From: Bacteroidia bacterium
GTDB lineage: Bacteria; Bacteroidota; Bacteroidia; J057
Length of the DNA: 64,000 nucleotides
Assembly: GCA_030430205.1 (NCBI GenBank)
Contig: JAUIGE010000005.1
Span: forward strand, 124,001-188,000
Direction of reading: 5' to 3'
Translations under genes and position numbers: made by a program
The notes under the pieces: model-generated
What the model was told of the DNA's origin: nothing
Seen by the model: only the letters and a program-made list of their open reading frames with translations
Databases searched by the model: none
Part shown: positions 1 through 64,000 of the stretch, in pieces
Layout: the number at the start of each line of letters is the position of its first letter
Position numbering within the stretch: the stretch's first letter is position 1

Positions 1-879
1 TCCTGATGTTCCAAGATCAATCTCGCAGCTAAAACTGCCGGCCATATCTGGTTTGAGCGAAAGACGCTCATATTTGTATTTGACCAAAATCTCCTTGACA
101 CCTGCCGGATCTATTACTTTCCCTTCAATGCGGGAAAGCTGGGTTGGGACACGAACCGAACCGGTGCGGCCTAAATAAGGCTCATTGATGAAAATCGTAG
201 GGCCTTGATTATCAGATGATTTCAGTTCCACTACTTTGATGTAGTCCACCTCGATGGCCATATTGCCGCCGATAGTGAAGCCCATGTCATAGCCGAAAAG
301 TGTTTCGGCAGTACACTCATAGACCTTTTCTCTATTGATGAAAAAATGCCAGGTGTAACCTACTTTTCTGACACTCAGGGTGTTGTAGGAATAAATACCT
401 AATAAGGGGCTTTCGGTCCAGTTGACATAATTGGTCTCCTGCGAATGTGCATACTTGAATATCCGGTATCTTCCTTCCGTGTTGAAGTAGAAGTTGTACT
501 CATTGCCCGCGACATCTCTGCCAAAGGTCAATCCCAATGGCCCCTTTCCCTGCCCACGCACATAGCGCATGCTGATTTCAATTTCATAATCTCCGGAATA
601 ATTTACCGGCACAAAACGGCGCTTGACGTAGGTACGGTCATTTTTTGACTGGCAATAAAAATCGCCATCAGCAATACGCATATCCAGATAAGCTGACTCC
701 AGGTTCCACTTATTGTGGTTGTTGTCAAACTCATCAAAGAAGACAGATTGTTTGTCTTCATTTGGAATGCCAAAATACAGATAGGGGATCCAACCATTTT
801 GGGATTGCAGGTTGGAGATAGACGGCATGCTTATCATTAACATGCACAAGACGATAAAGGATTGAATGGTACTTTTCAT
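1..879 (-). CDS. Partial secreted protein with concanavalin A/LamG-like domain
   Basis: The frame is open from an ATG at 879 to the left edge (293 codons), so the C-terminus is missing. Residues 1 to about 22 form a short hydrophobic signal peptide (MKSTIQSFIVLCMLMISMPS). Residues 30-200 read like a beta-sandwich jelly-roll of the LamG or family-16 lectin type, rich in aromatic residues and short beta strands (for example YEIEISMRYVRGQGKGPLGL). It ends with a phrase naming a conserved property of the ligand-side sheet (MAIEVDYIKVVEL). A second Ig-like segment starts near residue 225 (INEPYLGRTGSVRVP). In Bacteroidota such segments often precede caspase-like or TPR modules, but nothing here proves that. 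It is predicted to be exported. Function is unknown and the domain call rests on general pattern only. Confidence 0.75.
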   Translation of the reverse strand, partial: MKSTIQSFIVLCMLMISMPSISNLQSQNGWIPYLYFGIPNEDKQSVFFDEFDNNHNKWNLESAYLDMRIADGDFYCQSKNDRTYVKRRFVPVNYSGDYEIEISMRYVRGQGKGPLGLTFGRDVAGNEYNFYFNTEGRYRIFKYAHSQETNYVNWTESPLLGIYSYNTLSVRKVGYTWHFFINREKVYECTAETLFGYDMGFTIGGNMAIEVDYIKVVELKSSDNQGPTIFINEPYLGRTGSVRVPTQLSRIEGKVIDPAGVKEILVKYKYERLSLKPDMAGSFSCEIDLGTSG

Positions 880-1048
880 GGTCCTGGAAATTTTGACAGA
901 ATCTTTTCAGATAGCTTTGTTTGTGACTATTCACGGGTGTTTGGAGTAACGAAATCATGGATAACGTCGGATCGGAATTTCTGCAGGATGGAAAAAACAA
1001 GAGCAAAAATCATGCAGTCCATTTCAATAAAAAAATAAACGATAAAAT

Positions 1049-2044
1049 TTATATGGCACTTAATAGCTTTAAACTATCAATATTATCTGCAAAGTCATCT
1101 ATATCAGGGATTTGTGTTCTGCCATAAGCCAGCTCCTGGCCTACAATGCACTGGATATTATCTTTCGCATTGAGGAGATAGGCCTCCAGGCTTTCTTCAG
1201 ATTGAAAGCGGATCATGTTGAAAACGCCCATGGGAGTGGACGATAAAGTTGTACTTTCTCTGGCAATAAAACTTGCTCCACTTAAGTGAGCATCCCTTCC
1301 CATTCCCATTTTTGCTTTCTCTACCTGAACCTTCTTAAGATATAAAGGATTTAGCCAATCTATACTTTCATCTTCCCAAATATTCCAAAATTCTTGAGGG
1401 TCAACTGATTTAGAAATCATTAGGTTAGAAACGTTTCTACATCCCAAACCATTGTACAAAAATAAATCTTTTGCCAATTCTCGCAATTGATTTTCAGATG
1501 TTTTTTCATTTAGCACAGCAACTGAAAATCTATTGTGGCGAATAATCCTCGGTGTTTGCCTGAAATGGTGGTTAAAATAGCGGGCGGTATTATTGGAACC
1601 GGTCGCCAGAATAAAGTCAACATCAGGAATCCGATTTGTGATTTCGACATATTCCTTCAACTCGGGTAAAGCTTCAATGGCTGATTCTACAAACCATTTC
1701 ATCAAAATCGTATCCTGGTGAGAAAATTTAATGAACGCTTTGTTGCCTGATAACCAGCACATTATCAAGTCATGTAGCCCCACCCATGGCACATTGCCAG
1801 CCATGATGATGCCTACCTTTTTGGCAGCAGTATCTTGCCCGAGGGCATAAGAGGTGTGAAATGAAAAAAAGCGATGGGGATCGAACCAGCCGCGGATTGC
1901 CTGCTGGCTGAAGCGGATGTAATAAGGCGTAAACCAGGGGTTTGCCTGGCAAGCTTTTGAAATTACATCGTCCTGAATATCGGAAAACAAATCCGCAAAA
2001 ATATGCGGCATGCTTTCCAAAGCATATTGGGAAAGCCTTCTCAT
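1049..2044 (-). CDS. Acyl-CoA reductase, LuxC family
   Basis: A 331-residue protein of the LuxC/acyl-CoA reductase family, a relative of aldehyde dehydrogenases that reduces acyl-CoA to aldehyde with NADPH. Recognisable stretches are MAGNVPWVGLHD (81-92), the nucleotide-site stretch ATGSNNTARYF (147-157) and NGLGCRNVS with the likely catalytic cysteine at 202. Length is normal for the stand-alone Bacteroidota form. It is divergent from the ferredoxin gene at 2243, with about 200 bp between. That gene pair is common in Bacteroidota and suggests a shared redox role, which is inference. The lux genes for light production are not present. Substrate chain length cannot be told from sequence. Confidence 0.88.
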   Translation of the reverse strand: MRRLSQYALESMPHIFADLFSDIQDDVISKACQANPWFTPYYIRFSQQAIRGWFDPHRFFSFHTSYALGQDTAAKKVGIIMAGNVPWVGLHDLIMCWLSGNKAFIKFSHQDTILMKWFVESAIEALPELKEYVEITNRIPDVDFILATGSNNTARYFNHHFRQTPRIIRHNRFSVAVLNEKTSENQLRELAKDLFLYNGLGCRNVSNLMISKSVDPQEFWNIWEDESIDWLNPLYLKKVQVEKAKMGMGRDAHLSGASFIARESTTLSSTPMGVFNMIRFQSEESLEAYLLNAKDNIQCIVGQELAYGRTQIPDIDDFADNIDSLKLLSAI

Positions 2045-2242
2045 ATCACAAGAGCAAAAAAATGATAATAATCTAAAATATCCTAACTACCCTAATTCGA
2101 ATGTAGGTAATAAAAATATTTTTATCAACATTTAATTCGGTTTTAGAACAATTCTTAATAAAATCTTCTTGTTAGAGTAGCTACTTATGTTTTCTTTTGT
2201 AGCCTAAAACGTAATGTAAAATCCTAAAATATTTTGTGAGCT

Positions 2243-2593
2243 ATGGCCATCATGATCACTGATGAATGTATCAATTGCGGCGCTTGTGAACCCGAATGCC
2301 CCAATAATGCTATATATGAACCCGGCGTAAATTGGACTTTTGCCGATGGAACTGACTTGACAGGCGAGGTTACTTTGTTGGATGGCCGGAAAGTGGACGC
2401 AAATAAAGATAATGAACCTGTCTCTGATGAGGTGTATTATATTGTGACTGACAAATGCACAGAATGTGTGGGATTTCATGAGGAACCCCAGTGTGCAGCA
2501 GTTTGTCCGGTGGATTGCTGTATCCCTGATCCTGACCATGAAGAGTCTGATGAGCATCTGGCTTTGAAGCAAAAATTGATGCACGAAGCCTAA
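2243..2593 (+). CDS. 2[4Fe-4S] ferredoxin (Alvin-type)
   Basis: A 116-residue soluble electron carrier. The first cluster motif [12 protein letters not shown] lies at residues 9-20. The second is C-T-E-C followed by a longer loop, then C-A-A-V-C-P-V-D-C, the spacing seen in Allochromatium-type 2[4Fe-4S] ferredoxins. The start [12 protein letters not shown] is the usual one for this family. The C-terminal tail is acidic and helical ([13 protein letters not shown]), as in other bacterial members. The gene is divergent from acyl-CoA reductase and sits 14 bp upstream of gatB, so it may share a transcript with gatB. It probably donates or accepts low-potential electrons. The partner is unknown. 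Confidence 0.93.
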
Positions 2594-2607
2594 TAAACCG
2601 CTGAAAA

Positions 2608-4047
2608 TTGAATTTTGAAACAGTTATAGGACTGGAAGTCCATGTCCAATTGGATAGCCGTAGCAAAGTATTTGCCACGGAGGATTTTGCTTTTGGGGCC
2701 CAGGCCAATAGCCATGTTTCGCCCATTAGCATGGCACATCCCGGGGCTTTGCCCTCCATCAATGAAGCATGCGTGCTTCATGCCATCAAGTTGGGACTTG
2801 CCATGAATTGCGAGATTTCCCGCTATACCTATTTTGACAGGAAAAATTATTTTTATCCCGATTTGCCGAAAGGCTATCAACTTTCGCAGGATGCCCACCC
2901 TATTTGCCAGGGAGGATATATGAACCTGAGGCTGAAAAATGGGGAAAACAAGTATATCAGCCTGGATCGCATCCACCTGGAAGAAGATGCCGGCAAATCC
3001 ATTCACGATCAGGACCCTGACAATACGCTGATTGATCTCAACCGGGCCGGAACCGGCCTGATGGAGATTGTCACCCATCCTGATTTTCGCTCAGCAGAAG
3101 AGGCAGGCCTCTTTTTGAGCGAAATCCGCAAGCTTGTTCGCTACCTTGGCATCAGTGATGGCGACATGGAAAAAGGCAATATGCGTTGCGACGCCAATAT
3201 TTCCCTCCGGCCTGTCGGGCAGGAAGCTTATGGTACCCGTGTAGAGGTGAAAAACCTCAATTCGATCCGCCACATGCGTCAGGCAATTGTCTATGAGGAG
3301 GAAAGGCAGGCCCTGGCCCTGAATGCTGGCAAGTCTATCAAGCAACAAACCCGCACCTTCAATACAGAGACAGGCACCACCGCTGCCATGCGCGACAAGG
3401 AAACAGCTGATGACTATCGCTATTTCCCTGAGCCGGATCTCCTGCCTTTATGGATAGAAGAGGAAACATTGGATGAGATTCGGGCGCAACTGCCGGAACT
3501 TCCCTGGCAGCGCCTGAAGCGCTATACAGAAGAATTGGGCCTGGGTTTCAAAAAGGCGCAGCCTTTGACAGAGTTACTTGAGCGCGCTCAGTATTTCGAA
3601 GCACTCATGAAAGAAGGCCTCACGGCCCGGCTCGCCTCCAACTGGCTTTTGGGGCCTATCAGGACCCATCTGAACGAAAGTAAATCTGAAATCGAAGATT
3701 TCCCCCTTTCTACTGCTACCATCGCCAGCATGGCGATGCTGGTAGAAAGCGGCAAATTGCCGCTCAAACTGGCCCGGGAAAAGCTTTTTCCCGCTTTGCT
3801 CGCTGCACCGCAGCGAGAGCCGCTGGCCCTCGCCACCGAGCTCAACCTCCTGATGGAAGAGAAAAGCGATGAACTCGCTCAAGCCATGGATGCGCTGATT
3901 GCGCAGCATCCCGAAGAAACGGAACGCTTCCGTAAAGGCAAAAAACAACTTGCCGGCTTCTTTATCGGCCTGCTCATGAAGCAGTTTAAAGGAAAGCTCG
4001 ATCCGCAGGAAGTCAAAAAAATCGTTTTTGAAAAACTAAATGGCTAG
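2608..4047 (+). CDS. gatB: Aspartyl/glutamyl-tRNA(Asn/Gln) amidotransferase subunit B
   Basis: 479 residues, the usual GatB length. GatB binds misacylated Glu-tRNA(Gln) or Asp-tRNA(Asn), activates the acyl group with ATP and receives ammonia from GatA. The N-terminus carries GLEVHVQLDSRSK (8-20), then HPGALPSIN and YFDRKNYFYPDLPKGYQ, all GatB hallmarks. The C-terminal YqeY-like tail ends in a helical lysine-rich segment (GKLDPQEVKKIVFEKL). The start is TTG at 2608: an in-frame TGA lies only three bases upstream (2602-2604) and no ATG is available. The cysteines that bind zinc in some GatB proteins are absent (FATEDFAFGAQ replaces the Cys-rich loop). gatA and gatC are not nearby. The gene converges with the phosphoesterase gene, with five bases between. 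Confidence 0.96.
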   Translation: MNFETVIGLEVHVQLDSRSKVFATEDFAFGAQANSHVSPISMAHPGALPSINEACVLHAIKLGLAMNCEISRYTYFDRKNYFYPDLPKGYQLSQDAHPICQGGYMNLRLKNGENKYISLDRIHLEEDAGKSIHDQDPDNTLIDLNRAGTGLMEIVTHPDFRSAEEAGLFLSEIRKLVRYLGISDGDMEKGNMRCDANISLRPVGQEAYGTRVEVKNLNSIRHMRQAIVYEEERQALALNAGKSIKQQTRTFNTETGTTAAMRDKETADDYRYFPEPDLLPLWIEEETLDEIRAQLPELPWQRLKRYTEELGLGFKKAQPLTELLERAQYFEALMKEGLTARLASNWLLGPIRTHLNESKSEIEDFPLSTATIASMAMLVESGKLPLKLAREKLFPALLAAPQREPLALATELNLLMEEKSDELAQAMDALIAQHPEETERFRKGKKQLAGFFIGLLMKQFKGKLDPQEVKKIVFEKLNG

Positions 4048-4052
4048 GAAGA

Positions 4053-5939
4053 TCATCTCATCTTCTTCCGCATGATTACCTCCAGGGTATCTGGATTCAG
4101 CACTTCCATTTCCAGGGATTCTCCCTCAACATGGAAAAGCACCAGCGCATTTTGCGTAGTAAAGCCGCTGACGAAGTCAGACCAGGGCGCTTTTTCCTGA
4201 GCATAATAGGGAGCACCTGCGGCTCCATTATTTACCTGATAGATAGTTCGTTTGAGCTGGATTTTTTCAGCCGGATAAATGGGGGGATGCATGGGCGTTT
4301 CTCCATTCAGAGTTGTCACAGCAAAGTTGTGCTCATCTCCGGTGAGGATGGCGATACCTTTGCTGCTTTGATTGACAAAGAGGTCAAGCAATTGATCCCG
4401 GCGCTCTATGATCCCTTTTTCCAGGCGTTTGCCTGCGATTTGGGGACGATATTGGTTATTGCCATTGTACCACATATCATCGTGAATGTGGCCGCCGTTC
4501 GGAAAAAATGGGGTATGCTGTGTGAGAAAAATATGGTCGATATTTTCATTCTCTTCCAACATTTTCAGCGTTTTCTCAAACCAGGCCAGCTGCTGGTCCA
4601 TGATATAACCATGTATGTTGCCGCCGATAAGAGGGACCGCATTGGGGTTTGTGGTATAGAGATAATCGGAGTTCAGCACAATGACGGCGACATTGTCATG
4701 GGTATAATAAAAGACATTTTCCTTATAGGTTGGAAAATCTTTGCCATTCGGATCAGGATCATAGCTTGCACCATCTTCACTTTCGGGCCCATTGAGGGGG
4801 TTGACAAATTCCTGTGCGAATACGGTTTCGGCAGATTCTTTATCAAAAGGAAAGCGATCAACAGAAACAGAATTTGCCTCATTTTTAAAATTTCGGGAAA
4901 GGGCTTCGTGATTTCCCATACTTATGTATGTCGGGAAATAGTGCAAAAAAGGCTCTACGGCCGATTTCCAGTTGTGGTATTGTAGTTTCATGCTACTGGG
5001 CTGGCTGAGATAGCCATTGATCAGGTCTCCGGAAAACTGGAAAAAGGAGACATTTTGCTGGGAGGCAAGTGCCATGATTTTTTTCATGATGTAGGCATTG
5101 GTGCCGTAGAGGTCGCGCTCTCCGCCGCCCTGGCCCTTCCGTGAATCACTTGCATAGGCAAAAGTGAACTTCGTTCTGCTGCCCTCCTTAGGAGCTGTGC
5201 GAAAGCTATAGCTTTGGGTCATATAATCTTCCGGACCGTATTTGACGGTATAGGCAAATTCGGTATTTGGCTGAAGGCCCGAAACGGGTATTTCGTGGAT
5301 TTTGACAGGCTTTTCTTCATAGAAATGGATGCCGCCTACCTCAATCTCCCCCGCTGTGGGGCGGTTGGTGCGAAAGGCGATGACAGCGCCTTCAGACGAT
5401 AACACATGGACCGTAGGTCCTTCTTCCATCGTGATGTCCTCCTCAAAAGGCCCCCGGCCTTTGAAACTCATCCTGCCATCATAAAGCAAGCCGCCTTGCT
5501 GATCCATAACACGGTAACCGATGGTGCCATAGCCGTTTTTTTCCCAATCAACCATGTCATATTTTCCCTTCATTTCCCTCATGTCAATACTGCTTTTGCC
5601 ATTTTGTACTTCCAGGATAAGCTTGAAAAAAACGGGCTGAGGATGGCGGGAATCACCATAGGGAATGAGACCATAATAAACCGTTCCGGCAAAGGTCTCA
5701 TTTGCAAAAAGCAGGTCAAAGCCTGTTTCTGTACCAATAAAGGAAGGTTTTACCTCCTCCAACAACAGACTGGGTTTTTCCTGATCATAGGCTTTGCTGC
5801 CTCTTATATCCAGATAAAGCCTGCCTTTTTTGTCATGTTGGATATTGGAGAAAACTTTTGGGATTTCTGTGCGTTGTGCTTGGAGAAAATAGATGTTGCT
5901 TATTAAGCTAAAGCAGAGGAAGTAGAGAAAATGGCGCAT
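4053..5939 (-). CDS. Secreted metallophosphoesterase, purple-acid-phosphatase-like
   Basis: About 628 residues. The ATG at 5939 gives a clean signal peptide (MRHFLYFLCFSLISNIYFLQAQ); an upstream ATG at 5987 would add 16 residues and is less likely. A fibronectin-III-like/purple acid phosphatase N-domain (VSGLQPNTEFAYTVKYG) is followed by the calcineurin-like catalytic core. Metal ligands are visible in order: YASDSRKG, FSGDLINGY (GD), SMGNHEAL (GNHE), TQHTPFF (H) and LTGDEHNF (GDxH). The enzyme is expected to hydrolyse phosphoesters outside the cytoplasm using a bimetal centre. Substrate is unknown. No T9SS tail is seen, although the end LDTLEV-type strand is compatible with a small C-terminal beta domain. 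It converges with gatB. Confidence 0.88.
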   Translation of the reverse strand: MRHFLYFLCFSLISNIYFLQAQRTEIPKVFSNIQHDKKGRLYLDIRGSKAYDQEKPSLLLEEVKPSFIGTETGFDLLFANETFAGTVYYGLIPYGDSRHPQPVFFKLILEVQNGKSSIDMREMKGKYDMVDWEKNGYGTIGYRVMDQQGGLLYDGRMSFKGRGPFEEDITMEEGPTVHVLSSEGAVIAFRTNRPTAGEIEVGGIHFYEEKPVKIHEIPVSGLQPNTEFAYTVKYGPEDYMTQSYSFRTAPKEGSRTKFTFAYASDSRKGQGGGERDLYGTNAYIMKKIMALASQQNVSFFQFSGDLINGYLSQPSSMKLQYHNWKSAVEPFLHYFPTYISMGNHEALSRNFKNEANSVSVDRFPFDKESAETVFAQEFVNPLNGPESEDGASYDPDPNGKDFPTYKENVFYYTHDNVAVIVLNSDYLYTTNPNAVPLIGGNIHGYIMDQQLAWFEKTLKMLEENENIDHIFLTQHTPFFPNGGHIHDDMWYNGNNQYRPQIAGKRLEKGIIERRDQLLDLFVNQSSKGIAILTGDEHNFAVTTLNGETPMHPPIYPAEKIQLKRTIYQVNNGAAGAPYYAQEKAPWSDFVSGFTTQNALVLFHVEGESLEMEVLNPDTLEVIMRKKMR

Positions 5940-6030
5940 GGATAATTTATTTTTGACGAAAAATGCGAAAAGCTTCATTGCAAACAAAATACAGCGAGCC
6001 TAACTTGCAAACTTCAATCAGAGAAATAAT

Positions 6031-6477
6031 ATGATCAGAAAATATATAGGATATACAGTATTCGCTTTCATTTTACTTGCAGGCTTTCAGTCAAAAGCCC
6101 AGGAACAAATCAGCTGGGAGTTTCTCGCCCAGGTCCAGTACAAGCCTTATTACAATATTGGGGCAGGCGAAGCCTTCCAGAAGCCCAAATTCAGTCCAGC
6201 CATCATGAAGATGGACGGCAAGGAAGTGATTATCAAGGGATATATGATGCCTTTGGATATAGAAGGAAATACCTATGTGCTTTCAGCAAATCCCTATGCG
6301 GCCTGCTTTTTTTGCGGAGGCGCAGGGCCCGAGTCGGTTATGGAGCTCTGGCTCAAAGACACCAATCGCCGTTACAAAATGGATCAGATCGTCACTTTAA
6401 AAGGGAAGATCATGGTGAACTCGGAGCCTTATGGGCTTTGTTATATTTTGCAGGATGCCGATCCTGTGGAGGATTGA
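6031..6477 (+). CDS. Secreted small protein, DUF3299-like
   Basis: 148 residues with a signal peptide (MIRKYIGYTVFAFILLAGFQSKAQ). The mature part has the layout KPKFSPAIMKMDGKEVIIKGYMMPLD, then a cysteine-containing segment YAACFFCGGAGPESVMEL and a final strand GKIMVNSEPYGLCYIL. That order resembles the DUF3299/OB-fold-type periplasmic proteins (a conserved GY-x-x-PL motif followed by a Cys-rich turn), but the match is by eye. The three cysteines could bind a metal or form a disulfide. It is divergent from the phosphoesterase gene. The 3' end is 17 bp from the convergent isomerase gene. Function is unknown. Confidence 0.8.
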   Translation: MIRKYIGYTVFAFILLAGFQSKAQEQISWEFLAQVQYKPYYNIGAGEAFQKPKFSPAIMKMDGKEVIIKGYMMPLDIEGNTYVLSANPYAACFFCGGAGPESVMELWLKDTNRRYKMDQIVTLKGKIMVNSEPYGLCYILQDADPVED

Positions 6478-6493
6478 GAGGATGTGGGATTTT

Positions 6494-7372
6494 TTAAAAT
6501 TCCATTTTGAGTAGGTATTCTCTGCTCATTTGAATGGATTCAAACATATTTCGGCGGCTTTCATCCTGTTCGACGAAATAGCGTTTCATCCCTGCTTTTT
6601 TCTTTTGCGCAAAAATGGAGGCAAAGTCTATGCTGCCGTAGCCGACTTCGGCAAAGAATCTTTCGGGTGATTTTTCCATATCCTTGATATGCCAAAGCGG
6701 AAAGCGTCCCGGATGCTTGTCAAAATAAGCAAGCGGATCATAGCCTGCTTTCACAATCCAATACATATCCAGCTCCATTTTGAGCAAGCCCGGCTCGGTA
6801 TTTTCGAGCAAAATATCATAAGGAAGAGCTCCTTCCAGTTCCTGAAATTCGAAATCGTGGTTGTGATAACAAAGTTGAATGCCAGCGGCCTGGCACTGCT
6901 GTCCGGCCATATTGAGCCATTCAGAGAGCTTCTTATAGCGGTCTATAGAGTTTCGTTCCTCAGGGTGCAACCAGCCAATGGTCATGTATTCATGGCCCAT
7001 CATTTTGGCATCTTCTATGGCTTTTTCCCAGCCATTGCGGATGGTTCCCTGGAAGTCGTCGATAAGACCATATTTGTAATGGCCACTTGGCGCACGGAGG
7101 TTATTTCGTATTAAAATGCTTTTGATTTCCTTGGCCGCCAGGCCAAAATACCCGCCATTCATGTAGCCATACAGTTCTACCTGTCGGTATCCCAGGCTCG
7201 CTACGCGCGCCAATGTGCCCGAAACATCCTTTTCAAGCATATTTCGCACCGTGTACAGCTGCAAACCGATGTCATAGGGCGCAAGTTTGCGCGCCCAGGC
7301 AGGGATTTGTGGAAGAAGCATAGCTGCTGAAAGTAGGGATGTGTCTCGGAGAAATTTCCTGCGGGAAGTCAT
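6494..7372 (-). CDS. Tat-exported sugar phosphate isomerase/epimerase-like TIM barrel
   Basis: 292 residues of the AP-endonuclease-2/xylose-isomerase-like TIM-barrel superfamily. The N-terminus has a twin-arginine signal (SRRKFLRD then LLSAAMLLPQIPAWA), so it is probably folded with its metal before export. Barrel hallmarks are GLQLYTVRN, LGYRQVELYG, CYHNHDFEF (metal-binding His/Glu), LKMELDMYWI and LWHIKDM followed by VGYGSIDF. The glutamates and histidines of these motifs are the expected divalent metal ligands. Such exported members are frequent in Bacteroidota and act on sugars or inositol derivatives, but substrate cannot be assigned. The neighbouring genes give no pathway context. Confidence 0.9.
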   Translation of the reverse strand: MTSRRKFLRDTSLLSAAMLLPQIPAWARKLAPYDIGLQLYTVRNMLEKDVSGTLARVASLGYRQVELYGYMNGGYFGLAAKEIKSILIRNNLRAPSGHYKYGLIDDFQGTIRNGWEKAIEDAKMMGHEYMTIGWLHPEERNSIDRYKKLSEWLNMAGQQCQAAGIQLCYHNHDFEFQELEGALPYDILLENTEPGLLKMELDMYWIVKAGYDPLAYFDKHPGRFPLWHIKDMEKSPERFFAEVGYGSIDFASIFAQKKKAGMKRYFVEQDESRRNMFESIQMSREYLLKMEF

Positions 7373-7462
7373 AATCGTTTTGAAAAAATGGGTGAGTGAT
7401 TACTGCCATGGGAAATTACAAAAGATATTCACCTTTCAAGAGGAAGGGCGAAATTTTATCTT

Positions 7463-7984
7463 TTAGCCAAACATCTCCCATAAAAGCGGATATTCTTCTG
7501 AAAGATAGCTGTCCTCAAAATTTGGCTCTCCCTCCATTTCTACCTCGATCCTATCGATGGGCATCTCCTCCGGCGAATTGCCGGTGAGCTCTTCCCAGAC
7601 CGAGAAGCCCAGGCTTAGCAGTTCAGGGCTACTGAGGCGAAAGTCTTCATTTACCTCCTTTTCATCGATAAAGTCGATGATCGCATCGGGATTCTCATTG
7701 ATGAGGTCAAAAGTCTCTTTTCCCAGCATGATAAGCCATGCACGAAAAAACTCGAAGGTATCTTCGCGGTCATCCAGGTTGATGAGGTAGCAGGCTTCCC
7801 AGAGGTTGGGCTGAAAGGAGTTGGCCAGCAGGCGCTGGAGGTGTTTGACAAAAGCCACGGCCTCTTCCGGCTTTTTTTGTAAAAGCAACTCCTCTATTTC
7901 CCACACCTGGCTGTCGGTATTGTCTTCAGAAATTTCTCTTGCCTGGGCGATCAGGTCCCAGAATGCTTGCTCTGTCATGTTCAA
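7463..7984 (-). CDS. DUF4240 family protein
   Basis: 173 residues, acidic and soluble, without signal peptide. The N-terminal pattern TEQAFWDLIAQARE, followed by EAVAFVKHLQRLL, LWEACYLINLDDREDTFEFFRAWLI and LGKETFDLINENPD, matches the DUF4240 domain (residues about 3-130). These domains are known mainly from small bacterial proteins of unknown role, sometimes linked to polymorphic toxin or immunity loci. No toxin gene is adjacent here. The gene is divergent from the one at 8074, with about 90 bp between the starts. Confidence 0.85.
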   Translation of the reverse strand: MNMTEQAFWDLIAQAREISEDNTDSQVWEIEELLLQKKPEEAVAFVKHLQRLLANSFQPNLWEACYLINLDDREDTFEFFRAWLIMLGKETFDLINENPDAIIDFIDEKEVNEDFRLSSPELLSLGFSVWEELTGNSPEEMPIDRIEVEMEGEPNFEDSYLSEEYPLLWEMFG

Positions 7985-8073
7985 ATTTTTGTCGAATTAA
8001 CCCTCATTTTTGCGGAATAACAATATGGAAGGGGCAAAGGAAGTTTCTTTACACAAAGCAATACACCGCAATC

Positions 8074-8778
8074 ATGCTCAAACTATTCCTCCTCGGAACG
8101 CTTCTGATATGTCTGCCTCCGGTAGATTTTGCCCAATTTTATGGCAGTGATTACCGCGATGCCTTGTCGTATGTGGAAGCGCATAAAGACGATTATCTGG
8201 ATGTGGCGGCTCAGGTCGAGCTTGACCCGCGGGAGCTTTCTGCTATCCTTTTTCCTGAATTGATCCGCTATTCGCTCTTCCGCGATTTTTTTGAAACCAA
8301 GGCTCTGGAGCTTTTTTACATTGAAAAAGGCGCTTCTGCGGCTGATTTTTCTATCGGTAGGTTTCAGATGAAACCTTCTTTTGCCGAGCAGGTGGAAGCT
8401 TATGTAGGAGGAGATGAAGGCTTGAAGCCTTATTTTCAGGAGTTGCTTTTTTTCGAAAAAGAAGATCCCCGATACCGCCGCAAAAAACGCGTGGAGCGCC
8501 TTCAGGATGAGCGCTGGCAACTCGTCTATGCAGCTGCGCTGCTCAAAATCGCCCACAAAAAATACAGGGAATCCCTTCCCTCAGACCGGGCGGATCGCAT
8601 CCGCTTTTTGGCTACCGTGTACAACCACGGATTTCAGGATAGCGCAGCTGACATCACCCAATGGATTCCGAAACAATGTTTTCCCTATGGCGTCCGCTAT
8701 CAGGGGCCGCAGCATGCCTATTCAGAAGTGTCGGCAGATTTTTTTGAAAAATATTCAGAAAAGTTGATGACACCTTGA
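8074..8778 (+). CDS. Secreted protein, possible lysozyme/transglycosylase-like fold
   Basis: 234 residues from the ATG at 8074, which begins a clear signal peptide (MLKLFLLGTLLICLPPVDFAQ). An upstream in-frame start at 7939 would overlap the divergent neighbour and lacks a signal, so it was rejected. The mature protein has DPRELSAILFPELIRYS (a glutamate where lysozyme-like folds have their catalytic acid), then DFSIGRFQMKPSFAEQVE, which resembles the G-x-x-Q-x-x-P motif of transglycosylases, and later LATVYNHGFQDSA. This suggests a muramidase-like role on peptidoglycan. That is inference from two motifs. It is followed 48 bp later by a lipoprotein gene, perhaps co-transcribed. Confidence 0.8.
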   Translation: MLKLFLLGTLLICLPPVDFAQFYGSDYRDALSYVEAHKDDYLDVAAQVELDPRELSAILFPELIRYSLFRDFFETKALELFYIEKGASAADFSIGRFQMKPSFAEQVEAYVGGDEGLKPYFQELLFFEKEDPRYRRKKRVERLQDERWQLVYAAALLKIAHKKYRESLPSDRADRIRFLATVYNHGFQDSAADITQWIPKQCFPYGVRYQGPQHAYSEVSADFFEKYSEKLMTP

Positions 8779-8826
8779 TGTCTGCTTCCATAGAGGGGTA
8801 AGTATTTGGAACAAACGCTAAACCCA

Positions 8827-10284
8827 ATGAAAACACTACGCTTCATCCCCCTCTTTTTCCTCATCAGCCTCTTAGGCTGTAAGGAGCCTCAACTGATTGT
8901 AGACAATCAGCCTCCCCTGATCAATCCGCCGGTACCGGCGCTGGACCCTGCTTTTGACACCAAAAGCATTGATGCCGGACAAGGCGCAATCCTGCGCTAT
9001 GAGACTGGCTCTGTCGTGGTTATTCCGCCAGCTGCCCTGGTAGATGGACAGGGGCAGCCTGTTACGGGAAATGTGGATATTTCCTTCCGCGAATTTCATA
9101 ATGCAGCGGATATACTGCTTTCGGGCATCCCGATGGCTTATGACTCCGCCGGACAAACACAGCAGTTTCAGACTGCGGGTATGTTTGAATTGCGTGCAAG
9201 TAAGGACGGGCAGAAAGTATTTCTGGGAGAAGGCAGCATGGCCCAGGTGAAGCTGGCTTCACAGGAAACCGAAGACAATTACAATTTCTATCGCCTCGAT
9301 GAGGAGGCGCGTGGCTGGCAGTATGAAGGGCAAAGAAGCCCTGAAATAAACGAAAGTACCTTTGAAATCAACCAACGTCTCGCCGAACTGAAAAATACCC
9401 CCGGTAAGATGAAGCCTTTGGGAAGAAATGCTTTTGCATTTAATTATGAAGGCCTTTTGGATGTTTTTTATAATGAAAACCAGAACCTGATATACGAAAA
9501 CTGGGGGAAAGCAGGCACCAAAATCAAAGTCCTCTCCAAGGCCAGGGCCTACGGTTTGGAGTGCCTGGACTTTACGGTATATCAGCATATTGAGTGGAAA
9601 GGCCAAAGCATACCCGCCTGTATGATGGTGTGGGATCATCTGAACGATAAGCCTTTTCCCAAATGGGCAAAAAACGGCTGGAGCCACAAGCTGATGCGCT
9701 ACGATGGCGACATCTACAAGCTTGTGTTGATTGATGGGGAAATCAATTATTTCCTTACATGGGTGAAACCCGTGATGCCTTTAAGAGACCTCTTTGCTGT
9801 GCCTGTGTCAGGCTGGGAGGAGCAAAGTGCGGAGATCAAAGCCGCCATTGCAGCCGAAGAGGCTCGCCTCGCCAATGAAGCTGCTGTCATGCGCAGCTTT
9901 GAAGTGCGCGAGTTTGGCGTCTACAACTGGGACCGTTTCCTCAAAGAGGAAGATCCCATTCCCGTATTTGCCAACTTTGATTTTGGCAGTGAGCTAAACG
10001 AAGAAATCTTCGAGCCCGTGGTGTTTTACCTGCCTGGCGACAACCGCTCCGTGGTCAAAATGCCCAAATTTGCCTGGAAGGAATTTGCCGTCGCCAATGA
10101 TCCCGATGCACGTATGATATCGATACTACCAGGTCCACGGATCGCTTTATACAGCAAACAAAAGTACCGTGCCATTGATCGGGATGCCTTGCGGAAAGGG
10201 GAAAAGCCGTCCTATACCTTTGCGATGGAGGATATCGGTGCGCTGGAGTCGCAGGAGCAGTTGATGAAGATTTTGGGGATGTGA
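8827..10284 (+). CDS. Lipoprotein of unknown function
   Basis: 485 residues. The start chosen is the ATG at 8827, giving MKTLRFIPLFFLISLLGC, a lipoprotein signal with the lipobox LLGC, so the mature protein is lipid-anchored. The first 130 mature residues hold a beta-rich module (GAILRYETGSVVVIPPAALVDGQGQPVTGNVDISFRE) that resembles ZU5-like or carboxypeptidase-regulatory beta-sandwiches found in surface lipoproteins of Bacteroidota. The C-terminal half contains no motif I recognise. The ending DIGALESQEQLMKIL is helical. A promoter-like element for the next gene begins only a few bases after the stop codon. Confidence 0.85.
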   Translation: MKTLRFIPLFFLISLLGCKEPQLIVDNQPPLINPPVPALDPAFDTKSIDAGQGAILRYETGSVVVIPPAALVDGQGQPVTGNVDISFREFHNAADILLSGIPMAYDSAGQTQQFQTAGMFELRASKDGQKVFLGEGSMAQVKLASQETEDNYNFYRLDEEARGWQYEGQRSPEINESTFEINQRLAELKNTPGKMKPLGRNAFAFNYEGLLDVFYNENQNLIYENWGKAGTKIKVLSKARAYGLECLDFTVYQHIEWKGQSIPACMMVWDHLNDKPFPKWAKNGWSHKLMRYDGDIYKLVLIDGEINYFLTWVKPVMPLRDLFAVPVSGWEEQSAEIKAAIAAEEARLANEAAVMRSFEVREFGVYNWDRFLKEEDPIPVFANFDFGSELNEEIFEPVVFYLPGDNRSVVKMPKFAWKEFAVANDPDARMISILPGPRIALYSKQKYRAIDRDALRKGEKPSYTFAMEDIGALESQEQLMKILGM

Positions 10285-10290
10285 TACATA

Positions 10291-10320
10291 TTGAGGCTCC
10301 AAAAGTTTTCGTTATCTTTG
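10291..10320 (+). promoter_or_regulatory. Bacteroidota-type promoter
   Basis: A -7 box TATCTTTG (10313-10320) matches the consensus TAnnTTTG, and a TTG (10291-10293) lies 19 bp upstream, the normal -33 spacing. It points at the T9SS gene whose ATG is at 10367, leaving a leader of about 40 bases. Confidence 0.6.
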
Positions 10321-10366
10321 TCTAACAACACAACAAGAAGCTTCACACCCCTAGCTTTTGGACTTC

Positions 10367-12277
10367 ATGGTAAAAAGAATCCTTTCCAGCTTGATGGCAA
10401 GCTGTCTTTTGTGCGGATTTTGGAGCATTCTTTCCGCTCAGACAAATATCTCCGGCATCATCAACACCTACTACCAGGTAACGGCTTTCAGCGCTGCCAA
10501 CAACAGCATGACAGTCAGCAACATCACAGGCCTTGCTTCAGGCGATGAAATCCTGGTCATACAAATGCAGGGAGCCACAGTCTCCCAGGCCAATACCTCT
10601 GCCTACGGCAGCATTTCCAATTACAATGGCGCAGGGCGTCATGAGTTAGCGCGTATTTGCGAAATCAATGGCAATGAAATAGTCTTCGACAGCATCCTCG
10701 TTCATGGTGCTGATTATGCCGCGAGCGGCAGTATCCAATTGGTTTCCATTCCGCATTATACTGCCGCGACGGTCACAGCTACGCTGACAGCTTCGCCCTG
10801 GGATGGGAGTACCGGAGGGGTGCTGATACTTCAGGTGGATGGTGCGCTTACTTTGAATGCTGAAATAGAGGTCGACGGCTTAGGATTTCGGGGAGGAGGC
10901 TATGAAAACGCCTCCAGCGCTTGTAGTGCTTTTTTCCCTCCTACCAGCTATGCTTATACCAGCTTTGATGATGGGGGAAAAAAAGGCGAAGGAATAGTCG
11001 CTTACAGCGCCCTGACGGGCACCTATGGCAAGGGGCCCGCCGCCAATGGCGGCGGAGGTGGTAACAACCACAACGCCGGTGGCGGTGGTGGTGGAAATGG
11101 CGGGGCCGGTGGCCCTGGCGGAGAAAATGAAACCACCGGCTTTGGCCGGTGCAAAGGGCCCCATCCGGGGGTCGGGGGCATAGCCGTTGCTACAGGCAAC
11201 CGCATTTTTTTGGGAGGTGGCAGTGGCTCTGGCCACGGCAATAACAACCTGGGGACTGCGGGCTCCCCTGGAGGAGGTCTTGTCATCATACAGGCTGGCA
11301 GCCTGACGGCAGGCAGCAGCAACCTTATTTCAGCCAATGGCTTAAACGGGCTCAGCGGTTTGTCCGACGGTTGTGGGGGAGGAGGAGCCGGGGGAAGTAT
11401 TCACCTGGAAGTGGGCAGTTTTTTGGGAAATATTCAGCTGAGCGCGCAGGGCGGCAATGGAGGTTCGGTGAACAATGAAGGCCTGAATTTTTGCATGGGC
11501 CCCGGTGGGGGTGGGGGAGGAGGTCGGCTTATTTCGTCTATCTCTCTTCCTGTGAATGTCAGCACCAACCTGGCTGGGGGCAGCCCCGGAGTCTCTGCAA
11601 ATTACAGCAGCAGTTGCAGCCCTACCAACGCCAATAATGCCGCCACCGTTGGTGCAGCTGGCAGCATCTTCCTGTCTGCCGGGCTAAGCAGCGCTTCTGC
11701 TGACTTCCTGTGCGAACCCCTTGCGGTTATTTGGGGTGAAATTTGGGCGGAGCAGCAAGGCGAATCACTTTCCCTTCACGCATATCTGCTTTTCGAGGAG
11801 GAAGAGAATATATATCAGGTGGAAAAAAGCAGAGATGGAGAATCCTTTGAGCTATTCAATTTGCCCTGGACAAGGCTTTCCAGGGGGGGCATCAGCCATT
11901 ATCAATGGGTTGAGGATCAGACTTTTGGTGGTACCTGGTACTACAGAATCAAGCAAATAGATGCCAATGGCCGGTATAGCTATTCGCCTGCAATAGAAGT
12001 GAGCATTCCTTATCGTTTTCAAATTGCCGCTTTTCCCAACCCTTTGGCCTCTGGTCAGGCTCTTTTCCTGAGAGGAAGTGTGCCACATCCAGGCAAGCTG
12101 AAAATCCGGCTGTTAAATATGATGGGGCAAGCCCTGTGTGAACAGAACCTGCCCCTGGCAGAAACTTTATTTTTGGATGAGCAATGGCCATTGCCTGTGC
12201 TATCTCCGGGTACTTATTTGCTGCAAATACAATTTGAAGGCCAGCTGCGTATGCAGAAAATTACGATAAGCCCTTAG
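10367..12277 (+). CDS. Glycine-rich T9SS-exported surface protein
   Basis: 636 residues from the ATG at 10367 (MVKRILSSLMASCLLCGF, signal peptide ending near LSAQ). After a beta-rich N-terminal part (INTYYQVTAFSAANNSMTVSN), residues about 180-410 are exceptionally glycine-rich (runs such as GGGGGGNGGAGGPGG and GPGGGGGGGR), interspersed with parallel-beta-like repeats (LSAQGGNGGSV). The C-terminal part contains a domain common before sorting signals (YQVEKSRDGESFELF) and ends with a T9SS type A sorting domain: FPNPLASGQ, then the strand KIRLLNMMGQ, then SPGTYLLQI. Predicted to be exported and anchored or released at the cell surface. It may be an adhesin or matrix protein, which is inference. 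Confidence 0.9.
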   Translation: MVKRILSSLMASCLLCGFWSILSAQTNISGIINTYYQVTAFSAANNSMTVSNITGLASGDEILVIQMQGATVSQANTSAYGSISNYNGAGRHELARICEINGNEIVFDSILVHGADYAASGSIQLVSIPHYTAATVTATLTASPWDGSTGGVLILQVDGALTLNAEIEVDGLGFRGGGYENASSACSAFFPPTSYAYTSFDDGGKKGEGIVAYSALTGTYGKGPAANGGGGGNNHNAGGGGGGNGGAGGPGGENETTGFGRCKGPHPGVGGIAVATGNRIFLGGGSGSGHGNNNLGTAGSPGGGLVIIQAGSLTAGSSNLISANGLNGLSGLSDGCGGGGAGGSIHLEVGSFLGNIQLSAQGGNGGSVNNEGLNFCMGPGGGGGGGRLISSISLPVNVSTNLAGGSPGVSANYSSSCSPTNANNAATVGAAGSIFLSAGLSSASADFLCEPLAVIWGEIWAEQQGESLSLHAYLLFEEEENIYQVEKSRDGESFELFNLPWTRLSRGGISHYQWVEDQTFGGTWYYRIKQIDANGRYSYSPAIEVSIPYRFQIAAFPNPLASGQALFLRGSVPHPGKLKIRLLNMMGQALCEQNLPLAETLFLDEQWPLPVLSPGTYLLQIQFEGQLRMQKITISP

Positions 12278-12279
12278 GC

Positions 12280-12957
12280 TTATTTGGTCTTAATCGTAGC
12301 ATTTAACACGCTCGGGTCATCCATGACTTGCTTGACCGTGGCAACGATTTCTACCTGCTTATTCTTTTTGTCCAAAAAACGGGAATCAGCCGAAGTATAG
12401 ACCGATTTTATCGGTTTTTTGAAGGTCATGGTCAGTTTGAACTTCATGGATTCCATGAGCATGGCCATCTGCTCGGCTTCGCCTTCCTCTCCTTCTCCTC
12501 CCTCCAATAGCTCATTCAGATCAAAAGCATCCGACATCCTGTGCGTTCTGGTGATGGTTTTTCCATCCATCTTGAAGTATTCATGATCTTCTGTTCCCAT
12601 CATCTCTTCGCTTTTGTTCAGCGCATTGAGCGCGACATTCAGGGAGCTGATGCCATCAAAATGAAATTGTACCCCAAAAACAAATTCTACATCCGTTTCC
12701 AGTGCTTTCACTTTTGAAATGCCAGCGATGCCGGCCAGCTTATCCGAAAATATGCTAATATCTAATTCGTCCTCCATATTGCCCACGCCTTCTTCCTCCT
12801 GGGCCATTTTGATCAAAGAAGCCATTTCACTCATATCGATGATATACTCAGCATCGCCGGAGCCGTCTTTCTTGAAAGTATATCTTTCCTCAATGGTGAG
12901 GCAAGCAGGCATGAGTAAAATGATTCCTGCCAGGAGAATCCAGAAAATTTTTTGCAT
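12280..12957 (-). CDS. Lipoprotein, LppM-like
   Basis: 225 residues. The signal peptide ends in a lipobox (LLMPAC, cysteine at 19). The mature N-terminus ERYTFKKDGSGDAEYIIDMSEM resembles the beta-strand opening of a family of Bacteroidota lipoproteins loosely like mycobacterial LppM. The middle is acidic (EGGEGEEGEAEQMAMLMESM), and a last module KLTMTFKKPIKSVYTSAD is basic and beta-rich. The gene ends two bases after the convergent T9SS gene. Role unknown; it is likely exposed on a membrane leaflet. Confidence 0.85.
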   Translation of the reverse strand: MQKIFWILLAGIILLMPACLTIEERYTFKKDGSGDAEYIIDMSEMASLIKMAQEEEGVGNMEDELDISIFSDKLAGIAGISKVKALETDVEFVFGVQFHFDGISSLNVALNALNKSEEMMGTEDHEYFKMDGKTITRTHRMSDAFDLNELLEGGEGEEGEAEQMAMLMESMKFKLTMTFKKPIKSVYTSADSRFLDKKNKQVEIVATVKQVMDDPSVLNATIKTK

Positions 12958-13062
12958 GATAGTAGTAATTGATTTGAAATAAATGGTTGAAACAAATTGG
13001 TAGCGGGCAATTTACGGGAAATTAGTAAAGCATGTTATTTTTTAGGCGTGAAAAAACATTTT

Positions 13063-14145
13063 CTACAAATCTAATTTCAATTGGATTCCACCTTCATTTT
13101 CGGAATCATTTTTCAAATTAGAAACGCCTACTCCCAGCAGACGAACGGGCTTCTCAGGGAAATGAGGCCTGTACAGCAGTTCCAATATCACTTTCATTAA
13201 TTGTTCTTTGTTGTCTATATAAAATGAAACCGTCTTGCTTCTTGTCTGTATCACAAAATCCTGGTATTTGATTTTGAGGGTCACTGTGCGCCCGGCGGTT
13301 TGGGCTTTAACGAGTCTATTGGCAACTATCTTGCATATTTTTTCCAATTCGGCCTCCATTTTTTCAGCTTCTGTCAGATCATGGAAAAAGGTATCTTCCG
13401 CACTTACAGATTTACGTTCTCTGTCTGGTTTGACGGTTCTGTCATCTATTGCCCTTGCGATCCGGAAGTAATAGCGACCCGCTTTGCCAAACTTCTTCGC
13501 CAACTCCAGTTCTGTCCGCTCCCTGAGATCGGCGCCAGTGAATACGCCCCAGGCATTCATCTTTTTGGCGGTTACCTTTCCTATCCCATGAAATTTTTCG
13601 ATGGGTAACTGGGAGATAAACTCCTCCGCCCGCTCCGGCGGAATGAATGTCAGGCCATTGGGCTTGTTCCAGCCAGATGCCGTTTTTGCCAGAAATTTAT
13701 TGATGGAAATGCCCGCGGAAGCGGTGAGGGTCAGTTGGTCAAAAATCTTTTGTTTGATTTCCTTTGCTATTTGGATCGCCGAATCGATCTCCTTTTTGTT
13801 TTCCGTTACATCCAGATAAGCTTCATCCAGGGACAAGGGTTCAACCAGCTCTGTATATTCAAAAAAGATAGAGCGGATGCTTTGGGAAACCTCCTTGTAG
13901 ACCTCAAAACGGGGTTTGACAAAAATGATATCCGGACAAAGACGGAAGGCAGTACGGGAAGGCATGGCGGAATAAACACCATAGGCTCGCGCCTCATAAG
14001 ATGCGGCGGCTACAACCCCGCGATCTCCCGATCCTCCCACAGCGACGGCTTTGCCGCACAACCCAGGATGATCCCGTTGCTCTACCGATGCATAAAAGGC
14101 ATCCATGTCTACATGGATGATTTTGCGAAGATCCGGCGAGCTCAT
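13063..14145 (-). CDS. dinB: DNA polymerase IV (Y family)
   Basis: 360 residues. The polymerase active site is IHVDMDAFYASVEQ (first catalytic Asp pair) and SLDEAYLDVT (second Asp/Glu pair), followed by helix-hairpin-helix GIGKVTAKKMNAWGV in the thumb and a little-finger domain in the C-terminal third. It copies damaged or mismatched templates with low fidelity. The ATG at 14145 shares its A with the stop codon TGA of the upstream histidine kinase (TGATG), so the two are probably translated by coupling. A GTG at 14148 is an alternative start. The C-terminus (EGGIQLKLDL) resembles a beta-clamp-binding tail. There is no obvious LexA operator next to it, but the upstream gene hides its own promoter. 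Confidence 0.95.
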   Translation of the reverse strand: MSSPDLRKIIHVDMDAFYASVEQRDHPGLCGKAVAVGGSGDRGVVAAASYEARAYGVYSAMPSRTAFRLCPDIIFVKPRFEVYKEVSQSIRSIFFEYTELVEPLSLDEAYLDVTENKKEIDSAIQIAKEIKQKIFDQLTLTASAGISINKFLAKTASGWNKPNGLTFIPPERAEEFISQLPIEKFHGIGKVTAKKMNAWGVFTGADLRERTELELAKKFGKAGRYYFRIARAIDDRTVKPDRERKSVSAEDTFFHDLTEAEKMEAELEKICKIVANRLVKAQTAGRTVTLKIKYQDFVIQTRSKTVSFYIDNKEQLMKVILELLYRPHFPEKPVRLLGVGVSNLKNDSENEGGIQLKLDL

Positions 14146-16181
14146 CACACATGATGGGAAAGTGCAGCGGGTCGGACGATAGAATCTAACATATCTCCCA
14201 GAGTAAAGTAAAAGGTACTGCCTTTTCCTTCTTCGGATTCTACCCAGATGCGGCCACCATGCAGGCCAACGATCTTCTGGCAGATAGACAAGCCAATGCC
14301 AGTCCCTTCATACTGATGTTTGCCATATACACGGTAAAAAATGGAGAAAATGCGATCCTGGTATTGTTTGGAAATCCCGATGCCATTATCCTTGAGAGAA
14401 AACAGATACTGTTTTCCCTGTCTTGTCACAGAGATGCGTATCTCGGGGGTATCTTCCGAACGGAATTTGATGGCGTTGCTGATCAGATTTTGGAAAAGGA
14501 GGATCAGCAGAGAGCGATTTCCGTGAACCATGGGCATATCATCAACGATCACGTTGGCATCGTTTTCTTTGATACGCGCCAGCAGGTTGGCCTTCACACT
14601 GGAGATTACCTCATTGAGAGGAACATCCTCCAATTCGTAGTCGTTTGTTTCCACGACCATGTATTTGAGCAGGTCATCGAGCAACTGTTTCATCTGCTTG
14701 ACGCCCCGGGTGGCATAGTCAAAAAACTCCTGCCCTTCTTCATCTATCATTTCACTGTATCGTCGCTCGATCAGGGTAACATAGCTTCCGATCATTCGAA
14801 GAGGTTCCTTGAGGTCATGCGATACGATGTAGGCAAACTCTTTTAGTTCTTTGTTAGACCGCAGCAGGCGGTCATTGGAGGCGCTTATCGCCTGGTTTTG
14901 GCTTTCGATCTGGGTGGTGCGTTCTTCCAGGCGGAGATTCAATCTACGCACAACCCAGTATCGGTTGAGTACAAGAGCCACCATCAATGCAACTACTACC
15001 AGGCTGATCGCCACCAATCCGAGCCAGAGCCTCTGGCGGTCCAGCCGCAATTTGAGGTTGGTTTCTTCTATGTCTTGTTGCTCTTTTTCTTGTTGTTTGG
15101 TTTCAAATCTTGCCTGTAGCTCCTGTATTTGGCGGTCGAGCCGAATGCTATTCAGGGAGTCTTTAAGAATTTGAAAATCAGACTGTATGCTATATGCAAG
15201 GGGGTAATTTCCTACAGCAGCATATATTCTATGTAACTCATCCAGGCAACTTTCCAATCTGTTGGGATACCCATTGGCGAGGGCAATGTTTTTGGCTCTC
15301 TCTACCAGTCTGAGAGCTTCGTCATATTTGCCCTTTTTGCGGTAAACAACCCCCAGATTTGTCAGAAGGGCAGATTCATAATCGGCATTATTGAGGGCTT
15401 CATTGATCAGCAAAGCTGTTTCAAAGGATCGTTGGGCATCATCGAGTTCTCCCATTTTGGATTTAAGGTCACCCAGGTGATTGAGCACCAGCACCTCTCC
15501 AAAGACATTCCCCACTTCTTCATTTAAAGTTAAAGCATTTTCAAACCACTGCTCAGCCTCCACATAATCTCCGATGGTCTTGTAGTTTTCACCAATGGCA
15601 GTCATGGTTGCAGCCCTGGCCGAGTTGTTTTGTTTTCTTTCAGCTATGCTGAGGGATTTCAATAGGTTATCCCTGGCCTTATCATAGTTTCCCTGGTTCT
15701 GGTAAATATCAGCCATATTCAGGTAAACCTGAAAATTTTTGGAGGAGTCTTCCAGGCTGAGAACCCTGTTATAATAGCGAAGTGACTGCTTGTATTCATT
15801 GAGGTAACTATATGCCCCGCCAATGTTGACGAGGATAGCAGCTTGTAATTGGGGGTTATTGACAAGTTGTACAAAGCCTTCAGCGATGAAAAAGTAAGAA
15901 AGGGCCGAATCATATTGGGCAATAACGGAAAAGCATCTTCCAATCTCATTGGCAAACTCTGCTCCGAGGAGGAAGGACTCTTTTTGCCGGGCAAGTTCAA
16001 GGCCACTGCGGGCCATTTCTATGCCTTTAAGGGGCTCACTAATGGTATATTCTTTGGCCCTGTCTAACAAAAATTGGCCGGCTCGTTGATCGCCCATGAC
16101 GTTGCATAAGCTGTCAACATTCATCTGTGCCGATGTTAGCAGGGGCACAAGCAAGCTAAAAACTAAGAGCAGTCGTTTCAT
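14145..16181 (-). CDS. TPR-containing sensor histidine kinase
   Basis: 678 residues. A signal peptide (MKRLLLVFSLLVPLLTSAQ) is followed by several tetratricopeptide repeats (about 60-340; for example NMADIYQNQGNYDKARDNLLKSLSIAE). A coiled-coil stretch leads to a transmembrane helix (WLGLVAISLVVVALMVALVL, about 378-398), then a dimerisation domain with the phospho-acceptor histidine (YIVSHDLKEPLRMI), and an ATPase domain with N box (NLISNAIKFRS), G1 (DNGIGIS), F box and G2 (GTGIGLSICQKI). The TPR domain is expected in the periplasm. The response regulator is not adjacent. The gene overlaps dinB by one base, an unusual partnership. Confidence 0.93.
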   Translation of the reverse strand: MKRLLLVFSLLVPLLTSAQMNVDSLCNVMGDQRAGQFLLDRAKEYTISEPLKGIEMARSGLELARQKESFLLGAEFANEIGRCFSVIAQYDSALSYFFIAEGFVQLVNNPQLQAAILVNIGGAYSYLNEYKQSLRYYNRVLSLEDSSKNFQVYLNMADIYQNQGNYDKARDNLLKSLSIAERKQNNSARAATMTAIGENYKTIGDYVEAEQWFENALTLNEEVGNVFGEVLVLNHLGDLKSKMGELDDAQRSFETALLINEALNNADYESALLTNLGVVYRKKGKYDEALRLVERAKNIALANGYPNRLESCLDELHRIYAAVGNYPLAYSIQSDFQILKDSLNSIRLDRQIQELQARFETKQQEKEQQDIEETNLKLRLDRQRLWLGLVAISLVVVALMVALVLNRYWVVRRLNLRLEERTTQIESQNQAISASNDRLLRSNKELKEFAYIVSHDLKEPLRMIGSYVTLIERRYSEMIDEEGQEFFDYATRGVKQMKQLLDDLLKYMVVETNDYELEDVPLNEVISSVKANLLARIKENDANVIVDDMPMVHGNRSLLILLFQNLISNAIKFRSEDTPEIRISVTRQGKQYLFSLKDNGIGISKQYQDRIFSIFYRVYGKHQYEGTGIGLSICQKIVGLHGGRIWVESEEGKGSTFYFTLGDMLDSIVRPAALSHHV

Positions 16182-16538
16182 TTATTAAACAAATAATGAA
16201 TCATTCTTAAAGATGTACGCAGGCCAGTCACTCCATAGATTACCAAAATGTACGTAGTCTTACTGTGAAATCACCACCAAAATCGGTCCACAATGTGTCG
16301 GGCGAGCATACTTTTTGCAAAATCCGGGTCAAACCGAAAGCCTGTCAATTTTTAAATTACAGATAATCTGAGGATTACACGACGGAAAATAAACTTTTGA
16401 TAAAAATATAAACTCCCTAATTTTATCACGCCAGACAAAGGAGTTGGGTGCAGTTTCCTTTTCCCACAAGCAACATACGTAATTTTACGTATAAATGGAA
16501 TAGATTATTCTTAAAATATTAATAGTTCAATTTAAATA
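16182..16538. other. Intergenic region with a palindrome upstream of the gene at 16539
   Basis: 357 bases between divergent genes with no ORF I believe. The most notable element is an inverted repeat, TACGTAA / TTACGTA, separated by two bases, at 16476-16491, about 48 bp before the ATG at 16539. It could be an operator. No -7 box of the TAnnTTTG type is visible for either gene. Confidence 0.4.
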
Positions 16539-17093
16539 ATGGATGATTTTTTCAATTGGTTATTAAATCAAGCGATTGCTATAGTTGCCCTAATGATGAG
16601 CATTGTTCTTTTGATTCAAAATCGAAGGCTTCGCCTTCATCTAAAAAGATACGAACTTAGTCTCGCACTAAGCAAGCCAATAAGCGGGGGAATCCTACAA
16701 GCCCCTCATTTGATCCATTTTGAGCAGGAAGGGGAGCGCACACATGCTATCCGCAACCAGAAATTGGTAAACCATATCTCCCTCTATTTTCGCAACCAGG
16801 GGGAGACCCTTTACTATGATAATATAGAGTTTGAGGAAAGAAACAAAAGGCAGGAAGTCGAGATTCTGGCTGAAAAGGAGTTGGAAATATTTACGGATTC
16901 CCGTGACAGCCAGAAAGTGGAAATGGGAGAAAGCCTCAAAATCAGTTTTGAAAGAGAAATAGGAGAATCGATGAATTACCAATTCAACATCTTCTTTCAG
17001 GATAAAGAGGGCATACTGTATTTTCAGACGATTAAGGGTGAAAAAGGCAGCAGCCCCGCAGTGGGAGAACCCCAAAAGGCAGCACCTTTTTAG
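16539..17093 (+). CDS. Membrane-anchored hypothetical protein
   Basis: 184 residues. One transmembrane helix (IAIVALMMSIVLLIQ, about 13-27) near the N-terminus is followed by a basic strand (NRRLRLHLKRYE) facing the cytoplasm. The remaining 130 residues are charged and beta-rich (LYFRNQGETLYYDNIEFEE, SLKISFEREIGESMNYQFNIFF). Function is not recognised. The gene is preceded by a palindrome at 16476 and followed by a terminator at 17228. It appears to be a single-gene unit. Confidence 0.75.
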   Translation: MDDFFNWLLNQAIAIVALMMSIVLLIQNRRLRLHLKRYELSLALSKPISGGILQAPHLIHFEQEGERTHAIRNQKLVNHISLYFRNQGETLYYDNIEFEERNKRQEVEILAEKELEIFTDSRDSQKVEMGESLKISFEREIGESMNYQFNIFFQDKEGILYFQTIKGEKGSSPAVGEPQKAAPF

Positions 17094-17227
17094 TACTGCC
17101 TTCAGGTAATTTTATTTTTTTCAAAAAAAAGGAGGGTATTTCCTAAACATGTTGTACTACTCTCAAAAGGATGCTATCAGCAAGCAGCATAAGCATCATA
17201 ATTAGGTTGAAACTGGTTTTTATGCGT

Positions 17228-17267
17228 ATCCGTGGTATGATCAAGAATCGTATCGCGGATTTTTTTT
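17228..17267 (+). terminator. Rho-independent terminator
   Basis: Arms ATCCGTG (17228-17234) and CGCGGAT (17254-17260) pair with one G-T wobble, with additional inner pairing between ATGAT and ATCGT. Eight T residues follow (17260-17267). It lies about 135 bp downstream of the gene ending at 17093. Confidence 0.6.
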
Positions 17268-17286
17268 GTTTCACCTTTTTATGATC

Positions 17287-19677
17287 CTACTGGATGATGA
17301 TTTTGACCGCTTTAATCGCATGCTTACTTTCCAGCTCCAGGAAATAAATCCCTTTTGCCAGGTCCGGAAGAATCAATTTATCCTCAAGAACGCCATCCTG
17401 TGAGAACAGAATGGATTTTCTGACCACTTCTACCCCCCATACATTTCTGAGAATAAGCTCAGATTTTTCTCCATCATGTCCAAAACGGACAGTTAACACA
17501 TTGCTTTTCAATGGATTAGGAAATGCTTGTAACATGTCAATATAGGGATGGTCAAAAGCGATGGACAAGGCTTTACTGTAGGTAAAACTTCCGTCAAAGT
17601 CTATTTGTCGTAAGCGATAATAATTGAGACCGGGATAAGGGTTGGGGTCATAGAATGAATAGGCCTTCATGATACTGCTATTGCCTGCACCCGTTATGGT
17701 TCCTATTTCATTCCACCTTTGGTTGCCCGTGCGTTTTTCAATGGAAAAATAGTTGTTGTTATGCTCTCTCAGGGTGGTCCATGAGAGCTTCACCTGCTTC
17801 TCTTCCTGCTGGACACTCCAGTTTCCCAATTCTATGGGGAAAGCAGTCGTAGGATTGCAAAAACTGCTTTCAGCAGGTCCCTGACCGCTAGGAACATAAT
17901 TGCTGTTTCGGGTAAGCAAAATGCGGTCAATCCGCACACCATCTTCCCGCATCCACAGATGTAATCTGTGTACCCCCACAGTCTGAACATCAAAAGTAGC
18001 TAAATGACCATCCATGGTATGGTTGGTCCAGCCCCATTGCTGGTAGGTATCATAGGTGATTTTGTCACTGCTGCCGGTGATGACTGAGTCGATGGCTGCA
18101 TGAAATGAATTGTCTTCAAAAGTGGGAGACCATGTTCTGACCCAGACATAATAGGTGCCACTTTGAGAAAAATCTATATCATATTGTGTCTCAGGGCTTT
18201 GGCTTGTATAATTTGTGTTAAAGTTGGAGCCGTTGTTGGGCCCTGCTTCCAGCATTTGGCCTACAGCCCCAGCCTGGTTACTCAATTGCCAGCTTTGGCC
18301 GTTGCGGATATAGCTTTCATGAAAATGCTCGGCTTCCATCACTATAGGGTCAGAAACCCCATAAAAGACCCCCCCACAACTCACAGTCAGCAAGGCTGAA
18401 TCGCTAAAAACAGTATCCGTACTGTTCATCACCTGCACCCTAAAATAGCTGCTGTCGTCAGCAGTAGTCACGGCTGGCAATGTATAGCTTGCCTGAGTCG
18501 CTCCGGGGATATTCTGCCACCCAAAGGGTGGATTCAGTCGCTGCCACTGAAAACTCAGGGGCGTGTTGCTATTGTAAACCAACACATCAAAAACCGCGGA
18601 ATCATCCGCTACAGTAGAGACATCATTGGGTTTCGTAACGGTGAGGGTTACGCTGCCGGGAGGAGGGATATACAATTTATCCTGTTCGTATAAATCGGTG
18701 CCACCATACACACTTCCCAGACCCGAAGCAACAAAGATATTTCTGCCAAAAGGCACAGCTTGCGTGCCACTGCGGCTATGAGGAGCAGGAGGCAGCACAC
18801 GCCAACTGTGGGTGTTGATATTAAATGCCTCTACATCGGCCCGCTCATTGGTGCTGGAGCTGCCCACTCCCAGCATGACGTATATATCGTCATCCATCAA
18901 TACATTGGAAGAGCCGGCCCTCAGGGTCGGCAGGTTGGCGCTGGCAGGCAGCGTCGTCCAGGTATTTGTCGCGATATCGTAGATATCTACCTGCGGGCGG
19001 ATGGTGGTGAAAAAATTTCCCGGCGCACCGGAGTCTCTGCCGCCAATGGCGTAAATCTTGCCGTTTTTGATTACGGCCTGGAAGTGATCCCTGCCGATAG
19101 GCATGGGAGCAAGTGTATCCCACGAACCAAGGCCGCCGTTTGCGGCCGGATCATAGACATCCACCCAATTTTTTACCTCTCCCTGAGTCCCATGGCCTCC
19201 GCTATTTCCTCCGATGATATAAAACCGCCCGCTATCAACTACTACCCCTGCCGAGCCTCGCTGCCTTGCAAGGGGAATAGGCATACCCTGGGTCCAGACA
19301 TCGTTGATCGGTTCATAGGTATATATGTGGGAGAGGTTTTGTTCAGCCCCATATGTACCCTTCCAACTGCACAACACCCATATCAGGCTGTCGTATGCTA
19401 CCCCCTGGAAGTGATGAAATCCTTCAGGCACATTGCCTTTATCTGTCCATAAATTGGTAGCAGGGTCATATTCCTGGACTTTGGTAAGTCCCTGGTATGC
19501 GCCGCCTATCAGGTAAAATTTTCCGTGGAGTTCCACATAGGCGTTTTCATCACGGTTGTCGTGATAGCTAGTGGAATTGATGGTTTGCCAAGTTATTTGG
19601 CCAGACAATGGGAGTGGAAATAGAATTGAGCAAAAGAGGACTATTCTTAGTCCGAGATTAACATACCCTGGCTTCAT
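17287..19677 (-). CDS. Secreted Kelch/Ig/carbohydrate-binding protein with T9SS tail (copy 1)
   Basis: 796 residues. Signal peptide (LRIVLFCSILFPLPLSGQ), then a Kelch-type beta-propeller (about 30-340; blades such as YIIGGNSGGHG, IYAIGGRDSG and PHSRSGTQAVPFG). Next is an Ig-like domain (about 345-440, FQWQRLNPPFGWQNIPGATQ). Then comes a carbohydrate-binding-like beta-sandwich (about 445-605) starting VMEAEHFHE and containing YYVWVRTWSPT. The end is a T9SS sorting domain (AFPNPLKSN then LPDLAKGIYFLELES). Together these suggest a cell-surface glycan-interacting protein. It is the tandem paralogue of the gene at 19795, likely by duplication. A -7 box lies at 19717-19724. Confidence 0.9.
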   Translation of the reverse strand: MKPGYVNLGLRIVLFCSILFPLPLSGQITWQTINSTSYHDNRDENAYVELHGKFYLIGGAYQGLTKVQEYDPATNLWTDKGNVPEGFHHFQGVAYDSLIWVLCSWKGTYGAEQNLSHIYTYEPINDVWTQGMPIPLARQRGSAGVVVDSGRFYIIGGNSGGHGTQGEVKNWVDVYDPAANGGLGSWDTLAPMPIGRDHFQAVIKNGKIYAIGGRDSGAPGNFFTTIRPQVDIYDIATNTWTTLPASANLPTLRAGSSNVLMDDDIYVMLGVGSSSTNERADVEAFNINTHSWRVLPPAPHSRSGTQAVPFGRNIFVASGLGSVYGGTDLYEQDKLYIPPPGSVTLTVTKPNDVSTVADDSAVFDVLVYNSNTPLSFQWQRLNPPFGWQNIPGATQASYTLPAVTTADDSSYFRVQVMNSTDTVFSDSALLTVSCGGVFYGVSDPIVMEAEHFHESYIRNGQSWQLSNQAGAVGQMLEAGPNNGSNFNTNYTSQSPETQYDIDFSQSGTYYVWVRTWSPTFEDNSFHAAIDSVITGSSDKITYDTYQQWGWTNHTMDGHLATFDVQTVGVHRLHLWMREDGVRIDRILLTRNSNYVPSGQGPAESSFCNPTTAFPIELGNWSVQQEEKQVKLSWTTLREHNNNYFSIEKRTGNQRWNEIGTITGAGNSSIMKAYSFYDPNPYPGLNYYRLRQIDFDGSFTYSKALSIAFDHPYIDMLQAFPNPLKSNVLTVRFGHDGEKSELILRNVWGVEVVRKSILFSQDGVLEDKLILPDLAKGIYFLELESKHAIKAVKIIIQ

Positions 19678-19716
19678 TGTGTTGTTTCTTTACCTTTAGA
19701 TGATCCTTTCCCCAAG

Positions 19717-19724
19717 CAAAGATA
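19717..19724 (-). promoter_or_regulatory. -7 promoter box for the first Kelch gene
   Basis: TATCTTTG on the minus strand matches TAnnTTTG and lies 39 bases upstream of the ATG at 19677. No convincing -33 element at the best spacing was found. Confidence 0.5.
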
Positions 19725-19794
19725 ACCAGAAAATGGCTAGACAGAGCAATAAATTGCACATTCAAAGGTCAAGTAGCTGATAGTGAGCCCTTTA

Positions 19795-22182
19795 TTAAGG
19801 GATAATCACCTTTCTTGATTTGTTGGCATACTTGTTTTTTACCTGAAGAAGGTAAATGCCAGATTGCATATTTTCCAAATTCATGATTTGCTCTTGTATT
19901 CCCGCCCTTCCAAGGGTATAGGAAAACGTTTTGATTTCTGCTCCCCATAGATTTCGCAGGATGAGCAAAGTAGTTTCTCCGTCATGGCTGAAACGTACAT
20001 GCATTTTTTCTCCTTTTAAGGGATTGGGAAATACCTCGAGGGTATTGAAACGGAAATTTTTGAAACTGACAGAGACGGTATTGCTATAGGAAAAGTTTCC
20101 ATCGAAATCCAGCTGCTTCAGGCGGTAATAAGTGCGACCCAGCCAGGGTTCTGTATCGGTAGAAAAATAGCGTCTGGGCTCACTGCTGTTGCCCGCACCG
20201 GGCACTTCAGCCGATGTAAGCCACATTTGCTGGTCTTCGCTTTTTTCAATGACAAACCAGGCATTATTCTGTTCGCTCAATGTGGTCCAGGAAAGCAGGA
20301 CTTTTCCATCCTCTTCGACTGCCTGCCAATCTCCCAAATCAATGGGGAAAGTAGAGATCGTACCACAAATGTTGCTCTCTTCAGGCCCCTGGCCTGTGGG
20401 CGTATAGGCACTATTTTGCGTCAGCAAAATACGGTCTACCCGAATTCCATCTTCCCGCATCCATAGATGCAGGCTATGGATACCTGGTTCAGTTACCACA
20501 AAAGTCGCCCGATGACCATCCATGGTACTGTTTGACCAGCCCCATTGCTGATAGGTGTCATATGTGATGCGGTCACAACTTCCCGTCGCCACCGAGTCAA
20601 TGGCGGTGTGGCAGGAATTGTCTTCATAAGTAGGGGAAAAAATCCGCAGCCAAACATAATATGTGCCGCCCTGAGCAAAGTGAATATCGTATTGTGTCTC
20701 AGGGCTTTGGCTCATATAATTGGTATTGAAATTGGCCCCGACATTGGGCCCTGCTTCCAGCAACTGGCCTACGGCTCCAACCTGGCTGACTGTCAGCCAG
20801 CTTTGGCCATTTCGTGCAAAACTTGCGTGGAAGTTTTCTGCCTCTATCACTACAGGGTCAACATCTCCAAGGATAACGCCATTACAACGAATGGTCAGCA
20901 AGGCGGAATCACTCATAAGCGTTCCCAGGTCGTGGGTGACTTCCACCCGAAATAAACTGCTGTCATCAGCTTGTGTGACCCCCCAAAGGGTATAGGAAGC
21001 CTGATTTGCGCCTGGGATCGGCTGCCAGCCATGCTGGTGATGCCATCGCTGCCATTGGAAGCTGGTATTGCTTCCACCACTCAGCTGCACACTGAAAACG
21101 GCATGGTTGCCTTGAATGGTTACCACATCTGAAGGAGAAGTAATAGTTGGGGGAATATTGCCTGAGGGGGGAATATGAAGCTTGTCTTGTTGATACAAAT
21201 CCGTTCCACCATACACACTGCCAATGCCAGAAGCGACATAAATATCCCTGCCAAAAGGCACAGCTTGTGTGCCTGATCGTGCATGGGGAGCCTGAGGCAG
21301 GCTGCGCCAGCTGTGGGTAGTGAGGTTGAAAGCCTCCACAGTACGAAATTCATTTTCGCGGGCTGTGCCCACGCCTAGCATGACGAGGATCTCGTCATCC
21401 ATCAACACATTGCAGCTTCCGGCCCTGAGGGTTGGAAGGTTGGCAGTGGAAGGCAGGGTGGACCAGCTGTTGGTGGCGATGTCGTAGACATCCACCTGGG
21501 AGCGAATGGTCGCGAAGATGTTGCCGGAAACGCCGGAATCCCGTCCGCCGATGGCGTAAATCTTGCCGTTGTGGCCGACAGCCTGGAAGTGATCCCGGCC
21601 AATAGGCATATTGGCGAGACTTGTCCAGGAGCCCGCGCCGTTATTGGCGGCGGGATCATATACATCCACCCAGTTTTTTACATCGCCCTGCGGGCCGTGC
21701 CCGCCGCTATTGCCGCCGATGATGTAAAATTTGTTGTTGTAAACAACGACGCCGGCGGAGCCTCTTCGCCGATTGGAGGGGATGGTAAAGCGCTGTGTCC
21801 AGCTATCTGAAGTGGGATTATAGGCATAGATATAGGCGAGGTTTTGTTCTGATTGGTAGTTACCTATCCAGGCGCAGATCACCCAGATGAGGCCATTGTG
21901 GCTTACTGCCTGTAAGTGGTGAAATCCTTCCGGAACGGAAGCCTTGTTGGTCCAACTGTTGGTGGAAGGGTCGTAGACCTGAACATTGGGCCTTCCCATA
22001 TAGGCACCGCCTATGAGGTAAAACTTTCCATTCAGCTCGACATAGCCGTGCTCATCACGGTTGTCATAAGAGCTACTCGAATTGAGGGTTTGCCAGCTGA
22101 TTTGCCCCAAAAGCAAAGTGGGGAATAGCAATAAGCTGAACAGGACGGGTGAGAGTCCGCGATTACAAAAGCAAGATTTCAT
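19795..22182 (-). CDS. Secreted Kelch/Ig/carbohydrate-binding protein with T9SS tail (copy 2)
   Basis: 795 residues, the upstream tandem paralogue of the 17287 gene with the same order: signal peptide (LLLFPTLLLGQ), Kelch propeller (30-340), Ig-like domain with FQWQRWHHQHGWQPIPGANQ, carbohydrate-binding-like sandwich beginning VIEAENFHA, and T9SS tail (VFPNPLKGEK then MQSGIYLLQVKNK). The two are collinear throughout, including the phrase MREDGIRVDRILLTQNS. The conserved propeller and the more variable Ig region suggest duplication followed by divergence of binding specificity. The start codon context is nearly the same (AACAACAC-ATG). It is separated from copy 1 by 117 bp. Confidence 0.9.
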   Translation of the reverse strand: MKSCFCNRGLSPVLFSLLLFPTLLLGQISWQTLNSSSSYDNRDEHGYVELNGKFYLIGGAYMGRPNVQVYDPSTNSWTNKASVPEGFHHLQAVSHNGLIWVICAWIGNYQSEQNLAYIYAYNPTSDSWTQRFTIPSNRRRGSAGVVVYNNKFYIIGGNSGGHGPQGDVKNWVDVYDPAANNGAGSWTSLANMPIGRDHFQAVGHNGKIYAIGGRDSGVSGNIFATIRSQVDVYDIATNSWSTLPSTANLPTLRAGSCNVLMDDEILVMLGVGTARENEFRTVEAFNLTTHSWRSLPQAPHARSGTQAVPFGRDIYVASGIGSVYGGTDLYQQDKLHIPPSGNIPPTITSPSDVVTIQGNHAVFSVQLSGGSNTSFQWQRWHHQHGWQPIPGANQASYTLWGVTQADDSSLFRVEVTHDLGTLMSDSALLTIRCNGVILGDVDPVVIEAENFHASFARNGQSWLTVSQVGAVGQLLEAGPNVGANFNTNYMSQSPETQYDIHFAQGGTYYVWLRIFSPTYEDNSCHTAIDSVATGSCDRITYDTYQQWGWSNSTMDGHRATFVVTEPGIHSLHLWMREDGIRVDRILLTQNSAYTPTGQGPEESNICGTISTFPIDLGDWQAVEEDGKVLLSWTTLSEQNNAWFVIEKSEDQQMWLTSAEVPGAGNSSEPRRYFSTDTEPWLGRTYYRLKQLDFDGNFSYSNTVSVSFKNFRFNTLEVFPNPLKGEKMHVRFSHDGETTLLILRNLWGAEIKTFSYTLGRAGIQEQIMNLENMQSGIYLLQVKNKYANKSRKVIIP

Positions 22183-22341
22183 CGTGTTGTTACCGTTTTC
22201 GTATTTTCCTTCTCTAAGGATAAATATATGTTTAAAACTATCTTTCCCCTGTTTTTTATTAAAAAAATTCTTACAAGCTAGATTTACTTTCTAAATTCAG
22301 ACAATTGGTTAATTTTAGTGACCAATAATAAAAACTCTTCT

Positions 22342-23901
22342 ATGGATGTCGTCTTTGATAAACTAGCAAATTTTCCGTGGTGGGCCTGGATTCTTGTTGT
22401 ATTGGCCCTAATTGCCATCCGTGATATTTTTTTCAACAAAAAGCACACCATACAACACAATTACCCCATAATAGGCCATATTCGTTACTTCCTGGAAAGC
22501 ATTGGTCCCGAATTGAGACAATATATAGTCGCAAACAACCGGGAAGAGCTTCCTTTCAACAGAATTGAAAGATCCTGGGTTTATGCTTCTGCAAAGGCCC
22601 AAAACAATTATCAGGGTTTTGGCACAGACCAGGATATAAGTGCCAAAGGGCATATTTTTATCAATCCCGCCATGCTTCCTTACGTCCCGCCCAAGGGACA
22701 TCCCAACGTGGAAGACAGTACTTTTGTTCCTTGTGCCAAAGTTTTTGGTGAATATAATAAGCGGCGACGCCCTTTTCGCCCGCGTTCAATCGTGAATATT
22801 TCCGCGATGAGCTATGGCTCGCTTTCCGCAAAAGCCGTCGAATCTTTGAACAAAGGCGCTCACATGGCAGGTTGCTACCACAATACCGGAGAGGGTGGCC
22901 TTTCTCCTTATCACTCCTATGGTGCTGATGTGATTTTTCATTTTGGCACAGGTTATTTTGGCGTCAGGGGCGAGGATGGCAATTTTTCCATGGATAAGCT
23001 GGTAGCTCTTGTGGAAAAAAATCCTTTTGTGCGGGCCATAGAATTGAAGCTTTCTCAGGGAGCAAAGCCCGGTAAAGGAGGGGTATTACCAGGGAAAAAG
23101 ATAACCCACGAAATTTCTGAGATCCGGGGCGTTCCCATGGGGCAGGATGTGCTTTCGCCTCCACGGCATTCAGCTTTTAATACCATAGCCGAAATGCTCG
23201 ACCTGATCGAAGCCATGGCTGAAAAAACAGGCTTGCCTGTGGGAATAAAGTCTGCCGTCGGCAAACTGGAACAATGGGAGGAGCTAACAGATTTGATGCT
23301 GGAACGTGGCCATGGGCCGGATTTTATCACCATTGATGGGGGCGAAGGAGGTACAGGCGCCGCGCCGCCTTCTTTTGCGGCGCATGTTTCGCTTCCTTTT
23401 GTCTATGCCTTTACGGATATATACCGCTTGTTCAAAGAAAAAGGCCTTGCCGAGCGGGTCGCCTTTATCGCCTCCGGAAAAGTAGGCATGCCTGCCCGCG
23501 CCACCATGGCTTTCTCCATGGGAGCGGATATCATCAACGCGGCGCGTGAGCCCATGATGGCGATCGGCTGTATCCAGGCACAGGTTTGTCATACCAACAA
23601 CTGCCCTGCGGGCGTAGCTACTTCCAAAAAATGGCTGCAGGCAGGCCTGGACCCTACCTTAAAATCTGTCCGCTTTTACCAATACGCCAAAACCCTCCGC
23701 AAAGAAATACTCGAAATCAGCCACGCTTGTGGCTATGAACATCCCTGCCAACTTACCATGGAGGATGTGGATATGGGCACTGGCCAAAACAGCCAATGCA
23801 TTACCCTGCGTGAAACCTATGGCTATGACAAAGTCAAGGTTCCTTTTGAAGGCATGCAAAAATTAAAAGATTGCCCTCATCTGGGAGGGATCAAGAAATA
23901 G
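22342..23901 (+). CDS. Membrane-tethered glutamate-synthase-like FMN protein
   Basis: About 519 residues from the ATG at 22342; a GTG at 22318 would add eight. A transmembrane helix (FPWWAWILVVLALIAIRDIFF) is at the N-terminus. The rest is a glutamate synthase central/FMN TIM barrel: MSYGSLSAKAVESLNKGA, CYHNTGEGGLSPYH, KPGKGGVLPGKKIT and GGEGGTGAAPPSF bind FMN. The C-x5-C-x4-C motif GCIQAQVCHTNNC corresponds to the [3Fe-4S] cluster site of GltS. It lacks the glutaminase domain. In such stand-alone proteins the physiological reaction is not settled. It may use a membrane electron carrier. Confidence 0.92.
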   Translation: MDVVFDKLANFPWWAWILVVLALIAIRDIFFNKKHTIQHNYPIIGHIRYFLESIGPELRQYIVANNREELPFNRIERSWVYASAKAQNNYQGFGTDQDISAKGHIFINPAMLPYVPPKGHPNVEDSTFVPCAKVFGEYNKRRRPFRPRSIVNISAMSYGSLSAKAVESLNKGAHMAGCYHNTGEGGLSPYHSYGADVIFHFGTGYFGVRGEDGNFSMDKLVALVEKNPFVRAIELKLSQGAKPGKGGVLPGKKITHEISEIRGVPMGQDVLSPPRHSAFNTIAEMLDLIEAMAEKTGLPVGIKSAVGKLEQWEELTDLMLERGHGPDFITIDGGEGGTGAAPPSFAAHVSLPFVYAFTDIYRLFKEKGLAERVAFIASGKVGMPARATMAFSMGADIINAAREPMMAIGCIQAQVCHTNNCPAGVATSKKWLQAGLDPTLKSVRFYQYAKTLRKEILEISHACGYEHPCQLTMEDVDMGTGQNSQCITLRETYGYDKVKVPFEGMQKLKDCPHLGGIKK

Positions 23902-23907
23902 GAAGAA

Positions 23908-23979
23908 GTTTCGGGTTTCGAGTTTTGGGTTTCGGGTTTCCCACTCGATACTCGAAACTCAAAACCCGAAACCCAAAAC
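23908..23979. repeat. GGGTTTCGGGTTT inverted repeat
   Basis: An 18-bp perfect inverted repeat (23922-23939 and 23962-23979) with a 22-base spacer. It is built from GTTTCGGGTTT and GAGTTT words on both arms and sits between the stop at 23901 and the ATG at 23991. The same words form the tandem repeat inside the SAM hydrolase gene (35719-35786). It may act as a terminator-like hairpin. Confidence 0.85.
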
Positions 23980-23990
23980 AACTTTCCCCC

Positions 23991-24518
23991 ATGTCAGATC
24001 TCAGCTTTCGTCCCCGCATAAGATGGCTCTCCACTTTGGATGTGGTGGAGATTGAACGGCGCCTGCGGCGCAAACTGGCAGAAAAGAGTACCCACGTTAA
24101 GGGAGCAATCATTCGCTACCACATCATCCTGAATCTTCCTGCCGAAGAGCAGCACTTCTGGTCACCCCGGCTGGAGGTGGATTTGCTCAGGCATGAGCGC
24201 GGTGTGCTTGTGAGTGGATTGATGGGCCCCAAACCCTCCATTTGGGCTTTGGTGGTTTTTGCCTATGCCTTTCTGGGCTTTATCAGCCTTTTTGGGCTGG
24301 TTTCCGGGCTTTCTGATCTGAGTTTGGGCAAAGCACCCTATGCCCTGATCGCCCCTGCGATCGGTCTCGTCGGCGGCCTGCTGCTTTATGGCAGCGTACA
24401 GGGAGGCAAGCGCCTCAGCAGAGATGAAATGATCGAACTGAGAAATTTTCTCAAAGAAGTACTCGGCGAAGTCGAGGAAGTGGCTGATGATGAGGAGTAT
24501 GATTATTTTGATCACTAA
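23991..24518 (+). CDS. Two-helix membrane protein of unknown function
   Basis: 175 residues from the ATG at 23991; the frame is open further upstream, but that part runs through the repeat at 23908 and is not credible. The N-terminal half is a basic, soluble region (RRLRRKLAEKSTHVKGAIIRYHI). Two transmembrane helices follow (ALVVFAYAFLGFISLFGLVSGL and ALIAPAIGLVGGLLLYGSV) with a short loop between them. The C-terminus is helical and acidic (NFLKEVLGEVEEVADDEEYDYF). Function is not recognised. The stop at 24518 is 37 bp upstream of gntK. Confidence 0.75.
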   Translation: MSDLSFRPRIRWLSTLDVVEIERRLRRKLAEKSTHVKGAIIRYHIILNLPAEEQHFWSPRLEVDLLRHERGVLVSGLMGPKPSIWALVVFAYAFLGFISLFGLVSGLSDLSLGKAPYALIAPAIGLVGGLLLYGSVQGGKRLSRDEMIELRNFLKEVLGEVEEVADDEEYDYFDH

Positions 24519-24555
24519 GAGGATAAAGAGATTTGAAGTTGAGCAGATTGAGCAA

Positions 24556-25887
24556 ATGAGCAGTTACACCATAGGCTTAGATATAGGAACAACAGCTGTG
24601 AAGGCTGTTGCTTATAATGAGGAGGGAAACCGTCTGGTATTGAAAGAGGAAAAATATCCGCTTTCTTCTCCTCAAAAGGATTGGCAGGAACAGGACCCGG
24701 AGCAGGTATTTGAAGCTGCTGTGAAAGTCCTTGCGGAGTTGATCAGCGAAATGAAATACCCTCCGCGTGCCATCGGCATCAGCGCTGCCATGCATAGCCT
24801 CATCCTCATGGATGAGGAGGGAAAGGCCCTGACGCCCAGCATGATCTGGGCAGACCTGCGCGCCCGGGCGCAAGCCCGGCAACTCAAAAAAACAGCTTTG
24901 GGACAAGGCATTTACCGGCGGACCGCTACGCCTATCCATCCCATGTCCCCTTTGTGCAAAATCCTGTGGATGAGGGAAAATGAACCCGCCATTTTCCAAC
25001 AAACAAAGATGTTTTTAGGGATAAAAGGTTATTTCCTCTTCCGGCTTTTTGGGCAATATTTCATTGACTACTCGCTGGCTTCAGCGACGGGGCTCTTCAA
25101 CCTCTATGAGTTGTCATGGGATCAGGAAGCCCTGACAACTTGCAGTATCCGCAAAGAGCAACTGCCAGAGGCGGTACCGACTACTTTTTGTTTGCCTTCT
25201 TTGGGTGAAAATTGGCAAAAGAAACTGGGGCTTTCCGCTGAAACCCGATGGATCATCGGGGCGAGTGATGGCTGTCTCGCCAACCTGGGCAGCGGCGAGT
25301 TGAAAGCCGGTGAAGCCGTGCTTACCGTAGGCACCAGCGGAGCTGTGCGGATCAACTGTCCCGCTCCCCTTTACGATCCCCAGGAGCGGATTTTTTGCTA
25401 TTACCTCCTTCCCGGCCACTACGTGGCAGGCGGCGCCACCAACAATGGTGGCAATGTATGGGCCTGGTTTGTGCAGATGTTTGGCGAAGGCCAAAGCCAT
25501 GAATACTGGCTGGCGGAAGCCGCCAGGGTAGCTTCTGGCAGCGAAGGGCTCGTTTTCGAGCCTTATCTTTTTGGAGAGCGGGCTCCCCTTTGGGAGCCAG
25601 AGGCCAGCGCAAGCTTCAGAGGATGGCGGAGCCATCATACAAAAGCGCACATGGCGCGCGCCATTTTAGAAGGAATTGCTGCGAATTTGGCAATTATTTT
25701 ATCAGCTTTGGGGCAGCTTCAGGCTCCCATTCATCAGCTGATTATTTCAGGGGGCCTGATCCGTTCTTCGCTTTTTTGTGAAATTTTGGCAGCCAAAACG
25801 GGATGCTCCATACAGTATAGTACAGATGAGCAGGCATCCGCTCGCGGCGCTGCCATCCTGGCTCAGGGCAAGTTTTACCCTCAATAG
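24556..25887 (+). CDS. gntK: FGGY-family gluconokinase
   Basis: 443 residues from the ATG at 24556 (MSSYTIGLDIGTTAVKAV, the N-terminal phosphate-binding motif). FGGY kinases phosphorylate sugars with ATP. The second motif GASDGCLANLGSG and GTSGAVRINC are in the ATPase fold, and the C-terminal IISGGLIRSSLFCEILA is the adenosine-binding region. Gluconate is assigned because gntP and a 6-phosphogluconate dehydrogenase follow directly. Length is near that of bacterial gluconokinases of this type, about 500 residues or slightly less. Xylulokinase or another sugar kinase is the main alternative, which the neighbours make less likely. Confidence 0.85.
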   Translation: MSSYTIGLDIGTTAVKAVAYNEEGNRLVLKEEKYPLSSPQKDWQEQDPEQVFEAAVKVLAELISEMKYPPRAIGISAAMHSLILMDEEGKALTPSMIWADLRARAQARQLKKTALGQGIYRRTATPIHPMSPLCKILWMRENEPAIFQQTKMFLGIKGYFLFRLFGQYFIDYSLASATGLFNLYELSWDQEALTTCSIRKEQLPEAVPTTFCLPSLGENWQKKLGLSAETRWIIGASDGCLANLGSGELKAGEAVLTVGTSGAVRINCPAPLYDPQERIFCYYLLPGHYVAGGATNNGGNVWAWFVQMFGEGQSHEYWLAEAARVASGSEGLVFEPYLFGERAPLWEPEASASFRGWRSHHTKAHMARAILEGIAANLAIILSALGQLQAPIHQLIISGGLIRSSLFCEILAAKTGCSIQYSTDEQASARGAAILAQGKFYPQ

Positions 25888-25923
25888 TGCGCACAACATT
25901 TTTATCTCAAATTCTATATTTAT

Positions 25924-27246
25924 ATGCCTCTCCTGATAGTTGCCATCGGCATTTTCTTCCTGCTTCTGCTGGTTATTCGATTGAAAATCCATGCATTCAT
26001 TGCACTGATTCTGGTGGCTTTGGGGGTCGGTCTGGCGCAGGGTATGGGGTTGGAAGCTGTGGCAGGCTCCATTGAACGTGGGGTAGGGGGGACGCTGGGC
26101 TATCTTGCCCTGGTCCTGGGGTTCGGGGCCATGCTTGGCGCATTGATCGCAGAGAGTGGCGCAGCAGAGCAAATTACCCGTTCACTTATCGCCAGTTTTG
26201 GCCAGCGAAATATTCAGTGGGCTATTATCCTGACGGGCTTTATTGTAGGCGTGCCTATGTTTTATACCGTAGGATTTGTGATGCTGATCCCCATCATTTT
26301 TGCCATTGCCGCTTCTGTGAGATTGCCTTTGTTATATGTGGGAATTCCTATGGCAGCCTCCCTGTCGGTGACCCATGGTTTTTTACCCCCGCATCCTGCT
26401 CCTACGACCATCGCAGGAATTTTTGAAGCAGACATCAGCATGACCTTGCTGTATGGGCTGATTCTTGCCGTGCCGACCATCATTATTGCAGGTTTGCTTT
26501 TTGGTCGTACTTTCAAAAATTTTCCACTTACTGCTCCACCTGATATTTTTGATACAACCCAAAGTAAGCTGGCGCTGTCAAACCCTCCCTCATTGGGAAT
26601 AAGTATTTTCACCGCTCTTTTGCCTGTCATCTTAATGGCTGCCTCAGCAGTAGGGAAAATGGTTTTGGAGGAAGACAGCGTCGGTAGGGAGATCATGGGT
26701 TTTTTGGGAAACCCTACCATATCCCTGCTGATCGCAGTCTTATTTGCGATCTATAGCCTGGGCTTGCGCCAGGGCAATAGCATGAGCGATCTCATGCAAA
26801 GCATGACCAATTCGGTCAAAGGAGTAGCCATGATATTGCTGATTATAGGTGCCGGCGGGGCATTCAAACAGGTACTGGTAGACAGTGGCATCAGCGGCTA
26901 TATCGTCGGTTTGATGGAAGGCGCGCCCCTTTCTCCCTTGCTGATGGCATGGATGATTGCCGCAGCATTGCGGATAGCGCTGGGCTCGGCGACCGTCGCC
27001 GCCATGACTGCCGCAGGCATAGTCCTGCCGCTGATCGGGCAGACAGATGTTAGCCCCGAATTGCTGGTCCTCGCCACCGGCGCAGGCAGCCTGACCTGCT
27101 CCAATGTCAACGATACAGGCTTTTGGCTGTTTAAAGAATACTTTGGACTTTCTATAAAAGAAACCTTTATGTCCTGGACTGTGATGGAGACTATCGTGTC
27201 TGTTGTGGGTCTGGTGGGATGTTTATTGTTGAGTTTGATTGTTTAA
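25924..27246 (+). CDS. gntP: Gluconate permease, GntP family
   Basis: 440 residues and strongly hydrophobic throughout, with about 12 predicted transmembrane segments (for example AIGIFFLLLLVIRL, ALVLGFGAMLGALIAESGAA). GntP-type proton symporters take up gluconate or related hexonates. Diagnostic phrases are VGVPMFYTVGFVMLIPI, MAASLSVTHGFLPPHPAPT and GSATVAAMTAAGIVLPL. It follows gntK by 36 bp and is directly joined to the 6PGDH gene. The set performs uptake, phosphorylation and oxidation of gluconate. Confidence 0.9.
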   Translation: MPLLIVAIGIFFLLLLVIRLKIHAFIALILVALGVGLAQGMGLEAVAGSIERGVGGTLGYLALVLGFGAMLGALIAESGAAEQITRSLIASFGQRNIQWAIILTGFIVGVPMFYTVGFVMLIPIIFAIAASVRLPLLYVGIPMAASLSVTHGFLPPHPAPTTIAGIFEADISMTLLYGLILAVPTIIIAGLLFGRTFKNFPLTAPPDIFDTTQSKLALSNPPSLGISIFTALLPVILMAASAVGKMVLEEDSVGREIMGFLGNPTISLLIAVLFAIYSLGLRQGNSMSDLMQSMTNSVKGVAMILLIIGAGGAFKQVLVDSGISGYIVGLMEGAPLSPLLMAWMIAAALRIALGSATVAAMTAAGIVLPLIGQTDVSPELLVLATGAGSLTCSNVNDTGFWLFKEYFGLSIKETFMSWTVMETIVSVVGLVGCLLLSLIV

Positions 27247-28173
27247 ATGAACCCTTATTCTATGAAATCTACTCCTTCTCAAATCGGCCTTATGGGTCTC
27301 GGCAAAATGGGCTTTCCTTTAGCCCTCAATTTAAGAGATCACGGCTTCGAAGTCACAGCTTACGACATTGATGAAACCAATGTAACCGCTGCTTCAGAGG
27401 AACATATAGCAACGGTTTCCAGCCTGGAAAGCCTGACCGAAAAACTCCATGGCCCCCGCGTCATCTGGATGATGATCCCAGCCGGAAAACCCGTCGATAT
27501 GACCATCGGGCAGATCAGCCCGCTGCTGCAGGCGGGTGATATCCTCATTGATGGCGGCAATTCCAACTATAAGGACAGCAAAAGGCGCTACCTGGCGCTG
27601 AAAGAAAAAGGCATCCACCTGCTGGATTGTGGCACAAGTGGCGGCGTTTCCGGCGCGAGAAATGGCGTTTGCATCATGATAGGCGGCGAAGATGAGCCAT
27701 TCGCTTATTGCGAACCGCTTTTTAAAGCCATCGCCGTAGAAAATGGCTACCTGCATACAGGCGCTCCCGCCAGCGGCCACTTCACCAAAATGATCCACAA
27801 CGGCATCGAATACGGCATGATGCAGGCGATAGCCGAAGGCTTCGAAATCATGCACGAAAGTGAATTTGATCTCGACTACGAAGCCGTCGCCAAAGTCTGG
27901 AACCATGGTTCGGTGATTCGCTCCTGGCTCATTGAGTTGATGGAAAATGCATTTTCCGATGATGCACAACTCGATAAGATTCGAGGCATCATGAACGCTT
28001 CAGGCGAAGGTCTTTGGACGGTAGAGACCGCCCAGGAGCTCGGCGTGCCTGCGCCTGTGATTGCGCTTTCGCTGATGATGCGGCAGCGGTCGCAGCGGGA
28101 TGATACCTTCTCGGGGAAGGTGGTGGCTGCGCTGCGGAATCAGTTTGGAGGGCATGCAGTGGTGGAGAAGTAG
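27247..28173 (+). CDS. gnd: 6-phosphogluconate dehydrogenase, decarboxylating (short form)
   Basis: 308 residues, the length of the short GndB/YqeC-type 6PGDH. It oxidatively decarboxylates 6-phosphogluconate to ribulose 5-phosphate. Rossmann motif IGLMGLGKMGFPLALNL (about 13-29), substrate region GTSGGVSGARNGVCIMIGG and catalytic lysine in HFTKMIHNGIEYG are clear. The stop codon of gntP immediately precedes the ATG at 27247; a second ATG at 27262 is possible. It completes the gluconate pathway and suggests an operon gntK-gntP-gnd. Confidence 0.94.
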   Translation: MNPYSMKSTPSQIGLMGLGKMGFPLALNLRDHGFEVTAYDIDETNVTAASEEHIATVSSLESLTEKLHGPRVIWMMIPAGKPVDMTIGQISPLLQAGDILIDGGNSNYKDSKRRYLALKEKGIHLLDCGTSGGVSGARNGVCIMIGGEDEPFAYCEPLFKAIAVENGYLHTGAPASGHFTKMIHNGIEYGMMQAIAEGFEIMHESEFDLDYEAVAKVWNHGSVIRSWLIELMENAFSDDAQLDKIRGIMNASGEGLWTVETAQELGVPAPVIALSLMMRQRSQRDDTFSGKVVAALRNQFGGHAVVEK

Positions 28174-28182
28174 GGAAAATCA

Positions 28183-31100
28183 TTATTTGATTTTCATGCA
28201 TTTCTGTCCTTCTCTTCCATAGAAAATCGGAAAATACATCTGCTCAACTTTCGCTGGATTAAGCTGATAACTGCCGCGAAAACGCGGCAATAATTCAATC
28301 GATATCTCCCGCTTGCCTTCCGGCAAGTGTTCATAAAAGACGAGCACGCGATCGCGTTGGTATTCGCGATAAGCCTCACCTTCCTGCCAACGGGCAGGGG
28401 GTTTGTTGAGGTAAGAGCATCCCGCAGGGATGGGGATTTCCAGCATGATGTAGTCCGCAGCGGACTTTGTTTCAAGAGAAACGACCCATTTAACTGCTTT
28501 GCCAGCGGTCATGAAAGTGACGGTATCGCTTTGCTCCTCTGCATGCGTTTTTAGTACAAAAGCACCTTCAACAGCCTCAGGTTCAGGATTTTGATAGGTT
28601 TGGAAAATGCTCAAATAGACAGTCTCTACGCCTGTTTTTTCAACTTTCAGTCTCTCTTCTCCCGTCTCGCCTCTCCCTTCTAATTGAAGGATTGCAGGAA
28701 ACTGACGAATCAGGCTATCCTGTAGCTGAAGGTTCGGGCGAAAATCATGTTGAGCAGCATTCAGCCAGGCTGGCAAAAGGCTTTCAACGATCCGAATACT
28801 CAAATAGGTGTTTGGCCAGGCACCTGAAGCACGGCGCTCCAAAAAATAGGCTTGAATTTCCGAAAGGAGGGGATTCCCGGGATCAATCGCTTCCAGCAAG
28901 CGATAAACTTCCAGGCTGATCGCCAGATCGGAAGTATGCAAATGCTGGCTTTTTTCGCCCCAATAGACATTTCCCCAAAGGCTTCGCTTCGCCATTTTCA
29001 TCAGGCTGTCCAACTCAATCTTCAGGCCCGAGGCCTGCTGTAAGCGCAAAAACTGCACATATTGAGCAAGCGAAAGACTTGAGTCTTTTGCCAAAATCGT
29101 CAGTGGTTTTTGATAAGCCTGAGGCATCTCCATGCTTCTGAGCAGAGACATCAACTGGAGTTGCTCCGTGGTGGAGGCATCCTGCATGCGCTGCTGAATA
29201 TTGGCCAGAAGGATGTCGGCATCAATCCGGATGTCATAATCTGCCTTTGCCGCTTCCAAAAGTCCTTCCATCACATGCACGCTTATCCAGATGTTGGGCT
29301 TGCCATCGGGCCACCATCCCCAGAAGCCGCTGCTATGTTGGTGCTGTTCGAGGCGTTCAATCATTTTTTGAATTTGCTTTTCATAGGCAAATTTTTGCCC
29401 CAATTGAGCGCGTATGCGCCGCTCTGCCAGCAAGGCTTTGAGCCTTGAGGCTGTTTGCTCCATGCAGCTATAAGGATAGCTGCGGATGCTTTCCAGCTCA
29501 TCGAGTATCAACTCCATGGGGGTATGATATGCCCGCACATGGAGCGGGCCAAGTGCAGGATCAAAGGACAATTGCAAGCTGCTGTCCCCATGAAGCGCCA
29601 TGAAATGGCCTTTTTTTTCGATGACCCCTCGCGCAAAAAGAGGAATTTTGCGGACTTCACCATCGGCATAGCCGTCAGCTTTTTGCAGTTGATAACGCAG
29701 GCTCAGGCTGTCTGTGGCTGAAGAAGATACCCAAAAGGTATCGAGATGGGAACTGCTCAGAGTCAGGGATTTATGGTCTTGACTCTGCTCTTCGTAGAAA
29801 AATTCAGCAGATACTTCCAGGCTGTCATGCTGGAAATTTTGCAGCTTCCCTATGACCTGGCAGCTGTCACCCTGCCTCAAAAACCGCGGCACACTCAGTT
29901 GTGCCATCACATCTTTGTAGGCGCGGATGCTGCCCTGGCTTTGTGCGCTGTGCCGGCCTTTTGTGGCAAGGACATAGGTATTCCAGCGGGTGACATCGTC
30001 AGGGAAAGTGGTGGAAAAATGGGCTTTGCCCATCGCGTCGGTTGTCAGCGCAGGCTGCCAGAAGGCATAATCGCGAAAATTTCGCCGCAAGGCGTGGGCG
30101 GCATCCTGATGAAGCCTTGCTTCATCGAGGGCGAGTAGCCTCTCCTCTTTGCGCTTCAATTCACCATCATGGCTGATCAGGATAATCACGCCATTGCTAG
30201 CTCTGGCACCATAAAGAGCCGTAGCAGCATCTCCTTTCAGGCTGGTTATTGAAGCGATAAAATCAGGATTTTTGTACTTCTCAGGTAGTTCTGATGCCGT
30301 CATCGGCACACCGTCTACGACATACAGCATGTCGCTGGATGTGACAGATGAAATCCCGCGAATGCGGATGCTCTCATCCAGGTTGATTTCCACTTTTTCT
30401 ATATTAGCCATCGGCATGCCGCCAGTATTTCTGTTTAGGCTAACGCCTGCGGCCATCGATTTAAATCCTCTTATAGGAGCCCTGCCCCAAGGGGTCAAAC
30501 GCAAACTATTGGCCGACATCGCCAACCTGCTCTCGACTGTCACTTCTATAATATGAGGAGAATTGGATAAAAAGGATTCATGAAATTCAACTTTGCTCCC
30601 GCTTTTTACCCTGAATGTATCATTTTCATAAGTTACATACGAAATGATGATCCTGTCATTGGGCATGACCGAGAGGCTATATTCGCCGCTTTTATCCGTG
30701 TAAACACCTCCATTTTCTTCTTCTAAATGCAAAACGCAAACCCTTGCTCCCACAAGTGGTTCAGCATCTTTTTTTGAAAGTACCCTTCCTTTTATCAGGA
30801 TAGCATGGCTTTCATCCTGTCCGTCTTTTGCTGGGTAAACAGGTAATTGAAGTTTATTTCTGTACACCTCTTCCAACTTTTGGTACAATACATTGCTATC
30901 TCTATTAAGCCATCCTATGGGATTTGTTTGCTGAAACAAAAATCGGGAAAGGCTATCGGGAGCATGGGGTTTTTCGGGAGAAAGGCGGTAAAATTGCTTG
31001 TCAAAGGCATGGCAGGATAATTCGTCAAAACGATAATAGCTGCTGTCTTTGAGTAAAATCCAAAGAGAATAGCAGCCAGCTTTGAGCTTTCGCGAAATAG

Positions 31101-33918
31101 AAGATGCGGGTTCCAGCATCCGAAAAAATGGCGGATGATCGGTTGAAAACAGCAGCATGCGTTCAATTTCTGCTAAAGGAACTGCGTGTTGAAGCGATAA
31201 ATGAGCGAGCGTATTTTCGCGCTTTTGCAGATAGGATTCATCCAGTTTTTCCTGAAAATGCTGTATCGAAGCTTGACTCCAATCTATCAAAAGCTGCGTT
31301 TTTGTCAGGGCAAAATCATTGATTTTTGGCGCATTTCGAAGGAAACTTAGTTGTTGCCTTTTATGAAGAAGCTCCATCAAGTCTTCCTCCTTCATCTTCA
31401 CCAGCTGAGGACTGAATTCATATTGATAGCCTTGCTCAAATTCCGTTTTGAGCTTGTAATCCCCAGCTTTCTCCCATTGAAAATCACCCTGTAGCATGGG
31501 GCCAATCAGGTATTGGGTCTGATACCTTTTATAGCGGTAATTATCCTGGCTTTCAGGTAAAAAAATCCGTTGGCCTTGCTGGATGAAAACCATTTCGTCG
31601 GGGTCTTTCAGATTGCCATTGTATCGGAAAGCCATGAGGTAAGACGAAAGCATATTTGCCTCCCAATCTTCCAATTGATAAGGCTGAGCTTGAATATGTA
31701 CCTGCCGAGCCAAGGATGCTCTGTCCACCGAAAGAATCAGCTTTTTCCCCTTGGGAACCCAAACGCTGTCTATGCGAATCGAATGAAACATGGTTCGCAG
31801 GTAAATGCTGTGAAAACCTGGATCTACCTGTACGGCATAGGGCTTCGCGCTATTAGTGGCTTGAATATAGGCGGGCACTCCGTCTATGGAAAAATAGCGC
31901 AGGGTCATAAATTCGCCATCTTGAAAAGCAAAGGGAGCCAGCTGGGTGATGCTATCGGGAGCATCTATTTCATAGCGAAAGAGCTGATCACCCGGAAAGA
32001 TAAATTGATACCAGGCAATGCTATCCAAATCAGCTTTTTCACGCCAAAGATTTATGGGCAAAGAGTATGTTTTGGGGCTTGGTAGCTCAGCATCAAAACT
32101 GCCGGAGGCGTAGCGGTTTTTGAAAACAGCTTGTTTGGGAGGAAGTTGGGGAGGCTGATAGCCTTCAAATTTGCTGGTAAGTCCATAGGCTGTCAGGTCC
32201 ACGCCTTCAAGTGCTTGTCCCTGCGCATCCTTTGCGCTAATCTCTATTTCGACCTCCTGTCCGGGATATATTTTGGGCGGATGCACAAACTGTATTTGCA
32301 AGGGAGAAGGATTGTAAATCAGGCTGTTATCATGTGAATAGGCCGTGCCTTTCCACACATATTGGTAGGAAAGGAAATAGGGTTTTCTGCCAGAGGCAGC
32401 AAGCTTGACGGAAGGCTGGTGATCACCTCCTCGAAGGATTATTTTGTCCTGACAAAATAGGCTATAGCGTAAAGGCAATCCCTGTGGGTTGCTGATGGCA
32501 AAAAAGACACTGTCTTTTTCACGATAGCCTGTTGCTGAAATTTGGGATGAAGGACTTTCAGCTTTCATATGCTTTTTCCTGTCGAAATCTTCCAGAATAA
32601 TTTCTCTTTGGATGACATACTTATCCGCTGTTTGCAGCTTTGCCTCTATGCGATAGTTCATCTTAGCATCCTGGAAAATGCTGGCAGGGAGGCCGATGAG
32701 CGTTTCCCCGATCGGATCGAGGATTTGTTGGTGGTACCAAAGTGAATCGCGGATGAAAAGCCTGTCGCTGTAAATGCTGTCAATTTTTCCTGGAAAAACC
32801 CATAATTCCAGGCTAGCGCCTGGCAGGTTGAAGCCATTTTCATCCATCGCCTGGGCGATGAGCCCATACGCAGCATCTGCGCGCAGGGTAAATTGTGTTC
32901 CATTCAATTCATACTCTTCCAGTTGAAAAGAGGTGGAAATCACGCGTTTCTCCTTCTTTGTTGTCCTCAAAATGAGGTTTACTTCCTGATCCAGTTTACA
33001 GCCCAACTCTGGCGTCAAAGCCAGTTTGTACACATAGCAGCCGGGATATAGCGGTTCAATTAGCTGAACCATCGTGTCCATATGCGGCCAGGTATACAAT
33101 TGCACTTGCAGCGGCTTCGTGAAAGCTTTTCTGTTGCTATTTTGGATAAAGGCTTTGAAACGCAAGGTATCGCCCATGCGATAAACAGGCTGATGGGTGA
33201 CACAATAATTGGAGGAAGGCAGGGTGTTTTTGTGCCTTTGGATTTGCCTGAGTGTATAAATGGGTCGAGTTACTTTCCTTACCCAGCCGATGCTGTATTG
33301 GTACCTGATACTTCGATACAAATCTACCGGAGCGCAATATAAAATGTACAAAGGCCTGTTATAGAACAATTTGTACTTATTTCTCCCCAGCCAGGAACTC
33401 AGCCTTTCCCGATCCAGATAATGTAAATCTACATGCTCTTCATGTATCACTTTGAGCAGGCCTTTCTGCTTGCCATCGGGCCAAAGATAGCTTTGGCTGC
33501 TGCTATCAAAAGCGATCTGTCTTTTACCCAAAAAGACCTGGGCGTTTGAAATGACATTTTCCAGGCTATCCATCAGAATGAAGCTCAGATCACGCTCATT
33601 ATTGAGTAAATAGAGGGAGAGATGCGTCCTGGAAATTAGCTGGTATTCAAGTTGGTTGGATTGAATTTGTACATTCAGGAAAGCACCATAAGGCAATTTT
33701 TCAGGCGAAAAAGCTTCGGTCGGCAGCTTAATGGCTTCCGAATCAAAAAAGCTTGCAGGCAAGCTCTGGTAGCCTTTTTTGTGAAGTTGAACGAATGTAC
33801 TTTCGTCCAGAGGGTAGCTATAAGACAGGCTTGCAGATCGTGCTGAAGTAAGGAGATCCTGGGCCATCGCAAGCTGAAATAAGCCTGCGTAAAGAAAGAA
33901 AAGAATGATGCGACGCAT
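28183..33918 (-). CDS. Alpha-2-macroglobulin-like protein with internal TonB-plug-like module
   Basis: 1911 residues with a signal peptide. The N-terminal half holds macroglobulin beta domains (for example PVYRMGDTLRFKAFI, about 240). A carboxypeptidase-regulatory-like domain (about 1040-1130: GRVLSKKDAEPLVGARVCV) is followed by a TonB-plug-like segment (DMLYVVDGVP, ITSLKGDAATALYGARASNG, about 1200-1260), the pattern of SusC-type proteins. After that come the A2M domain (FPDDVTRWNTYVLATKG) and a thioester-like motif YSCMEQ (about 1483), with Cys and Gln retained. It ends in beta-sandwich domains. The family is seen as periplasmic protease trap or surface protein. The plug insertion is typical of some Bacteroidota members. 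Confidence 0.93.
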   Translation of the reverse strand: MRRIILFFLYAGLFQLAMAQDLLTSARSASLSYSYPLDESTFVQLHKKGYQSLPASFFDSEAIKLPTEAFSPEKLPYGAFLNVQIQSNQLEYQLISRTHLSLYLLNNERDLSFILMDSLENVISNAQVFLGKRQIAFDSSSQSYLWPDGKQKGLLKVIHEEHVDLHYLDRERLSSWLGRNKYKLFYNRPLYILYCAPVDLYRSIRYQYSIGWVRKVTRPIYTLRQIQRHKNTLPSSNYCVTHQPVYRMGDTLRFKAFIQNSNRKAFTKPLQVQLYTWPHMDTMVQLIEPLYPGCYVYKLALTPELGCKLDQEVNLILRTTKKEKRVISTSFQLEEYELNGTQFTLRADAAYGLIAQAMDENGFNLPGASLELWVFPGKIDSIYSDRLFIRDSLWYHQQILDPIGETLIGLPASIFQDAKMNYRIEAKLQTADKYVIQREIILEDFDRKKHMKAESPSSQISATGYREKDSVFFAISNPQGLPLRYSLFCQDKIILRGGDHQPSVKLAASGRKPYFLSYQYVWKGTAYSHDNSLIYNPSPLQIQFVHPPKIYPGQEVEIEISAKDAQGQALEGVDLTAYGLTSKFEGYQPPQLPPKQAVFKNRYASGSFDAELPSPKTYSLPINLWREKADLDSIAWYQFIFPGDQLFRYEIDAPDSITQLAPFAFQDGEFMTLRYFSIDGVPAYIQATNSAKPYAVQVDPGFHSIYLRTMFHSIRIDSVWVPKGKKLILSVDRASLARQVHIQAQPYQLEDWEANMLSSYLMAFRYNGNLKDPDEMVFIQQGQRIFLPESQDNYRYKRYQTQYLIGPMLQGDFQWEKAGDYKLKTEFEQGYQYEFSPQLVKMKEEDLMELLHKRQQLSFLRNAPKINDFALTKTQLLIDWSQASIQHFQEKLDESYLQKRENTLAHLSLQHAVPLAEIERMLLFSTDHPPFFRMLEPASSISRKLKAGCYSLWILLKDSSYYRFDELSCHAFDKQFYRLSPEKPHAPDSLSRFLFQQTNPIGWLNRDSNVLYQKLEEVYRNKLQLPVYPAKDGQDESHAILIKGRVLSKKDAEPLVGARVCVLHLEEENGGVYTDKSGEYSLSVMPNDRIIISYVTYENDTFRVKSGSKVEFHESFLSNSPHIIEVTVESRLAMSANSLRLTPWGRAPIRGFKSMAAGVSLNRNTGGMPMANIEKVEINLDESIRIRGISSVTSSDMLYVVDGVPMTASELPEKYKNPDFIASITSLKGDAATALYGARASNGVIILISHDGELKRKEERLLALDEARLHQDAAHALRRNFRDYAFWQPALTTDAMGKAHFSTTFPDDVTRWNTYVLATKGRHSAQSQGSIRAYKDVMAQLSVPRFLRQGDSCQVIGKLQNFQHDSLEVSAEFFYEEQSQDHKSLTLSSSHLDTFWVSSSATDSLSLRYQLQKADGYADGEVRKIPLFARGVIEKKGHFMALHGDSSLQLSFDPALGPLHVRAYHTPMELILDELESIRSYPYSCMEQTASRLKALLAERRIRAQLGQKFAYEKQIQKMIERLEQHQHSSGFWGWWPDGKPNIWISVHVMEGLLEAAKADYDIRIDADILLANIQQRMQDASTTEQLQLMSLLRSMEMPQAYQKPLTILAKDSSLSLAQYVQFLRLQQASGLKIELDSLMKMAKRSLWGNVYWGEKSQHLHTSDLAISLEVYRLLEAIDPGNPLLSEIQAYFLERRASGAWPNTYLSIRIVESLLPAWLNAAQHDFRPNLQLQDSLIRQFPAILQLEGRGETGEERLKVEKTGVETVYLSIFQTYQNPEPEAVEGAFVLKTHAEEQSDTVTFMTAGKAVKWVVSLETKSAADYIMLEIPIPAGCSYLNKPPARWQEGEAYREYQRDRVLVFYEHLPEGKREISIELLPRFRGSYQLNPAKVEQMYFPIFYGREGQKCMKIK

Positions 33919-34010
33919 AGGTTCTTGGAAAAATGAGGTTGAACATCCCGGTAAACTTCAATTTACGGAAGTTCGGATGTTTTCCCAAGTAAAGAGGCAG
34001 AGTGGATTAC

Positions 34011-34337
34011 TTAGTTTGTATGCATCGCCACCTCCAGCGCCATCCGCCCCAGCGGTTCCCACAACTCCTTCTCCTCATAGCCCAGCTGAAACCAGCCCGC
34101 CAAAGGTCCTTTTTTCTTAAAAGGATTAAAGGGCTGGATGGTGTCGGAACCCAATTCCGTGGGGTCAAATCCTTTGCCGAGTTTAAAAACCATCTGGTCT
34201 TCCTTATAGAAAAACAGAAAGACTTTGTCTTTGTACTTGAGGCCATCGGCGCTCATCATTTTTCCGGGATGGATATGAGTGTCCAGTTCGCAGAGCTGGG
34301 TAGTGAGTTGGGTGTAGTGGGATTTGGCGGTAGACAT
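34011..34337 (-). CDS. Small cytosolic protein, possibly TfoX-N-like
   Basis: 108 residues and no signal peptide. The pattern KMMSADGLKYKDKVFLFFYKEDQMVFKLG and the later FNPFKKKGPLAGWFQLG, ending LWEPLGRMALEVA, is similar to TfoX N-terminal or MmcQ-like alpha/beta folds, in which a Gly-x-Ala or Lys-Met-Met strand is followed by a lysine-rich strand. The similarity is by eye only and function is unknown. The gene lies 92 bp upstream of the A2M gene start, both on the minus strand. Confidence 0.7.
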   Translation of the reverse strand: MSTAKSHYTQLTTQLCELDTHIHPGKMMSADGLKYKDKVFLFFYKEDQMVFKLGKGFDPTELGSDTIQPFNPFKKKGPLAGWFQLGYEEKELWEPLGRMALEVAMHTN

Positions 34338-34385
34338 GATAGCTAATAGAAGTTTGAGTCAGAGTTTGAGTGCGAGAACGAGTTT

Positions 34386-34411
34386 AAAAAAAAGGCAGGC
34401 TTCCGCCCGCC
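34386..34411 (-). terminator. Rho-independent terminator (minus strand)
   Basis: On the minus strand a 7-bp stem (GGCGGGC / GCCTGCC with one G-T pair, loop GGAA) is followed by eight T residues (34386-34393). It lies downstream of the S24 repressor gene (ending 34651), after the tandem repeat array. Confidence 0.75.
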
Positions 34412-34443
34412 CTTATATCCGAAAAACGGATTCTGCACTTTAT

Positions 34444-34569
34444 TTTAGTAAGCAGGGTTTAGTAAGCAGTGTTTAGTAAGCAGTGTTTAGTAAGCAGTGT
34501 TTAGTAAGCAGTGTTTAGTAAGCAGTGTTTAGTAAGCAGTGTTTAGTAAGCAGTGTTTAGTAAGCAGTG
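34444..34569. repeat. 14-bp tandem repeat, nine copies
   Basis: Nine head-to-tail copies of TTTAGTAAGCAGTG; the first ends GGG instead of GTG and the other eight are identical. The 126-bp array lies between the repressor gene stop and the terminator at 34386, in the stretch 34338-34650 that holds no gene. Perfect identity suggests recent slippage. Confidence 0.97.
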
Positions 34570-34650
34570 GGCAGTTTAGGTTATGTATTGAATTTTCAAT
34601 GCAATTCCAGCCACTGCATACTGCCAACTCTACATACTGCCATCTGGCCC

Positions 34651-35367
34651 TTAACTTACATCACTGATGATCTTATAAGCCTGCCATATTTGCTGGATAT
34701 TGGAGGCCTCGACCTCAAAAGGCTCATAGCTGGGATTGTCAGAGACGAGGAGAAAATCTCCTTCATGTTCCTGGTAAGGCGAATGGAAAACGCGTTTGAA
34801 AACGACGCCATCTTCCATGACGAGGATATAGGCTTCGCCTTTTTTGATGTCGTCGGGTGACTCGACAAATTTGCCCACCACCACAGCACCGGGCTGCACA
34901 GGCAGCATAGAACTTCCGGCAATCTCAAATGCACGGTAGGTGCCTGCTGGCAAGAATGGCAGACGAAAGCGCGGCAGATGGCGGAGATACTCGGGATCAC
35001 CGATCCCCTGGGCGTAGCCCGCAGCTGCCTTTACAGGCACAAGCTCAATGTTTTCATTGTCATCATGATCGACAGTGATGGCCAATACTTTGGCGCCATT
35101 GGGCTTTTTGCTCAGAAGACGTTCCAACTCGTCTGTGCGCAACTTGCTCAAATCCTGGCGAGCCAGGTCCCGGTAGCTGATATTGAAATACTCCAAATAA
35201 GCATTGAGCAGGTCCAGCTTGGGGAAGGCGCGTTTGCGCTCATAGGAGCTAATACTCTTTTGAGTAGAACCCAAAATCTCAGCCAAATCACCTTGTGTGA
35301 GCCCCTTATGCTCTCTCAAAATAACCAGATTCTCACATATCTGGTCTTTAATTGCATCATCTTTCAT
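34651..35367 (-). CDS. HTH XRE/S24 (LexA/CI-like) repressor
   Basis: 238 residues. An N-terminal Xre helix-turn-helix (residues 12-66: LTQGDLAEILGSTQKSISSYE) is joined to an S24 peptidase-like domain. The putative nucleophile Ser153 is in GSSMLP, the general base Lys191 in VFKRV, and the self-cleavage site is A116-G117 in AAAGYAQG. It should bind DNA as a dimer and may autoproteolyse when stimulated by RecA filament, as LexA and CI do. The gene's own promoter region carries two overlapping palindromes (35378-35415), so autorepression is likely. No prophage genes are nearby. Confidence 0.92.
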   Translation of the reverse strand: MKDDAIKDQICENLVILREHKGLTQGDLAEILGSTQKSISSYERKRAFPKLDLLNAYLEYFNISYRDLARQDLSKLRTDELERLLSKKPNGAKVLAITVDHDDNENIELVPVKAAAGYAQGIGDPEYLRHLPRFRLPFLPAGTYRAFEIAGSSMLPVQPGAVVVGKFVESPDDIKKGEAYILVMEDGVVFKRVFHSPYQEHEGDFLLVSDNPSYEPFEVEASNIQQIWQAYKIISDVS

Positions 35368-35377
35368 ATAGCTTGTG

Positions 35378-35415
35378 TTATCTAATATTATTGGATAAAA
35401 CTAATAATTTTATCC
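35378..35415. promoter_or_regulatory. Overlapping operators upstream of the S24 repressor
   Basis: Palindrome 1 at 35378-35398: arms TTATCTAATA and TATTGGATAA around one base, one mismatched pair. Palindrome 2 at 35393-35415: arms GGATAAAA and TTTTATCC around seven bases, perfect. They share GGATAA and end 10 bp upstream of the ATG at 35367. A weak minus-strand -7 box TAGTTTTA overlaps palindrome 2. Confidence 0.6.
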
Positions 35416-35495
35416 CGAAAACAAAAGCTTCGTTAGTATTTTTGCCTAATTATTTTAGTATGGCTAAGATTAATGTGTGGATGTGGAGATTGGGG

Positions 35496-36350
35496 TCAAT
35501 GTTTGTTTGGGTCTACTTTCCAGCTTAAGCCTATCGGGTCGCCATACTGCAAAGCGCATTCGGTTTGGGCATTGCCATTTCTAATGGCAATCTCCAGCAG
35601 CCCATGGCTGCCCTTTATGGCGAGCAACTCGCCGGGAGCTTTCTCGGCATAGGCCTGAGACAGGCCTGCTATCCGGCGATCTCCGATCGTGAGAAAGGAA
35701 GTTTCGGCTTCATGATCCGAAACCCGAAACTCAAAACCCGAAACCCGAAACTCAAAACCCGAAACCCGAAACTCAAAACCCGAAACATCCCACTTCAGGT
35801 TGCTCACTGCATTTCCAAAGTGGTCAAAATAGATGATTTTGCCTTCATACTCACCGGCTTCGGTGATGCTGACAAAGGGCGATGGTGGCAGCTTATAGCT
35901 GTGTAAAGGCCCTAGCTGGGTGTAGAGAAATCCCGTTGCCAGATGCGCCGCTGTCGGCGCGAAGATGTCACGACCGTGAAAGGTGTTGCTGATTTCCCTG
36001 CGCATAAGCGCGGGATTTTCGACTTTGAGGATTTGCCTGATAGGCAGTTCGGCGAGCACATAGTCGAGCAGGCCATTGTCCGGAGCCAGGAATATATAGT
36101 CTTTCGTCTGCACAGCGATGATGTCGCGTTCGCTGCCCACGCCGGGATCTACCACGCAGCAAAAAATGCTGCCGGAAGGAAAGTGCTTGTAGCTGTTCCA
36201 CAGCACAAAACCCGCCGCAGGCACGTCCTGCGGCGGGATATGGTGGCTGAGGTCGATCACCTGCGTAGCAGGAGCGATGGAGGCGATGACGCCTTTCATG
36301 ACGGCGGCGTAGCCGTCGTGCAAACCGAAATCTGTGAGCAGAATGATCAT
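35496..36350 (-). CDS. SAM hydroxide adenosyltransferase (SAM hydrolase, DUF62)
   Basis: 284 residues. The N-terminal LTDFGLHDGYAAVMKGVI, LSHHIPPQDVPAAGFVL, CVVDPGVGS and LAPDNGLL are the DUF62/SAM hydrolase hallmarks; the family splits SAM to adenosine and methionine, with water in the active site and Asp residues at the sugar site. A C-terminal beta-barrel follows. At about residues 189-211 the protein carries three in-frame copies of GFEFRVS, coded by the repeat at 35719-35786. This insertion lies between KIIYFDHFGNAVSNL and the C-terminal domain, an exposed loop, and the reading frame is intact. The stop is 9 bp after the downstream gene's start region (36360). Confidence 0.92.
   Translation of the reverse strand: MIILLTDFGLHDGYAAVMKGVIASIAPATQVIDLSHHIPPQDVPAAGFVLWNSYKHFPSGSIFCCVVDPGVGSERDIIAVQTKDYIFLAPDNGLLDYVLAELPIRQILKVENPALMRREISNTFHGRDIFAPTAAHLATGFLYTQLGPLHSYKLPPSPFVSITEAGEYEGKIIYFDHFGNAVSNLKWDVSGFEFRVSGFEFRVSGFEFRVSDHEAETSFLTIGDRRIAGLSQAYAEKAPGELLAIKGSHGLLEIAIRNGNAQTECALQYGDPIGLSWKVDPNKH
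35719..35786. repeat. 21-bp in-frame tandem repeat within the SAM hydrolase gene
   Basis: Three identical 21-bp units (35719-35739, 35740-35760, 35761-35781; word GAAACCCGAAACTCAAAACCC cut at its end) plus five bases. On the gene strand each unit codes GFEFRVS, so seven residues are added per copy without frameshift. Words match the inverted repeat at 23908-23979. Confidence 0.95.
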
Positions 36351-36359
36351 AAATAGCTT

Positions 36360-37274
36360 TTAGCTTTGCTGATATTCCTTGATCTTTTGTCCGATATATG
36401 CCAGGGCCGGAGCATAGGTTTCGATCCCATGACCTACATGTTCAAAAATGACAACATCTTTCAGTTTTTTGATCCACTTGCGTGCGTTTTGGATATCCTT
36501 TTTATAGGGAAAAAGCAGGTCTTTGTCAGCTTTCAACAAATAGGTATCTACCTCAACCTGAGCCAGTTGTTTGCCCATATCATAGGGCTTTTGGGTCTTG
36601 TCCCGGTAGCGGCTGATAGCGAATAATTCGTAGTCAATAACGGCCTTTTCTGCCTGAGGAGAAGGCTGATGGACGGGTTTACAGAAAACCGCTTTGTCCA
36701 AAAATTTCCGTACGTTTTTCTCCGACGTCGAGATGATCGGCAGCAAATTGTAGTAGAGGTTTTTGGGAGAAAAGGAAAAAAACTGAAAGCAGCCGGGATT
36801 GAGCAAAAAAGCGGCTTTTACCCTCTCTGGGCTCACAATGCCCAACTTCATGCAGACAAGTCCACCGAAAGATGCGCCTGCGATAAAAGCGGTTTCAAGC
36901 TGCAGGGCATCTAACACTTCGGTTGCCCATTCGCCATAGCCCAGCGATTTGATATCTGGCGTATTGCCATCACTGGAGTTGGGCAGGCCGTTGGTTTCTA
37001 CGAGGTAGATGCGGAGAGCATGATGGAGATTTTGAAGGCCATTATCCAGGTCCCAGAAAAGAGCAGAGGTCCTTGCACCGGGAAAAATCACCAGGGCCTC
37101 CAGACTTTCATCCGCTGTATTGAGTCCCCAGACATGGGTTTTTCCGAGAGAAGTCTGCAAGCTGATTCTTTGGTAGGTTCTACCATTGGATTTTTCGATC
37201 TCCTTCGCCCAATTTTCAAACCAGATCAGGTCTTTTTCGGGTGCTTTGAAGCTGGATTGCCTTTTGATTTCCAT
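36360..37274 (-). CDS. Alpha/beta hydrolase
   Basis: 304 residues from the ATG at 37274; the TTG at 37283 is the only alternative. The alpha/beta-hydrolase fold shows a nucleophile elbow GASFGG (about residue 135), an oxyanion strand VIFPGARTSALFW, an acid LLKADKDLLFPYKKD and a catalytic histidine in HVGHGIET. It has no signal peptide, so it is cytosolic. It may be an esterase or a lactone hydrolase; substrate unknown. The gene starts three bases before a lipoprotein gene stop and follows the SAM hydrolase by nine bases, so they probably form one transcript. Confidence 0.88.
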   Translation of the reverse strand: MEIKRQSSFKAPEKDLIWFENWAKEIEKSNGRTYQRISLQTSLGKTHVWGLNTADESLEALVIFPGARTSALFWDLDNGLQNLHHALRIYLVETNGLPNSSDGNTPDIKSLGYGEWATEVLDALQLETAFIAGASFGGLVCMKLGIVSPERVKAAFLLNPGCFQFFSFSPKNLYYNLLPIISTSEKNVRKFLDKAVFCKPVHQPSPQAEKAVIDYELFAISRYRDKTQKPYDMGKQLAQVEVDTYLLKADKDLLFPYKKDIQNARKWIKKLKDVVIFEHVGHGIETYAPALAYIGQKIKEYQQS

Positions 37275-37286
37275 GTACGACAAATT

Positions 37287-37814
37287 CTATTTTTGCCTCG
37301 AAAGATACATCCGCCCAAAATCTCCCCCGCTCGCCTGACGTATCACAATCTGATCGGCATTTACTACATCTATAAAGCTGTTTCGGTTAAATAAAGTTGT
37401 GCTTTCGATGAAGATTCCGGCATCTGTGGACAGATGGGTGGTATCATTGAGCCTTAAATAAACGAAGTATTCCCCTCCTGAGAGAAACAAATGTTCCAAT
37501 TCGAGCGAGATAGCTACGCCATCCACCTCCAAAGTAGTAAGGATGCTTTCCTGAAAATCTGCATTCAGGTCCAGGTTTTCGACTTCGAAAGTGGGGATAC
37601 TGAGGGTGCCGATCTCTTTGAGGACGGTATCGGTATCGATGAGGGTGCCGAAGTGATTAATCGTCGGCAAAGGGCGTATTTGCATCGAGTCGATGTGCCA
37701 ATCGCCGGGCAGGTTCATTTCTATTTCATTCAGAAGAATAGCCTCCTTATCTGTGCAGGAGGACAGGCAAAAAAGGAGGGCCAGGAGGGCGAAAAAATGC
37801 TGTTTCTTGTTCAT
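37287..37814 (-). CDS. Lipoprotein of unknown function
   Basis: 175 residues from the ATG at 37814 (MNKKQHFFALLALLFCLSSC, lipobox LSSC). In-frame ATGs at 37826 and 37865 are alternatives. The mature part is beta-rich (NEIEMNLPGDWHIDSMQIRPLPTIN, TLSIPTFEVENLDLN) and contains a calcium-like acidic strand pattern. The family is not recognised. It is directly upstream of the alpha/beta hydrolase and 12 bp away, likely in the same transcript. Predicted membrane-anchored. Confidence 0.78.
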   Translation of the reverse strand: MNKKQHFFALLALLFCLSSCTDKEAILLNEIEMNLPGDWHIDSMQIRPLPTINHFGTLIDTDTVLKEIGTLSIPTFEVENLDLNADFQESILTTLEVDGVAISLELEHLFLSGGEYFVYLRLNDTTHLSTDAGIFIESTTLFNRNSFIDVVNADQIVIRQASGGDFGRMYLSRQK

Positions 37815-37940
37815 GCTGTATTTCATTTGTTGATTTGATGTGGCAAAAGTTGCACGCATTTTCATGAAATGAAAACAGCGATGTATATGAGGTGATTCTG
37901 GCCGTTTAAACGTGTCGAAAAAGGGGGTAAAATGAACAAC

Positions 37941-39404
37941 TTAGTACCTCCCCATCACTATTTTTTTCACCTCTAGTTTAAGCCCATGCTGTATATGCAA
38001 AAAGTAAAGCCCTCCAGCCAGGCTTAGGCCTGAGAGATCCAATTCCACTTCTGTTGGTCTTCCGCTGATGGTTTTTTCAAAAAGCTTTGCGCCCTGCATA
38101 TCCAGGAACAGGATTCTGTCATTTTTTTCAAAACCTCCCCTGATCCTAAGCGATGATCCGATTGGCAGTGGGTTGGGAGAAAGCGTAAAAAGCGCTTCCT
38201 GCGGAAATCCATCCGACAGGCCCATCGCCTGGCAGCTGTCAATTTTGCCCGCAAAAAATGCGGCCATATTGCCCGTCCGTAGCCAATAATTGTCTATCGC
38301 ATGGCCCGAAAGGCCGGGACTGGCGATCTGCTGGGCGCAGTTGGCCATGTTGCTGCTGGGATCAAAGAGCAGCTCTGGCGCAGGAATCTGGTTTGCCAGC
38401 ATATCGTCGACAAGTATCTTAATGGCATTGGAACCCAGAATCACGGGGCGGTTGATGATGTTCTGGCAGGAAAAAGGCCACTGGGTGGCGCATTGGTTAA
38501 AGCCTGCAAAGACTTTGCCCCGGCCATAAGGTACGATCAGGTCGTTGGGCTGGTGGAAAAGGTAGAGCGCGGGGATTTCAGGGGAGGGGCTGGCAAAAAT
38601 GTTGTTGAAGACAGCACCATAGAAATTGCCTACGCCGCGTATGCGGTAGGAAGTAGCCGCAGGCTGGTGGAGGCTGCCCGCATAGGCGCCCAGATCCGGC
38701 CGCCTCAAATCCATCGAAGCGATGGACGTATCCAGGCCATAGCCCTGCACACAACGCATCTCGTAGATGCTATTGGGCGGCTGGATATCCGCAAAGGAGC
38801 CTGTCAGGTTCGTCAGCACCTCCGACGGATCGTCGATGTAGGCAGCGCCCATGGCGATGAATCCACCTGCGCTTTCCCCCACCACAAAAATATGCTGGGG
38901 ATCTATCTCATAATCATCCGCATGATTGACCAAAAAGCGGATCGCCCCATGCACATCCTGGATCGCCCGATAATAAGCCCGGTACCACTCGCTGGTGTCC
39001 GACATATTGAGGCAGTTCCACTCCACGCCCAGGGCGGTTACATTGCAGTTGATGGCCAGCGGGGTCTGAAATTGACCCAGGCGATAGCTCAGAGAAGCGG
39101 TGGTATAGCCTCTTTTGGCAAAGTCTATGCGCATGCGCCTGACGCTGCCGTCGTTCTTGTCTCCGGCGATAAAAGCGCCGCCGTGGATCAGGATCATCAG
39201 CGGGCGCCCGCATTCGGGAGGGCTATCGCCTATCGGCTGCGAAATGTCCATTTTGAGCTCCCGCAGGTTGCCTGCGAAGTCGGTCGCAAATCCATAGGAA
39301 ACATCGGCCAGCGTCTGGCTTGCATACAGGGTGTCCACCCACTTTTGGGCGTGGAGGAGGCTTAGAGGAAACAGCAGCAAGAGGAATATAAACTTCGTTT
39401 TCAT
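37941..39404 (-). CDS. Secreted alpha/beta-hydrolase esterase with T9SS tail
   Basis: 487 residues. A signal peptide (IFLLLLFPLSLLHAQ) precedes a carboxylesterase/BD-FAE-like hydrolase: oxyanion motif LMILIHGGAFIAGDKND, nucleophile VVGESAGGFIAMGAA (Ser in GESAGG), and a later histidine. A T9SS sorting domain completes it (LSPNPLPIGSSLRI, then LSLAGGLYFLHIQH). It may cleave acetyl or feruloyl esters from polysaccharides; this is an inference from family. The gene begins 14 bp after the stop of the upstream secreted hydrolase and so is likely its operon partner. Confidence 0.9.
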   Translation of the reverse strand: MKTKFIFLLLLFPLSLLHAQKWVDTLYASQTLADVSYGFATDFAGNLRELKMDISQPIGDSPPECGRPLMILIHGGAFIAGDKNDGSVRRMRIDFAKRGYTTASLSYRLGQFQTPLAINCNVTALGVEWNCLNMSDTSEWYRAYYRAIQDVHGAIRFLVNHADDYEIDPQHIFVVGESAGGFIAMGAAYIDDPSEVLTNLTGSFADIQPPNSIYEMRCVQGYGLDTSIASMDLRRPDLGAYAGSLHQPAATSYRIRGVGNFYGAVFNNIFASPSPEIPALYLFHQPNDLIVPYGRGKVFAGFNQCATQWPFSCQNIINRPVILGSNAIKILVDDMLANQIPAPELLFDPSSNMANCAQQIASPGLSGHAIDNYWLRTGNMAAFFAGKIDSCQAMGLSDGFPQEALFTLSPNPLPIGSSLRIRGGFEKNDRILFLDMQGAKLFEKTISGRPTEVELDLSGLSLAGGLYFLHIQHGLKLEVKKIVMGRY

Positions 39405-39418
39405 GAATTGCTTTGAAT

Positions 39419-41872
39419 TTATTGAACAATCAATTTAAGAAATGAACGGGATTGTCCATCTTCTACAGCCAGTAAATAAAGGCCTTTTGCAGGAATAAAA
39501 ATCGTTTTTTCAGCCTCACGCATCTCCGTTTGTAAAATTTGTCTTCCCTGTAAATCGTAGAGCGTGAGCATCAAGGCTTTGCCAAAAGCACCTTCTCTTT
39601 GCAGGGTGACATGGCCATTGCTGGGGTTGGGAAAAGCTGTAAGCATGGGGCTCTGGCTGAGTTGTTTGGGCGAAATGCCCAGCGTGATATCTGTCGCGCA
39701 GGCGCAGAGGGTATCGTCCCGCATCCAGCGGGGATCGTATTTGGCGTTGTTGCTATTTCCGCCCAGCACCATTTCATATTGGCTATTGGTGCTGCTGGCG
39801 ATCTGGCTTACGCCTTCTGACAAAGGCCAGTCGGCCAGCAGATTGCTGGTGGTGCCGGGTAGATTTGCCTGTGCAAATTCAGCAGGCATCAGGGCTTTGT
39901 CCCAAATCCGAAAGTCACGCATAATGCCATTGAATCCGCCATCCTGTCCCAATTCATTGTTGGAATTGCCGATGCGGGGCTGGGCCACGCCGGGGAAATT
40001 GGCATTGAATGTCTTTTTGTTTTCCTGCAAAATCCCATCGAGGTATAAGGCAAATTCATTGCCCTCTCTCGTGAGCACGGCCCAATGGCAGCGACCATCC
40101 AATACGGAAGTATTGCCTGTGATCGCATTTTGGGCTCCGAGGGCGTTGCGCTTCATTTGGAGAAAGCCATTGTTATTGATAAATATTTCAAAGCCGAAGG
40201 TCAGGCTATTGATATGGGAAAACAATACGCCCATGCCTGTGTGGGCGATGGCTTTGAAACGGATTTCTATCGTGAAGTCCTGGTTGAAAATGGTCTGCCC
40301 GCCCAGGGAACCGATGGTCGCATAATCTCCTTTGTAACCCAGGAGGTTTTCACTTCCATCTCTATTGAAAAAGAGGCTGGTGACGGATTGCCTGAGGCAT
40401 TTGGTGCTGGGAACGAGCTGCCCGTTGGTGAGCTGAGCCGCCTCATCAAAGGGAAAATCCACAGGATTGACAGCGCTGGTCAGGGGATCTGCGAGGAGGT
40501 GGGTGACAAAAGGATCCGCTTGCATAGCGGGCCCGCTGTCGGCAAAATCCTGGTGAAAGTAATGCGCAGCAATTTTCGAATAATTCTGAATTTGAGTATG
40601 GACGTAAAAGATTTCGTTCCAGTAATAATCATTGTTGGAAGCGGCGCAGAGGTCGGAGAAATCTACATTTCTAAAATTCGAATCAGAGGCCCAAAGCAGG
40701 CAATCGCCGCCTCCCAGAAGGGGATTGTTACCGTAGCAATCGTCATGGTAATCGCAGGGCAGGGTGAAAATACCGTGGCAGGCACTGCAATTGATGATGG
40801 TCTTATGGCTGATGCCATATTGGGTGAATTGCTGTTGCAGGTCCAGCGCGCACATGATCTGTGAACCAGGGAGTTCATCATTGGGATCGGTCCAGAAAAG
40901 GGGAGCCGTAGTCGGCTGTACAGCCTGATCATCCTGTCCATGAAACAGCAAGAAGCGCGTATCCGCATCTCCGGCATCTATGAGTTGTCCGATTTTAAAA
41001 TCCTGTGAAGTGGAATCTATGATGCCTCCGGCCAAAGAAGAAACCGCCCGCAAGTCATAGGCAGCGCCCGGATGCAGCGAAAGTCCTGAAATCGAGTTGC
41101 CCATTCCTGTAAAAATAGCATCTGCAAAATCTCCCGAATCTGTCAGGGCAGCATACAAACTGCCCACACCGCCGCCACTAAAGCCACTGATGAAAAACAT
41201 ATTTTCATCTACATGGTAGCTCGCACTGCGCGCCGCCGCAAATTCCAATGCCGCAATGCCAAATTGGGCCTTCATGCATACCGCCTGCTGAAAGCAGTTC
41301 ATATCATCATCAGCAGCGCTGCCAAAAAGGCAATCGTTGGTAAAACCAGCATCCCGAAAGGCATTATCAATATTGCCGCTTACCGGGCCTGATTGGTAAT
41401 ATACCACAGCATAGCCCCGCTGTACAAAATCATAAACGCCCAAAGACATGACCCGCAAGGGAGAGGATCCTCCGTCTTTGCCGCCATGCGTGATCAGCAC
41501 GCAAGGGCGCTCCAGGGTATCATTGGGACGAAGCATGATCCAGTGATAGGTCTCGCCGCCCAGGGTTTTATTGAGAAAATTTCTTTTTTGAAAAAGGTAA
41601 TCACCCACTACCAAATCAAGGGAGTCCTGAGCGTTGTGAAAAACATTGTTGAGTTCATTGGCCAGTTTGAAGGAGGTGAAATGGTAGCCCAATTCATCCT
41701 CCTCGGCACTCGTCTGCGCCAGACAACTGGCGTCTACCAAAAAGGCGTTTTTGTTGATGTCATAGTAATTGAAGCCACTTACCGTGGTGATTTGAGCTTG
41801 TAGGCTTGCGGGAAAAAGGAGCAAAAAAAGGCTTGCGAGTAGCCAGAAGTAGGATGTTGTTTGTCTTTTCAT
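39419..41872 (-). CDS. Secreted alpha/beta hydrolase + LamG protein with T9SS tail
   Basis: 817 residues. Signal peptide (LLASLFLLLFPASLQAQ). The first 470 residues contain a serine hydrolase-like domain with FFISGFSGGGVGSLYAAL (elbow G-F-S-G-G) and VLITHGGKDGGS (oxyanion), then a LamG/concanavalin-like domain at about 520-700 (FTIEIRFKAIAHTGMGVLF, DFRIWDKALMPAEFAQ). The T9SS sorting domain at the C-terminus has AFPNPSNGHVTLQ and a last beta strand. It probably binds a glycan with the LamG domain and hydrolyses an ester bond. It is in tandem with the esterase at 37941. Confidence 0.9.
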   Translation of the reverse strand: MKRQTTSYFWLLASLFLLLFPASLQAQITTVSGFNYYDINKNAFLVDASCLAQTSAEEDELGYHFTSFKLANELNNVFHNAQDSLDLVVGDYLFQKRNFLNKTLGGETYHWIMLRPNDTLERPCVLITHGGKDGGSSPLRVMSLGVYDFVQRGYAVVYYQSGPVSGNIDNAFRDAGFTNDCLFGSAADDDMNCFQQAVCMKAQFGIAALEFAAARSASYHVDENMFFISGFSGGGVGSLYAALTDSGDFADAIFTGMGNSISGLSLHPGAAYDLRAVSSLAGGIIDSTSQDFKIGQLIDAGDADTRFLLFHGQDDQAVQPTTAPLFWTDPNDELPGSQIMCALDLQQQFTQYGISHKTIINCSACHGIFTLPCDYHDDCYGNNPLLGGGDCLLWASDSNFRNVDFSDLCAASNNDYYWNEIFYVHTQIQNYSKIAAHYFHQDFADSGPAMQADPFVTHLLADPLTSAVNPVDFPFDEAAQLTNGQLVPSTKCLRQSVTSLFFNRDGSENLLGYKGDYATIGSLGGQTIFNQDFTIEIRFKAIAHTGMGVLFSHINSLTFGFEIFINNNGFLQMKRNALGAQNAITGNTSVLDGRCHWAVLTREGNEFALYLDGILQENKKTFNANFPGVAQPRIGNSNNELGQDGGFNGIMRDFRIWDKALMPAEFAQANLPGTTSNLLADWPLSEGVSQIASSTNSQYEMVLGGNSNNAKYDPRWMRDDTLCACATDITLGISPKQLSQSPMLTAFPNPSNGHVTLQREGAFGKALMLTLYDLQGRQILQTEMREAEKTIFIPAKGLYLLAVEDGQSRSFLKLIVQ

Positions 41873-42400
41873 ATTCAGTTTGAATTTAATAACTGCCCGA
41901 TATGCATAAGACGAAGGTGCCGCATTTGTCTGGGAATGCGAATTTCAATTTTTGGCCTTTTTTAAATGAGGGCCTTGATCTCTTCAATCTGCTAAGTAAT
42001 GAAGAATAGACACTGATAACGCAGGTTGTTATGATAAAAAATGCAGGCTCGCTTACATGATTTGAGTGTATCACAAATCCCCGAAGCTTATGGGGCGAGA
42101 TACATTAACCTGGGGCAAAGCCCTATAGTGATTTCGAAGAAAAACACCCAACGCCAAAGGCGTCATACCGGAATTTTTCGAGGTTTTGGGAGAAAAATAT
42201 CCGGTATCTCCAGCTCAAAAAAGCAAATGGCTTTTTACCGATGGAGATGCCGGATAGCGTCTTCGCAGAGCCTCTGACGCTTCCGGCATGACGCAGTACT
42301 GCGTTGGTTATCAGAGCGTTCGCTGCCATTTTCTTTTCAGGTAGAATTTCAAAGAAATTCCATGCAATTTTATCAAAATAAACAAAAGCCTTAACCCGAT
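41873..42400. other. Intergenic region holding the double-hairpin palindrome
   Basis: 528 bases between divergent genes, no credible ORF. It contains the repeat at 42160-42294, a palindromic ACGCAGTACTGCGT (42291-42304), and the promoter regions of both flanking genes, none with a clear TAnnTTTG box. Confidence 0.7.
42160..42294. repeat. 135-bp palindromic REP/MITE-like element
   Basis: Two 53-base arms (42160-42212 and 42242-42294) are inverted repeats of each other, about 39 of 53 positions matching, both starting GCGTCAT and ending ATCTCCA. Each arm is itself a hairpin (CCGGAA near one end and TATCCGG near the other). The 29-base middle forms a third hairpin (AAAAAGC / GCTTTTT). Confidence 0.85.
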
Positions 42401-43090
42401 ATGGACCGTCAGTTTCTGTTTGTGAGCTTTCTTTTGGTATTGATTCTCTGCGCTGAGTTGGCGCTTGTCCCGCCTTTTCCCGTTTGGATCGCAGGGTTGG
42501 TTATGCTGATTATCCTGAATTGGAGTTGGTTGGATTTGGCCATCCGCCAAAGAAGGCTTGAAAAAACAGCGAAACAGGGAAAGCTTATTTACCTGAAAAA
42601 AAGAAGTTTCAGGCCGATAGGGATGATTCCCATTATCATTACCGGAGTTTACTGGACAGTAGTTGTAAAGGATTTTATGCTTATTAAAGATTACCTTTTC
42701 AAACTGATCCCTATTGGAGATTTGATGGTAATCGCTCTTTTTCTTATGGAAAAAGTACCTTCCATGATTTGGCATTTTTTCCCCAACAAACACATCCTTT
42801 TTCTGAGGCCGGACTACCTGTATCATGCAGATTTATATCCCCATAAAATCTTTTTTACTGAGCTTAAAGAAATCGTCCTTCAGGGAGAATGGAAGGCCCA
42901 AAAAGGAAACATACTCCGTTTCCAGGCTACCCGCTTCAAGGGAATTTCCCTTGATCTTGGTGATGTAAAAGATAAAGATTTGCAAGAAATCAAAGTCTAT
43001 CTAAGCCATTTGATTGATCAAAAAGGAATCCAGATTAGCGAAAACCTGATGTTGCTCAAAATTGATGAAATAGGCCAAAAGCAGAACTAA
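42401..43090 (+). CDS. Membrane protein of unknown function
   Basis: 229 residues. About four transmembrane helices in the first 125 residues (for example FVSFLLVLILCAELALV, WIAGLVMLIILNW, IPIIITGVYWTVVV, LMVIALFLMEKV), then a soluble beta-rich C-terminal part (LRPDYLYHADLYPHKIFFTELKEIVLQGEW) that could be a PH-like domain as in bacterial PH-membrane proteins. The family is not recognised. It is convergent with the Kelch gene, 11 bp between stops. Confidence 0.75.
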   Translation: MDRQFLFVSFLLVLILCAELALVPPFPVWIAGLVMLIILNWSWLDLAIRQRRLEKTAKQGKLIYLKKRSFRPIGMIPIIITGVYWTVVVKDFMLIKDYLFKLIPIGDLMVIALFLMEKVPSMIWHFFPNKHILFLRPDYLYHADLYPHKIFFTELKEIVLQGEWKAQKGNILRFQATRFKGISLDLGDVKDKDLQEIKVYLSHLIDQKGIQISENLMLLKIDEIGQKQN

Positions 43091-43101
43091 AGCTTTTTCC
43101 C

Positions 43102-44640
43102 TCATTCTCCCAATCTACAAATCAACTTCCCTTCCAGCAGATACATCCCGGCAGGCAAATCTGCCATCGAATAAAAAGCTTTTCGCCCTTGAGCTGGCAC
43201 TTCCCAGCTTTTGCAAAGTTGCCCGAGCAGATTGTAGAGGTGCAAAGTCTGGGGCTGGCTGCCTTCAGGCCAGCGAATCTGGATAAAATCGGTACAGGGG
43301 TTGGGGCTGATGGAAAAGCTGAGAGAGGTCTCTTCATAAATCGAAAGCACATTTCTGGGTGTCACATACACCTCAAACAAGCGCCTGCTGGCGCTGCTGG
43401 GGGTAATATTGGGGATAGAGGCTTTGATGCCGCCAAAGACATAGCCCACGCGGCTGCGGCTCCTGATCTGATCCAGCCTGACAACTTTGTTGTCGTAATG
43501 CGGGACGGCCTCGTCCAGGATAAATTTGGCATTGCTGCCCAGCAATTCGTCAAAACGAATCGACAGCAGCACCTCTTCCGTCTCGCCGGAAGGCTTGCGG
43601 ATCAGGGTTGTGATGTCATTGATAAAAGGCATCCTGTCGTCCCGCTTGAGGGTATCCTTTTTTTCGTCGAAAGTGTAGAGGCTGATCCCGCCAAAGAAGC
43701 TGTGATACATCGTCTGGCTGCTGCTGTCATAGACAGGTAACACAGCGCAGGTGTACTGGCTCATCTGCTGCTCGTAGCTGCTATCCACCCAGATGCTGTC
43801 TTTCAGCATGTAGATGGGGTGTCGATAGGGGGCATCTTCATGCGGCTGAAATACGCCGCCAAAGGCGGCAAGCCCCTCTTCCCCGCCCATGATCATGGGC
43901 GCGAGGTTGTAATCCCGGCGATGAAATTCGCCGCTGTCGCGCACAGCAGCGTAGCTGCTGATGTAGAGTTGCCCGGCGGTATCGCCTATGGCGATTTTGC
44001 GCAGCTCGTTGGTGTAGCTTTGGGTAAAGCTGGGCTGACCGCTCTGCGAGTACAGACCCGCAAAATTATGTCCGCCAAAGAGGTATAATTCGCCATTCAG
44101 CTCATGCATTTCTCCTCCGCATACCTGAAAAAGGCTGTCGCGCAGCTGGCGAAAAGCGGAACGCGGGTCCTGCTGCGCATCCATGCGCGCGATCAGCGTG
44201 TCCAGATTGACCACCGTCAAGCTGGGAAAAGTGATGAATGCATCCAGCAAAGTGTCTTTGCCATAGCCTCCGGTGATGTAGAGCTGGTTGCCCAGCTGGG
44301 TATACTGAGGGTTGCTGGCTTTGAGGGGATCAGCCAGAGGGGCGGGCCAGTTTTCAACATCAAAATTGCTGTAGGTCAGGGTATGGGGATCCATCAGCCA
44401 GATGTGATGGTTGGCCTGGGTGGTAGGAAATCCCGTGAAGGGGAAAAAGCCGTGCAGGCCGTTGGTGCGGCCAGCGATGATGATCCAGCGGCCTTGCCAA
44501 CTGGCAAAGGCGAAGGAGTGAAGACCCGGCCAGTTGGCCGGAGTGACTTCTACGAGCTCGAGCTCGTAGGGGATTTTTTCATTTTGCGCAAGCTGAAGCA
44601 GGGGAAGGCATAGCAGGAGGAGTAGGAATCGGATTTTCAT
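43102..44640 (-). CDS. Kelch-like secreted protein with T9SS tail
   Basis: 512 residues from the ATG at 44640 (KIRFLLLLLCLPLLQLAQ, signal); an ATG at 44742 would add 34 basic residues and no export signal. Propeller blades such as GRWIIIAGRTNGL, GNQLYITGGYGKD and GELYLFGGHNF resemble Kelch motifs (about 20-410). T9SS domain at the end (SPNPCTDFIQIR, then LYNLLGQL and LPAGMYLLEGK). It may bind a polymer outside the cell. It is divergent from the HTCS gene across 237 bp. Confidence 0.87.
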   Translation of the reverse strand: MKIRFLLLLLCLPLLQLAQNEKIPYELELVEVTPANWPGLHSFAFASWQGRWIIIAGRTNGLHGFFPFTGFPTTQANHHIWLMDPHTLTYSNFDVENWPAPLADPLKASNPQYTQLGNQLYITGGYGKDTLLDAFITFPSLTVVNLDTLIARMDAQQDPRSAFRQLRDSLFQVCGGEMHELNGELYLFGGHNFAGLYSQSGQPSFTQSYTNELRKIAIGDTAGQLYISSYAAVRDSGEFHRRDYNLAPMIMGGEEGLAAFGGVFQPHEDAPYRHPIYMLKDSIWVDSSYEQQMSQYTCAVLPVYDSSSQTMYHSFFGGISLYTFDEKKDTLKRDDRMPFINDITTLIRKPSGETEEVLLSIRFDELLGSNAKFILDEAVPHYDNKVVRLDQIRSRSRVGYVFGGIKASIPNITPSSASRRLFEVYVTPRNVLSIYEETSLSFSISPNPCTDFIQIRWPEGSQPQTLHLYNLLGQLCKSWEVPAQGRKAFYSMADLPAGMYLLEGKLICRLGE

Positions 44641-44855
44641 ACGCTTTTCTTTTTTAGCAAGATAGCTGAAATGGATGTTCCAGCTTATTTTTTTCAATGA
44701 AAGTGCCTTTTTCTTCAACGATCCTGCATCAGCCTTTTTCACTGATGTGGGGGCTCTCCCTCACCTGTCAGGGTTCCTGTAATGGACAGGTTTCCATCTG
44801 ATCCTCCATCAGTCAAAGCAACTTTCAGGTCGTTTTCTAATTAAACCGATTATGT

Positions 44856-44863
44856 TAGTTTTG
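44856..44863 (+). promoter_or_regulatory. -7 promoter box upstream of the HTCS
   Basis: TAGTTTTG (44856-44863) matches TAnnTTTG, about 15 bases before the GTG at 44878 and 21 before the ATG at 44884. The shared 237-bp intergenic region also holds an inverted repeat (ACCTGTC 44763-44769 / GACAGGT 44785-44791) and a 13-bp near-direct repeat (GATCCTGCATCAG 44720, GATCCTCCATCAG 44800). Confidence 0.55.
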
Positions 44864-44883
44864 TAGGATCGCATTAAGTGTGG

Positions 44884-47800
44884 ATGGGAGTAAAATTTAT
44901 ACTAAGAGGTTTTCAATCTTTGGGGAGTTCTAATTTTATAAAAAAGACAGCATTATTCTTCTGGTTTTTCGCCTGCGGGAGTGTCAGCTTATTTTCCCAA
45001 CAATTATCAACATCCGTCATTCAGGCAGAGCATTTTACGGTCGAAAACGGGCTTTCACATCGCAATGTAAGAGGCATTTGTCAGGATAAGCGGGGAATGA
45101 TGTGGTTTGGGACTGCCTATGGCCTCAATCGCTTTGATGGCTACGAATTCAAATGGTTTACGGTAGAGAAAAATGGCCTGGCCCATAACAATATTCACCA
45201 TGTTCACCTTGATCAGGAGGGGAATATTTGGGTTTTTTCCGGTTATGACGACACCCGGTCGATTGATATTGTGGATCCAATCAGTGAATCTGTCCAATCA
45301 TTCGGAGAAGTATTTTCCGGGGAAGTTTCGTTTTCCCTAAAAGAAGTACTCTCATACACCTCGGGCCCCGAGGGTAAATCTGCCTTTCTTTTACCGGGCA
45401 GAATCGTGATTTACCAGAAAAAATTCACGGAAATCCTTCTGCCCAAAGAGGGGGCTTTGAAGAAAGGAAAGGTTTTTTTCGGAAAAGATATGGTATGGCT
45501 CGCGGCTTACGCTTATGGGGAAAAAGGAAATCGCTTGCTTCAAATCAATGAAAAGGGAGTCGTACATGAGCACCTGCTATCGACAGGCACGGCTAATAAT
45601 TATATAAACGTATATCAGGTCGAAGAAGACGGAAGTATCCGGCTGTCAGCCTTTTCTCATGACCTCCAAAATGAATCAGCGCAACAGCAATTCATTCACC
45701 TTAGCACGGATGGCAGCATGGAGAGGGATACTGCTGCCGAAAAAATATTCGCCCGGCACAACACCCAGCTTGTATACCTCCGCAATTTTATTCAAAAAAT
45801 CGAGTCCAATTATTGGGTAAATAGCTACGACCAGTCGCTTCGGGTGCTTTCCTCTGCCCCCTCAGATACACCTCTCCTCCTTTCTGAAACCTATCCAGAA
45901 CTGAAAGCGACCAACTACCTGTTCGAAGACAACAAGGGAGCGGTCTGGGTAGGAAGCGAGTTTGGCGTTTTTGCCTTCCAATTGAAGGAGAACCAGTTCC
46001 AAAACTTCCTTTCTCAGGAGGATGGATACAATGGATTTCCCATGCGGGGACTCCAGGTCACGGGAAGTGGGGAAGACAAAAAACTTTGGGGCATGGTGGA
46101 AAATCGGGGAGAGCTCTGGAGCGTAGATTTGGCCAGGGGTGAGGAAAGGCTGGCAAAGAGCATAGGCTCCGCCCGTTGGGCACTGGATAAAACCAGGAAT
46201 GAAGAACTTCTTTTTGTTTCTGAAAAAGGCATCGAGCAAATGAATGCCCAAACAGAAACAGCAACGAAAATATATCCGCATGACTTTTTGTCTATTGCGA
46301 CTTTTACATGGAAAATTCACCGGGACAAATACGAGAAACTTTGGTTCGATGTCGCCAACGACGGCACCCTCTTTGTCGATGAGCAGGGTAAACTGGACAC
46401 CTTGCGTGGTTGGACGGGTTCGGTCGGGGAAACCTACTTGTACCAGTTTATCGAAAGTGAAACCGATACGGCCTGGCTCGTCACAAACCGGGGGCTTTTC
46501 CGGTTCAATATCAAAACCAGGCAAGTCGTAGAACACTTTTGGAAGGGAGCTAAGGGGCGTAATTACCTTCCTTTTGATAATATCCACCATATGTGGACAG
46601 GGCCTGACTATTTTTGGCTGGCGACTGCCCATACCGGCCTGATCAAATGGCATCCCGATCGCGGGGTCATTCAGCAGTATACGCGTGCGGATGGGCTTTC
46701 CAATAATACCCTCTACGCTGCTTACCCTGATGATTACGGCAACATCTGGCTGCCTTCAGACTATGGCATAAACCTATTGGAAGAAGCCACCGGGCGGGTA
46801 AGAACCTATACCATGCAGGACGGTATTTGCAACAATGAATTCAACCGCCTCTCCCACTGCCGGGATGAAGAAGGATATCTTTATTTGGGTACGCTGGACG
46901 GCATTACTGTTTTCCATCCCAGAGATTTCTTCGGCGATACAACCCGCTTTCAGGCGCCGATGGTGATTACGGTCTTTGAGCAATTCGATGGTGACGAGGA
47001 CAAACTGGTAGATAAAACCGCAGAGCTTATCCGGACCCAATCCATTACCCTACAACCAAACGATCCCCTCATCCGCCTCAGCTTTGCCTTGCTGACCTAT
47101 GAGCAACTGGAAAACGTGCAGTACGCCTACCGTATCGAAGGAGTAGACGAAAACTGGACTTACCAAAAAGAAAACACCCTGCGCCTGGGACGATTGCCCT
47201 TCGGCAATTATACGTTGCGAATCAAAGGGCAGGCCGCCAGCGGACAATGGTCGTCGGAAGAACTTCAGATTCAGATTGTCTCATTGCGCCCTTTTTATTT
47301 GAAGCTTTGGTTTTTCGCCCTGCTCGCGGGCACGCTCCTGCTTGCGGTCTTCCTTTTTTTCCGCTATCGGGAAAAATCCCTGCGGGAGCAACAAGCCCGC
47401 CTGGAAAAAACCGTACAGGAACGGACCGCCACTATTGAAAAGCAAAAGGAAGAGCTCAAATCGCTCGACGAACTCAAATCCCGCTTTTTTGCCAATGTGA
47501 GCCATGAACTCCGTACACCGCTTACCCTGATCCTCGGGCCCCTCAACAGGATCATAAAAAGCAACGAAAACAGGCCAGCCAAAGAGGCAGAATTGTTGCA
47601 CTTTATGCAACGAAACAGCCAACATCTGCTCAAACTGGTCAATGAAATCCTGGATTTGTCCAAACTGGAAAAGGGAAAGTTGGACGTGGAATTGGAACCC
47701 GTTAGTCTGATGGAATTCCTGGAGCATACCGTCGATCAGTTTAGCTCCTATGCTCAGGCAAACAGTATTAGCCTGAAAATTGAAAAATACCTCTCTTCAG

Positions 47801-49026
47801 ACCTTAACCTGCTGCTGGACAGGAATAAGGTCGAGAAAATCATCTTCAATTTTATTTCGAATGCCCTCAAGTTCTCGTCTCAGGGAGGCACTGTTACACT
47901 TGCTGTCAGGGAGGAGGAGGATTTCATCATGTTGAAAGTCGTTGATTCAGGTTCGGGTATTCCTTCAGAAGACCTGCCTTATGTATTTGACCGTTTCTTT
48001 CAGACCAAACAAAAAAACAAATCCCCCCAGGGAGGTACAGGTATCGGCCTTTCGCTGGCGAAAGAACTAGCTGAACTCCTGGGAGGAAGTGTTGGGGTAG
48101 AAAGTGAATGGGGGGTCGGGAGTACCTTTTGGTTTAGGTTCCCCAAAAACATTTTTGCGGGGAAACCACAGCCTTTTGATGTGGAAGCGCCATTGGTGTT
48201 TGCGAAGAAAGGTCAGCAGAGCCTAAAGCCTGTAAGTCCACAGCAAACAAAGGCAAAAAGTATTCTGCTCGTGGAGGACAATGTGGAACTTCGTCAATAC
48301 CTGCGCACCATACTGGAGGATGACTACCATTGCCAAACCGCCGAAAACGGACAAGTCGCCTGGGATTTTTTGAAAAATGCAGCAACCCATGAGCTGCCCG
48401 ACCTGATTATTTCTGATGTGATGATGCCCGTCATGGATGGGATAGAATTGGTGGAGAAGATAAAAGGTCACGACCTGCTCTGCCAAATTCCGGTTATCAT
48501 GCTTACGGCCCGTGCCGATATCCAGGTAAAAATCAATACCCTCCGCACAGGCGTCGATGATTACGTTACCAAACCCTTTAATGAGGAAGAACTGCTGGTA
48601 CGCATCGCCAATTTGCTGAAAAACTATGCAGGGCGGCGAGCGGTGTCCGTCTCCGAAAATGAGCAGCCATCCGATTCTTCTCTTCTCGCTACTGTCACGC
48701 AGGAAGACCGGGAATGGCTTGAAGCTTTTGAAACCTACGTCCAGGAAAACGTGACCAATGAGCTCGTGACTGTAAGCTTCCTGGCTTCCGAATTTGCCAT
48801 GAGCGAGTCCACCCTCCGCAGACAGGTAAATCGACTCACAGGCCTTTCTCCCAAGCAATATCTCCAGGAAGTACGCCTGGATTGTGCGCGCCAGTTACTG
48901 GAAAACCGAGCCTTCCGAACCGTTTCTCAGGTGGCAAATGAGGCTGGATTTTCCAATCATCGCACCTTCACCCGCAATTACAAAGATCGTTTTGGAAAAT
49001 TCCCTTCCGAATACCTAGCCTCCTGA
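44884..49026 (+). CDS. Hybrid two-component system sensor/regulator (HTCS)
   Basis: 1380 residues from the ATG at 44884 (GTG at 44878 possible). Order: signal/TM segment, two-component propeller repeats (about 45-700; ENGLSHRNVRGICQDKRGMMWFGT), a Y_Y_Y domain (about 735-800), TM helix (WFFALLAGTLLLAVFLFF), HisKA with VSHELRTPLTLIL (about 874), HATPase (NALKFSSQ, DSGSGIP, GTGIGLSLAKEL), receiver with DVMMPVMDG (about 1127-1235), and AraC HTH (about 1295-1380; SESTLRRQVNRLTG). It senses a glycan or similar ligand outside and binds DNA inside. A pair of direct repeats lies upstream of the next gene (49082-49110), the likely target. Confidence 0.96.
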   Translation: MGVKFILRGFQSLGSSNFIKKTALFFWFFACGSVSLFSQQLSTSVIQAEHFTVENGLSHRNVRGICQDKRGMMWFGTAYGLNRFDGYEFKWFTVEKNGLAHNNIHHVHLDQEGNIWVFSGYDDTRSIDIVDPISESVQSFGEVFSGEVSFSLKEVLSYTSGPEGKSAFLLPGRIVIYQKKFTEILLPKEGALKKGKVFFGKDMVWLAAYAYGEKGNRLLQINEKGVVHEHLLSTGTANNYINVYQVEEDGSIRLSAFSHDLQNESAQQQFIHLSTDGSMERDTAAEKIFARHNTQLVYLRNFIQKIESNYWVNSYDQSLRVLSSAPSDTPLLLSETYPELKATNYLFEDNKGAVWVGSEFGVFAFQLKENQFQNFLSQEDGYNGFPMRGLQVTGSGEDKKLWGMVENRGELWSVDLARGEERLAKSIGSARWALDKTRNEELLFVSEKGIEQMNAQTETATKIYPHDFLSIATFTWKIHRDKYEKLWFDVANDGTLFVDEQGKLDTLRGWTGSVGETYLYQFIESETDTAWLVTNRGLFRFNIKTRQVVEHFWKGAKGRNYLPFDNIHHMWTGPDYFWLATAHTGLIKWHPDRGVIQQYTRADGLSNNTLYAAYPDDYGNIWLPSDYGINLLEEATGRVRTYTMQDGICNNEFNRLSHCRDEEGYLYLGTLDGITVFHPRDFFGDTTRFQAPMVITVFEQFDGDEDKLVDKTAELIRTQSITLQPNDPLIRLSFALLTYEQLENVQYAYRIEGVDENWTYQKENTLRLGRLPFGNYTLRIKGQAASGQWSSEELQIQIVSLRPFYLKLWFFALLAGTLLLAVFLFFRYREKSLREQQARLEKTVQERTATIEKQKEELKSLDELKSRFFANVSHELRTPLTLILGPLNRIIKSNENRPAKEAELLHFMQRNSQHLLKLVNEILDLSKLEKGKLDVELEPVSLMEFLEHTVDQFSSYAQANSISLKIEKYLSSDLNLLLDRNKVEKIIFNFISNALKFSSQGGTVTLAVREEEDFIMLKVVDSGSGIPSEDLPYVFDRFFQTKQKNKSPQGGTGIGLSLAKELAELLGGSVGVESEWGVGSTFWFRFPKNIFAGKPQPFDVEAPLVFAKKGQQSLKPVSPQQTKAKSILLVEDNVELRQYLRTILEDDYHCQTAENGQVAWDFLKNAATHELPDLIISDVMMPVMDGIELVEKIKGHDLLCQIPVIMLTARADIQVKINTLRTGVDDYVTKPFNEEELLVRIANLLKNYAGRRAVSVSENEQPSDSSLLATVTQEDREWLEAFETYVQENVTNELVTVSFLASEFAMSESTLRRQVNRLTGLSPKQYLQEVRLDCARQLLENRAFRTVSQVANEAGFSNHRTFTRNYKDRFGKFPSEYLAS

Positions 49027-49081
49027 TAATCAATGCATAATGCTGATTTTCAAACAGGGACATCAAGTCCCCTGGCTGTCT

Positions 49082-49110
49082 ATTGACCGAAAATCGCACA
49101 GGATTGACCG
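49082..49110 (+). promoter_or_regulatory. Direct repeats, candidate HTCS/AraC binding site
   Basis: ATTGACCG at 49082-49089 and again at 49103-49110, 21 bp apart (two turns of the helix). The site is 22 bp upstream of the -7 box at 49132. AraC-type proteins normally bind two in-phase direct repeats. Confidence 0.5.
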
Positions 49111-49131
49111 TTTTTGTCCCTACATATCCTA

Positions 49132-49139
49132 TAGGTTTG
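49132..49139 (+). promoter_or_regulatory. -7 promoter box of the propeller-protein gene
   Basis: TAGGTTTG matches TAnnTTTG and lies 37 bases upstream of the ATG at 49177. No -33 match at normal spacing, consistent with dependence on an activator at 49082-49110. Confidence 0.55.
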
Positions 49140-49176
49140 TCCCATCGTGTTGAACTACACCCACAAATTTTTAAAA

Positions 49177-52100
49177 ATGCAAAAATTCCAAATTCTTCTC
49201 CTTGCCTTGTTTGTCTCTCTGGGTCTGGCAGCCCAGGATGTAACCCCTCCCACAGCGAAATGTCAGGACATTGTCGTTCATCTAGATGTAAATGGTCAGG
49301 TTCAGATATCACCCGCTGATATTGATGCTGGTTCTTCTGATGACCTAACCTCGACACCAGCGTTAAGTATGAGTCTTTCCCCCAATACCTTTGGTTTGTC
49401 AGCGGTGGGTAAGGAGTTGGCGTGGAAGCCACTGGGGCAGCGAGGCCTTCCCTTAAATTCTGGTCCCTCTAGCGCAACAAATCAGAGTCTTGCCATCGCC
49501 CCTGATGGCACACCCTACATCTCTCAGTCCCTTAGCGCCAAAAATAACGTTCTCAAATGGGATGGGACTGCATGGCAGGAACTTCCATTTACTACCCAGT
49601 CATTGAGCTATGGATATAATCAAACACTGGCCATAGCTCCCAATGGTACACCCTATCTCGCTTATCGAGATTTTTTAGGTTATTCGGACTTCAGATTGCT
49701 TGTGCTCGAATGGACAGGTAGTACCTGGCAGCAAGTAGGTGTCCCCAATTTATCTACGAATTCTCCTGACCAAATGAAGTTTACCATCGCAGCTGACGGT
49801 ACGCTATATCTTGGATATGTTGAATTTGATTTTAATACCTATGAAAGTTTCTTTCACTTGCTCAAATGGACAGGTAGTACCTGGCAGGCAATTGGGGGAC
49901 CAGCTACCTTTACAGATTATGTAGATGCATTAACCCTTGCTGTTGCTCCTAATGGAACACCCTATATTTCAGGTTTTGACTACGGTGTCAGTTCAGGCTT
50001 TGTAAAAAAATGGACAGGTACTAGCTGGCAGTCAATCGGTGCTATAAGCAGCGCCTGGGAATCCCACCTGGCCATCGCTCCGGATGGCACGCCTTACTTC
50101 ACTTATTCTGGTAACAACTACCAAACTGTCGTACTCAAATATGATGGCACAAGTTGGCAATCACTCAATTTTTCGGGAACAAATGCTACATTAGGATTAG
50201 GTTCGGTACAGCGTATAGCCATCGCTCCTGATGGCACCCCTTTTGTTTCTTACCAGGACGTTTACAAGGATTCGAAAACAACCATTCTTAAATGGGACGG
50301 TAATGACTGGCAACTACATGGACAGCAGGGAGTAGGGAATGCTTTAGAATTTACCTCCGGTTATTCTGCAGATCCTTATCCCAACCTTTCCATAGCCCCT
50401 GATGGATCGATTTATGTTGCTTATCAGGATAGGGATTTTGGAGGTAGAGCTACTGTGCTCAAATGGATAGATGACAATTATACGACCCTGACTGTCAGTG
50501 ATGCCGCAGGGAATAGCAGCACTTGCCGGGCATGGGTGAACGTAGAGCCCAATCCTTCCCCTGTAGCAAAATGTCAGGACATCACAGTAGAACTTAACCT
50601 GGCCGGGCAGGTCACAATTGCCCCTTCGGAGGTAGATGCAGGGTCTTTTGACGAGGTGACGCCCTCCTTGAGTCTTTCCTTATCAGCATTCGACCTCTCT
50701 GCTTTAGGCAAGCAGCAAGCCTGGGAGATCGTTGGTGGAGGAAGTAAAACAGCAGCTTATTATCCTCATTCCCAAATCGTAACGACTCCCAATGGTATAT
50801 ACCTGGCTTATTTAGATGCCAGTACTTCAAACTATGTTACAACCTACTCTCTTGTAGTGTTCAAAGAAAATGGAAATGGGTGGCAACAGCTTGGGGCATC
50901 AGGTATACCGATGAATTATGTTTCTAGTAATTCTTCAAGTCAATATTGTCTCTCTATCGCTCCGGATGGCACGCCCTACCTTGCCTACACAAATAAAGAT
51001 CAATACAATCGCACTTCTGTCGTCAAATGGGATGGAAGTACATGGCAAACAGTACATGATCAATACCAGGAATCTATCGCAACCAGTTATGGCACATTTG
51101 ATCAAAAACTTAGATTTGCTCCTGATGGAACACCTTATCTCGCTCTTAGGGAAGGCGGGTCTTATTATTCCGGTCCGTCCCTTCGTGTCTATGTATGGCA
51201 AGGAGGAAGATGGCTATATATGGATACCTACGGATTTCTTCCTTATTATAATACGGCAGTGAATGATTTTGCCCTCGCTCCAGATGGCACACCCTATATA
51301 GCTTATCGGAATGATTTTTATAACTATACCATGTCTCTGGCCAAATGGCATGGATCTGGTTGGCAGGAAATTTCAGGAACAAGTAGGTATGTTTCCGGGG
51401 ATGATGACAATCATCTTGTTTTTGCCCCCGATGGTACGCCCTATTACGCTTCTCTGAAGATTACAGGTGGAACTTATTATGGACCTTACCGCTATAGAAC
51501 GACTGTTACACGGTGGGATGGAAGTAGTTGGCAGGAATTGGCCGTACCCAGTTTTTTAAATGGCGGCACGTCAAATTATTATAAAGACTTTGCCATCTCT
51601 CCGAATGGTATCCCATTTATGACTTATTCGGACTATTATGGCAGTTCAAGTACCAACCTGCTCAAATGGGATGGAACCCTATGGCAGGAAGTGGGAGAAG
51701 AGATCCGAGAAAATAGTGGGGGGCTTGCATTCGCTCCGAATGGCATGCCCTACCTTTGCACAAATTATAATTTCACTACAACGGTCCGCAAATGGGACGG
51801 TGACAACTTCACCACCCTCACAGCCACCGATGCCCTCGGCCAAAGCAGCCAATGCAGGGCATGGGTGACGGTAGAAGAGGCAAGTTGTATCCCACCGGCC
51901 GCTTTCGCCTCACAGGGCTGCGGCAGTTGCGGGCAGATCCGCTATGACCTCTGCGAGGGGGACCCGGCTCCCGACCTGGAAGCTTATGTGCTTGGCAACA
52001 GCAATTATATATCCGGCGCCAGCCTCATCTGGTATGCCGACAACAGTGGCGCTCAGGGAAGTCTGCTTGCAGGCGCACCTGCTGTGAATACAGCCCAGAC

Positions 52101-53316
52101 AGGTACAGACTGGTACTGGGTAGCCCAGGAGCAGGAGACAGATTGTCCCGGGCCAGCGATCCGGGTGCGGGCGCGTGTCAAAAGCCTTTTCACCCCTGAC
52201 TTTACGCTCCCAGCTATAGGCTGTGGCGGATCTGGCCAGGTCAACCTGGCTTCCTATGTCTCTGACTCCAGAGATAAGGCGACAGCCTATACCTTCTATT
52301 CCGTTGATCCTCAGATCAACCCAGGCGCTACGCCTATCGGAACAGCCACTGCAAGCAATGGGGTCGTAAACTTTGGTCAGCAGGTAAATATTACGGTAGG
52401 CAATGGGAACCAAACGTACTGGGTGCAAAGTACCGTACCTAACGGTTGCGGAGGCTTCGCCTCTTCTACGCTCAATGCACCGGCACAATCTGCCAGCCTG
52501 AATCCCATCCCCAACCAGAATGTCAGTTGCGGAGACCCTGTCAACATCGCTTTCAGCGGTCAAAATACAACCATGATCATCTGGTTTGATCTCGCGGTTT
52601 TCAACAACCCCAACATCGGAATCATGGGAAACCTGGGTACAGGAAACCTTGCCTTCACCGCCACCAATACCAGTGGCACCCCACAGACGGCTACCATCCG
52701 GGTCGTTCCCTATAACGGCAACTGTGCAGGACAGCATCAGGACTTTACCATTACAGTACAGTCAGGAGCGAACTGCAGACAGGCAGCAGGAAACAGCTTG
52801 CAGTTGGCAGCCAGCAGGGTCAATGCGCATGATGTGGCATTGGACTGGGATATCCGATATGCGTCTGATCTCATTCGCTTTGAAGTAGAGAAGAAGCGCA
52901 ATGATGGCGACTTTGAAGCCATAGGCTATCAGGACTGGCAAGGCAATGGTGCTTATCAATACCTGGACAAGAGCAGCATGGCTAATACCAATCTCTACAG
53001 ATTGAAGCTGGTGCTGACTGATGGCCGCATCGTCTGGAGCGAGGCAGTAGAAGTCAAAATGGACTTTTTCGATAACCATCGCTTCAACCTCTTCCCGAAT
53101 CCGACTGCCGGGCAGTTTCAGCTGAAAGCGCTTTTCCCCATAGAAGAAAGCTACAACTGGCAGCTCTCTGATGTCATGGGCAAGACGCTTATGCAGGGCA
53201 AAATGGAAAGACAGGAAATGACGATTCAAATTGAATCTTTAGCTACAGGAGTCTATCATCTGGTGATGATCTCACCTGAGGGCAAGCGCTACCTGATGAA
53301 GGTGGTGAAGCAGTAG
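49177..53316 (+). CDS. Secreted beta-propeller/HYR-like protein with T9SS tail
   Basis: 1379 residues from the ATG at 49177 (MQKFQILLLALFVSLGLAAQ). It has two large repeat blocks (about residues 60-430 and 500-890) of the motif IAPDGTPY-x-x-Y followed by LKWDGT-x-WQ, about 45 residues each. Each block is flanked by halves of a HYR-like Ig domain: before it KCQDI..V-x-L..GQV..I-x-P..DAGS, and after it TLT(V/A)-x-DA-x-G-x-SS-x-C. Further beta domains (about 910-1200) and a T9SS sorting domain (FPNPTAGQF, then SLATGVYHLVMI) follow. It is probably a large adhesin or glycan-binding surface protein, expressed under the upstream HTCS. Confidence 0.9.
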   Translation: MQKFQILLLALFVSLGLAAQDVTPPTAKCQDIVVHLDVNGQVQISPADIDAGSSDDLTSTPALSMSLSPNTFGLSAVGKELAWKPLGQRGLPLNSGPSSATNQSLAIAPDGTPYISQSLSAKNNVLKWDGTAWQELPFTTQSLSYGYNQTLAIAPNGTPYLAYRDFLGYSDFRLLVLEWTGSTWQQVGVPNLSTNSPDQMKFTIAADGTLYLGYVEFDFNTYESFFHLLKWTGSTWQAIGGPATFTDYVDALTLAVAPNGTPYISGFDYGVSSGFVKKWTGTSWQSIGAISSAWESHLAIAPDGTPYFTYSGNNYQTVVLKYDGTSWQSLNFSGTNATLGLGSVQRIAIAPDGTPFVSYQDVYKDSKTTILKWDGNDWQLHGQQGVGNALEFTSGYSADPYPNLSIAPDGSIYVAYQDRDFGGRATVLKWIDDNYTTLTVSDAAGNSSTCRAWVNVEPNPSPVAKCQDITVELNLAGQVTIAPSEVDAGSFDEVTPSLSLSLSAFDLSALGKQQAWEIVGGGSKTAAYYPHSQIVTTPNGIYLAYLDASTSNYVTTYSLVVFKENGNGWQQLGASGIPMNYVSSNSSSQYCLSIAPDGTPYLAYTNKDQYNRTSVVKWDGSTWQTVHDQYQESIATSYGTFDQKLRFAPDGTPYLALREGGSYYSGPSLRVYVWQGGRWLYMDTYGFLPYYNTAVNDFALAPDGTPYIAYRNDFYNYTMSLAKWHGSGWQEISGTSRYVSGDDDNHLVFAPDGTPYYASLKITGGTYYGPYRYRTTVTRWDGSSWQELAVPSFLNGGTSNYYKDFAISPNGIPFMTYSDYYGSSSTNLLKWDGTLWQEVGEEIRENSGGLAFAPNGMPYLCTNYNFTTTVRKWDGDNFTTLTATDALGQSSQCRAWVTVEEASCIPPAAFASQGCGSCGQIRYDLCEGDPAPDLEAYVLGNSNYISGASLIWYADNSGAQGSLLAGAPAVNTAQTGTDWYWVAQEQETDCPGPAIRVRARVKSLFTPDFTLPAIGCGGSGQVNLASYVSDSRDKATAYTFYSVDPQINPGATPIGTATASNGVVNFGQQVNITVGNGNQTYWVQSTVPNGCGGFASSTLNAPAQSASLNPIPNQNVSCGDPVNIAFSGQNTTMIIWFDLAVFNNPNIGIMGNLGTGNLAFTATNTSGTPQTATIRVVPYNGNCAGQHQDFTITVQSGANCRQAAGNSLQLAASRVNAHDVALDWDIRYASDLIRFEVEKKRNDGDFEAIGYQDWQGNGAYQYLDKSSMANTNLYRLKLVLTDGRIVWSEAVEVKMDFFDNHRFNLFPNPTAGQFQLKALFPIEESYNWQLSDVMGKTLMQGKMERQEMTIQIESLATGVYHLVMISPEGKRYLMKVVKQ

Positions 53317-53361
53317 GCTTTGCCTATTTTATGTAAATAATTCTGGTTACAAAATTTCAGC

Positions 53362-53533
53362 TCAGTTTTCCATAAAGGCAGAGGGTGACTTCCCAAAGCG
53401 CTTGAGGAAAAGTGAGCTGAAATTGGATATAGCTGCGCAAATCTTCATTGCCTTCCACTACCAGAATGGTCTCCGGTTCCAGACTGCTGCCCTTGCCATG
53501 CAAAGAATTCGTTTGTAGGCAGTAGGTACAGAT
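53362..53533 (-). pseudogene. HTCS remnant: receiver start fused to AraC end
   Basis: On the minus strand one frame reads PETILVVEGNEDLRSYIQ, nearly the standard beginning of an HTCS receiver domain. Another frame reads SNFSSLFLKRFGKSPSAF followed by MEN and a stop at 53362-53364, the typical end of an AraC domain. The two join within about 20 bases, so the middle of the receiver and most of the HTH were deleted, with a frameshift. About 50 codons remain of what would be 250. No start codon or upstream kinase is left. This fills the stretch 53317-53660, which otherwise has no gene. Confidence 0.75.
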
Positions 53534-53597
53534 TTAGAATATTTTGGAATAAAAGCTCAAATTGGGAGGCTATAGGAGGGAAGAGGAAAAAATGAAC

Positions 53598-53605
53598 TAT
53601 TTTTG
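53598..53605 (+). promoter_or_regulatory. -7 promoter box upstream of the radical SAM gene
   Basis: TATTTTTG matches TAnnTTTG, 56 bases before the TTG start at 53661. No -33 element identified. Confidence 0.45.
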
Positions 53606-53660
53606 ACATCAACTCTAAGAAGAGCCATAGACATCAAACCAATAGTATTCCTCCTCCATC

Positions 53661-54680
53661 TTGATTCATCCCAAAAAAATCTCCCTGCTGCTACGCAGCC
53701 TCAGCCCACGCAAAGCGTGGAATCTCGGAAAGCTCCTGCTTTCCTATCACTTCTCCCGCTACCGCGGTCGCAACCTGCATCTCGGCATGCCGATGAAGAT
53801 CGGCTTTGAGCCTACCACTTCCTGCAACCTGCGTTGCCCCGAGTGCCCTTCGGGCCTGCGATCTTTTACCCGGCCTACCGGCATGTCGGACTTGCAACTT
53901 TTCCAATCTGTGATGGATCAGCTGTACAAAGATTTGATCTATTTGTTGATCTACTTTCAGGGCGAGCCCTACCTGAATCCGGATTTCCTCAACATGGTAG
54001 CCTACGCCCGTAAAAAAGGCGTTTATACCGGCACGAGCACCAATGGGCATTTTTTGACGGAAGAAAAAGCCAGACAGACCATCGAAAGCGGGCTTTCAGA
54101 ATTGATCGTCTCGATAGACGGCACGACCCAGGAGACTTACCAGGCTTACCGGGTAGGCGGTAAGCTGGAGAAAGTGAAGGAAGGCGTGAAGCGCCTGGTG
54201 GCGGCGCGGGAGGCGATGGGGGCGAAGCATCCCTTCATTATTTTACAGTTTTTGGTCGTCAGACCCAATGAGCATCAGATCGAAGAGGTGAAAGCCCTGG
54301 GCAAAGAATTGGGCGTGGACAAAGTGGCTTTCAAAACAGCCCAGATATATGATTATGAGCAGGGCAGCGACCTCATCCCGACCATCGACCGCTACAGCCG
54401 CTACAAACAGCTGCCCGACGGCAGCTACCGCATCAAAAACAAACTGCACAACCAGTGCTGGAAACTCTGGCATGGAGCCGAAATCACCTGGGATGGGCGC
54501 GTCCTGCCCTGCTGCTTCGACAAGGATGCGAAGTACGAGATGGGCATCCTGACAGAGAAGCGCTTCTCTGAAATATGGCGCAGCGCGCCTTATGATGACT
54601 TCAGAGCGCAGCTTCTGCGCTCGCGGAAGGCGATAGACATTTGCCAGAATTGCACGGAAGGGACGCAGATTTGGGGATGA
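53661..54680 (+). CDS. Radical SAM/SPASM protein
   Basis: 339 residues. The radical SAM cluster motif CNLRCPEC (C-x3-C-x2-C) appears at about residue 55, preceded by GFEPTTS. The SAM-binding and barrel motifs FQGEPYLNP and STNGHFL follow. A C-terminal SPASM-type region has cysteines (QCW, PCCFDKDAKYEMGIL and CQNCTEG). The N-terminal residues before the first Met inside the core match related proteins, so the TTG at 53661 is the probable start; an in-frame stop lies at 53643. Such proteins modify peptides or act in cell-surface pathways. No partner peptide is seen close by. Confidence 0.88.
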   Translation: MIHPKKISLLLRSLSPRKAWNLGKLLLSYHFSRYRGRNLHLGMPMKIGFEPTTSCNLRCPECPSGLRSFTRPTGMSDLQLFQSVMDQLYKDLIYLLIYFQGEPYLNPDFLNMVAYARKKGVYTGTSTNGHFLTEEKARQTIESGLSELIVSIDGTTQETYQAYRVGGKLEKVKEGVKRLVAAREAMGAKHPFIILQFLVVRPNEHQIEEVKALGKELGVDKVAFKTAQIYDYEQGSDLIPTIDRYSRYKQLPDGSYRIKNKLHNQCWKLWHGAEITWDGRVLPCCFDKDAKYEMGILTEKRFSEIWRSAPYDDFRAQLLRSRKAIDICQNCTEGTQIWG

Positions 54681-54692
54681 TGAAGGGAAGAA

Positions 54693-54779
54693 TGGACGCA
54701 GATTTTTTATGATAATTATGATTTCCGCTGTTTCTTAACATAATTCTTTTACATAATAATCAGCGTAGATCAGCGTCCA
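54693..54779. repeat. 87-bp inverted repeat
   Basis: Arms TGGACGCAGAT (54693-54703) and ATCAGCGTCCA (54769-54779), 10 of 11 paired, AT-rich spacer. A further GGACGCAGATTT overlaps the end of the radical SAM gene at 54661-54672, and AATCAGCGTAGATCAGCG sits next to the right arm. It is 17 bases from the start of the next gene. Confidence 0.8.
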
Positions 54780-54796
54780 CTCTTACTTACAAAAGC

Positions 54797-55762
54797 ATGA
54801 AACCCAAACTTCAATCCCCACCTAGCTTCGAAGACATTTCCTGGGTACACCAAAACATCCAATCCCTCATCCACCGCACACCGGTGATGAGCTGCGAAAG
54901 CCTCAACCAGATCACGGGCGCGCAGCTTTTTTTCAAATGTGAAAACTTTCAAAAGATAGGGGCATTCAAAACCCGTGGCGCTTCCAGCGCTGCTTTGTTC
55001 CTGACGGAAGCTGAGCGCAAGGCAGGCCTGGCGACGCACTCCTCGGGCAACCACGCCCAGGCCGTAGCGCTAACCGCGCAAAGGCAAGGCATGAAAGCCT
55101 ATATCGTCATGCCCGACAGCTCGCCCGCACCCAAAATCGCGGCGACTAAGGGCTATGGAGCCGAGCTGTTTTTCTGCGAAAATACCATCGAAGCCCGCCA
55201 GCAAAAGCTGGAGGAAGTCGTCGCCCGGACAGGGGCGACCTTTATCCATCCCTTCGATGACTACCATGTCATCGCCGGGCAGGCGACTGCCGCCAAAGAA
55301 CTGATCGAGGATACCGATGGTCTGGACATCGTGATAGCGCCGATCGGCGGAGGTGGACTGATGAGCGGCACGGCGCTGATTAGCAAGTATTTGATGCCGA
55401 AGGCAAAGGTATTTGGGGCTGAGCCCCGGATCGTGGATGATGCTTTTCGCTCCGTGAAATCGGGCAAAGTGGAAGTCAATACCCGCATAGATACCATCGC
55501 CGACGGCCTTCGCACCAACCTGAGCGAAAAGACATTCGACATCATTTCCAGGCAGGTAGATCAGATTTTTACGGTGACGGAAGAGGAGATCATTCAGGCC
55601 ATGCGGCTTATCTGGGAACGCATGAAGCTCGTCATAGAACCTTCCAGCGCGGTTCCTTTTGCTGCTGTATTATCCCATCCAGCCAGCTTCAGGGGGCAAA
55701 AAATCGGGATCATTCTTACCGGAGGCAATGTAGATTTAGATCGTTTGCCTTGGATAAAATGA
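54797..55762 (+). CDS. Threonine dehydratase/serine racemase-like PLP enzyme
   Basis: 321 residues of the fold-type II PLP family, without the C-terminal ACT domain of biosynthetic IlvA. PLP lysine is K58 in IGAFKTRGA. The serine/asparagine loop SSGNHAQ (82-88) and the phosphate-binding GGGG (184-187) are present. It deaminates L-threonine to 2-oxobutyrate or racemises/dehydrates serine. The metal site of serine racemases cannot be checked by eye. The gene precedes a transporter gene by 33 bp and might share a transcript, but the functions do not obviously fit. Confidence 0.92.
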   Translation: MKPKLQSPPSFEDISWVHQNIQSLIHRTPVMSCESLNQITGAQLFFKCENFQKIGAFKTRGASSAALFLTEAERKAGLATHSSGNHAQAVALTAQRQGMKAYIVMPDSSPAPKIAATKGYGAELFFCENTIEARQQKLEEVVARTGATFIHPFDDYHVIAGQATAAKELIEDTDGLDIVIAPIGGGGLMSGTALISKYLMPKAKVFGAEPRIVDDAFRSVKSGKVEVNTRIDTIADGLRTNLSEKTFDIISRQVDQIFTVTEEEIIQAMRLIWERMKLVIEPSSAVPFAAVLSHPASFRGQKIGIILTGGNVDLDRLPWIK

Positions 55763-55795
55763 ATGTTTACCTTGGATTTTCTTTGAACAAAATAT

Positions 55796-58132
55796 ATGTC
55801 TGATAAAGCTTCATTTTCGCCTCAAAAGTTTGGAACGCTTCCGGTTTTTCTAACCTCTATCTGCACCATTTTGGGTGCAATCCTCTTTTTGCGATTTGGC
55901 TGGGCCGTAGGCCAGGTGGGGCTGCTGGGCACGATTGGGATCGTGATTATCGGTCACCTGGTGACCATCCCCACTTCGCTGGCGATCGCAGAGATCGCGA
56001 CCAACCAGCGCGTGGAAGGCGGTGGAGCCTATTATATCATCTCACGATCCTTTGGATTGAATATAGGCGGAGCGATAGGCATCGCCTTGTATCTGGCTCA
56101 GGCGATCAGTGTCGCCTTTTATGTGATTGCTTTTGCCGAGGCATTCCAGCCTGTGCTGGTGGCGATTGAAGCCGCAGGCTTCAATCTCGACTGGATGAAG
56201 TTTGTAGACCCTATTACCCAAAAGGTGACTTTTGAATTGCGTTGGGTAAGCATTCCCAGCATGGTCTTGCTGGCAATGCTGGTACTTACCCGCGGTGCCA
56301 ACTCCGGCATGAATCTGCTGTATATCGTAGCGGCCATCCTGGGCCTTTCGCTCCTGATGTTTTTTATGGGCACCACGGATTATGATCCGGGCCCCCTGAC
56401 AGATTTGCTGGGCCGCAACGGCTTTGATCCGAATAAACTGGGAGAAGATGCCCCTGCGGAGCTTTTTTATGGTGGGAATGTGCCTTTCTTCACTGTCTTT
56501 ACCATCATTTTTCCTGCTTTTACCGGGATCATCGCTGGTCTGGGCCTTTCGGGTGAGCTGAGAGACCCAGGTAAATCTATTCCCCGCGGTACCATCTGGG
56601 CTACCATGATTGGCATGATCATTTACCTGGCCGTTTCTGTTAAACTGGCCTATTCCCTTCCTCTGGAAATATTGGCAGATAAAAACCGACTTGTGATGGG
56701 AGATATCGCCATCTGGTATCCGATCATCCCGATCGGACTGGCAGCAGCGGCGATTTCATCCGCTCTGGGTTCTATCCTCGTTGCGCCCAGGACCTTGCAG
56801 GCGCTGGGCGGCGACAAGGTCATACCTGGTGGGGTGAGTGATTGGGTATCTTCTGTGCGCAAAAAAGACCAGGAACCCATCAACGGTGGCTGGGTGACTG
56901 TGATGGTAGCTTTTGTCTTTGTGGCCCTGGGCAATGTGGACTTTGTCGCGGAGATCATCGCCATGTTTTTCATGGTGACTTATGGGGCGATCTGCCTGAT
57001 CAGCTTCCTGGAATACTTTGCAAGTGACCCCGCATACCGACCGACCTTTACCGCCAATAGGTGGTATTTTTCACTGATAGGTGCGGTTTTGTGCATTTAC
57101 CTGATGTTCCGGATGAAAGCAAGCTATGCCTGGTTGTCCATTATTCTGATGACGGCATTTTATTTTTGGATCAGCAGATCCAACGACCGAAGGGGCGGCA
57201 TGGCGCGCATTTTTCAAGGGGTAATCCTGCAAATAAGCCGCTCGCTCCGGGTTTTATTACAAAAACAGGTGACAGAGGAGGAGTTAGAAGAAAGCGGCGA
57301 AGCCAGTTGGACGCCTTCGGCGATTTGTATCTCAAGACATTCTTTTGAAAGACTGGGTGCTTTTGACCTCCTGCGCTTCATTTCTCATAGATATGGATTT
57401 GGGACCTATATCCATTTGCTCACAGGTTATTATTCTAAAACAAGTGTGAAAGATGCGAAAGAAGTCTTTAAACGCCTGCTGGCTCGTACACGGGTGAGCC
57501 GTTCCAATGTCTATATAGATACCCTGATCAGTCCATCTTATACCTCTGCCGTGGCCCAGGCATTACAACTCCCCGGCATCTCCGGACGAGACAACAACAT
57601 GATTGTCTTCGAATACTCCAAATTCGAGACCGAGGCACTCAACGATGTGATAGACAACTATAAGCTGCTCAAAGCGGCAGACTTTGATGTGAGCATCCTG
57701 AGAAGTACGGAGAAGGGTTTTGGCTACAAAAATGAGATCCATGTATGGATCACCAGTGAGGATTACAACAACTCCAACCTGAAAATTCTTTTGGCCTACA
57801 TCATCCTGGGCCATCCCGATTGGAAAGGGGGCGTGATTAAAATATTTGCTGTGTATCCTGAAGAAAACCTGGATGAAAAGCGAGATGCGCTGCTCGCCAT
57901 GATCAATGAGGGCCGACTGGCCATTTCTCCCAACAACATCCGATTTTTGACCTATAGCAAGGAGAAAAGCATCAAATCCATCATACAGGAAACCTCCATG
58001 GATGCGGATTTGACGATATTGGGTTTCCGCTCAGAGGCCATCAGCAAAACCCATGACGAGTTGTTTTTGGGCTATGGAGAGATGGGAAATATACTTTTTG
58101 TGAATACAGATAAGGAAAAAACCATTGTATAA
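55796..58132 (+). CDS. SLC12-type cation-chloride cotransporter/amino acid permease
   Basis: 778 residues. An APC-fold transporter of about 12 helices in the first 465 residues opens with TSICTILGAILFLRFGWAVG, typical of the SLC12 family. Later helices carry FPAFTGIIAGLGLSGEL and GSILVAPRTLQALGGD. The soluble C-terminal 300 residues resemble the regulatory tail of bacterial and eukaryotic cation-chloride transporters (LQLPGISGRDNNMIVFEY, SILRSTEKGFGYKNE). Substrate is not certain. The stop is two bases before the GTG of the histidine kinase gene, which makes cotranscription near certain. Confidence 0.9.
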   Translation: MSDKASFSPQKFGTLPVFLTSICTILGAILFLRFGWAVGQVGLLGTIGIVIIGHLVTIPTSLAIAEIATNQRVEGGGAYYIISRSFGLNIGGAIGIALYLAQAISVAFYVIAFAEAFQPVLVAIEAAGFNLDWMKFVDPITQKVTFELRWVSIPSMVLLAMLVLTRGANSGMNLLYIVAAILGLSLLMFFMGTTDYDPGPLTDLLGRNGFDPNKLGEDAPAELFYGGNVPFFTVFTIIFPAFTGIIAGLGLSGELRDPGKSIPRGTIWATMIGMIIYLAVSVKLAYSLPLEILADKNRLVMGDIAIWYPIIPIGLAAAAISSALGSILVAPRTLQALGGDKVIPGGVSDWVSSVRKKDQEPINGGWVTVMVAFVFVALGNVDFVAEIIAMFFMVTYGAICLISFLEYFASDPAYRPTFTANRWYFSLIGAVLCIYLMFRMKASYAWLSIILMTAFYFWISRSNDRRGGMARIFQGVILQISRSLRVLLQKQVTEEELEESGEASWTPSAICISRHSFERLGAFDLLRFISHRYGFGTYIHLLTGYYSKTSVKDAKEVFKRLLARTRVSRSNVYIDTLISPSYTSAVAQALQLPGISGRDNNMIVFEYSKFETEALNDVIDNYKLLKAADFDVSILRSTEKGFGYKNEIHVWITSEDYNNSNLKILLAYIILGHPDWKGGVIKIFAVYPEENLDEKRDALLAMINEGRLAISPNNIRFLTYSKEKSIKSIIQETSMDADLTILGFRSEAISKTHDELFLGYGEMGNILFVNTDKEKTIV

Positions 58133-58134
58133 GG

Positions 58135-61100
58135 GTGTATGCTTATTCACCATATCGAGTTTGTTTTTGCCTGTTCGCTTTCCTGGCGGGTGGTATTTCG
58201 CTCCTCCTGGGGCAGCAGGAAGCAGGAAAAAAAGGCGGATACCTCGCCGATTTCCTCCCCGGACAATTGATCAGCTGTCTGTATCAGGACAGCCAGGGCT
58301 TTCTGTGGGCGGGTAGCCCCAGCGGTCTTCACCGCTATGATGGGAGCGAATTTCGCACCTTTTCACACCGGCAAGGCGATAGCCTTTCGCTCTCTCAGGG
58401 CATGGTCTGGGCGATATTTGAAGACCAGGCTGGCTTTATCTGGGTGGGTACAGCCCGTGGACTCAACCGATTTGACAAACGCTACGAAAGCTTTGAGCGC
58501 CTGGGACAGCAGCAAGGGAAGTTTTTTGACAAAAAAGTATCTGCCATTTACGAGGACAGGCTAGGCCAGTTTTGGATCGGAACAGAGGCAGGGCTGTATA
58601 CATTGAATAAAAAGACATTTGAACTGAGCCTGTACGATGCGGGGCAATTAGGTCCATCCGTGGCCATCACGGGCATCATGCAGGACAAAGCCCAGGGGCT
58701 TTGGATAGGCACCGAAGCCAGTGGCTTGTTTCGCCTGACAGCAGGCGGAAAGGCCCTGGAAAGCTTTTCGCAGCAAAACAATATGCTGGAATCCAATGCG
58801 ATCAACCATGTTTTGCAAACCCAAAAAGGGGAACTCTATGTAGCAACAGATTTTGGCCTTGCGGTTTTTGACAAAAATCTGCAAAGCTTTCGCCCCGCTG
58901 TGATGCAGGGCAGCCAGGGAGATTTGTTGAAACGAATCGAAATAGAAGCCATGGCCGAAGACTCGATGGGCAAGCTCTGGATGGGAACCTTCGAAAACGA
59001 CCTCTTTTGTTTTGATCCGGCAAAACAGGAACTCCGGCGTATTTCGCACTTTTCGGCCAGTGTCACCGCCGCTCCCAATGACCTGATATATTCCCTGCTG
59101 GTCGATCGTTCGGGCATGTTGTGGATCGGCACCTACCTGGGCGGTTTGCATGCCTATTTATCCCCCCAAAAGAAATTTGAACTTTTTCAACAAGCCGAAG
59201 GAACCACCGGGGAGGTCTATGCCGTTTTTGAAGATCAGGCAAAAAATAGCTGGCTGGGGACAGGCAACGGCCTGGAAGTATATGATGCCGAAGGCAAACT
59301 CCGCTGGCAAAGCGAAGATGAAGTAGCCGCCATCATGCAGGATCGCCGGGGCAATATCTGGCTGGGAACATTGGGAAACGGCCTGAAGATGTGCGAAAAG
59401 GGCAGTTTCTGGCCTCCGAAGGAAGTCGATATCGCGCTTCCGCCAGACGATTTTTCCCTTTTAGGCGGCATCAATGCCCTGCTTGAAGACCAGCAGGAGC
59501 GGATATGGATCGCGACCCTGGAGGGAATCATCCTCACAGATCTGGAAGGCAAGCTTTTGGCGCGTTTTGGAGAGGATGCCGAAGACAGTCTGCGCCTGGA
59601 CAAGGAGGAAGTACACTGCCTTTTTATGGATCAAAAGGGAAGCATTTGGATGGGCACTGACGGAGGATTGCGCTTTTTTGACAAAAAGATATCTCCGCTC
59701 AGCATCGCTTCCGAAGCGGGAGAGGTACTGGACAACTCAGCGGTTTATGCCGTGGAGGAGGATGCGAAAGGCAACCTGTGGGTTGCGACAGCAGAAGGAC
59801 TGGTGCAAATTTCTTCGGATAAAAAGGCCGCCAGGCTGATCACAACCTCTGACCGGGATGCCAGTTCTCAGCTTTATGGGCTGCTTTTTGACGCCCAGGG
59901 CGATCTTTGGGCAAGTAACAAAAAAGGCCTTTGGCGACTCAAAACGGGGGATATTGACGAGGAAGTCAGCCTGGTGACTTATTTGGCTCAGGATGGCGAG
60001 CTGCCCTGCGATGCTTTCAATTTTGGTGCGTACCACCGCACGGCGGATGATCGCCTGATCTTCGGTTGCGAAGAAGGAGCCGTTGTTTTCCGTTCGGAAG
60101 AAGTGTGGCAAAATGTTTTTGCGCCGCCTGTGGTCATCAACAGCTTTCAGATTGGTCTGGAAGAAGTAGACTTCCGCGATCCCGAAAGCCCGCTTCGTCA
60201 GCATATATCCCAAACCCGCAAAATCGTGCTTCCCCCCGGTCTGTACCGGATTACGTTGGGCTATACCGCCCTCAATTTTATCCATCCCGAAGCCAATCAC
60301 TTTCGCTACAAAATGGAGAAAGTGGACAAAGAATGGATCTATGACCGTGGCAATCAGCTCGCGGAATATCCGCTGAGTTCCGGCAACTATGTCTTCCATC
60401 TGCAGGCCGCCAACAACGATGGGGTGTGGAATACAGAAGGCACCCGCCTTGAAATCGTGATTCAGCGACCTTTCACCCAAACCATTTGGTTTTACCTGAT
60501 CTGCCTGCTGCTGCTGGCAGTGTCGGTGGTGCTTTTTGTCCGATTTCGGACGCGCCGCCTGGAGCAGACCCAGCGCAAGCTGGAGGAGAAAGTGGCCCTG
60601 CGCACGGAGGAGGTAAATCGAAAAAATGTGGTACTCGAAAAAACCCTCAACGAACTCAAAGAGGCGCAAACCCAGCTCGTAGAGCAGGAAAAGATGGCTT
60701 CCCTTGGTCAGCTCACCGCGGGCGTCGCCCATGAGATCAACAACCCCATCACCTTTGTCAGCGGCAATATCACCCCGCTCAAGCGGGATATATCCGAAAT
60801 GATGGAGATTCTGAAAGGCTATGAAGAAGAAGTGGAAAGCCAGGGGCTATCGGAAAAATTTGAGCGCGTAGCGGAGCTGAAATCCAGACTGGATTATGAG
60901 TTTTTGATACAGGAAATCAAGCAATTGCTTGAGGGGATATCCGAGGGCGCGGAGCGCACCGCTGAGATCGTGCGCGGCCTGCGCAACTTCTCCCGCCTCG
61001 ATGAGGACGTCCTCAAACTCGCCAACGTCAACCAGGGCATAGAATCTACCCTCCTCCTGCTCCGTTCGGAGCTCAAAGACCGCATCGAGATCGTCAAAGA

Positions 61101-61449
61101 CATGCCCGAAATGCCCGATATCCACTGCTATCCCGGCAAACTCAATGGCGTCTACATGAACATCCTCACCAACGCCATGCAGGCCATTGAAGGCCCCGGC
61201 ACTATATACATCACCACCCGCCACCTCGGCAAGCAAGTTCAAATCAGCATCCGCGACACCGGCAAAGGCATGAGCGAAGAAGTGCAAAAACGCATCTTCG
61301 AGCCCTTCTTCACGACCAAAGACGTAGGCTTCGGCACCGGCCTGGGCCTGTCGATCACCTATGGCGCGATCGAGCAGCATAAGGGGAAGATAAGCGTGAA
61401 GAGTAGGCTGGGGGAGGGGACGGCGTTTGAGATATTGTTGCCGGTGTAG
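58135..61449 (+). CDS. Two-component propeller sensor histidine kinase
   Basis: 1104 residues with a GTG start at 58135, since there is no ATG nearby. A hydrophobic stretch near the N-terminus ([17 protein letters not shown]) is the signal. Residues about 35-700 contain many propeller repeats ([45 protein letters not shown]), then a Y_Y_Y domain, TM helix ([18 protein letters not shown], about 783-800), coiled coil, and HisKA-like domain with [17 protein letters not shown] (about 853), followed by HATPase ([20 protein letters not shown]). No receiver or HTH is attached. It is translationally linked to the SLC12-like transporter, suggesting sensing of ions or metabolites. Confidence 0.93.
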
Positions 61450-61456
61450 GGGGGGG

Positions 61457-61644
61457 GAACTCACCCCGCTGCGCCTTTGGCTCCGCTGCCCCTCTCTTGG
61501 GAAGAGAGGGGCACGTAGGCGTTTGGAACGCCAGCTTAGCCTGCGCATTGGCGCAGGGCTATCCGCAAAAATGAAATTTTTGCAGAAAGCCCCCTCTCTT
61601 GCCAAGAGAGGGGGTTTGGGGGTGAGTTCACAACCCAAAACGGG
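61457..61644. repeat. Direct repeat copy 1 (with inverted ends and stem-loops)
   Basis: 188 bp. An 11-bp left end GAACTCACCCC (61457-61467) matches the right end GGGGTGAGTTC (61619-61629) as an inverted repeat. Inside are consecutive perfect or near-perfect hairpins: CCCCTCTCTT..AAGAGAGGGG, GGCGTT..AACGCC, CCTGCGC..GCGCAGG, GCAAAAAT..ATTTTTGC and CCCCCTCTCTTG..CAAGAGAGGGGG. It starts seven bases after the stop of the histidine kinase gene. Additional GAGTTCACA words continue to about 61680. Confidence 0.95.
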
Positions 61645-61696
61645 GTGAGTTCACAGCACAAAAACAGAATCAAGTTCACAACAAAATAACAAAATC

Positions 61697-62083
61697 ATGA
61701 CCTACGAGGCCATCAAACAATTCGCCAGAAACCTCCGCAAAAATCAAACGCCAGCAGAAGCTATCTTCTGGGAAAAGGTTCGAAACCGAAGGCTTGCAGG
61801 CAAAAAAATCAACCGCCAATTCGTCATTCAGCATGAAAATATCATGGGCAATCGGCGATTCTTTATCGCAGATTTTTATTGCCATGAGCAAAGGCTGATA
61901 GTGGAAATTGATGGAGGCATCCATGCACAGGTAGAGCAAATGGAATATGATCGAATCCGGGAAGATATCCTGGAGGAAATGGGATATAAAATCATTCGCT
62001 TTACGAATGAGGCGGTTTTGGAGGATTGGGGGAGGGTGGACGTGGCCTTGAAAGCTGCTTTGGAAGGGGAGTTGGAGTTGTGA
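61697..62083 (+). CDS. DUF559 endonuclease-like protein
   Basis: 128 residues of the DUF559 family, related by fold to very-short-patch repair endonuclease (restriction-endonuclease-like). The N-terminal pattern NLRKNQTPAEAIFWEKVRN is characteristic. The predicted catalytic residues are in the strand pair FIADFYCHEQRLIVEIDGGIH, with D59, E70, D72 and H76 likely involved. The ATG at 61697 lies just past repeat copy 1, and the stop TGA (62081-62083) abuts copy 2 directly. The family is often found next to repeats, and its physiological function is unknown. Confidence 0.9.
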   Translation: MTYEAIKQFARNLRKNQTPAEAIFWEKVRNRRLAGKKINRQFVIQHENIMGNRRFFIADFYCHEQRLIVEIDGGIHAQVEQMEYDRIREDILEEMGYKIIRFTNEAVLEDWGRVDVALKAALEGELEL

Positions 62084-62286
62084 GAACTCACCCCGCTTCC
62101 CTTCGGCAAGCTCATGGCAGGCTGTCTTCGACTCCGCTCTTGGGAAGAGAGGGGCACGTAGGCGTTTGGAACGCCAGCTTACCCTGCGCATGGCGCAGGG
62201 CTATCCGCAAAAATGAAATTTTTGCAGAAAGCCCCCTCTCTTGCCAAGAGAGGGGGTTTGGGGGTGAGTTCACAACCCAAAACGGG
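62084..62286. repeat. Direct repeat copy 2
   Basis: 203 bp. Left end GAACTCACCCC (62084-62094) and right end GGGGTGAGTTC (62261-62271). It carries the same order of hairpins as copy 1. About 15 bases longer than copy 1 near the left end (a differing stretch between CCGCT and CTTGGGAAGAG), plus one-base differences (GCATGGCGC in place of GCATTGGCGC). It begins immediately after the DUF559 stop codon. Confidence 0.95.
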
Positions 62287-62334
62287 CTAAGTTCCCAACA
62301 CAAAACAGACCAAGCCCCCAACCCAAAAAATCCC

Positions 62335-62342
62335 TATTTTTG
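62335..62342 (+). promoter_or_regulatory. -7 promoter box of the DGR operon
   Basis: TATTTTTG matches TAnnTTTG and lies just five bases upstream of the ATG at 62348. The transcript may be leaderless, or translation may begin at the ATG at 62396. No clear -33 element. Confidence 0.45.
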
Positions 62343-62347
62343 CTCCC

Positions 62348-63199
62348 ATGACCCCCATTCACACCGAGCATCTCACCGATGCCCTACACTTCAACATGAT
62401 CCACATCGAAGGAGGAGAATTCGATATGGGTAGTGAAAGTGCGGAAGCACTTTCAAGGGAAAAACCCATCCATCGTGTACAGTTAGATGATTTCTACATG
62501 GCAGAATTTCCTGTTACCCAGGAAGTCTGGAGAGAAGTGATGAAAGAAAATCCTTCTCCATCCTATTTCACAGGAGACAGACGCCCTGTAGAACAAATTT
62601 CCTGGTACGATGCCATTGAATTTTGCAATGCTCTGAGTGAAAGGCAAGGGTTGAAGCCAGTTTATGAAATTGATAAGGAGACAAAAGATCCGAATAATAC
62701 CCATCAACTTGATGAGTTAAAGTGGTTGGTCACCATCAAGGATCAAGCTAATGGCTATCGCCTGCCCACAGAGGCAGAGTGGGAGTACGCCGCACGAGGA
62801 GGAAAATATAGCAAAGGCTACTTATATGCTGGCAGCAATAAACTCAAGGAAGTAGGTTGGTATGCTGAAAACAGCGATAGAGAAACCAAGCATGTAGGTC
62901 AATTGCAGCCTAATGAGCTTGGCTTATTTGAGATGAGTGGGAATGTGTTTGAGTGGTGCTGGGACTGGTTTGATAGTGATTATTACAAGGAATGTGCTAG
63001 TAAAACGCTAGAGAAAAACCCTGGAGGTCCTGGAGAAGGTGACGGCCGCGTCATTCGTGGCGGCATCTGGGGCGGCGATCCGCGGGGCTGTCGCTCCACG
63101 TTTCGCGGCAACTTCTGGCCGTACTACCGGCACGACGATCTCGGCTTTCGCCTTGTCTTGTCCCCCAGTCAGTTGGTAGTCGATCCTGCCTTCCTGTGA
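62348..63199 (+). CDS. DGR target protein with FGE/C-type-lectin fold
   Basis: 283 residues of the formylglycine-generating-enzyme/SUMF1 family. N-terminal IEGGEFDMGSESAEA and FPVTQEVWREVM, middle RLPTEAEWEYAARGG (about 137-151), MSGNVFEWCWDW, and C-terminal RVIRGG-x-W, CRS and LGFRLVL. In DGR target proteins this fold (C-type lectin) displays a variable surface. Fourteen codons in the C-terminal stretch 63065-63139 follow the pattern N-N-pyrimidine, as expected where a template has AAY codons, and framework residues R, W, P, CRS, T and LGFRLV lie between. The variable region has a higher G+C content than the AT-richer body. It is likely to bind a ligand rather than act as an enzyme. ATG at 62396 is an alternative start. 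Confidence 0.92.
   Translation: MTPIHTEHLTDALHFNMIHIEGGEFDMGSESAEALSREKPIHRVQLDDFYMAEFPVTQEVWREVMKENPSPSYFTGDRRPVEQISWYDAIEFCNALSERQGLKPVYEIDKETKDPNNTHQLDELKWLVTIKDQANGYRLPTEAEWEYAARGGKYSKGYLYAGSNKLKEVGWYAENSDRETKHVGQLQPNELGLFEMSGNVFEWCWDWFDSDYYKECASKTLEKNPGGPGEGDGRVIRGGIWGGDPRGCRSTFRGNFWPYYRHDDLGFRLVLSPSQLVVDPAFL
63059..63166 (+). other. Predicted variable region (VR) of the DGR
   Basis: Codons at 63065, 63071-63079, 63086, 63101, 63107-63115, 63122-63127 and 63131-63139 all end in C or T and encode varied residues (I, G, G, D, G, F, G, N, F, Y, Y, H, D, D). Invariant codons for R, W, P, C, S and LGFRLV lie between. The exact boundary with the template is not determinable because the template is not in the window. 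Confidence 0.75.
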
Positions 63200-63207
63200 G
63201 CAGGCGA

Positions 63208-63269
63208 GTCTCTCTGGTCAGCCCGAGCGGCGGAGAGGAACGGAGCCGGCGAGGGATGAAAAGAGAGAC
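63208..63269 (+). other. Stem-loop just downstream of the VR
   Basis: Perfect 8-bp arms GTCTCTCT (63208-63215) and AGAGAGAC (63262-63269) with a 46-base purine-rich loop. It lies nine bases after the target gene stop, where several DGRs have a hairpin that promotes mutagenic homing. Confidence 0.5.
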
Positions 63270-63319
63270 GAGCTTTCCGATTTTTTTGCTTTGGCAAGAA
63301 AAGATGGGATGTTTGCTAC

Positions 63320-63766
63320 ATGCAAATCAAAATATTCACCATACCCATCCTTGGCGGAGAAGCACTTAATGAAGAGATGAATCGCTTTCTTCGCGCCAAA
63401 AAGGTGCTCCAGGTCGAATCTCAACTCGTTCAACATGACCAAGGGGGCTTTTGGAGCTTTTGTGTTCGATATGTGGAGCAAGTTTATGAGTCTCCTGCCC
63501 AAAAAGGGAAAGTCGATTATAAAGAAGTGCTGGATAAAGCAAGCTTTGAGCGCTATTCCAAACTCAGAGAACTTCGCAACAGACTTGCGCAGGAAGAAGC
63601 GATTCCCGCCTTTGCCATTTTTTCGAATGAGGAGTTGGCAGGATTGGCGAAGCTTCAACGTATTACTTTGTCCAATATGAAAAGTATTAAGGGGATTGGG
63701 GATAAGAAGGTAGAAAAATATGGGCAGTATTTTGTGACGGAGCCTTTAAATGAAAAGAGCCAATAA
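63320..63766 (+). CDS. HRDC-domain DGR accessory protein
   Basis: 148 residues. Residues 1-65 are alpha/beta (MQIKIFTIPILGGEALNEEMN, FWSFCVRYVEQ). The C-terminal part matches the HRDC domain of RecQ and RNase D, which binds nucleic acid: SFERYSKLRELRNRLAQEE, then PAFAIFSNEELAGLAKLQ and IKGIGDKKVEKYG. HRDC proteins of this size are a recognised accessory in DGR cassettes in place of the Avd protein. The last codons overlap the RT start by 17 bases (ATG at 63750), a coupling that supports one operon. Confidence 0.88.
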   Translation: MQIKIFTIPILGGEALNEEMNRFLRAKKVLQVESQLVQHDQGGFWSFCVRYVEQVYESPAQKGKVDYKEVLDKASFERYSKLRELRNRLAQEEAIPAFAIFSNEELAGLAKLQRITLSNMKSIKGIGDKKVEKYGQYFVTEPLNEKSQ

Positions 63767-64000
63767 CCTCATCCAGGCCATCAGCGATCCTGACAACCTC
63801 CGCTGGGCATTCTTGAAAGCCAAAAAAGGAAAAAGCAATACAGCCCAGGTAGAAGCCTTTCGCCAAGATCTTGATACAAATCTACTTGAATTACAAAAGC
63901 AAATCCTCCAAGGCCCCCTGGAAGTTGGCGCCTATACCTATTTCAAAATCTTTGATCCCAAGGAGCGGGAAATTTGTGCGAGTACCTTTCGCGAAAATGT
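63750..64000 (+). CDS. DGR reverse transcriptase, N-terminal part (cut by window edge)
   Basis: 83 residues are visible. The start MKRANNLIQAISDPDNL is followed by the alpha helix LRWAFLKAKKGKSNTAQ, then FRQDLDTNLLELQKQI and YTYFKIFDPKEREICAS with TFRENV, the N-terminal layout of DGR-type RTs (finger region before motif 1). The catalytic YxDD motif is outside the window, so polymerase function is inferred. The start overlaps the HRDC gene by 17 bp. Confidence 0.88.
   Translation, partial: MKRANNLIQAISDPDNLRWAFLKAKKGKSNTAQVEAFRQDLDTNLLELQKQILQGPLEVGAYTYFKIFDPKEREICASTFREN

Follow-up and report, generated by a model that had tools for sequence, protein, structure and literature searches.

The DNA lying directly 3' of the variable repeats (VRs) of a diversity-generating retroelement (DGR) in a Bacteroidia bacterium pairs almost completely, in antisense, with nt 1-30 of a structured RNA tail that follows the template repeat (TR), and the paired positions show compensatory changes. 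We propose that this tail is the RNA primer and the homology arm of retrohoming, that the same reverse transcriptase (RT) also serves a second, RT-less cassette on another contig, and that the diversified FGE-fold proteins act as sensors for neighbouring Roc-COR proteins. We give this reading a probability of about 0.6, as it is inferred from sequence alone, with no activity, cDNA or priming data. How the cDNA of DGRs enters the target is incompletely understood (PMC12875486), and a covarying antisense arm, which often starts exactly at the VR edge, makes this step testable by compensatory mutation. We have found no earlier description of an antisense tail in the open-access literature searched, including the relevant sections of PMC3240598, PMC3521204, PMC7517822 and PMC12875486; the core papers on the BPP-1 mechanism were outside this search and priority is unproven.

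Organization of the DGR locus

The window, by which we mean the whole stretch of 64,000 nucleotides analysed, covers positions 124001-188000 of contig C60 in a draft genome of 7.24 Mb and 80 contigs. The gene order on C60 is FGE target 1 (containing VR1), HRDC, RT, FGE target 2 (containing VR2), TR1, RNA tail, LRR-Roc-COR-CHAT and a diverged FGE gene (FGE3). These features are as follows:

Window 62348..63199, + strand: DGR target 1, FGE-fold (C-type-lectin-like), 283 aa; Pfam FGE-sulfatase, E 4e-55
Window 63035..63168, + strand: VR1, 134 bp, 3' end of target 1; from comparison with TR1
Window 63169..63200, + strand: 3' flank of VR1, including the stop codon of target 1; pairs in antisense with about nt 1-30 of the tail behind TR1
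Window 63208..63269, + strand: inverted repeat downstream of VR1 with perfect 8-bp outer arms
Window 63320..63766, + strand: HRDC accessory protein, 148 aa; Pfam HRDC, E 3e-16
Window 63750..64000, ending at C60:188757, + strand: DGR RT, 335 aa, first 83 codons inside the window
C60 188754-189602, beyond the window: target 2, the VR2 gene
C60 189438-189571: VR2, in target 2
C60 189724-189857 (5724-5857 of locus L013): TR1, 966 bp behind the RT stop codon
C60 189858-190021: RNA tail of TR1
C60 190076-193012: LRR-Roc-COR-CHAT gene, 978 aa
C60 193033-193779: FGE3 gene

A preliminary description, limited to the window, had named three genes (an FGE-like ORF, a 148-aa HRDC protein and the start of an RT) and had interpreted them as a DGR. 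All three genes were confirmed at their coordinates, as was the 17-bp overlap between HRDC and RT (window 63750-63766), and the variable region that it predicted at 63040-63190 is close to the actual VR1. It had also stated that an RT lacking YxDD, or the lack of a template repeat within about 3 kb behind the RT, would refute the interpretation. When we read past the window edge, YMDD was present and TR1 was found well inside those 3 kb, so that the DGR interpretation held, supported by the RT motifs together with the A-only TR/VR mismatches. The absence of a signal peptide on the target is agreed, judged by eye only. The label of a standard cassette held in part; it understates the presence of VR2 between RT and TR, the structured antisense tail, the RT-less cassette and the Roc-COR/CHAT gene. 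The C60 element is, by its sequence, a true DGR and ordinary in kind; its present activity has not been shown. It is unusual in its antisense-tailed template, in the RT-less second template found in the same genome and in its Roc-COR partners.

Template repeat, variable repeats and target proteins

Mismatches restricted to template adenines are a hallmark of DGRs. Between TR1 and VR1 (134 bp), 20 of the 35 template adenines are changed and none of the 99 other bases, and the comparison with VR2 (134 bp) gave 23/35 and 0/99, respectively. The VR2 gene, sitting between RT and TR1, was out of sight of the preliminary description. TR1 contains 20 codons with adenine, one of which is able to become a stop codon, and could give rise to ~10^19 possible proteins. 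According to Pfam, PDB and Foldseek, target 1 has the C-type-lectin/FGE fold with the VR at its C-terminus: its closest PDB sequence is Treponema denticola variable protein 1 (2y3c, E 1.6e-43), which is also the top Foldseek match (TM 0.78) of a structure model with pLDDT 85. The stop codons of target 1 and target 2 both fall in the matched 3' flank of their VRs; elsewhere the stop can fall inside the VR, as in L144, which reads FVP-stop at the VR end.

FGE3 was considered as a third current target and rejected, as in a 135-nt window it differs from TR1 at 17/33 adenines and also at 30/102 other bases, and its flank gives antisense scores of 9 and 6. An orphan third TR is located at C60:20.6 kb; a scan of the FGE loci plus five longer stretches gave, as the best foreign candidate for its VR, one with 27/92 non-A mismatches, which was discarded.

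The 8-bp arms of the inverted repeat behind VR1 are not significant alone (20 shuffles gave a mean of 6.0 and a maximum of 9). VR2 has a repeat at the same place with different, yet complementary, arms of 9 bp, which exceeds its 20 shuffles. Averaged over 86 VRs, the longest inverted repeat 3' of the VR measured 8.1, compared with 5.9 in shuffles that preserve base content only.

The RT and its accessory protein

The 335-aa translation of the C60 RT carries both motifs expected of a DGR RT, YxDD (as YMDD) and the SQ motif (as IGNLTSQ), the latter being treated as a DGR RT feature in PMC3521204. Its closest solved relative in a PDB search was 8ub7_A ('Reverse transcriptase', E 2e-36), which we take to be the BPP-1 DGR RT. 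As relatives we used the best 80 of the 259 RT loci returned by one scan. A phmmer search revealed an HRDC match in 78 of these 80 loci, and the same program, run with three Avd queries, detected no Avd in L013 or in the 80 loci, in agreement with the preliminary description, which had seen none; HRDC is found in place of a detected BPP-1-type Avd. This search recovered Avd in 10 of 14 control DGR records, three of them the sources of the queries, and missed the annotated Avd of control record L209. Therefore, the search is not fully sensitive, and a remote Avd in the HRDC-type lineage remains possible. Of the 14 control records a single one gave an HRDC match; it carries Avd as well and lacks an antisense arm. 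We infer that the C60 element is a DGR of an HRDC lineage without detected Avd.

Three RT matches were found in the genome, on C60, C13 and C31, and a genome search with the C60 RT as query returned C60 only, at E 1e-20. The other two were rejected as DGR helpers: the C13 RT has YADD, and QGAPSSP instead of the SQ motif, and on C31 only a fragment of an RT is present, following a cas1-like ORF (both labels were assigned by eye).

A structured RNA tail follows the template repeat

A conserved, covarying RNA tail of ~135 nt lies directly 3' of the TR. The element was aligned from 25 loci, and the RNAalifold structure has 26 pairs, 22 of them with compensatory changes. A covariance model (R1) detected it in 71 of the 80 related RT loci at E<=0.1 (the weakest at 0.012), with one match each and always on the RT strand. 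R1 was built with 23 of these 80 loci, which match by construction; among the loci not used for training the count is 48/57. In the own genome R1 matched in two places only, behind TR1 (79 bits) and behind a second template, TR2 (112 bits). In a sample of 395 genomes of the class, five were positive, the same five that carry an RT at least 53% identical, and 4 of 13 genomes of the family were positive as well; searches over 40 genomes were run with stricter filters. Eight tail loci searched against Rfam 15 at the gathering threshold gave no match except one tRNA. The possibility that the tail is Chlorobi-1 RNA was rejected, since there was no Rfam match and no link of that RNA to DGRs was found in the literature searched.

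The start of the tail is antisense to the DNA behind the VR

In most loci, the 30-odd bases directly 3' of the VR and the opening 30-odd nt of the tail are reverse complements, with mismatches and bulges included in the pairing. For 85 VRs of 68 loci, the antisense score with the own tail had a mean of 17.16, and 2000 permuted pairings gave a mean of 8.49 and a maximum of 9.95. In local scoring of 84 VRs the own tail reached 17.2, other tails 8.4, the own tail in sense orientation 7.1 and shuffled tails 6.2, and when one VR per locus was taken the own tail was best or tied in 59/68 loci. The predicted duplex energy was -39.4 kcal/mol for own pairs and -21.7 kcal/mol for other tails (15 sampled for each VR), being lower for the own pair in 84/85 cases.

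An alignment-free test, covering 62 of the 68 loci (six without an anchor were omitted), showed that a Watson-Crick pair occupies 0.82 of the cells for tail nt 5-13, while permutation gave 0.43 (maximum 0.51). This test is the control for an alignment of pair types that favours matches and uses 60/68 loci. In that alignment, tail nt 5 is paired in all 57 loci aligned there, as CG in 19, AT in 19, TA in 17 and GC in 2, and complementarity of the paired letters is retained even where RT identity to the C60 RT falls to 50%. The match reached a score of at least 12 in 74/85 alignments; in 38 of these 74 the match opens with the base immediately 3' of the VR, and in 25 it stops at the conserved UGA|ACAG. 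Eleven of the 85 VRs score below 12, including both VRs of L116, L125 and L136.

At C60, the VR1 flank scored 18 with its own tail, 16 with tail 2 and a mean of 10.4 with other tails, two foreign tails matching it slightly better than its own. The VR2 flank scored 20 with tail 1 and 16 with tail 2, so that the preference of both VRs for tail 1 is mild. The flank of the C51 VR scored 20 with its own tail and 11 with tail 1.

We used as controls 14 other DGR records (BPP-1 and 13 from phages or plasmids), in which no convincing antisense arm was seen; weak signals appeared in BPP-1 and in one phage. BPP-1 scored 12 against 7.5, a value reached by 4/200 shuffles, and an A/T-rich crAss-like phage scored 11 (9/200 shuffles) with a sense score higher still. 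An HRDC-plus-Avd element on a Prosthecochloris plasmid, whose repeat ends were set by hand, had no antisense arm. On these 14 records we rejected the arm as a general rule of DGRs; as far as tested, it goes with the HRDC-type lineage. Two 9-mers of the BPP-1 spacer match the VR in antisense, one of them being spacer nt 48-56, which ends at A56, taken here to be the priming base; some 9-mer in common was also obtained in 539/20000 trials with shuffled BPP-1 spacers.

A second cassette without RT

The TR2 cassette is located on contig C51 and has the order FGE gene with VR, TR2, the same kind of tail and an LRR-Roc-COR-EAD11-TIR gene. TR2 and the C51 VR differ at 21 of 34 adenines and at 1 of 99 other bases. 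When the same VR was compared with TR1 (in a 135-nt window that takes in a few bases beyond the repeat), 20 of 102 non-A positions were mismatched, and therefore the C51 VR was written from TR2. The cassette lies away from the ends of C51, a contig of 50 kb; no RT match was found on this contig and no RT-like ORF in the 15 kb examined. The simplest reading, which we regard as likely, is that the C60 RT serves the C51 cassette in trans; this rests on no other DGR-like RT having been found in the draft assembly, which comprises 80 contigs.

The tail was also searched genome-wide for 50 of the 80 related loci, belonging to 47 genomes (one locus omitted), and it was found in 42 of the 47. RTs were searched in ten of these genomes, namely the eight having multiple tails plus two more. 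Besides that on C51, one clean RT-less cassette appeared, in G402 (contig C288), with 16 of 30 adenines changed and no non-A mismatch. G431 contains a worn RT-less cassette on C41, with 6 non-A mismatches in both pairs, and, on C28, an RT fragment only, accompanied by TR/VR pairs with 8-9 non-A mismatches; a weak RT-less tail match on its C2 has no TR/VR pair there. In G405 (C70) and G435 (C54) the contigs end before any place where an RT could show.

Roc-COR partner genes

Pfam domains of the gene behind the C60 tail are LRR, Roc, COR-A and CHAT, and those of its C51 counterpart are LRR, Roc, COR-A, COR-B, EAD11 and TIR, so both proteins have the LRR-Roc-COR (Roco) architecture with a C-terminal effector domain, for which a role in conflict is inferred. 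The genome has three COR-A genes, each near FGE genes. Those on C60 and C51 follow tails, and the third, on C58 (LRR-Roc-COR-EAD11-TIR), adjoins two FGE genes with no recognised template. A Roc-COR gene lies within 3.5 kb behind the tail and on the same strand in 14 of 57 loci (13/56 relatives plus the C60 locus); this count is limited to loci where the sequence continues for at least 2.5 kb past the tail, 15 of the 72 tail loci being omitted for their short contigs. Anywhere in the fetched locus, a Roc-COR gene is present in 16/80 relatives. Of 20 Roc-COR proteins scanned, 8 end in TIR, 4 in CHAT and 2 in a caspase, and no C-terminal domain was seen in 6; a caspase is found at this place in G284, from the same genus, which is the genome of L091, as the contig coordinates agree.

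The Pfam scan of nine proteins at C60 and C51 detected FGE, HRDC, RVT_1, LRR, Roc, COR, CHAT, TIR, EAD11 and TPR domains and neither NACHT nor MoxR, so that no STAND NTPase, MoxR or VMAP partner was seen there; further neighbours at both places were examined as ORFs only. Since each of the two cassettes is followed by an LRR-Roc-COR protein with CHAT or TIR at its C-terminus, a conflict-sensor role is probable for the targets. According to this, the diversified FGE-fold proteins would be ligand sensors for the neighbouring LRR-Roc-COR proteins, with CHAT and TIR as effectors, which we consider likely on the grounds of neighbourhood and domains alone. Roc-COR conflict proteins with such effectors have been described by Kaur et al. 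(2021; PMC8195603), who place AP-GTPases among the NTPases linked to FGS and DGR. Because that work already links AP-GTPases with FGS and DGR, the FGE/Roc-COR partnership extends a known theme. Apart from that mention, a Roc-COR gene beside a DGR is not described in the relevant parts of PMC8144416, PMC7159879, PMC10053308 and PMC10907252.

Discussion

In the mechanism that we propose, the tail would fold on itself, UCA (nt 2-4) pairing with UGA (nt 28-30) and enclosing a hairpin with a GGAU loop, and this pairing would bring the RNA 3' end to the TR edge. The 3' end, at the conserved UGA|ACAG, would prime error-prone reverse transcription of the TR, and the product would be a chimera of 5'-tail RNA (nt 1-30) joined to antisense TR cDNA-3'. 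Such a chimera would run collinear with the coding strand of the VR and its flank and be complementary to it, and could anneal like an Okazaki fragment in which the 3' homology arm is supplied by the RNA primer. The tail by itself would mark the template, for which reason one C60 RT could also serve the RT-less TR2/VR pair on C51. In BPP-1, an internal adenine of the spacer primes cDNA synthesis and editing is higher when the target is co-directional with replication (PMC12875486); the coding strand of a co-directional target is the lagging-strand template. An intermediate like an Okazaki fragment has been proposed by Naorem et al. (as cited in PMC12875486). One base does not fit: the VR edge offers no equivalent of C1 of the tail, which separates the TR from the end of the proposed primer, and therefore simple extension fails to give the VR junction.

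Regulation of the mRNA and passive copying of the primer are the main rivals of the primer and homology-arm view. The second of them is possible, though not likely: by concerted evolution, an RNA primer occasionally copied into the target with the cDNA would make the flank resemble the tail, with no function of the pairing. This accounts for own tails matching best (59/68 loci, one VR each) and for the match often starting at the VR edge. However, VR and TR are identical at 99/99 non-A positions here, yet tail and flank show mismatches and bulges, which means that copying of the VR does not always take the flank along; the complementarity also persists across loci with RTs down to 50% identical.

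As for C51, its cassette could be a relic that lost its own RT recently and whose diversification has ended, a view that we cannot discard. Decayed cassettes do exist, as on C28 of G431, and one non-A mismatch already divides TR2 from its VR. Against this, the TR2/VR pair is otherwise clean and its tail scores 112 bits compared to 79 for the TR1 tail, there is no RT match on C51, and another clean RT-less cassette is present in G402.

A regulatory antisense, in which target expression is tuned by the TR transcript through the 3' end of the mRNA, with no role in retrohoming, seems unlikely to us. In its favour, the matched flank at C60 includes the stop codons of both targets, and the duplex energy is lower for own pairs (-39.4 vs -21.7 kcal/mol, in 84/85). 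However, regulation does not need the match to start at the VR edge (38/74) or to end at UGA|ACAG (25/74), the stop lies inside the VR at other loci such as L144, and the 9-nt match of BPP-1 ends at A56, the priming base.

That the C60 element is an ordinary DGR now inactive or degraded, with historical features only, is improbable and was dropped: FGE3 has indeed drifted from TR1 (17/33 adenines but also 30/102 other bases), but VR1 and VR2 have no non-A mismatches, the RT frame is full-length with YMDD and the tail is intact.

Returning to the primer and homology-arm reading, an antisense arm would explain why the likeness between template and target is lost at the VR edge. If the tail alone marks the template, a short flank together with a tailed template might render new targets diversifiable. 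A bolder version, which could as well be wrong as right, is that in this HRDC-type lineage the template RNA is its own guide: ~30 nt would be kept complementary locus by locus as primer and homology arm, and any tailed RNA would be a substrate of the RT, so that RT-less cassettes could live and spread, each arming a different Roc-COR effector. The array joins a hypermutating sensor gene to Roc-COR proteins ending in CHAT, TIR or caspase, and could possibly be a candidate anticipatory immune receptor of bacteria, with sensor and effector roles inferred from neighbourhood and domains.

Compared to the DGR of the Bordetella phage BPP-1 (Avd, TR, spacer RNA, bRT, Mtd), the C60 element shares the adenine mutagenesis between TR and VR, a related RT, a structured RNA 3' of the TR and, less certainly, a hairpin 3' of the VR (these BPP-1 features being described in PMC12875486 and PMC3240598), as well as a short collinear antisense match, which in BPP-1 is at the spacer. 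A stem-swap mutant of the BPP-1 hairpin retains function (PMC3240598). Unlike BPP-1, the C60 element has HRDC instead of Avd, its TR and tail come after both the RT and target 2, its targets are FGE-fold proteins in a bacterium, and the arm of its lineage spans ~30 nt over the VR-proximal flank, whereas BPP-1 has two 9-mers.

TvpA of T. denticola (2y3c) is the closest solved structure to target 1 in both sequence and fold. The T. denticola targets are outer-membrane lipoproteins (PMC10907252), whereas in the C60 target no signal peptide was recognised by eye, and its gene belongs to an array that includes a Roc-COR gene. The DGRs of Thiohalocapsa PB-PSB1 (Dore et al. 2024; PMC10907252) are similar in that one bacterium has several DGR loci with lectin-fold targets tied to conflict systems, and in that remote VRs are inferred to be served in trans. 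Their partners, in contrast, are STAND NTPases and MoxR ternary systems, and in the trans case described there a remote VR corresponds to a TR located far away, whereas here it is a remote tailed TR that lacks an RT.

Finally, the AP-GTPase (Roc)-COR and FGS systems (PMC8195603) have in common with our locus LRR, Roc, COR and swappable C-terminal effectors, and FGS domains were noted there with AP-GTPases and with DGRs. In those systems the domains are combined in one protein, whereas here a separate small FGE gene, a template RNA and a Roc-COR gene are found in one array.

Putative second hairpin behind the variable repeats

Across 86 variable repeats (VRs), from the cassette stretch L013, from L016 and from related loci, a putative second hairpin lies behind the VR, with arms that are not conserved and yet complementary. 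The longest repeat behind these 86 VRs had a mean length of 8.1 bp, compared to 5.9 bp in shuffled sequence. This hairpin may be the counterpart, in this lineage, of the cruciform of the Bordetella phage BPP-1 DGR. By eye, the core GAGGGACGA is frequent in it.

Other target-type genes and templates

One further FGE gene lies beyond the window:
L013:9033-9779, FGE3, behind the Roc-COR gene

A VR-like sequence is still present in FGE3, but it has diverged from the cassette's template TR1, and the antisense flank, the DNA 3' of a VR that is complementary to the RNA tail behind the template, is absent there. From the sequence alone, we infer that FGE3 is either a retired target or a different one.

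A third TR-like sequence of the genome, WNNDASNCRVAYRNNNNHDNRNNHVGFR, is an orphan (L058:9548-10086, corresponding to C60:20547-21085): no RT match was found on the part of C60 that holds it, and no VR for it among the FGE loci of the genome. It is overlapped by an opposite-strand ORF that looks Avd-like by eye, adjoined by an NTPase-like ORF (also by eye).

On contig C58 (L059:6158-11004), two FGE genes, for which no template was recognised, stand head to head with an LRR-Roc-COR-EAD11-TIR gene, the third Roc-COR gene noted in the genome. A nearby gene looks CHAT-like by eye and, also by eye, resembles the TPR-CHAT gene of C51, the contig with the RT-less second cassette.

Surroundings of the cassette and RT fragment on C31

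Directly upstream of the cassette there is an ORF of 128 aa (window 61697-62083) with, by eye, the look of a DUF559-type endonuclease. Intergenic stretches on both sides of the cassette share, by eye, a recurring motif GAGAGGGGG and ends GGGGTGAG, and possibly constitute a small repeat family:
window ~61450-61640, GAGAGGGGG/GGGGTGAG stretch
window ~62090-62290, GAGAGGGGG/GGGGTGAG stretch
L013 ~9970-10070, GAGAGGGGG/GGGGTGAG stretch

Finally, contig C31 (L015:4052-5602) carries an RT fragment directly behind a cas1-like ORF, and the neighbouring genes resemble a type III CRISPR module, all these labels being assigned by eye.
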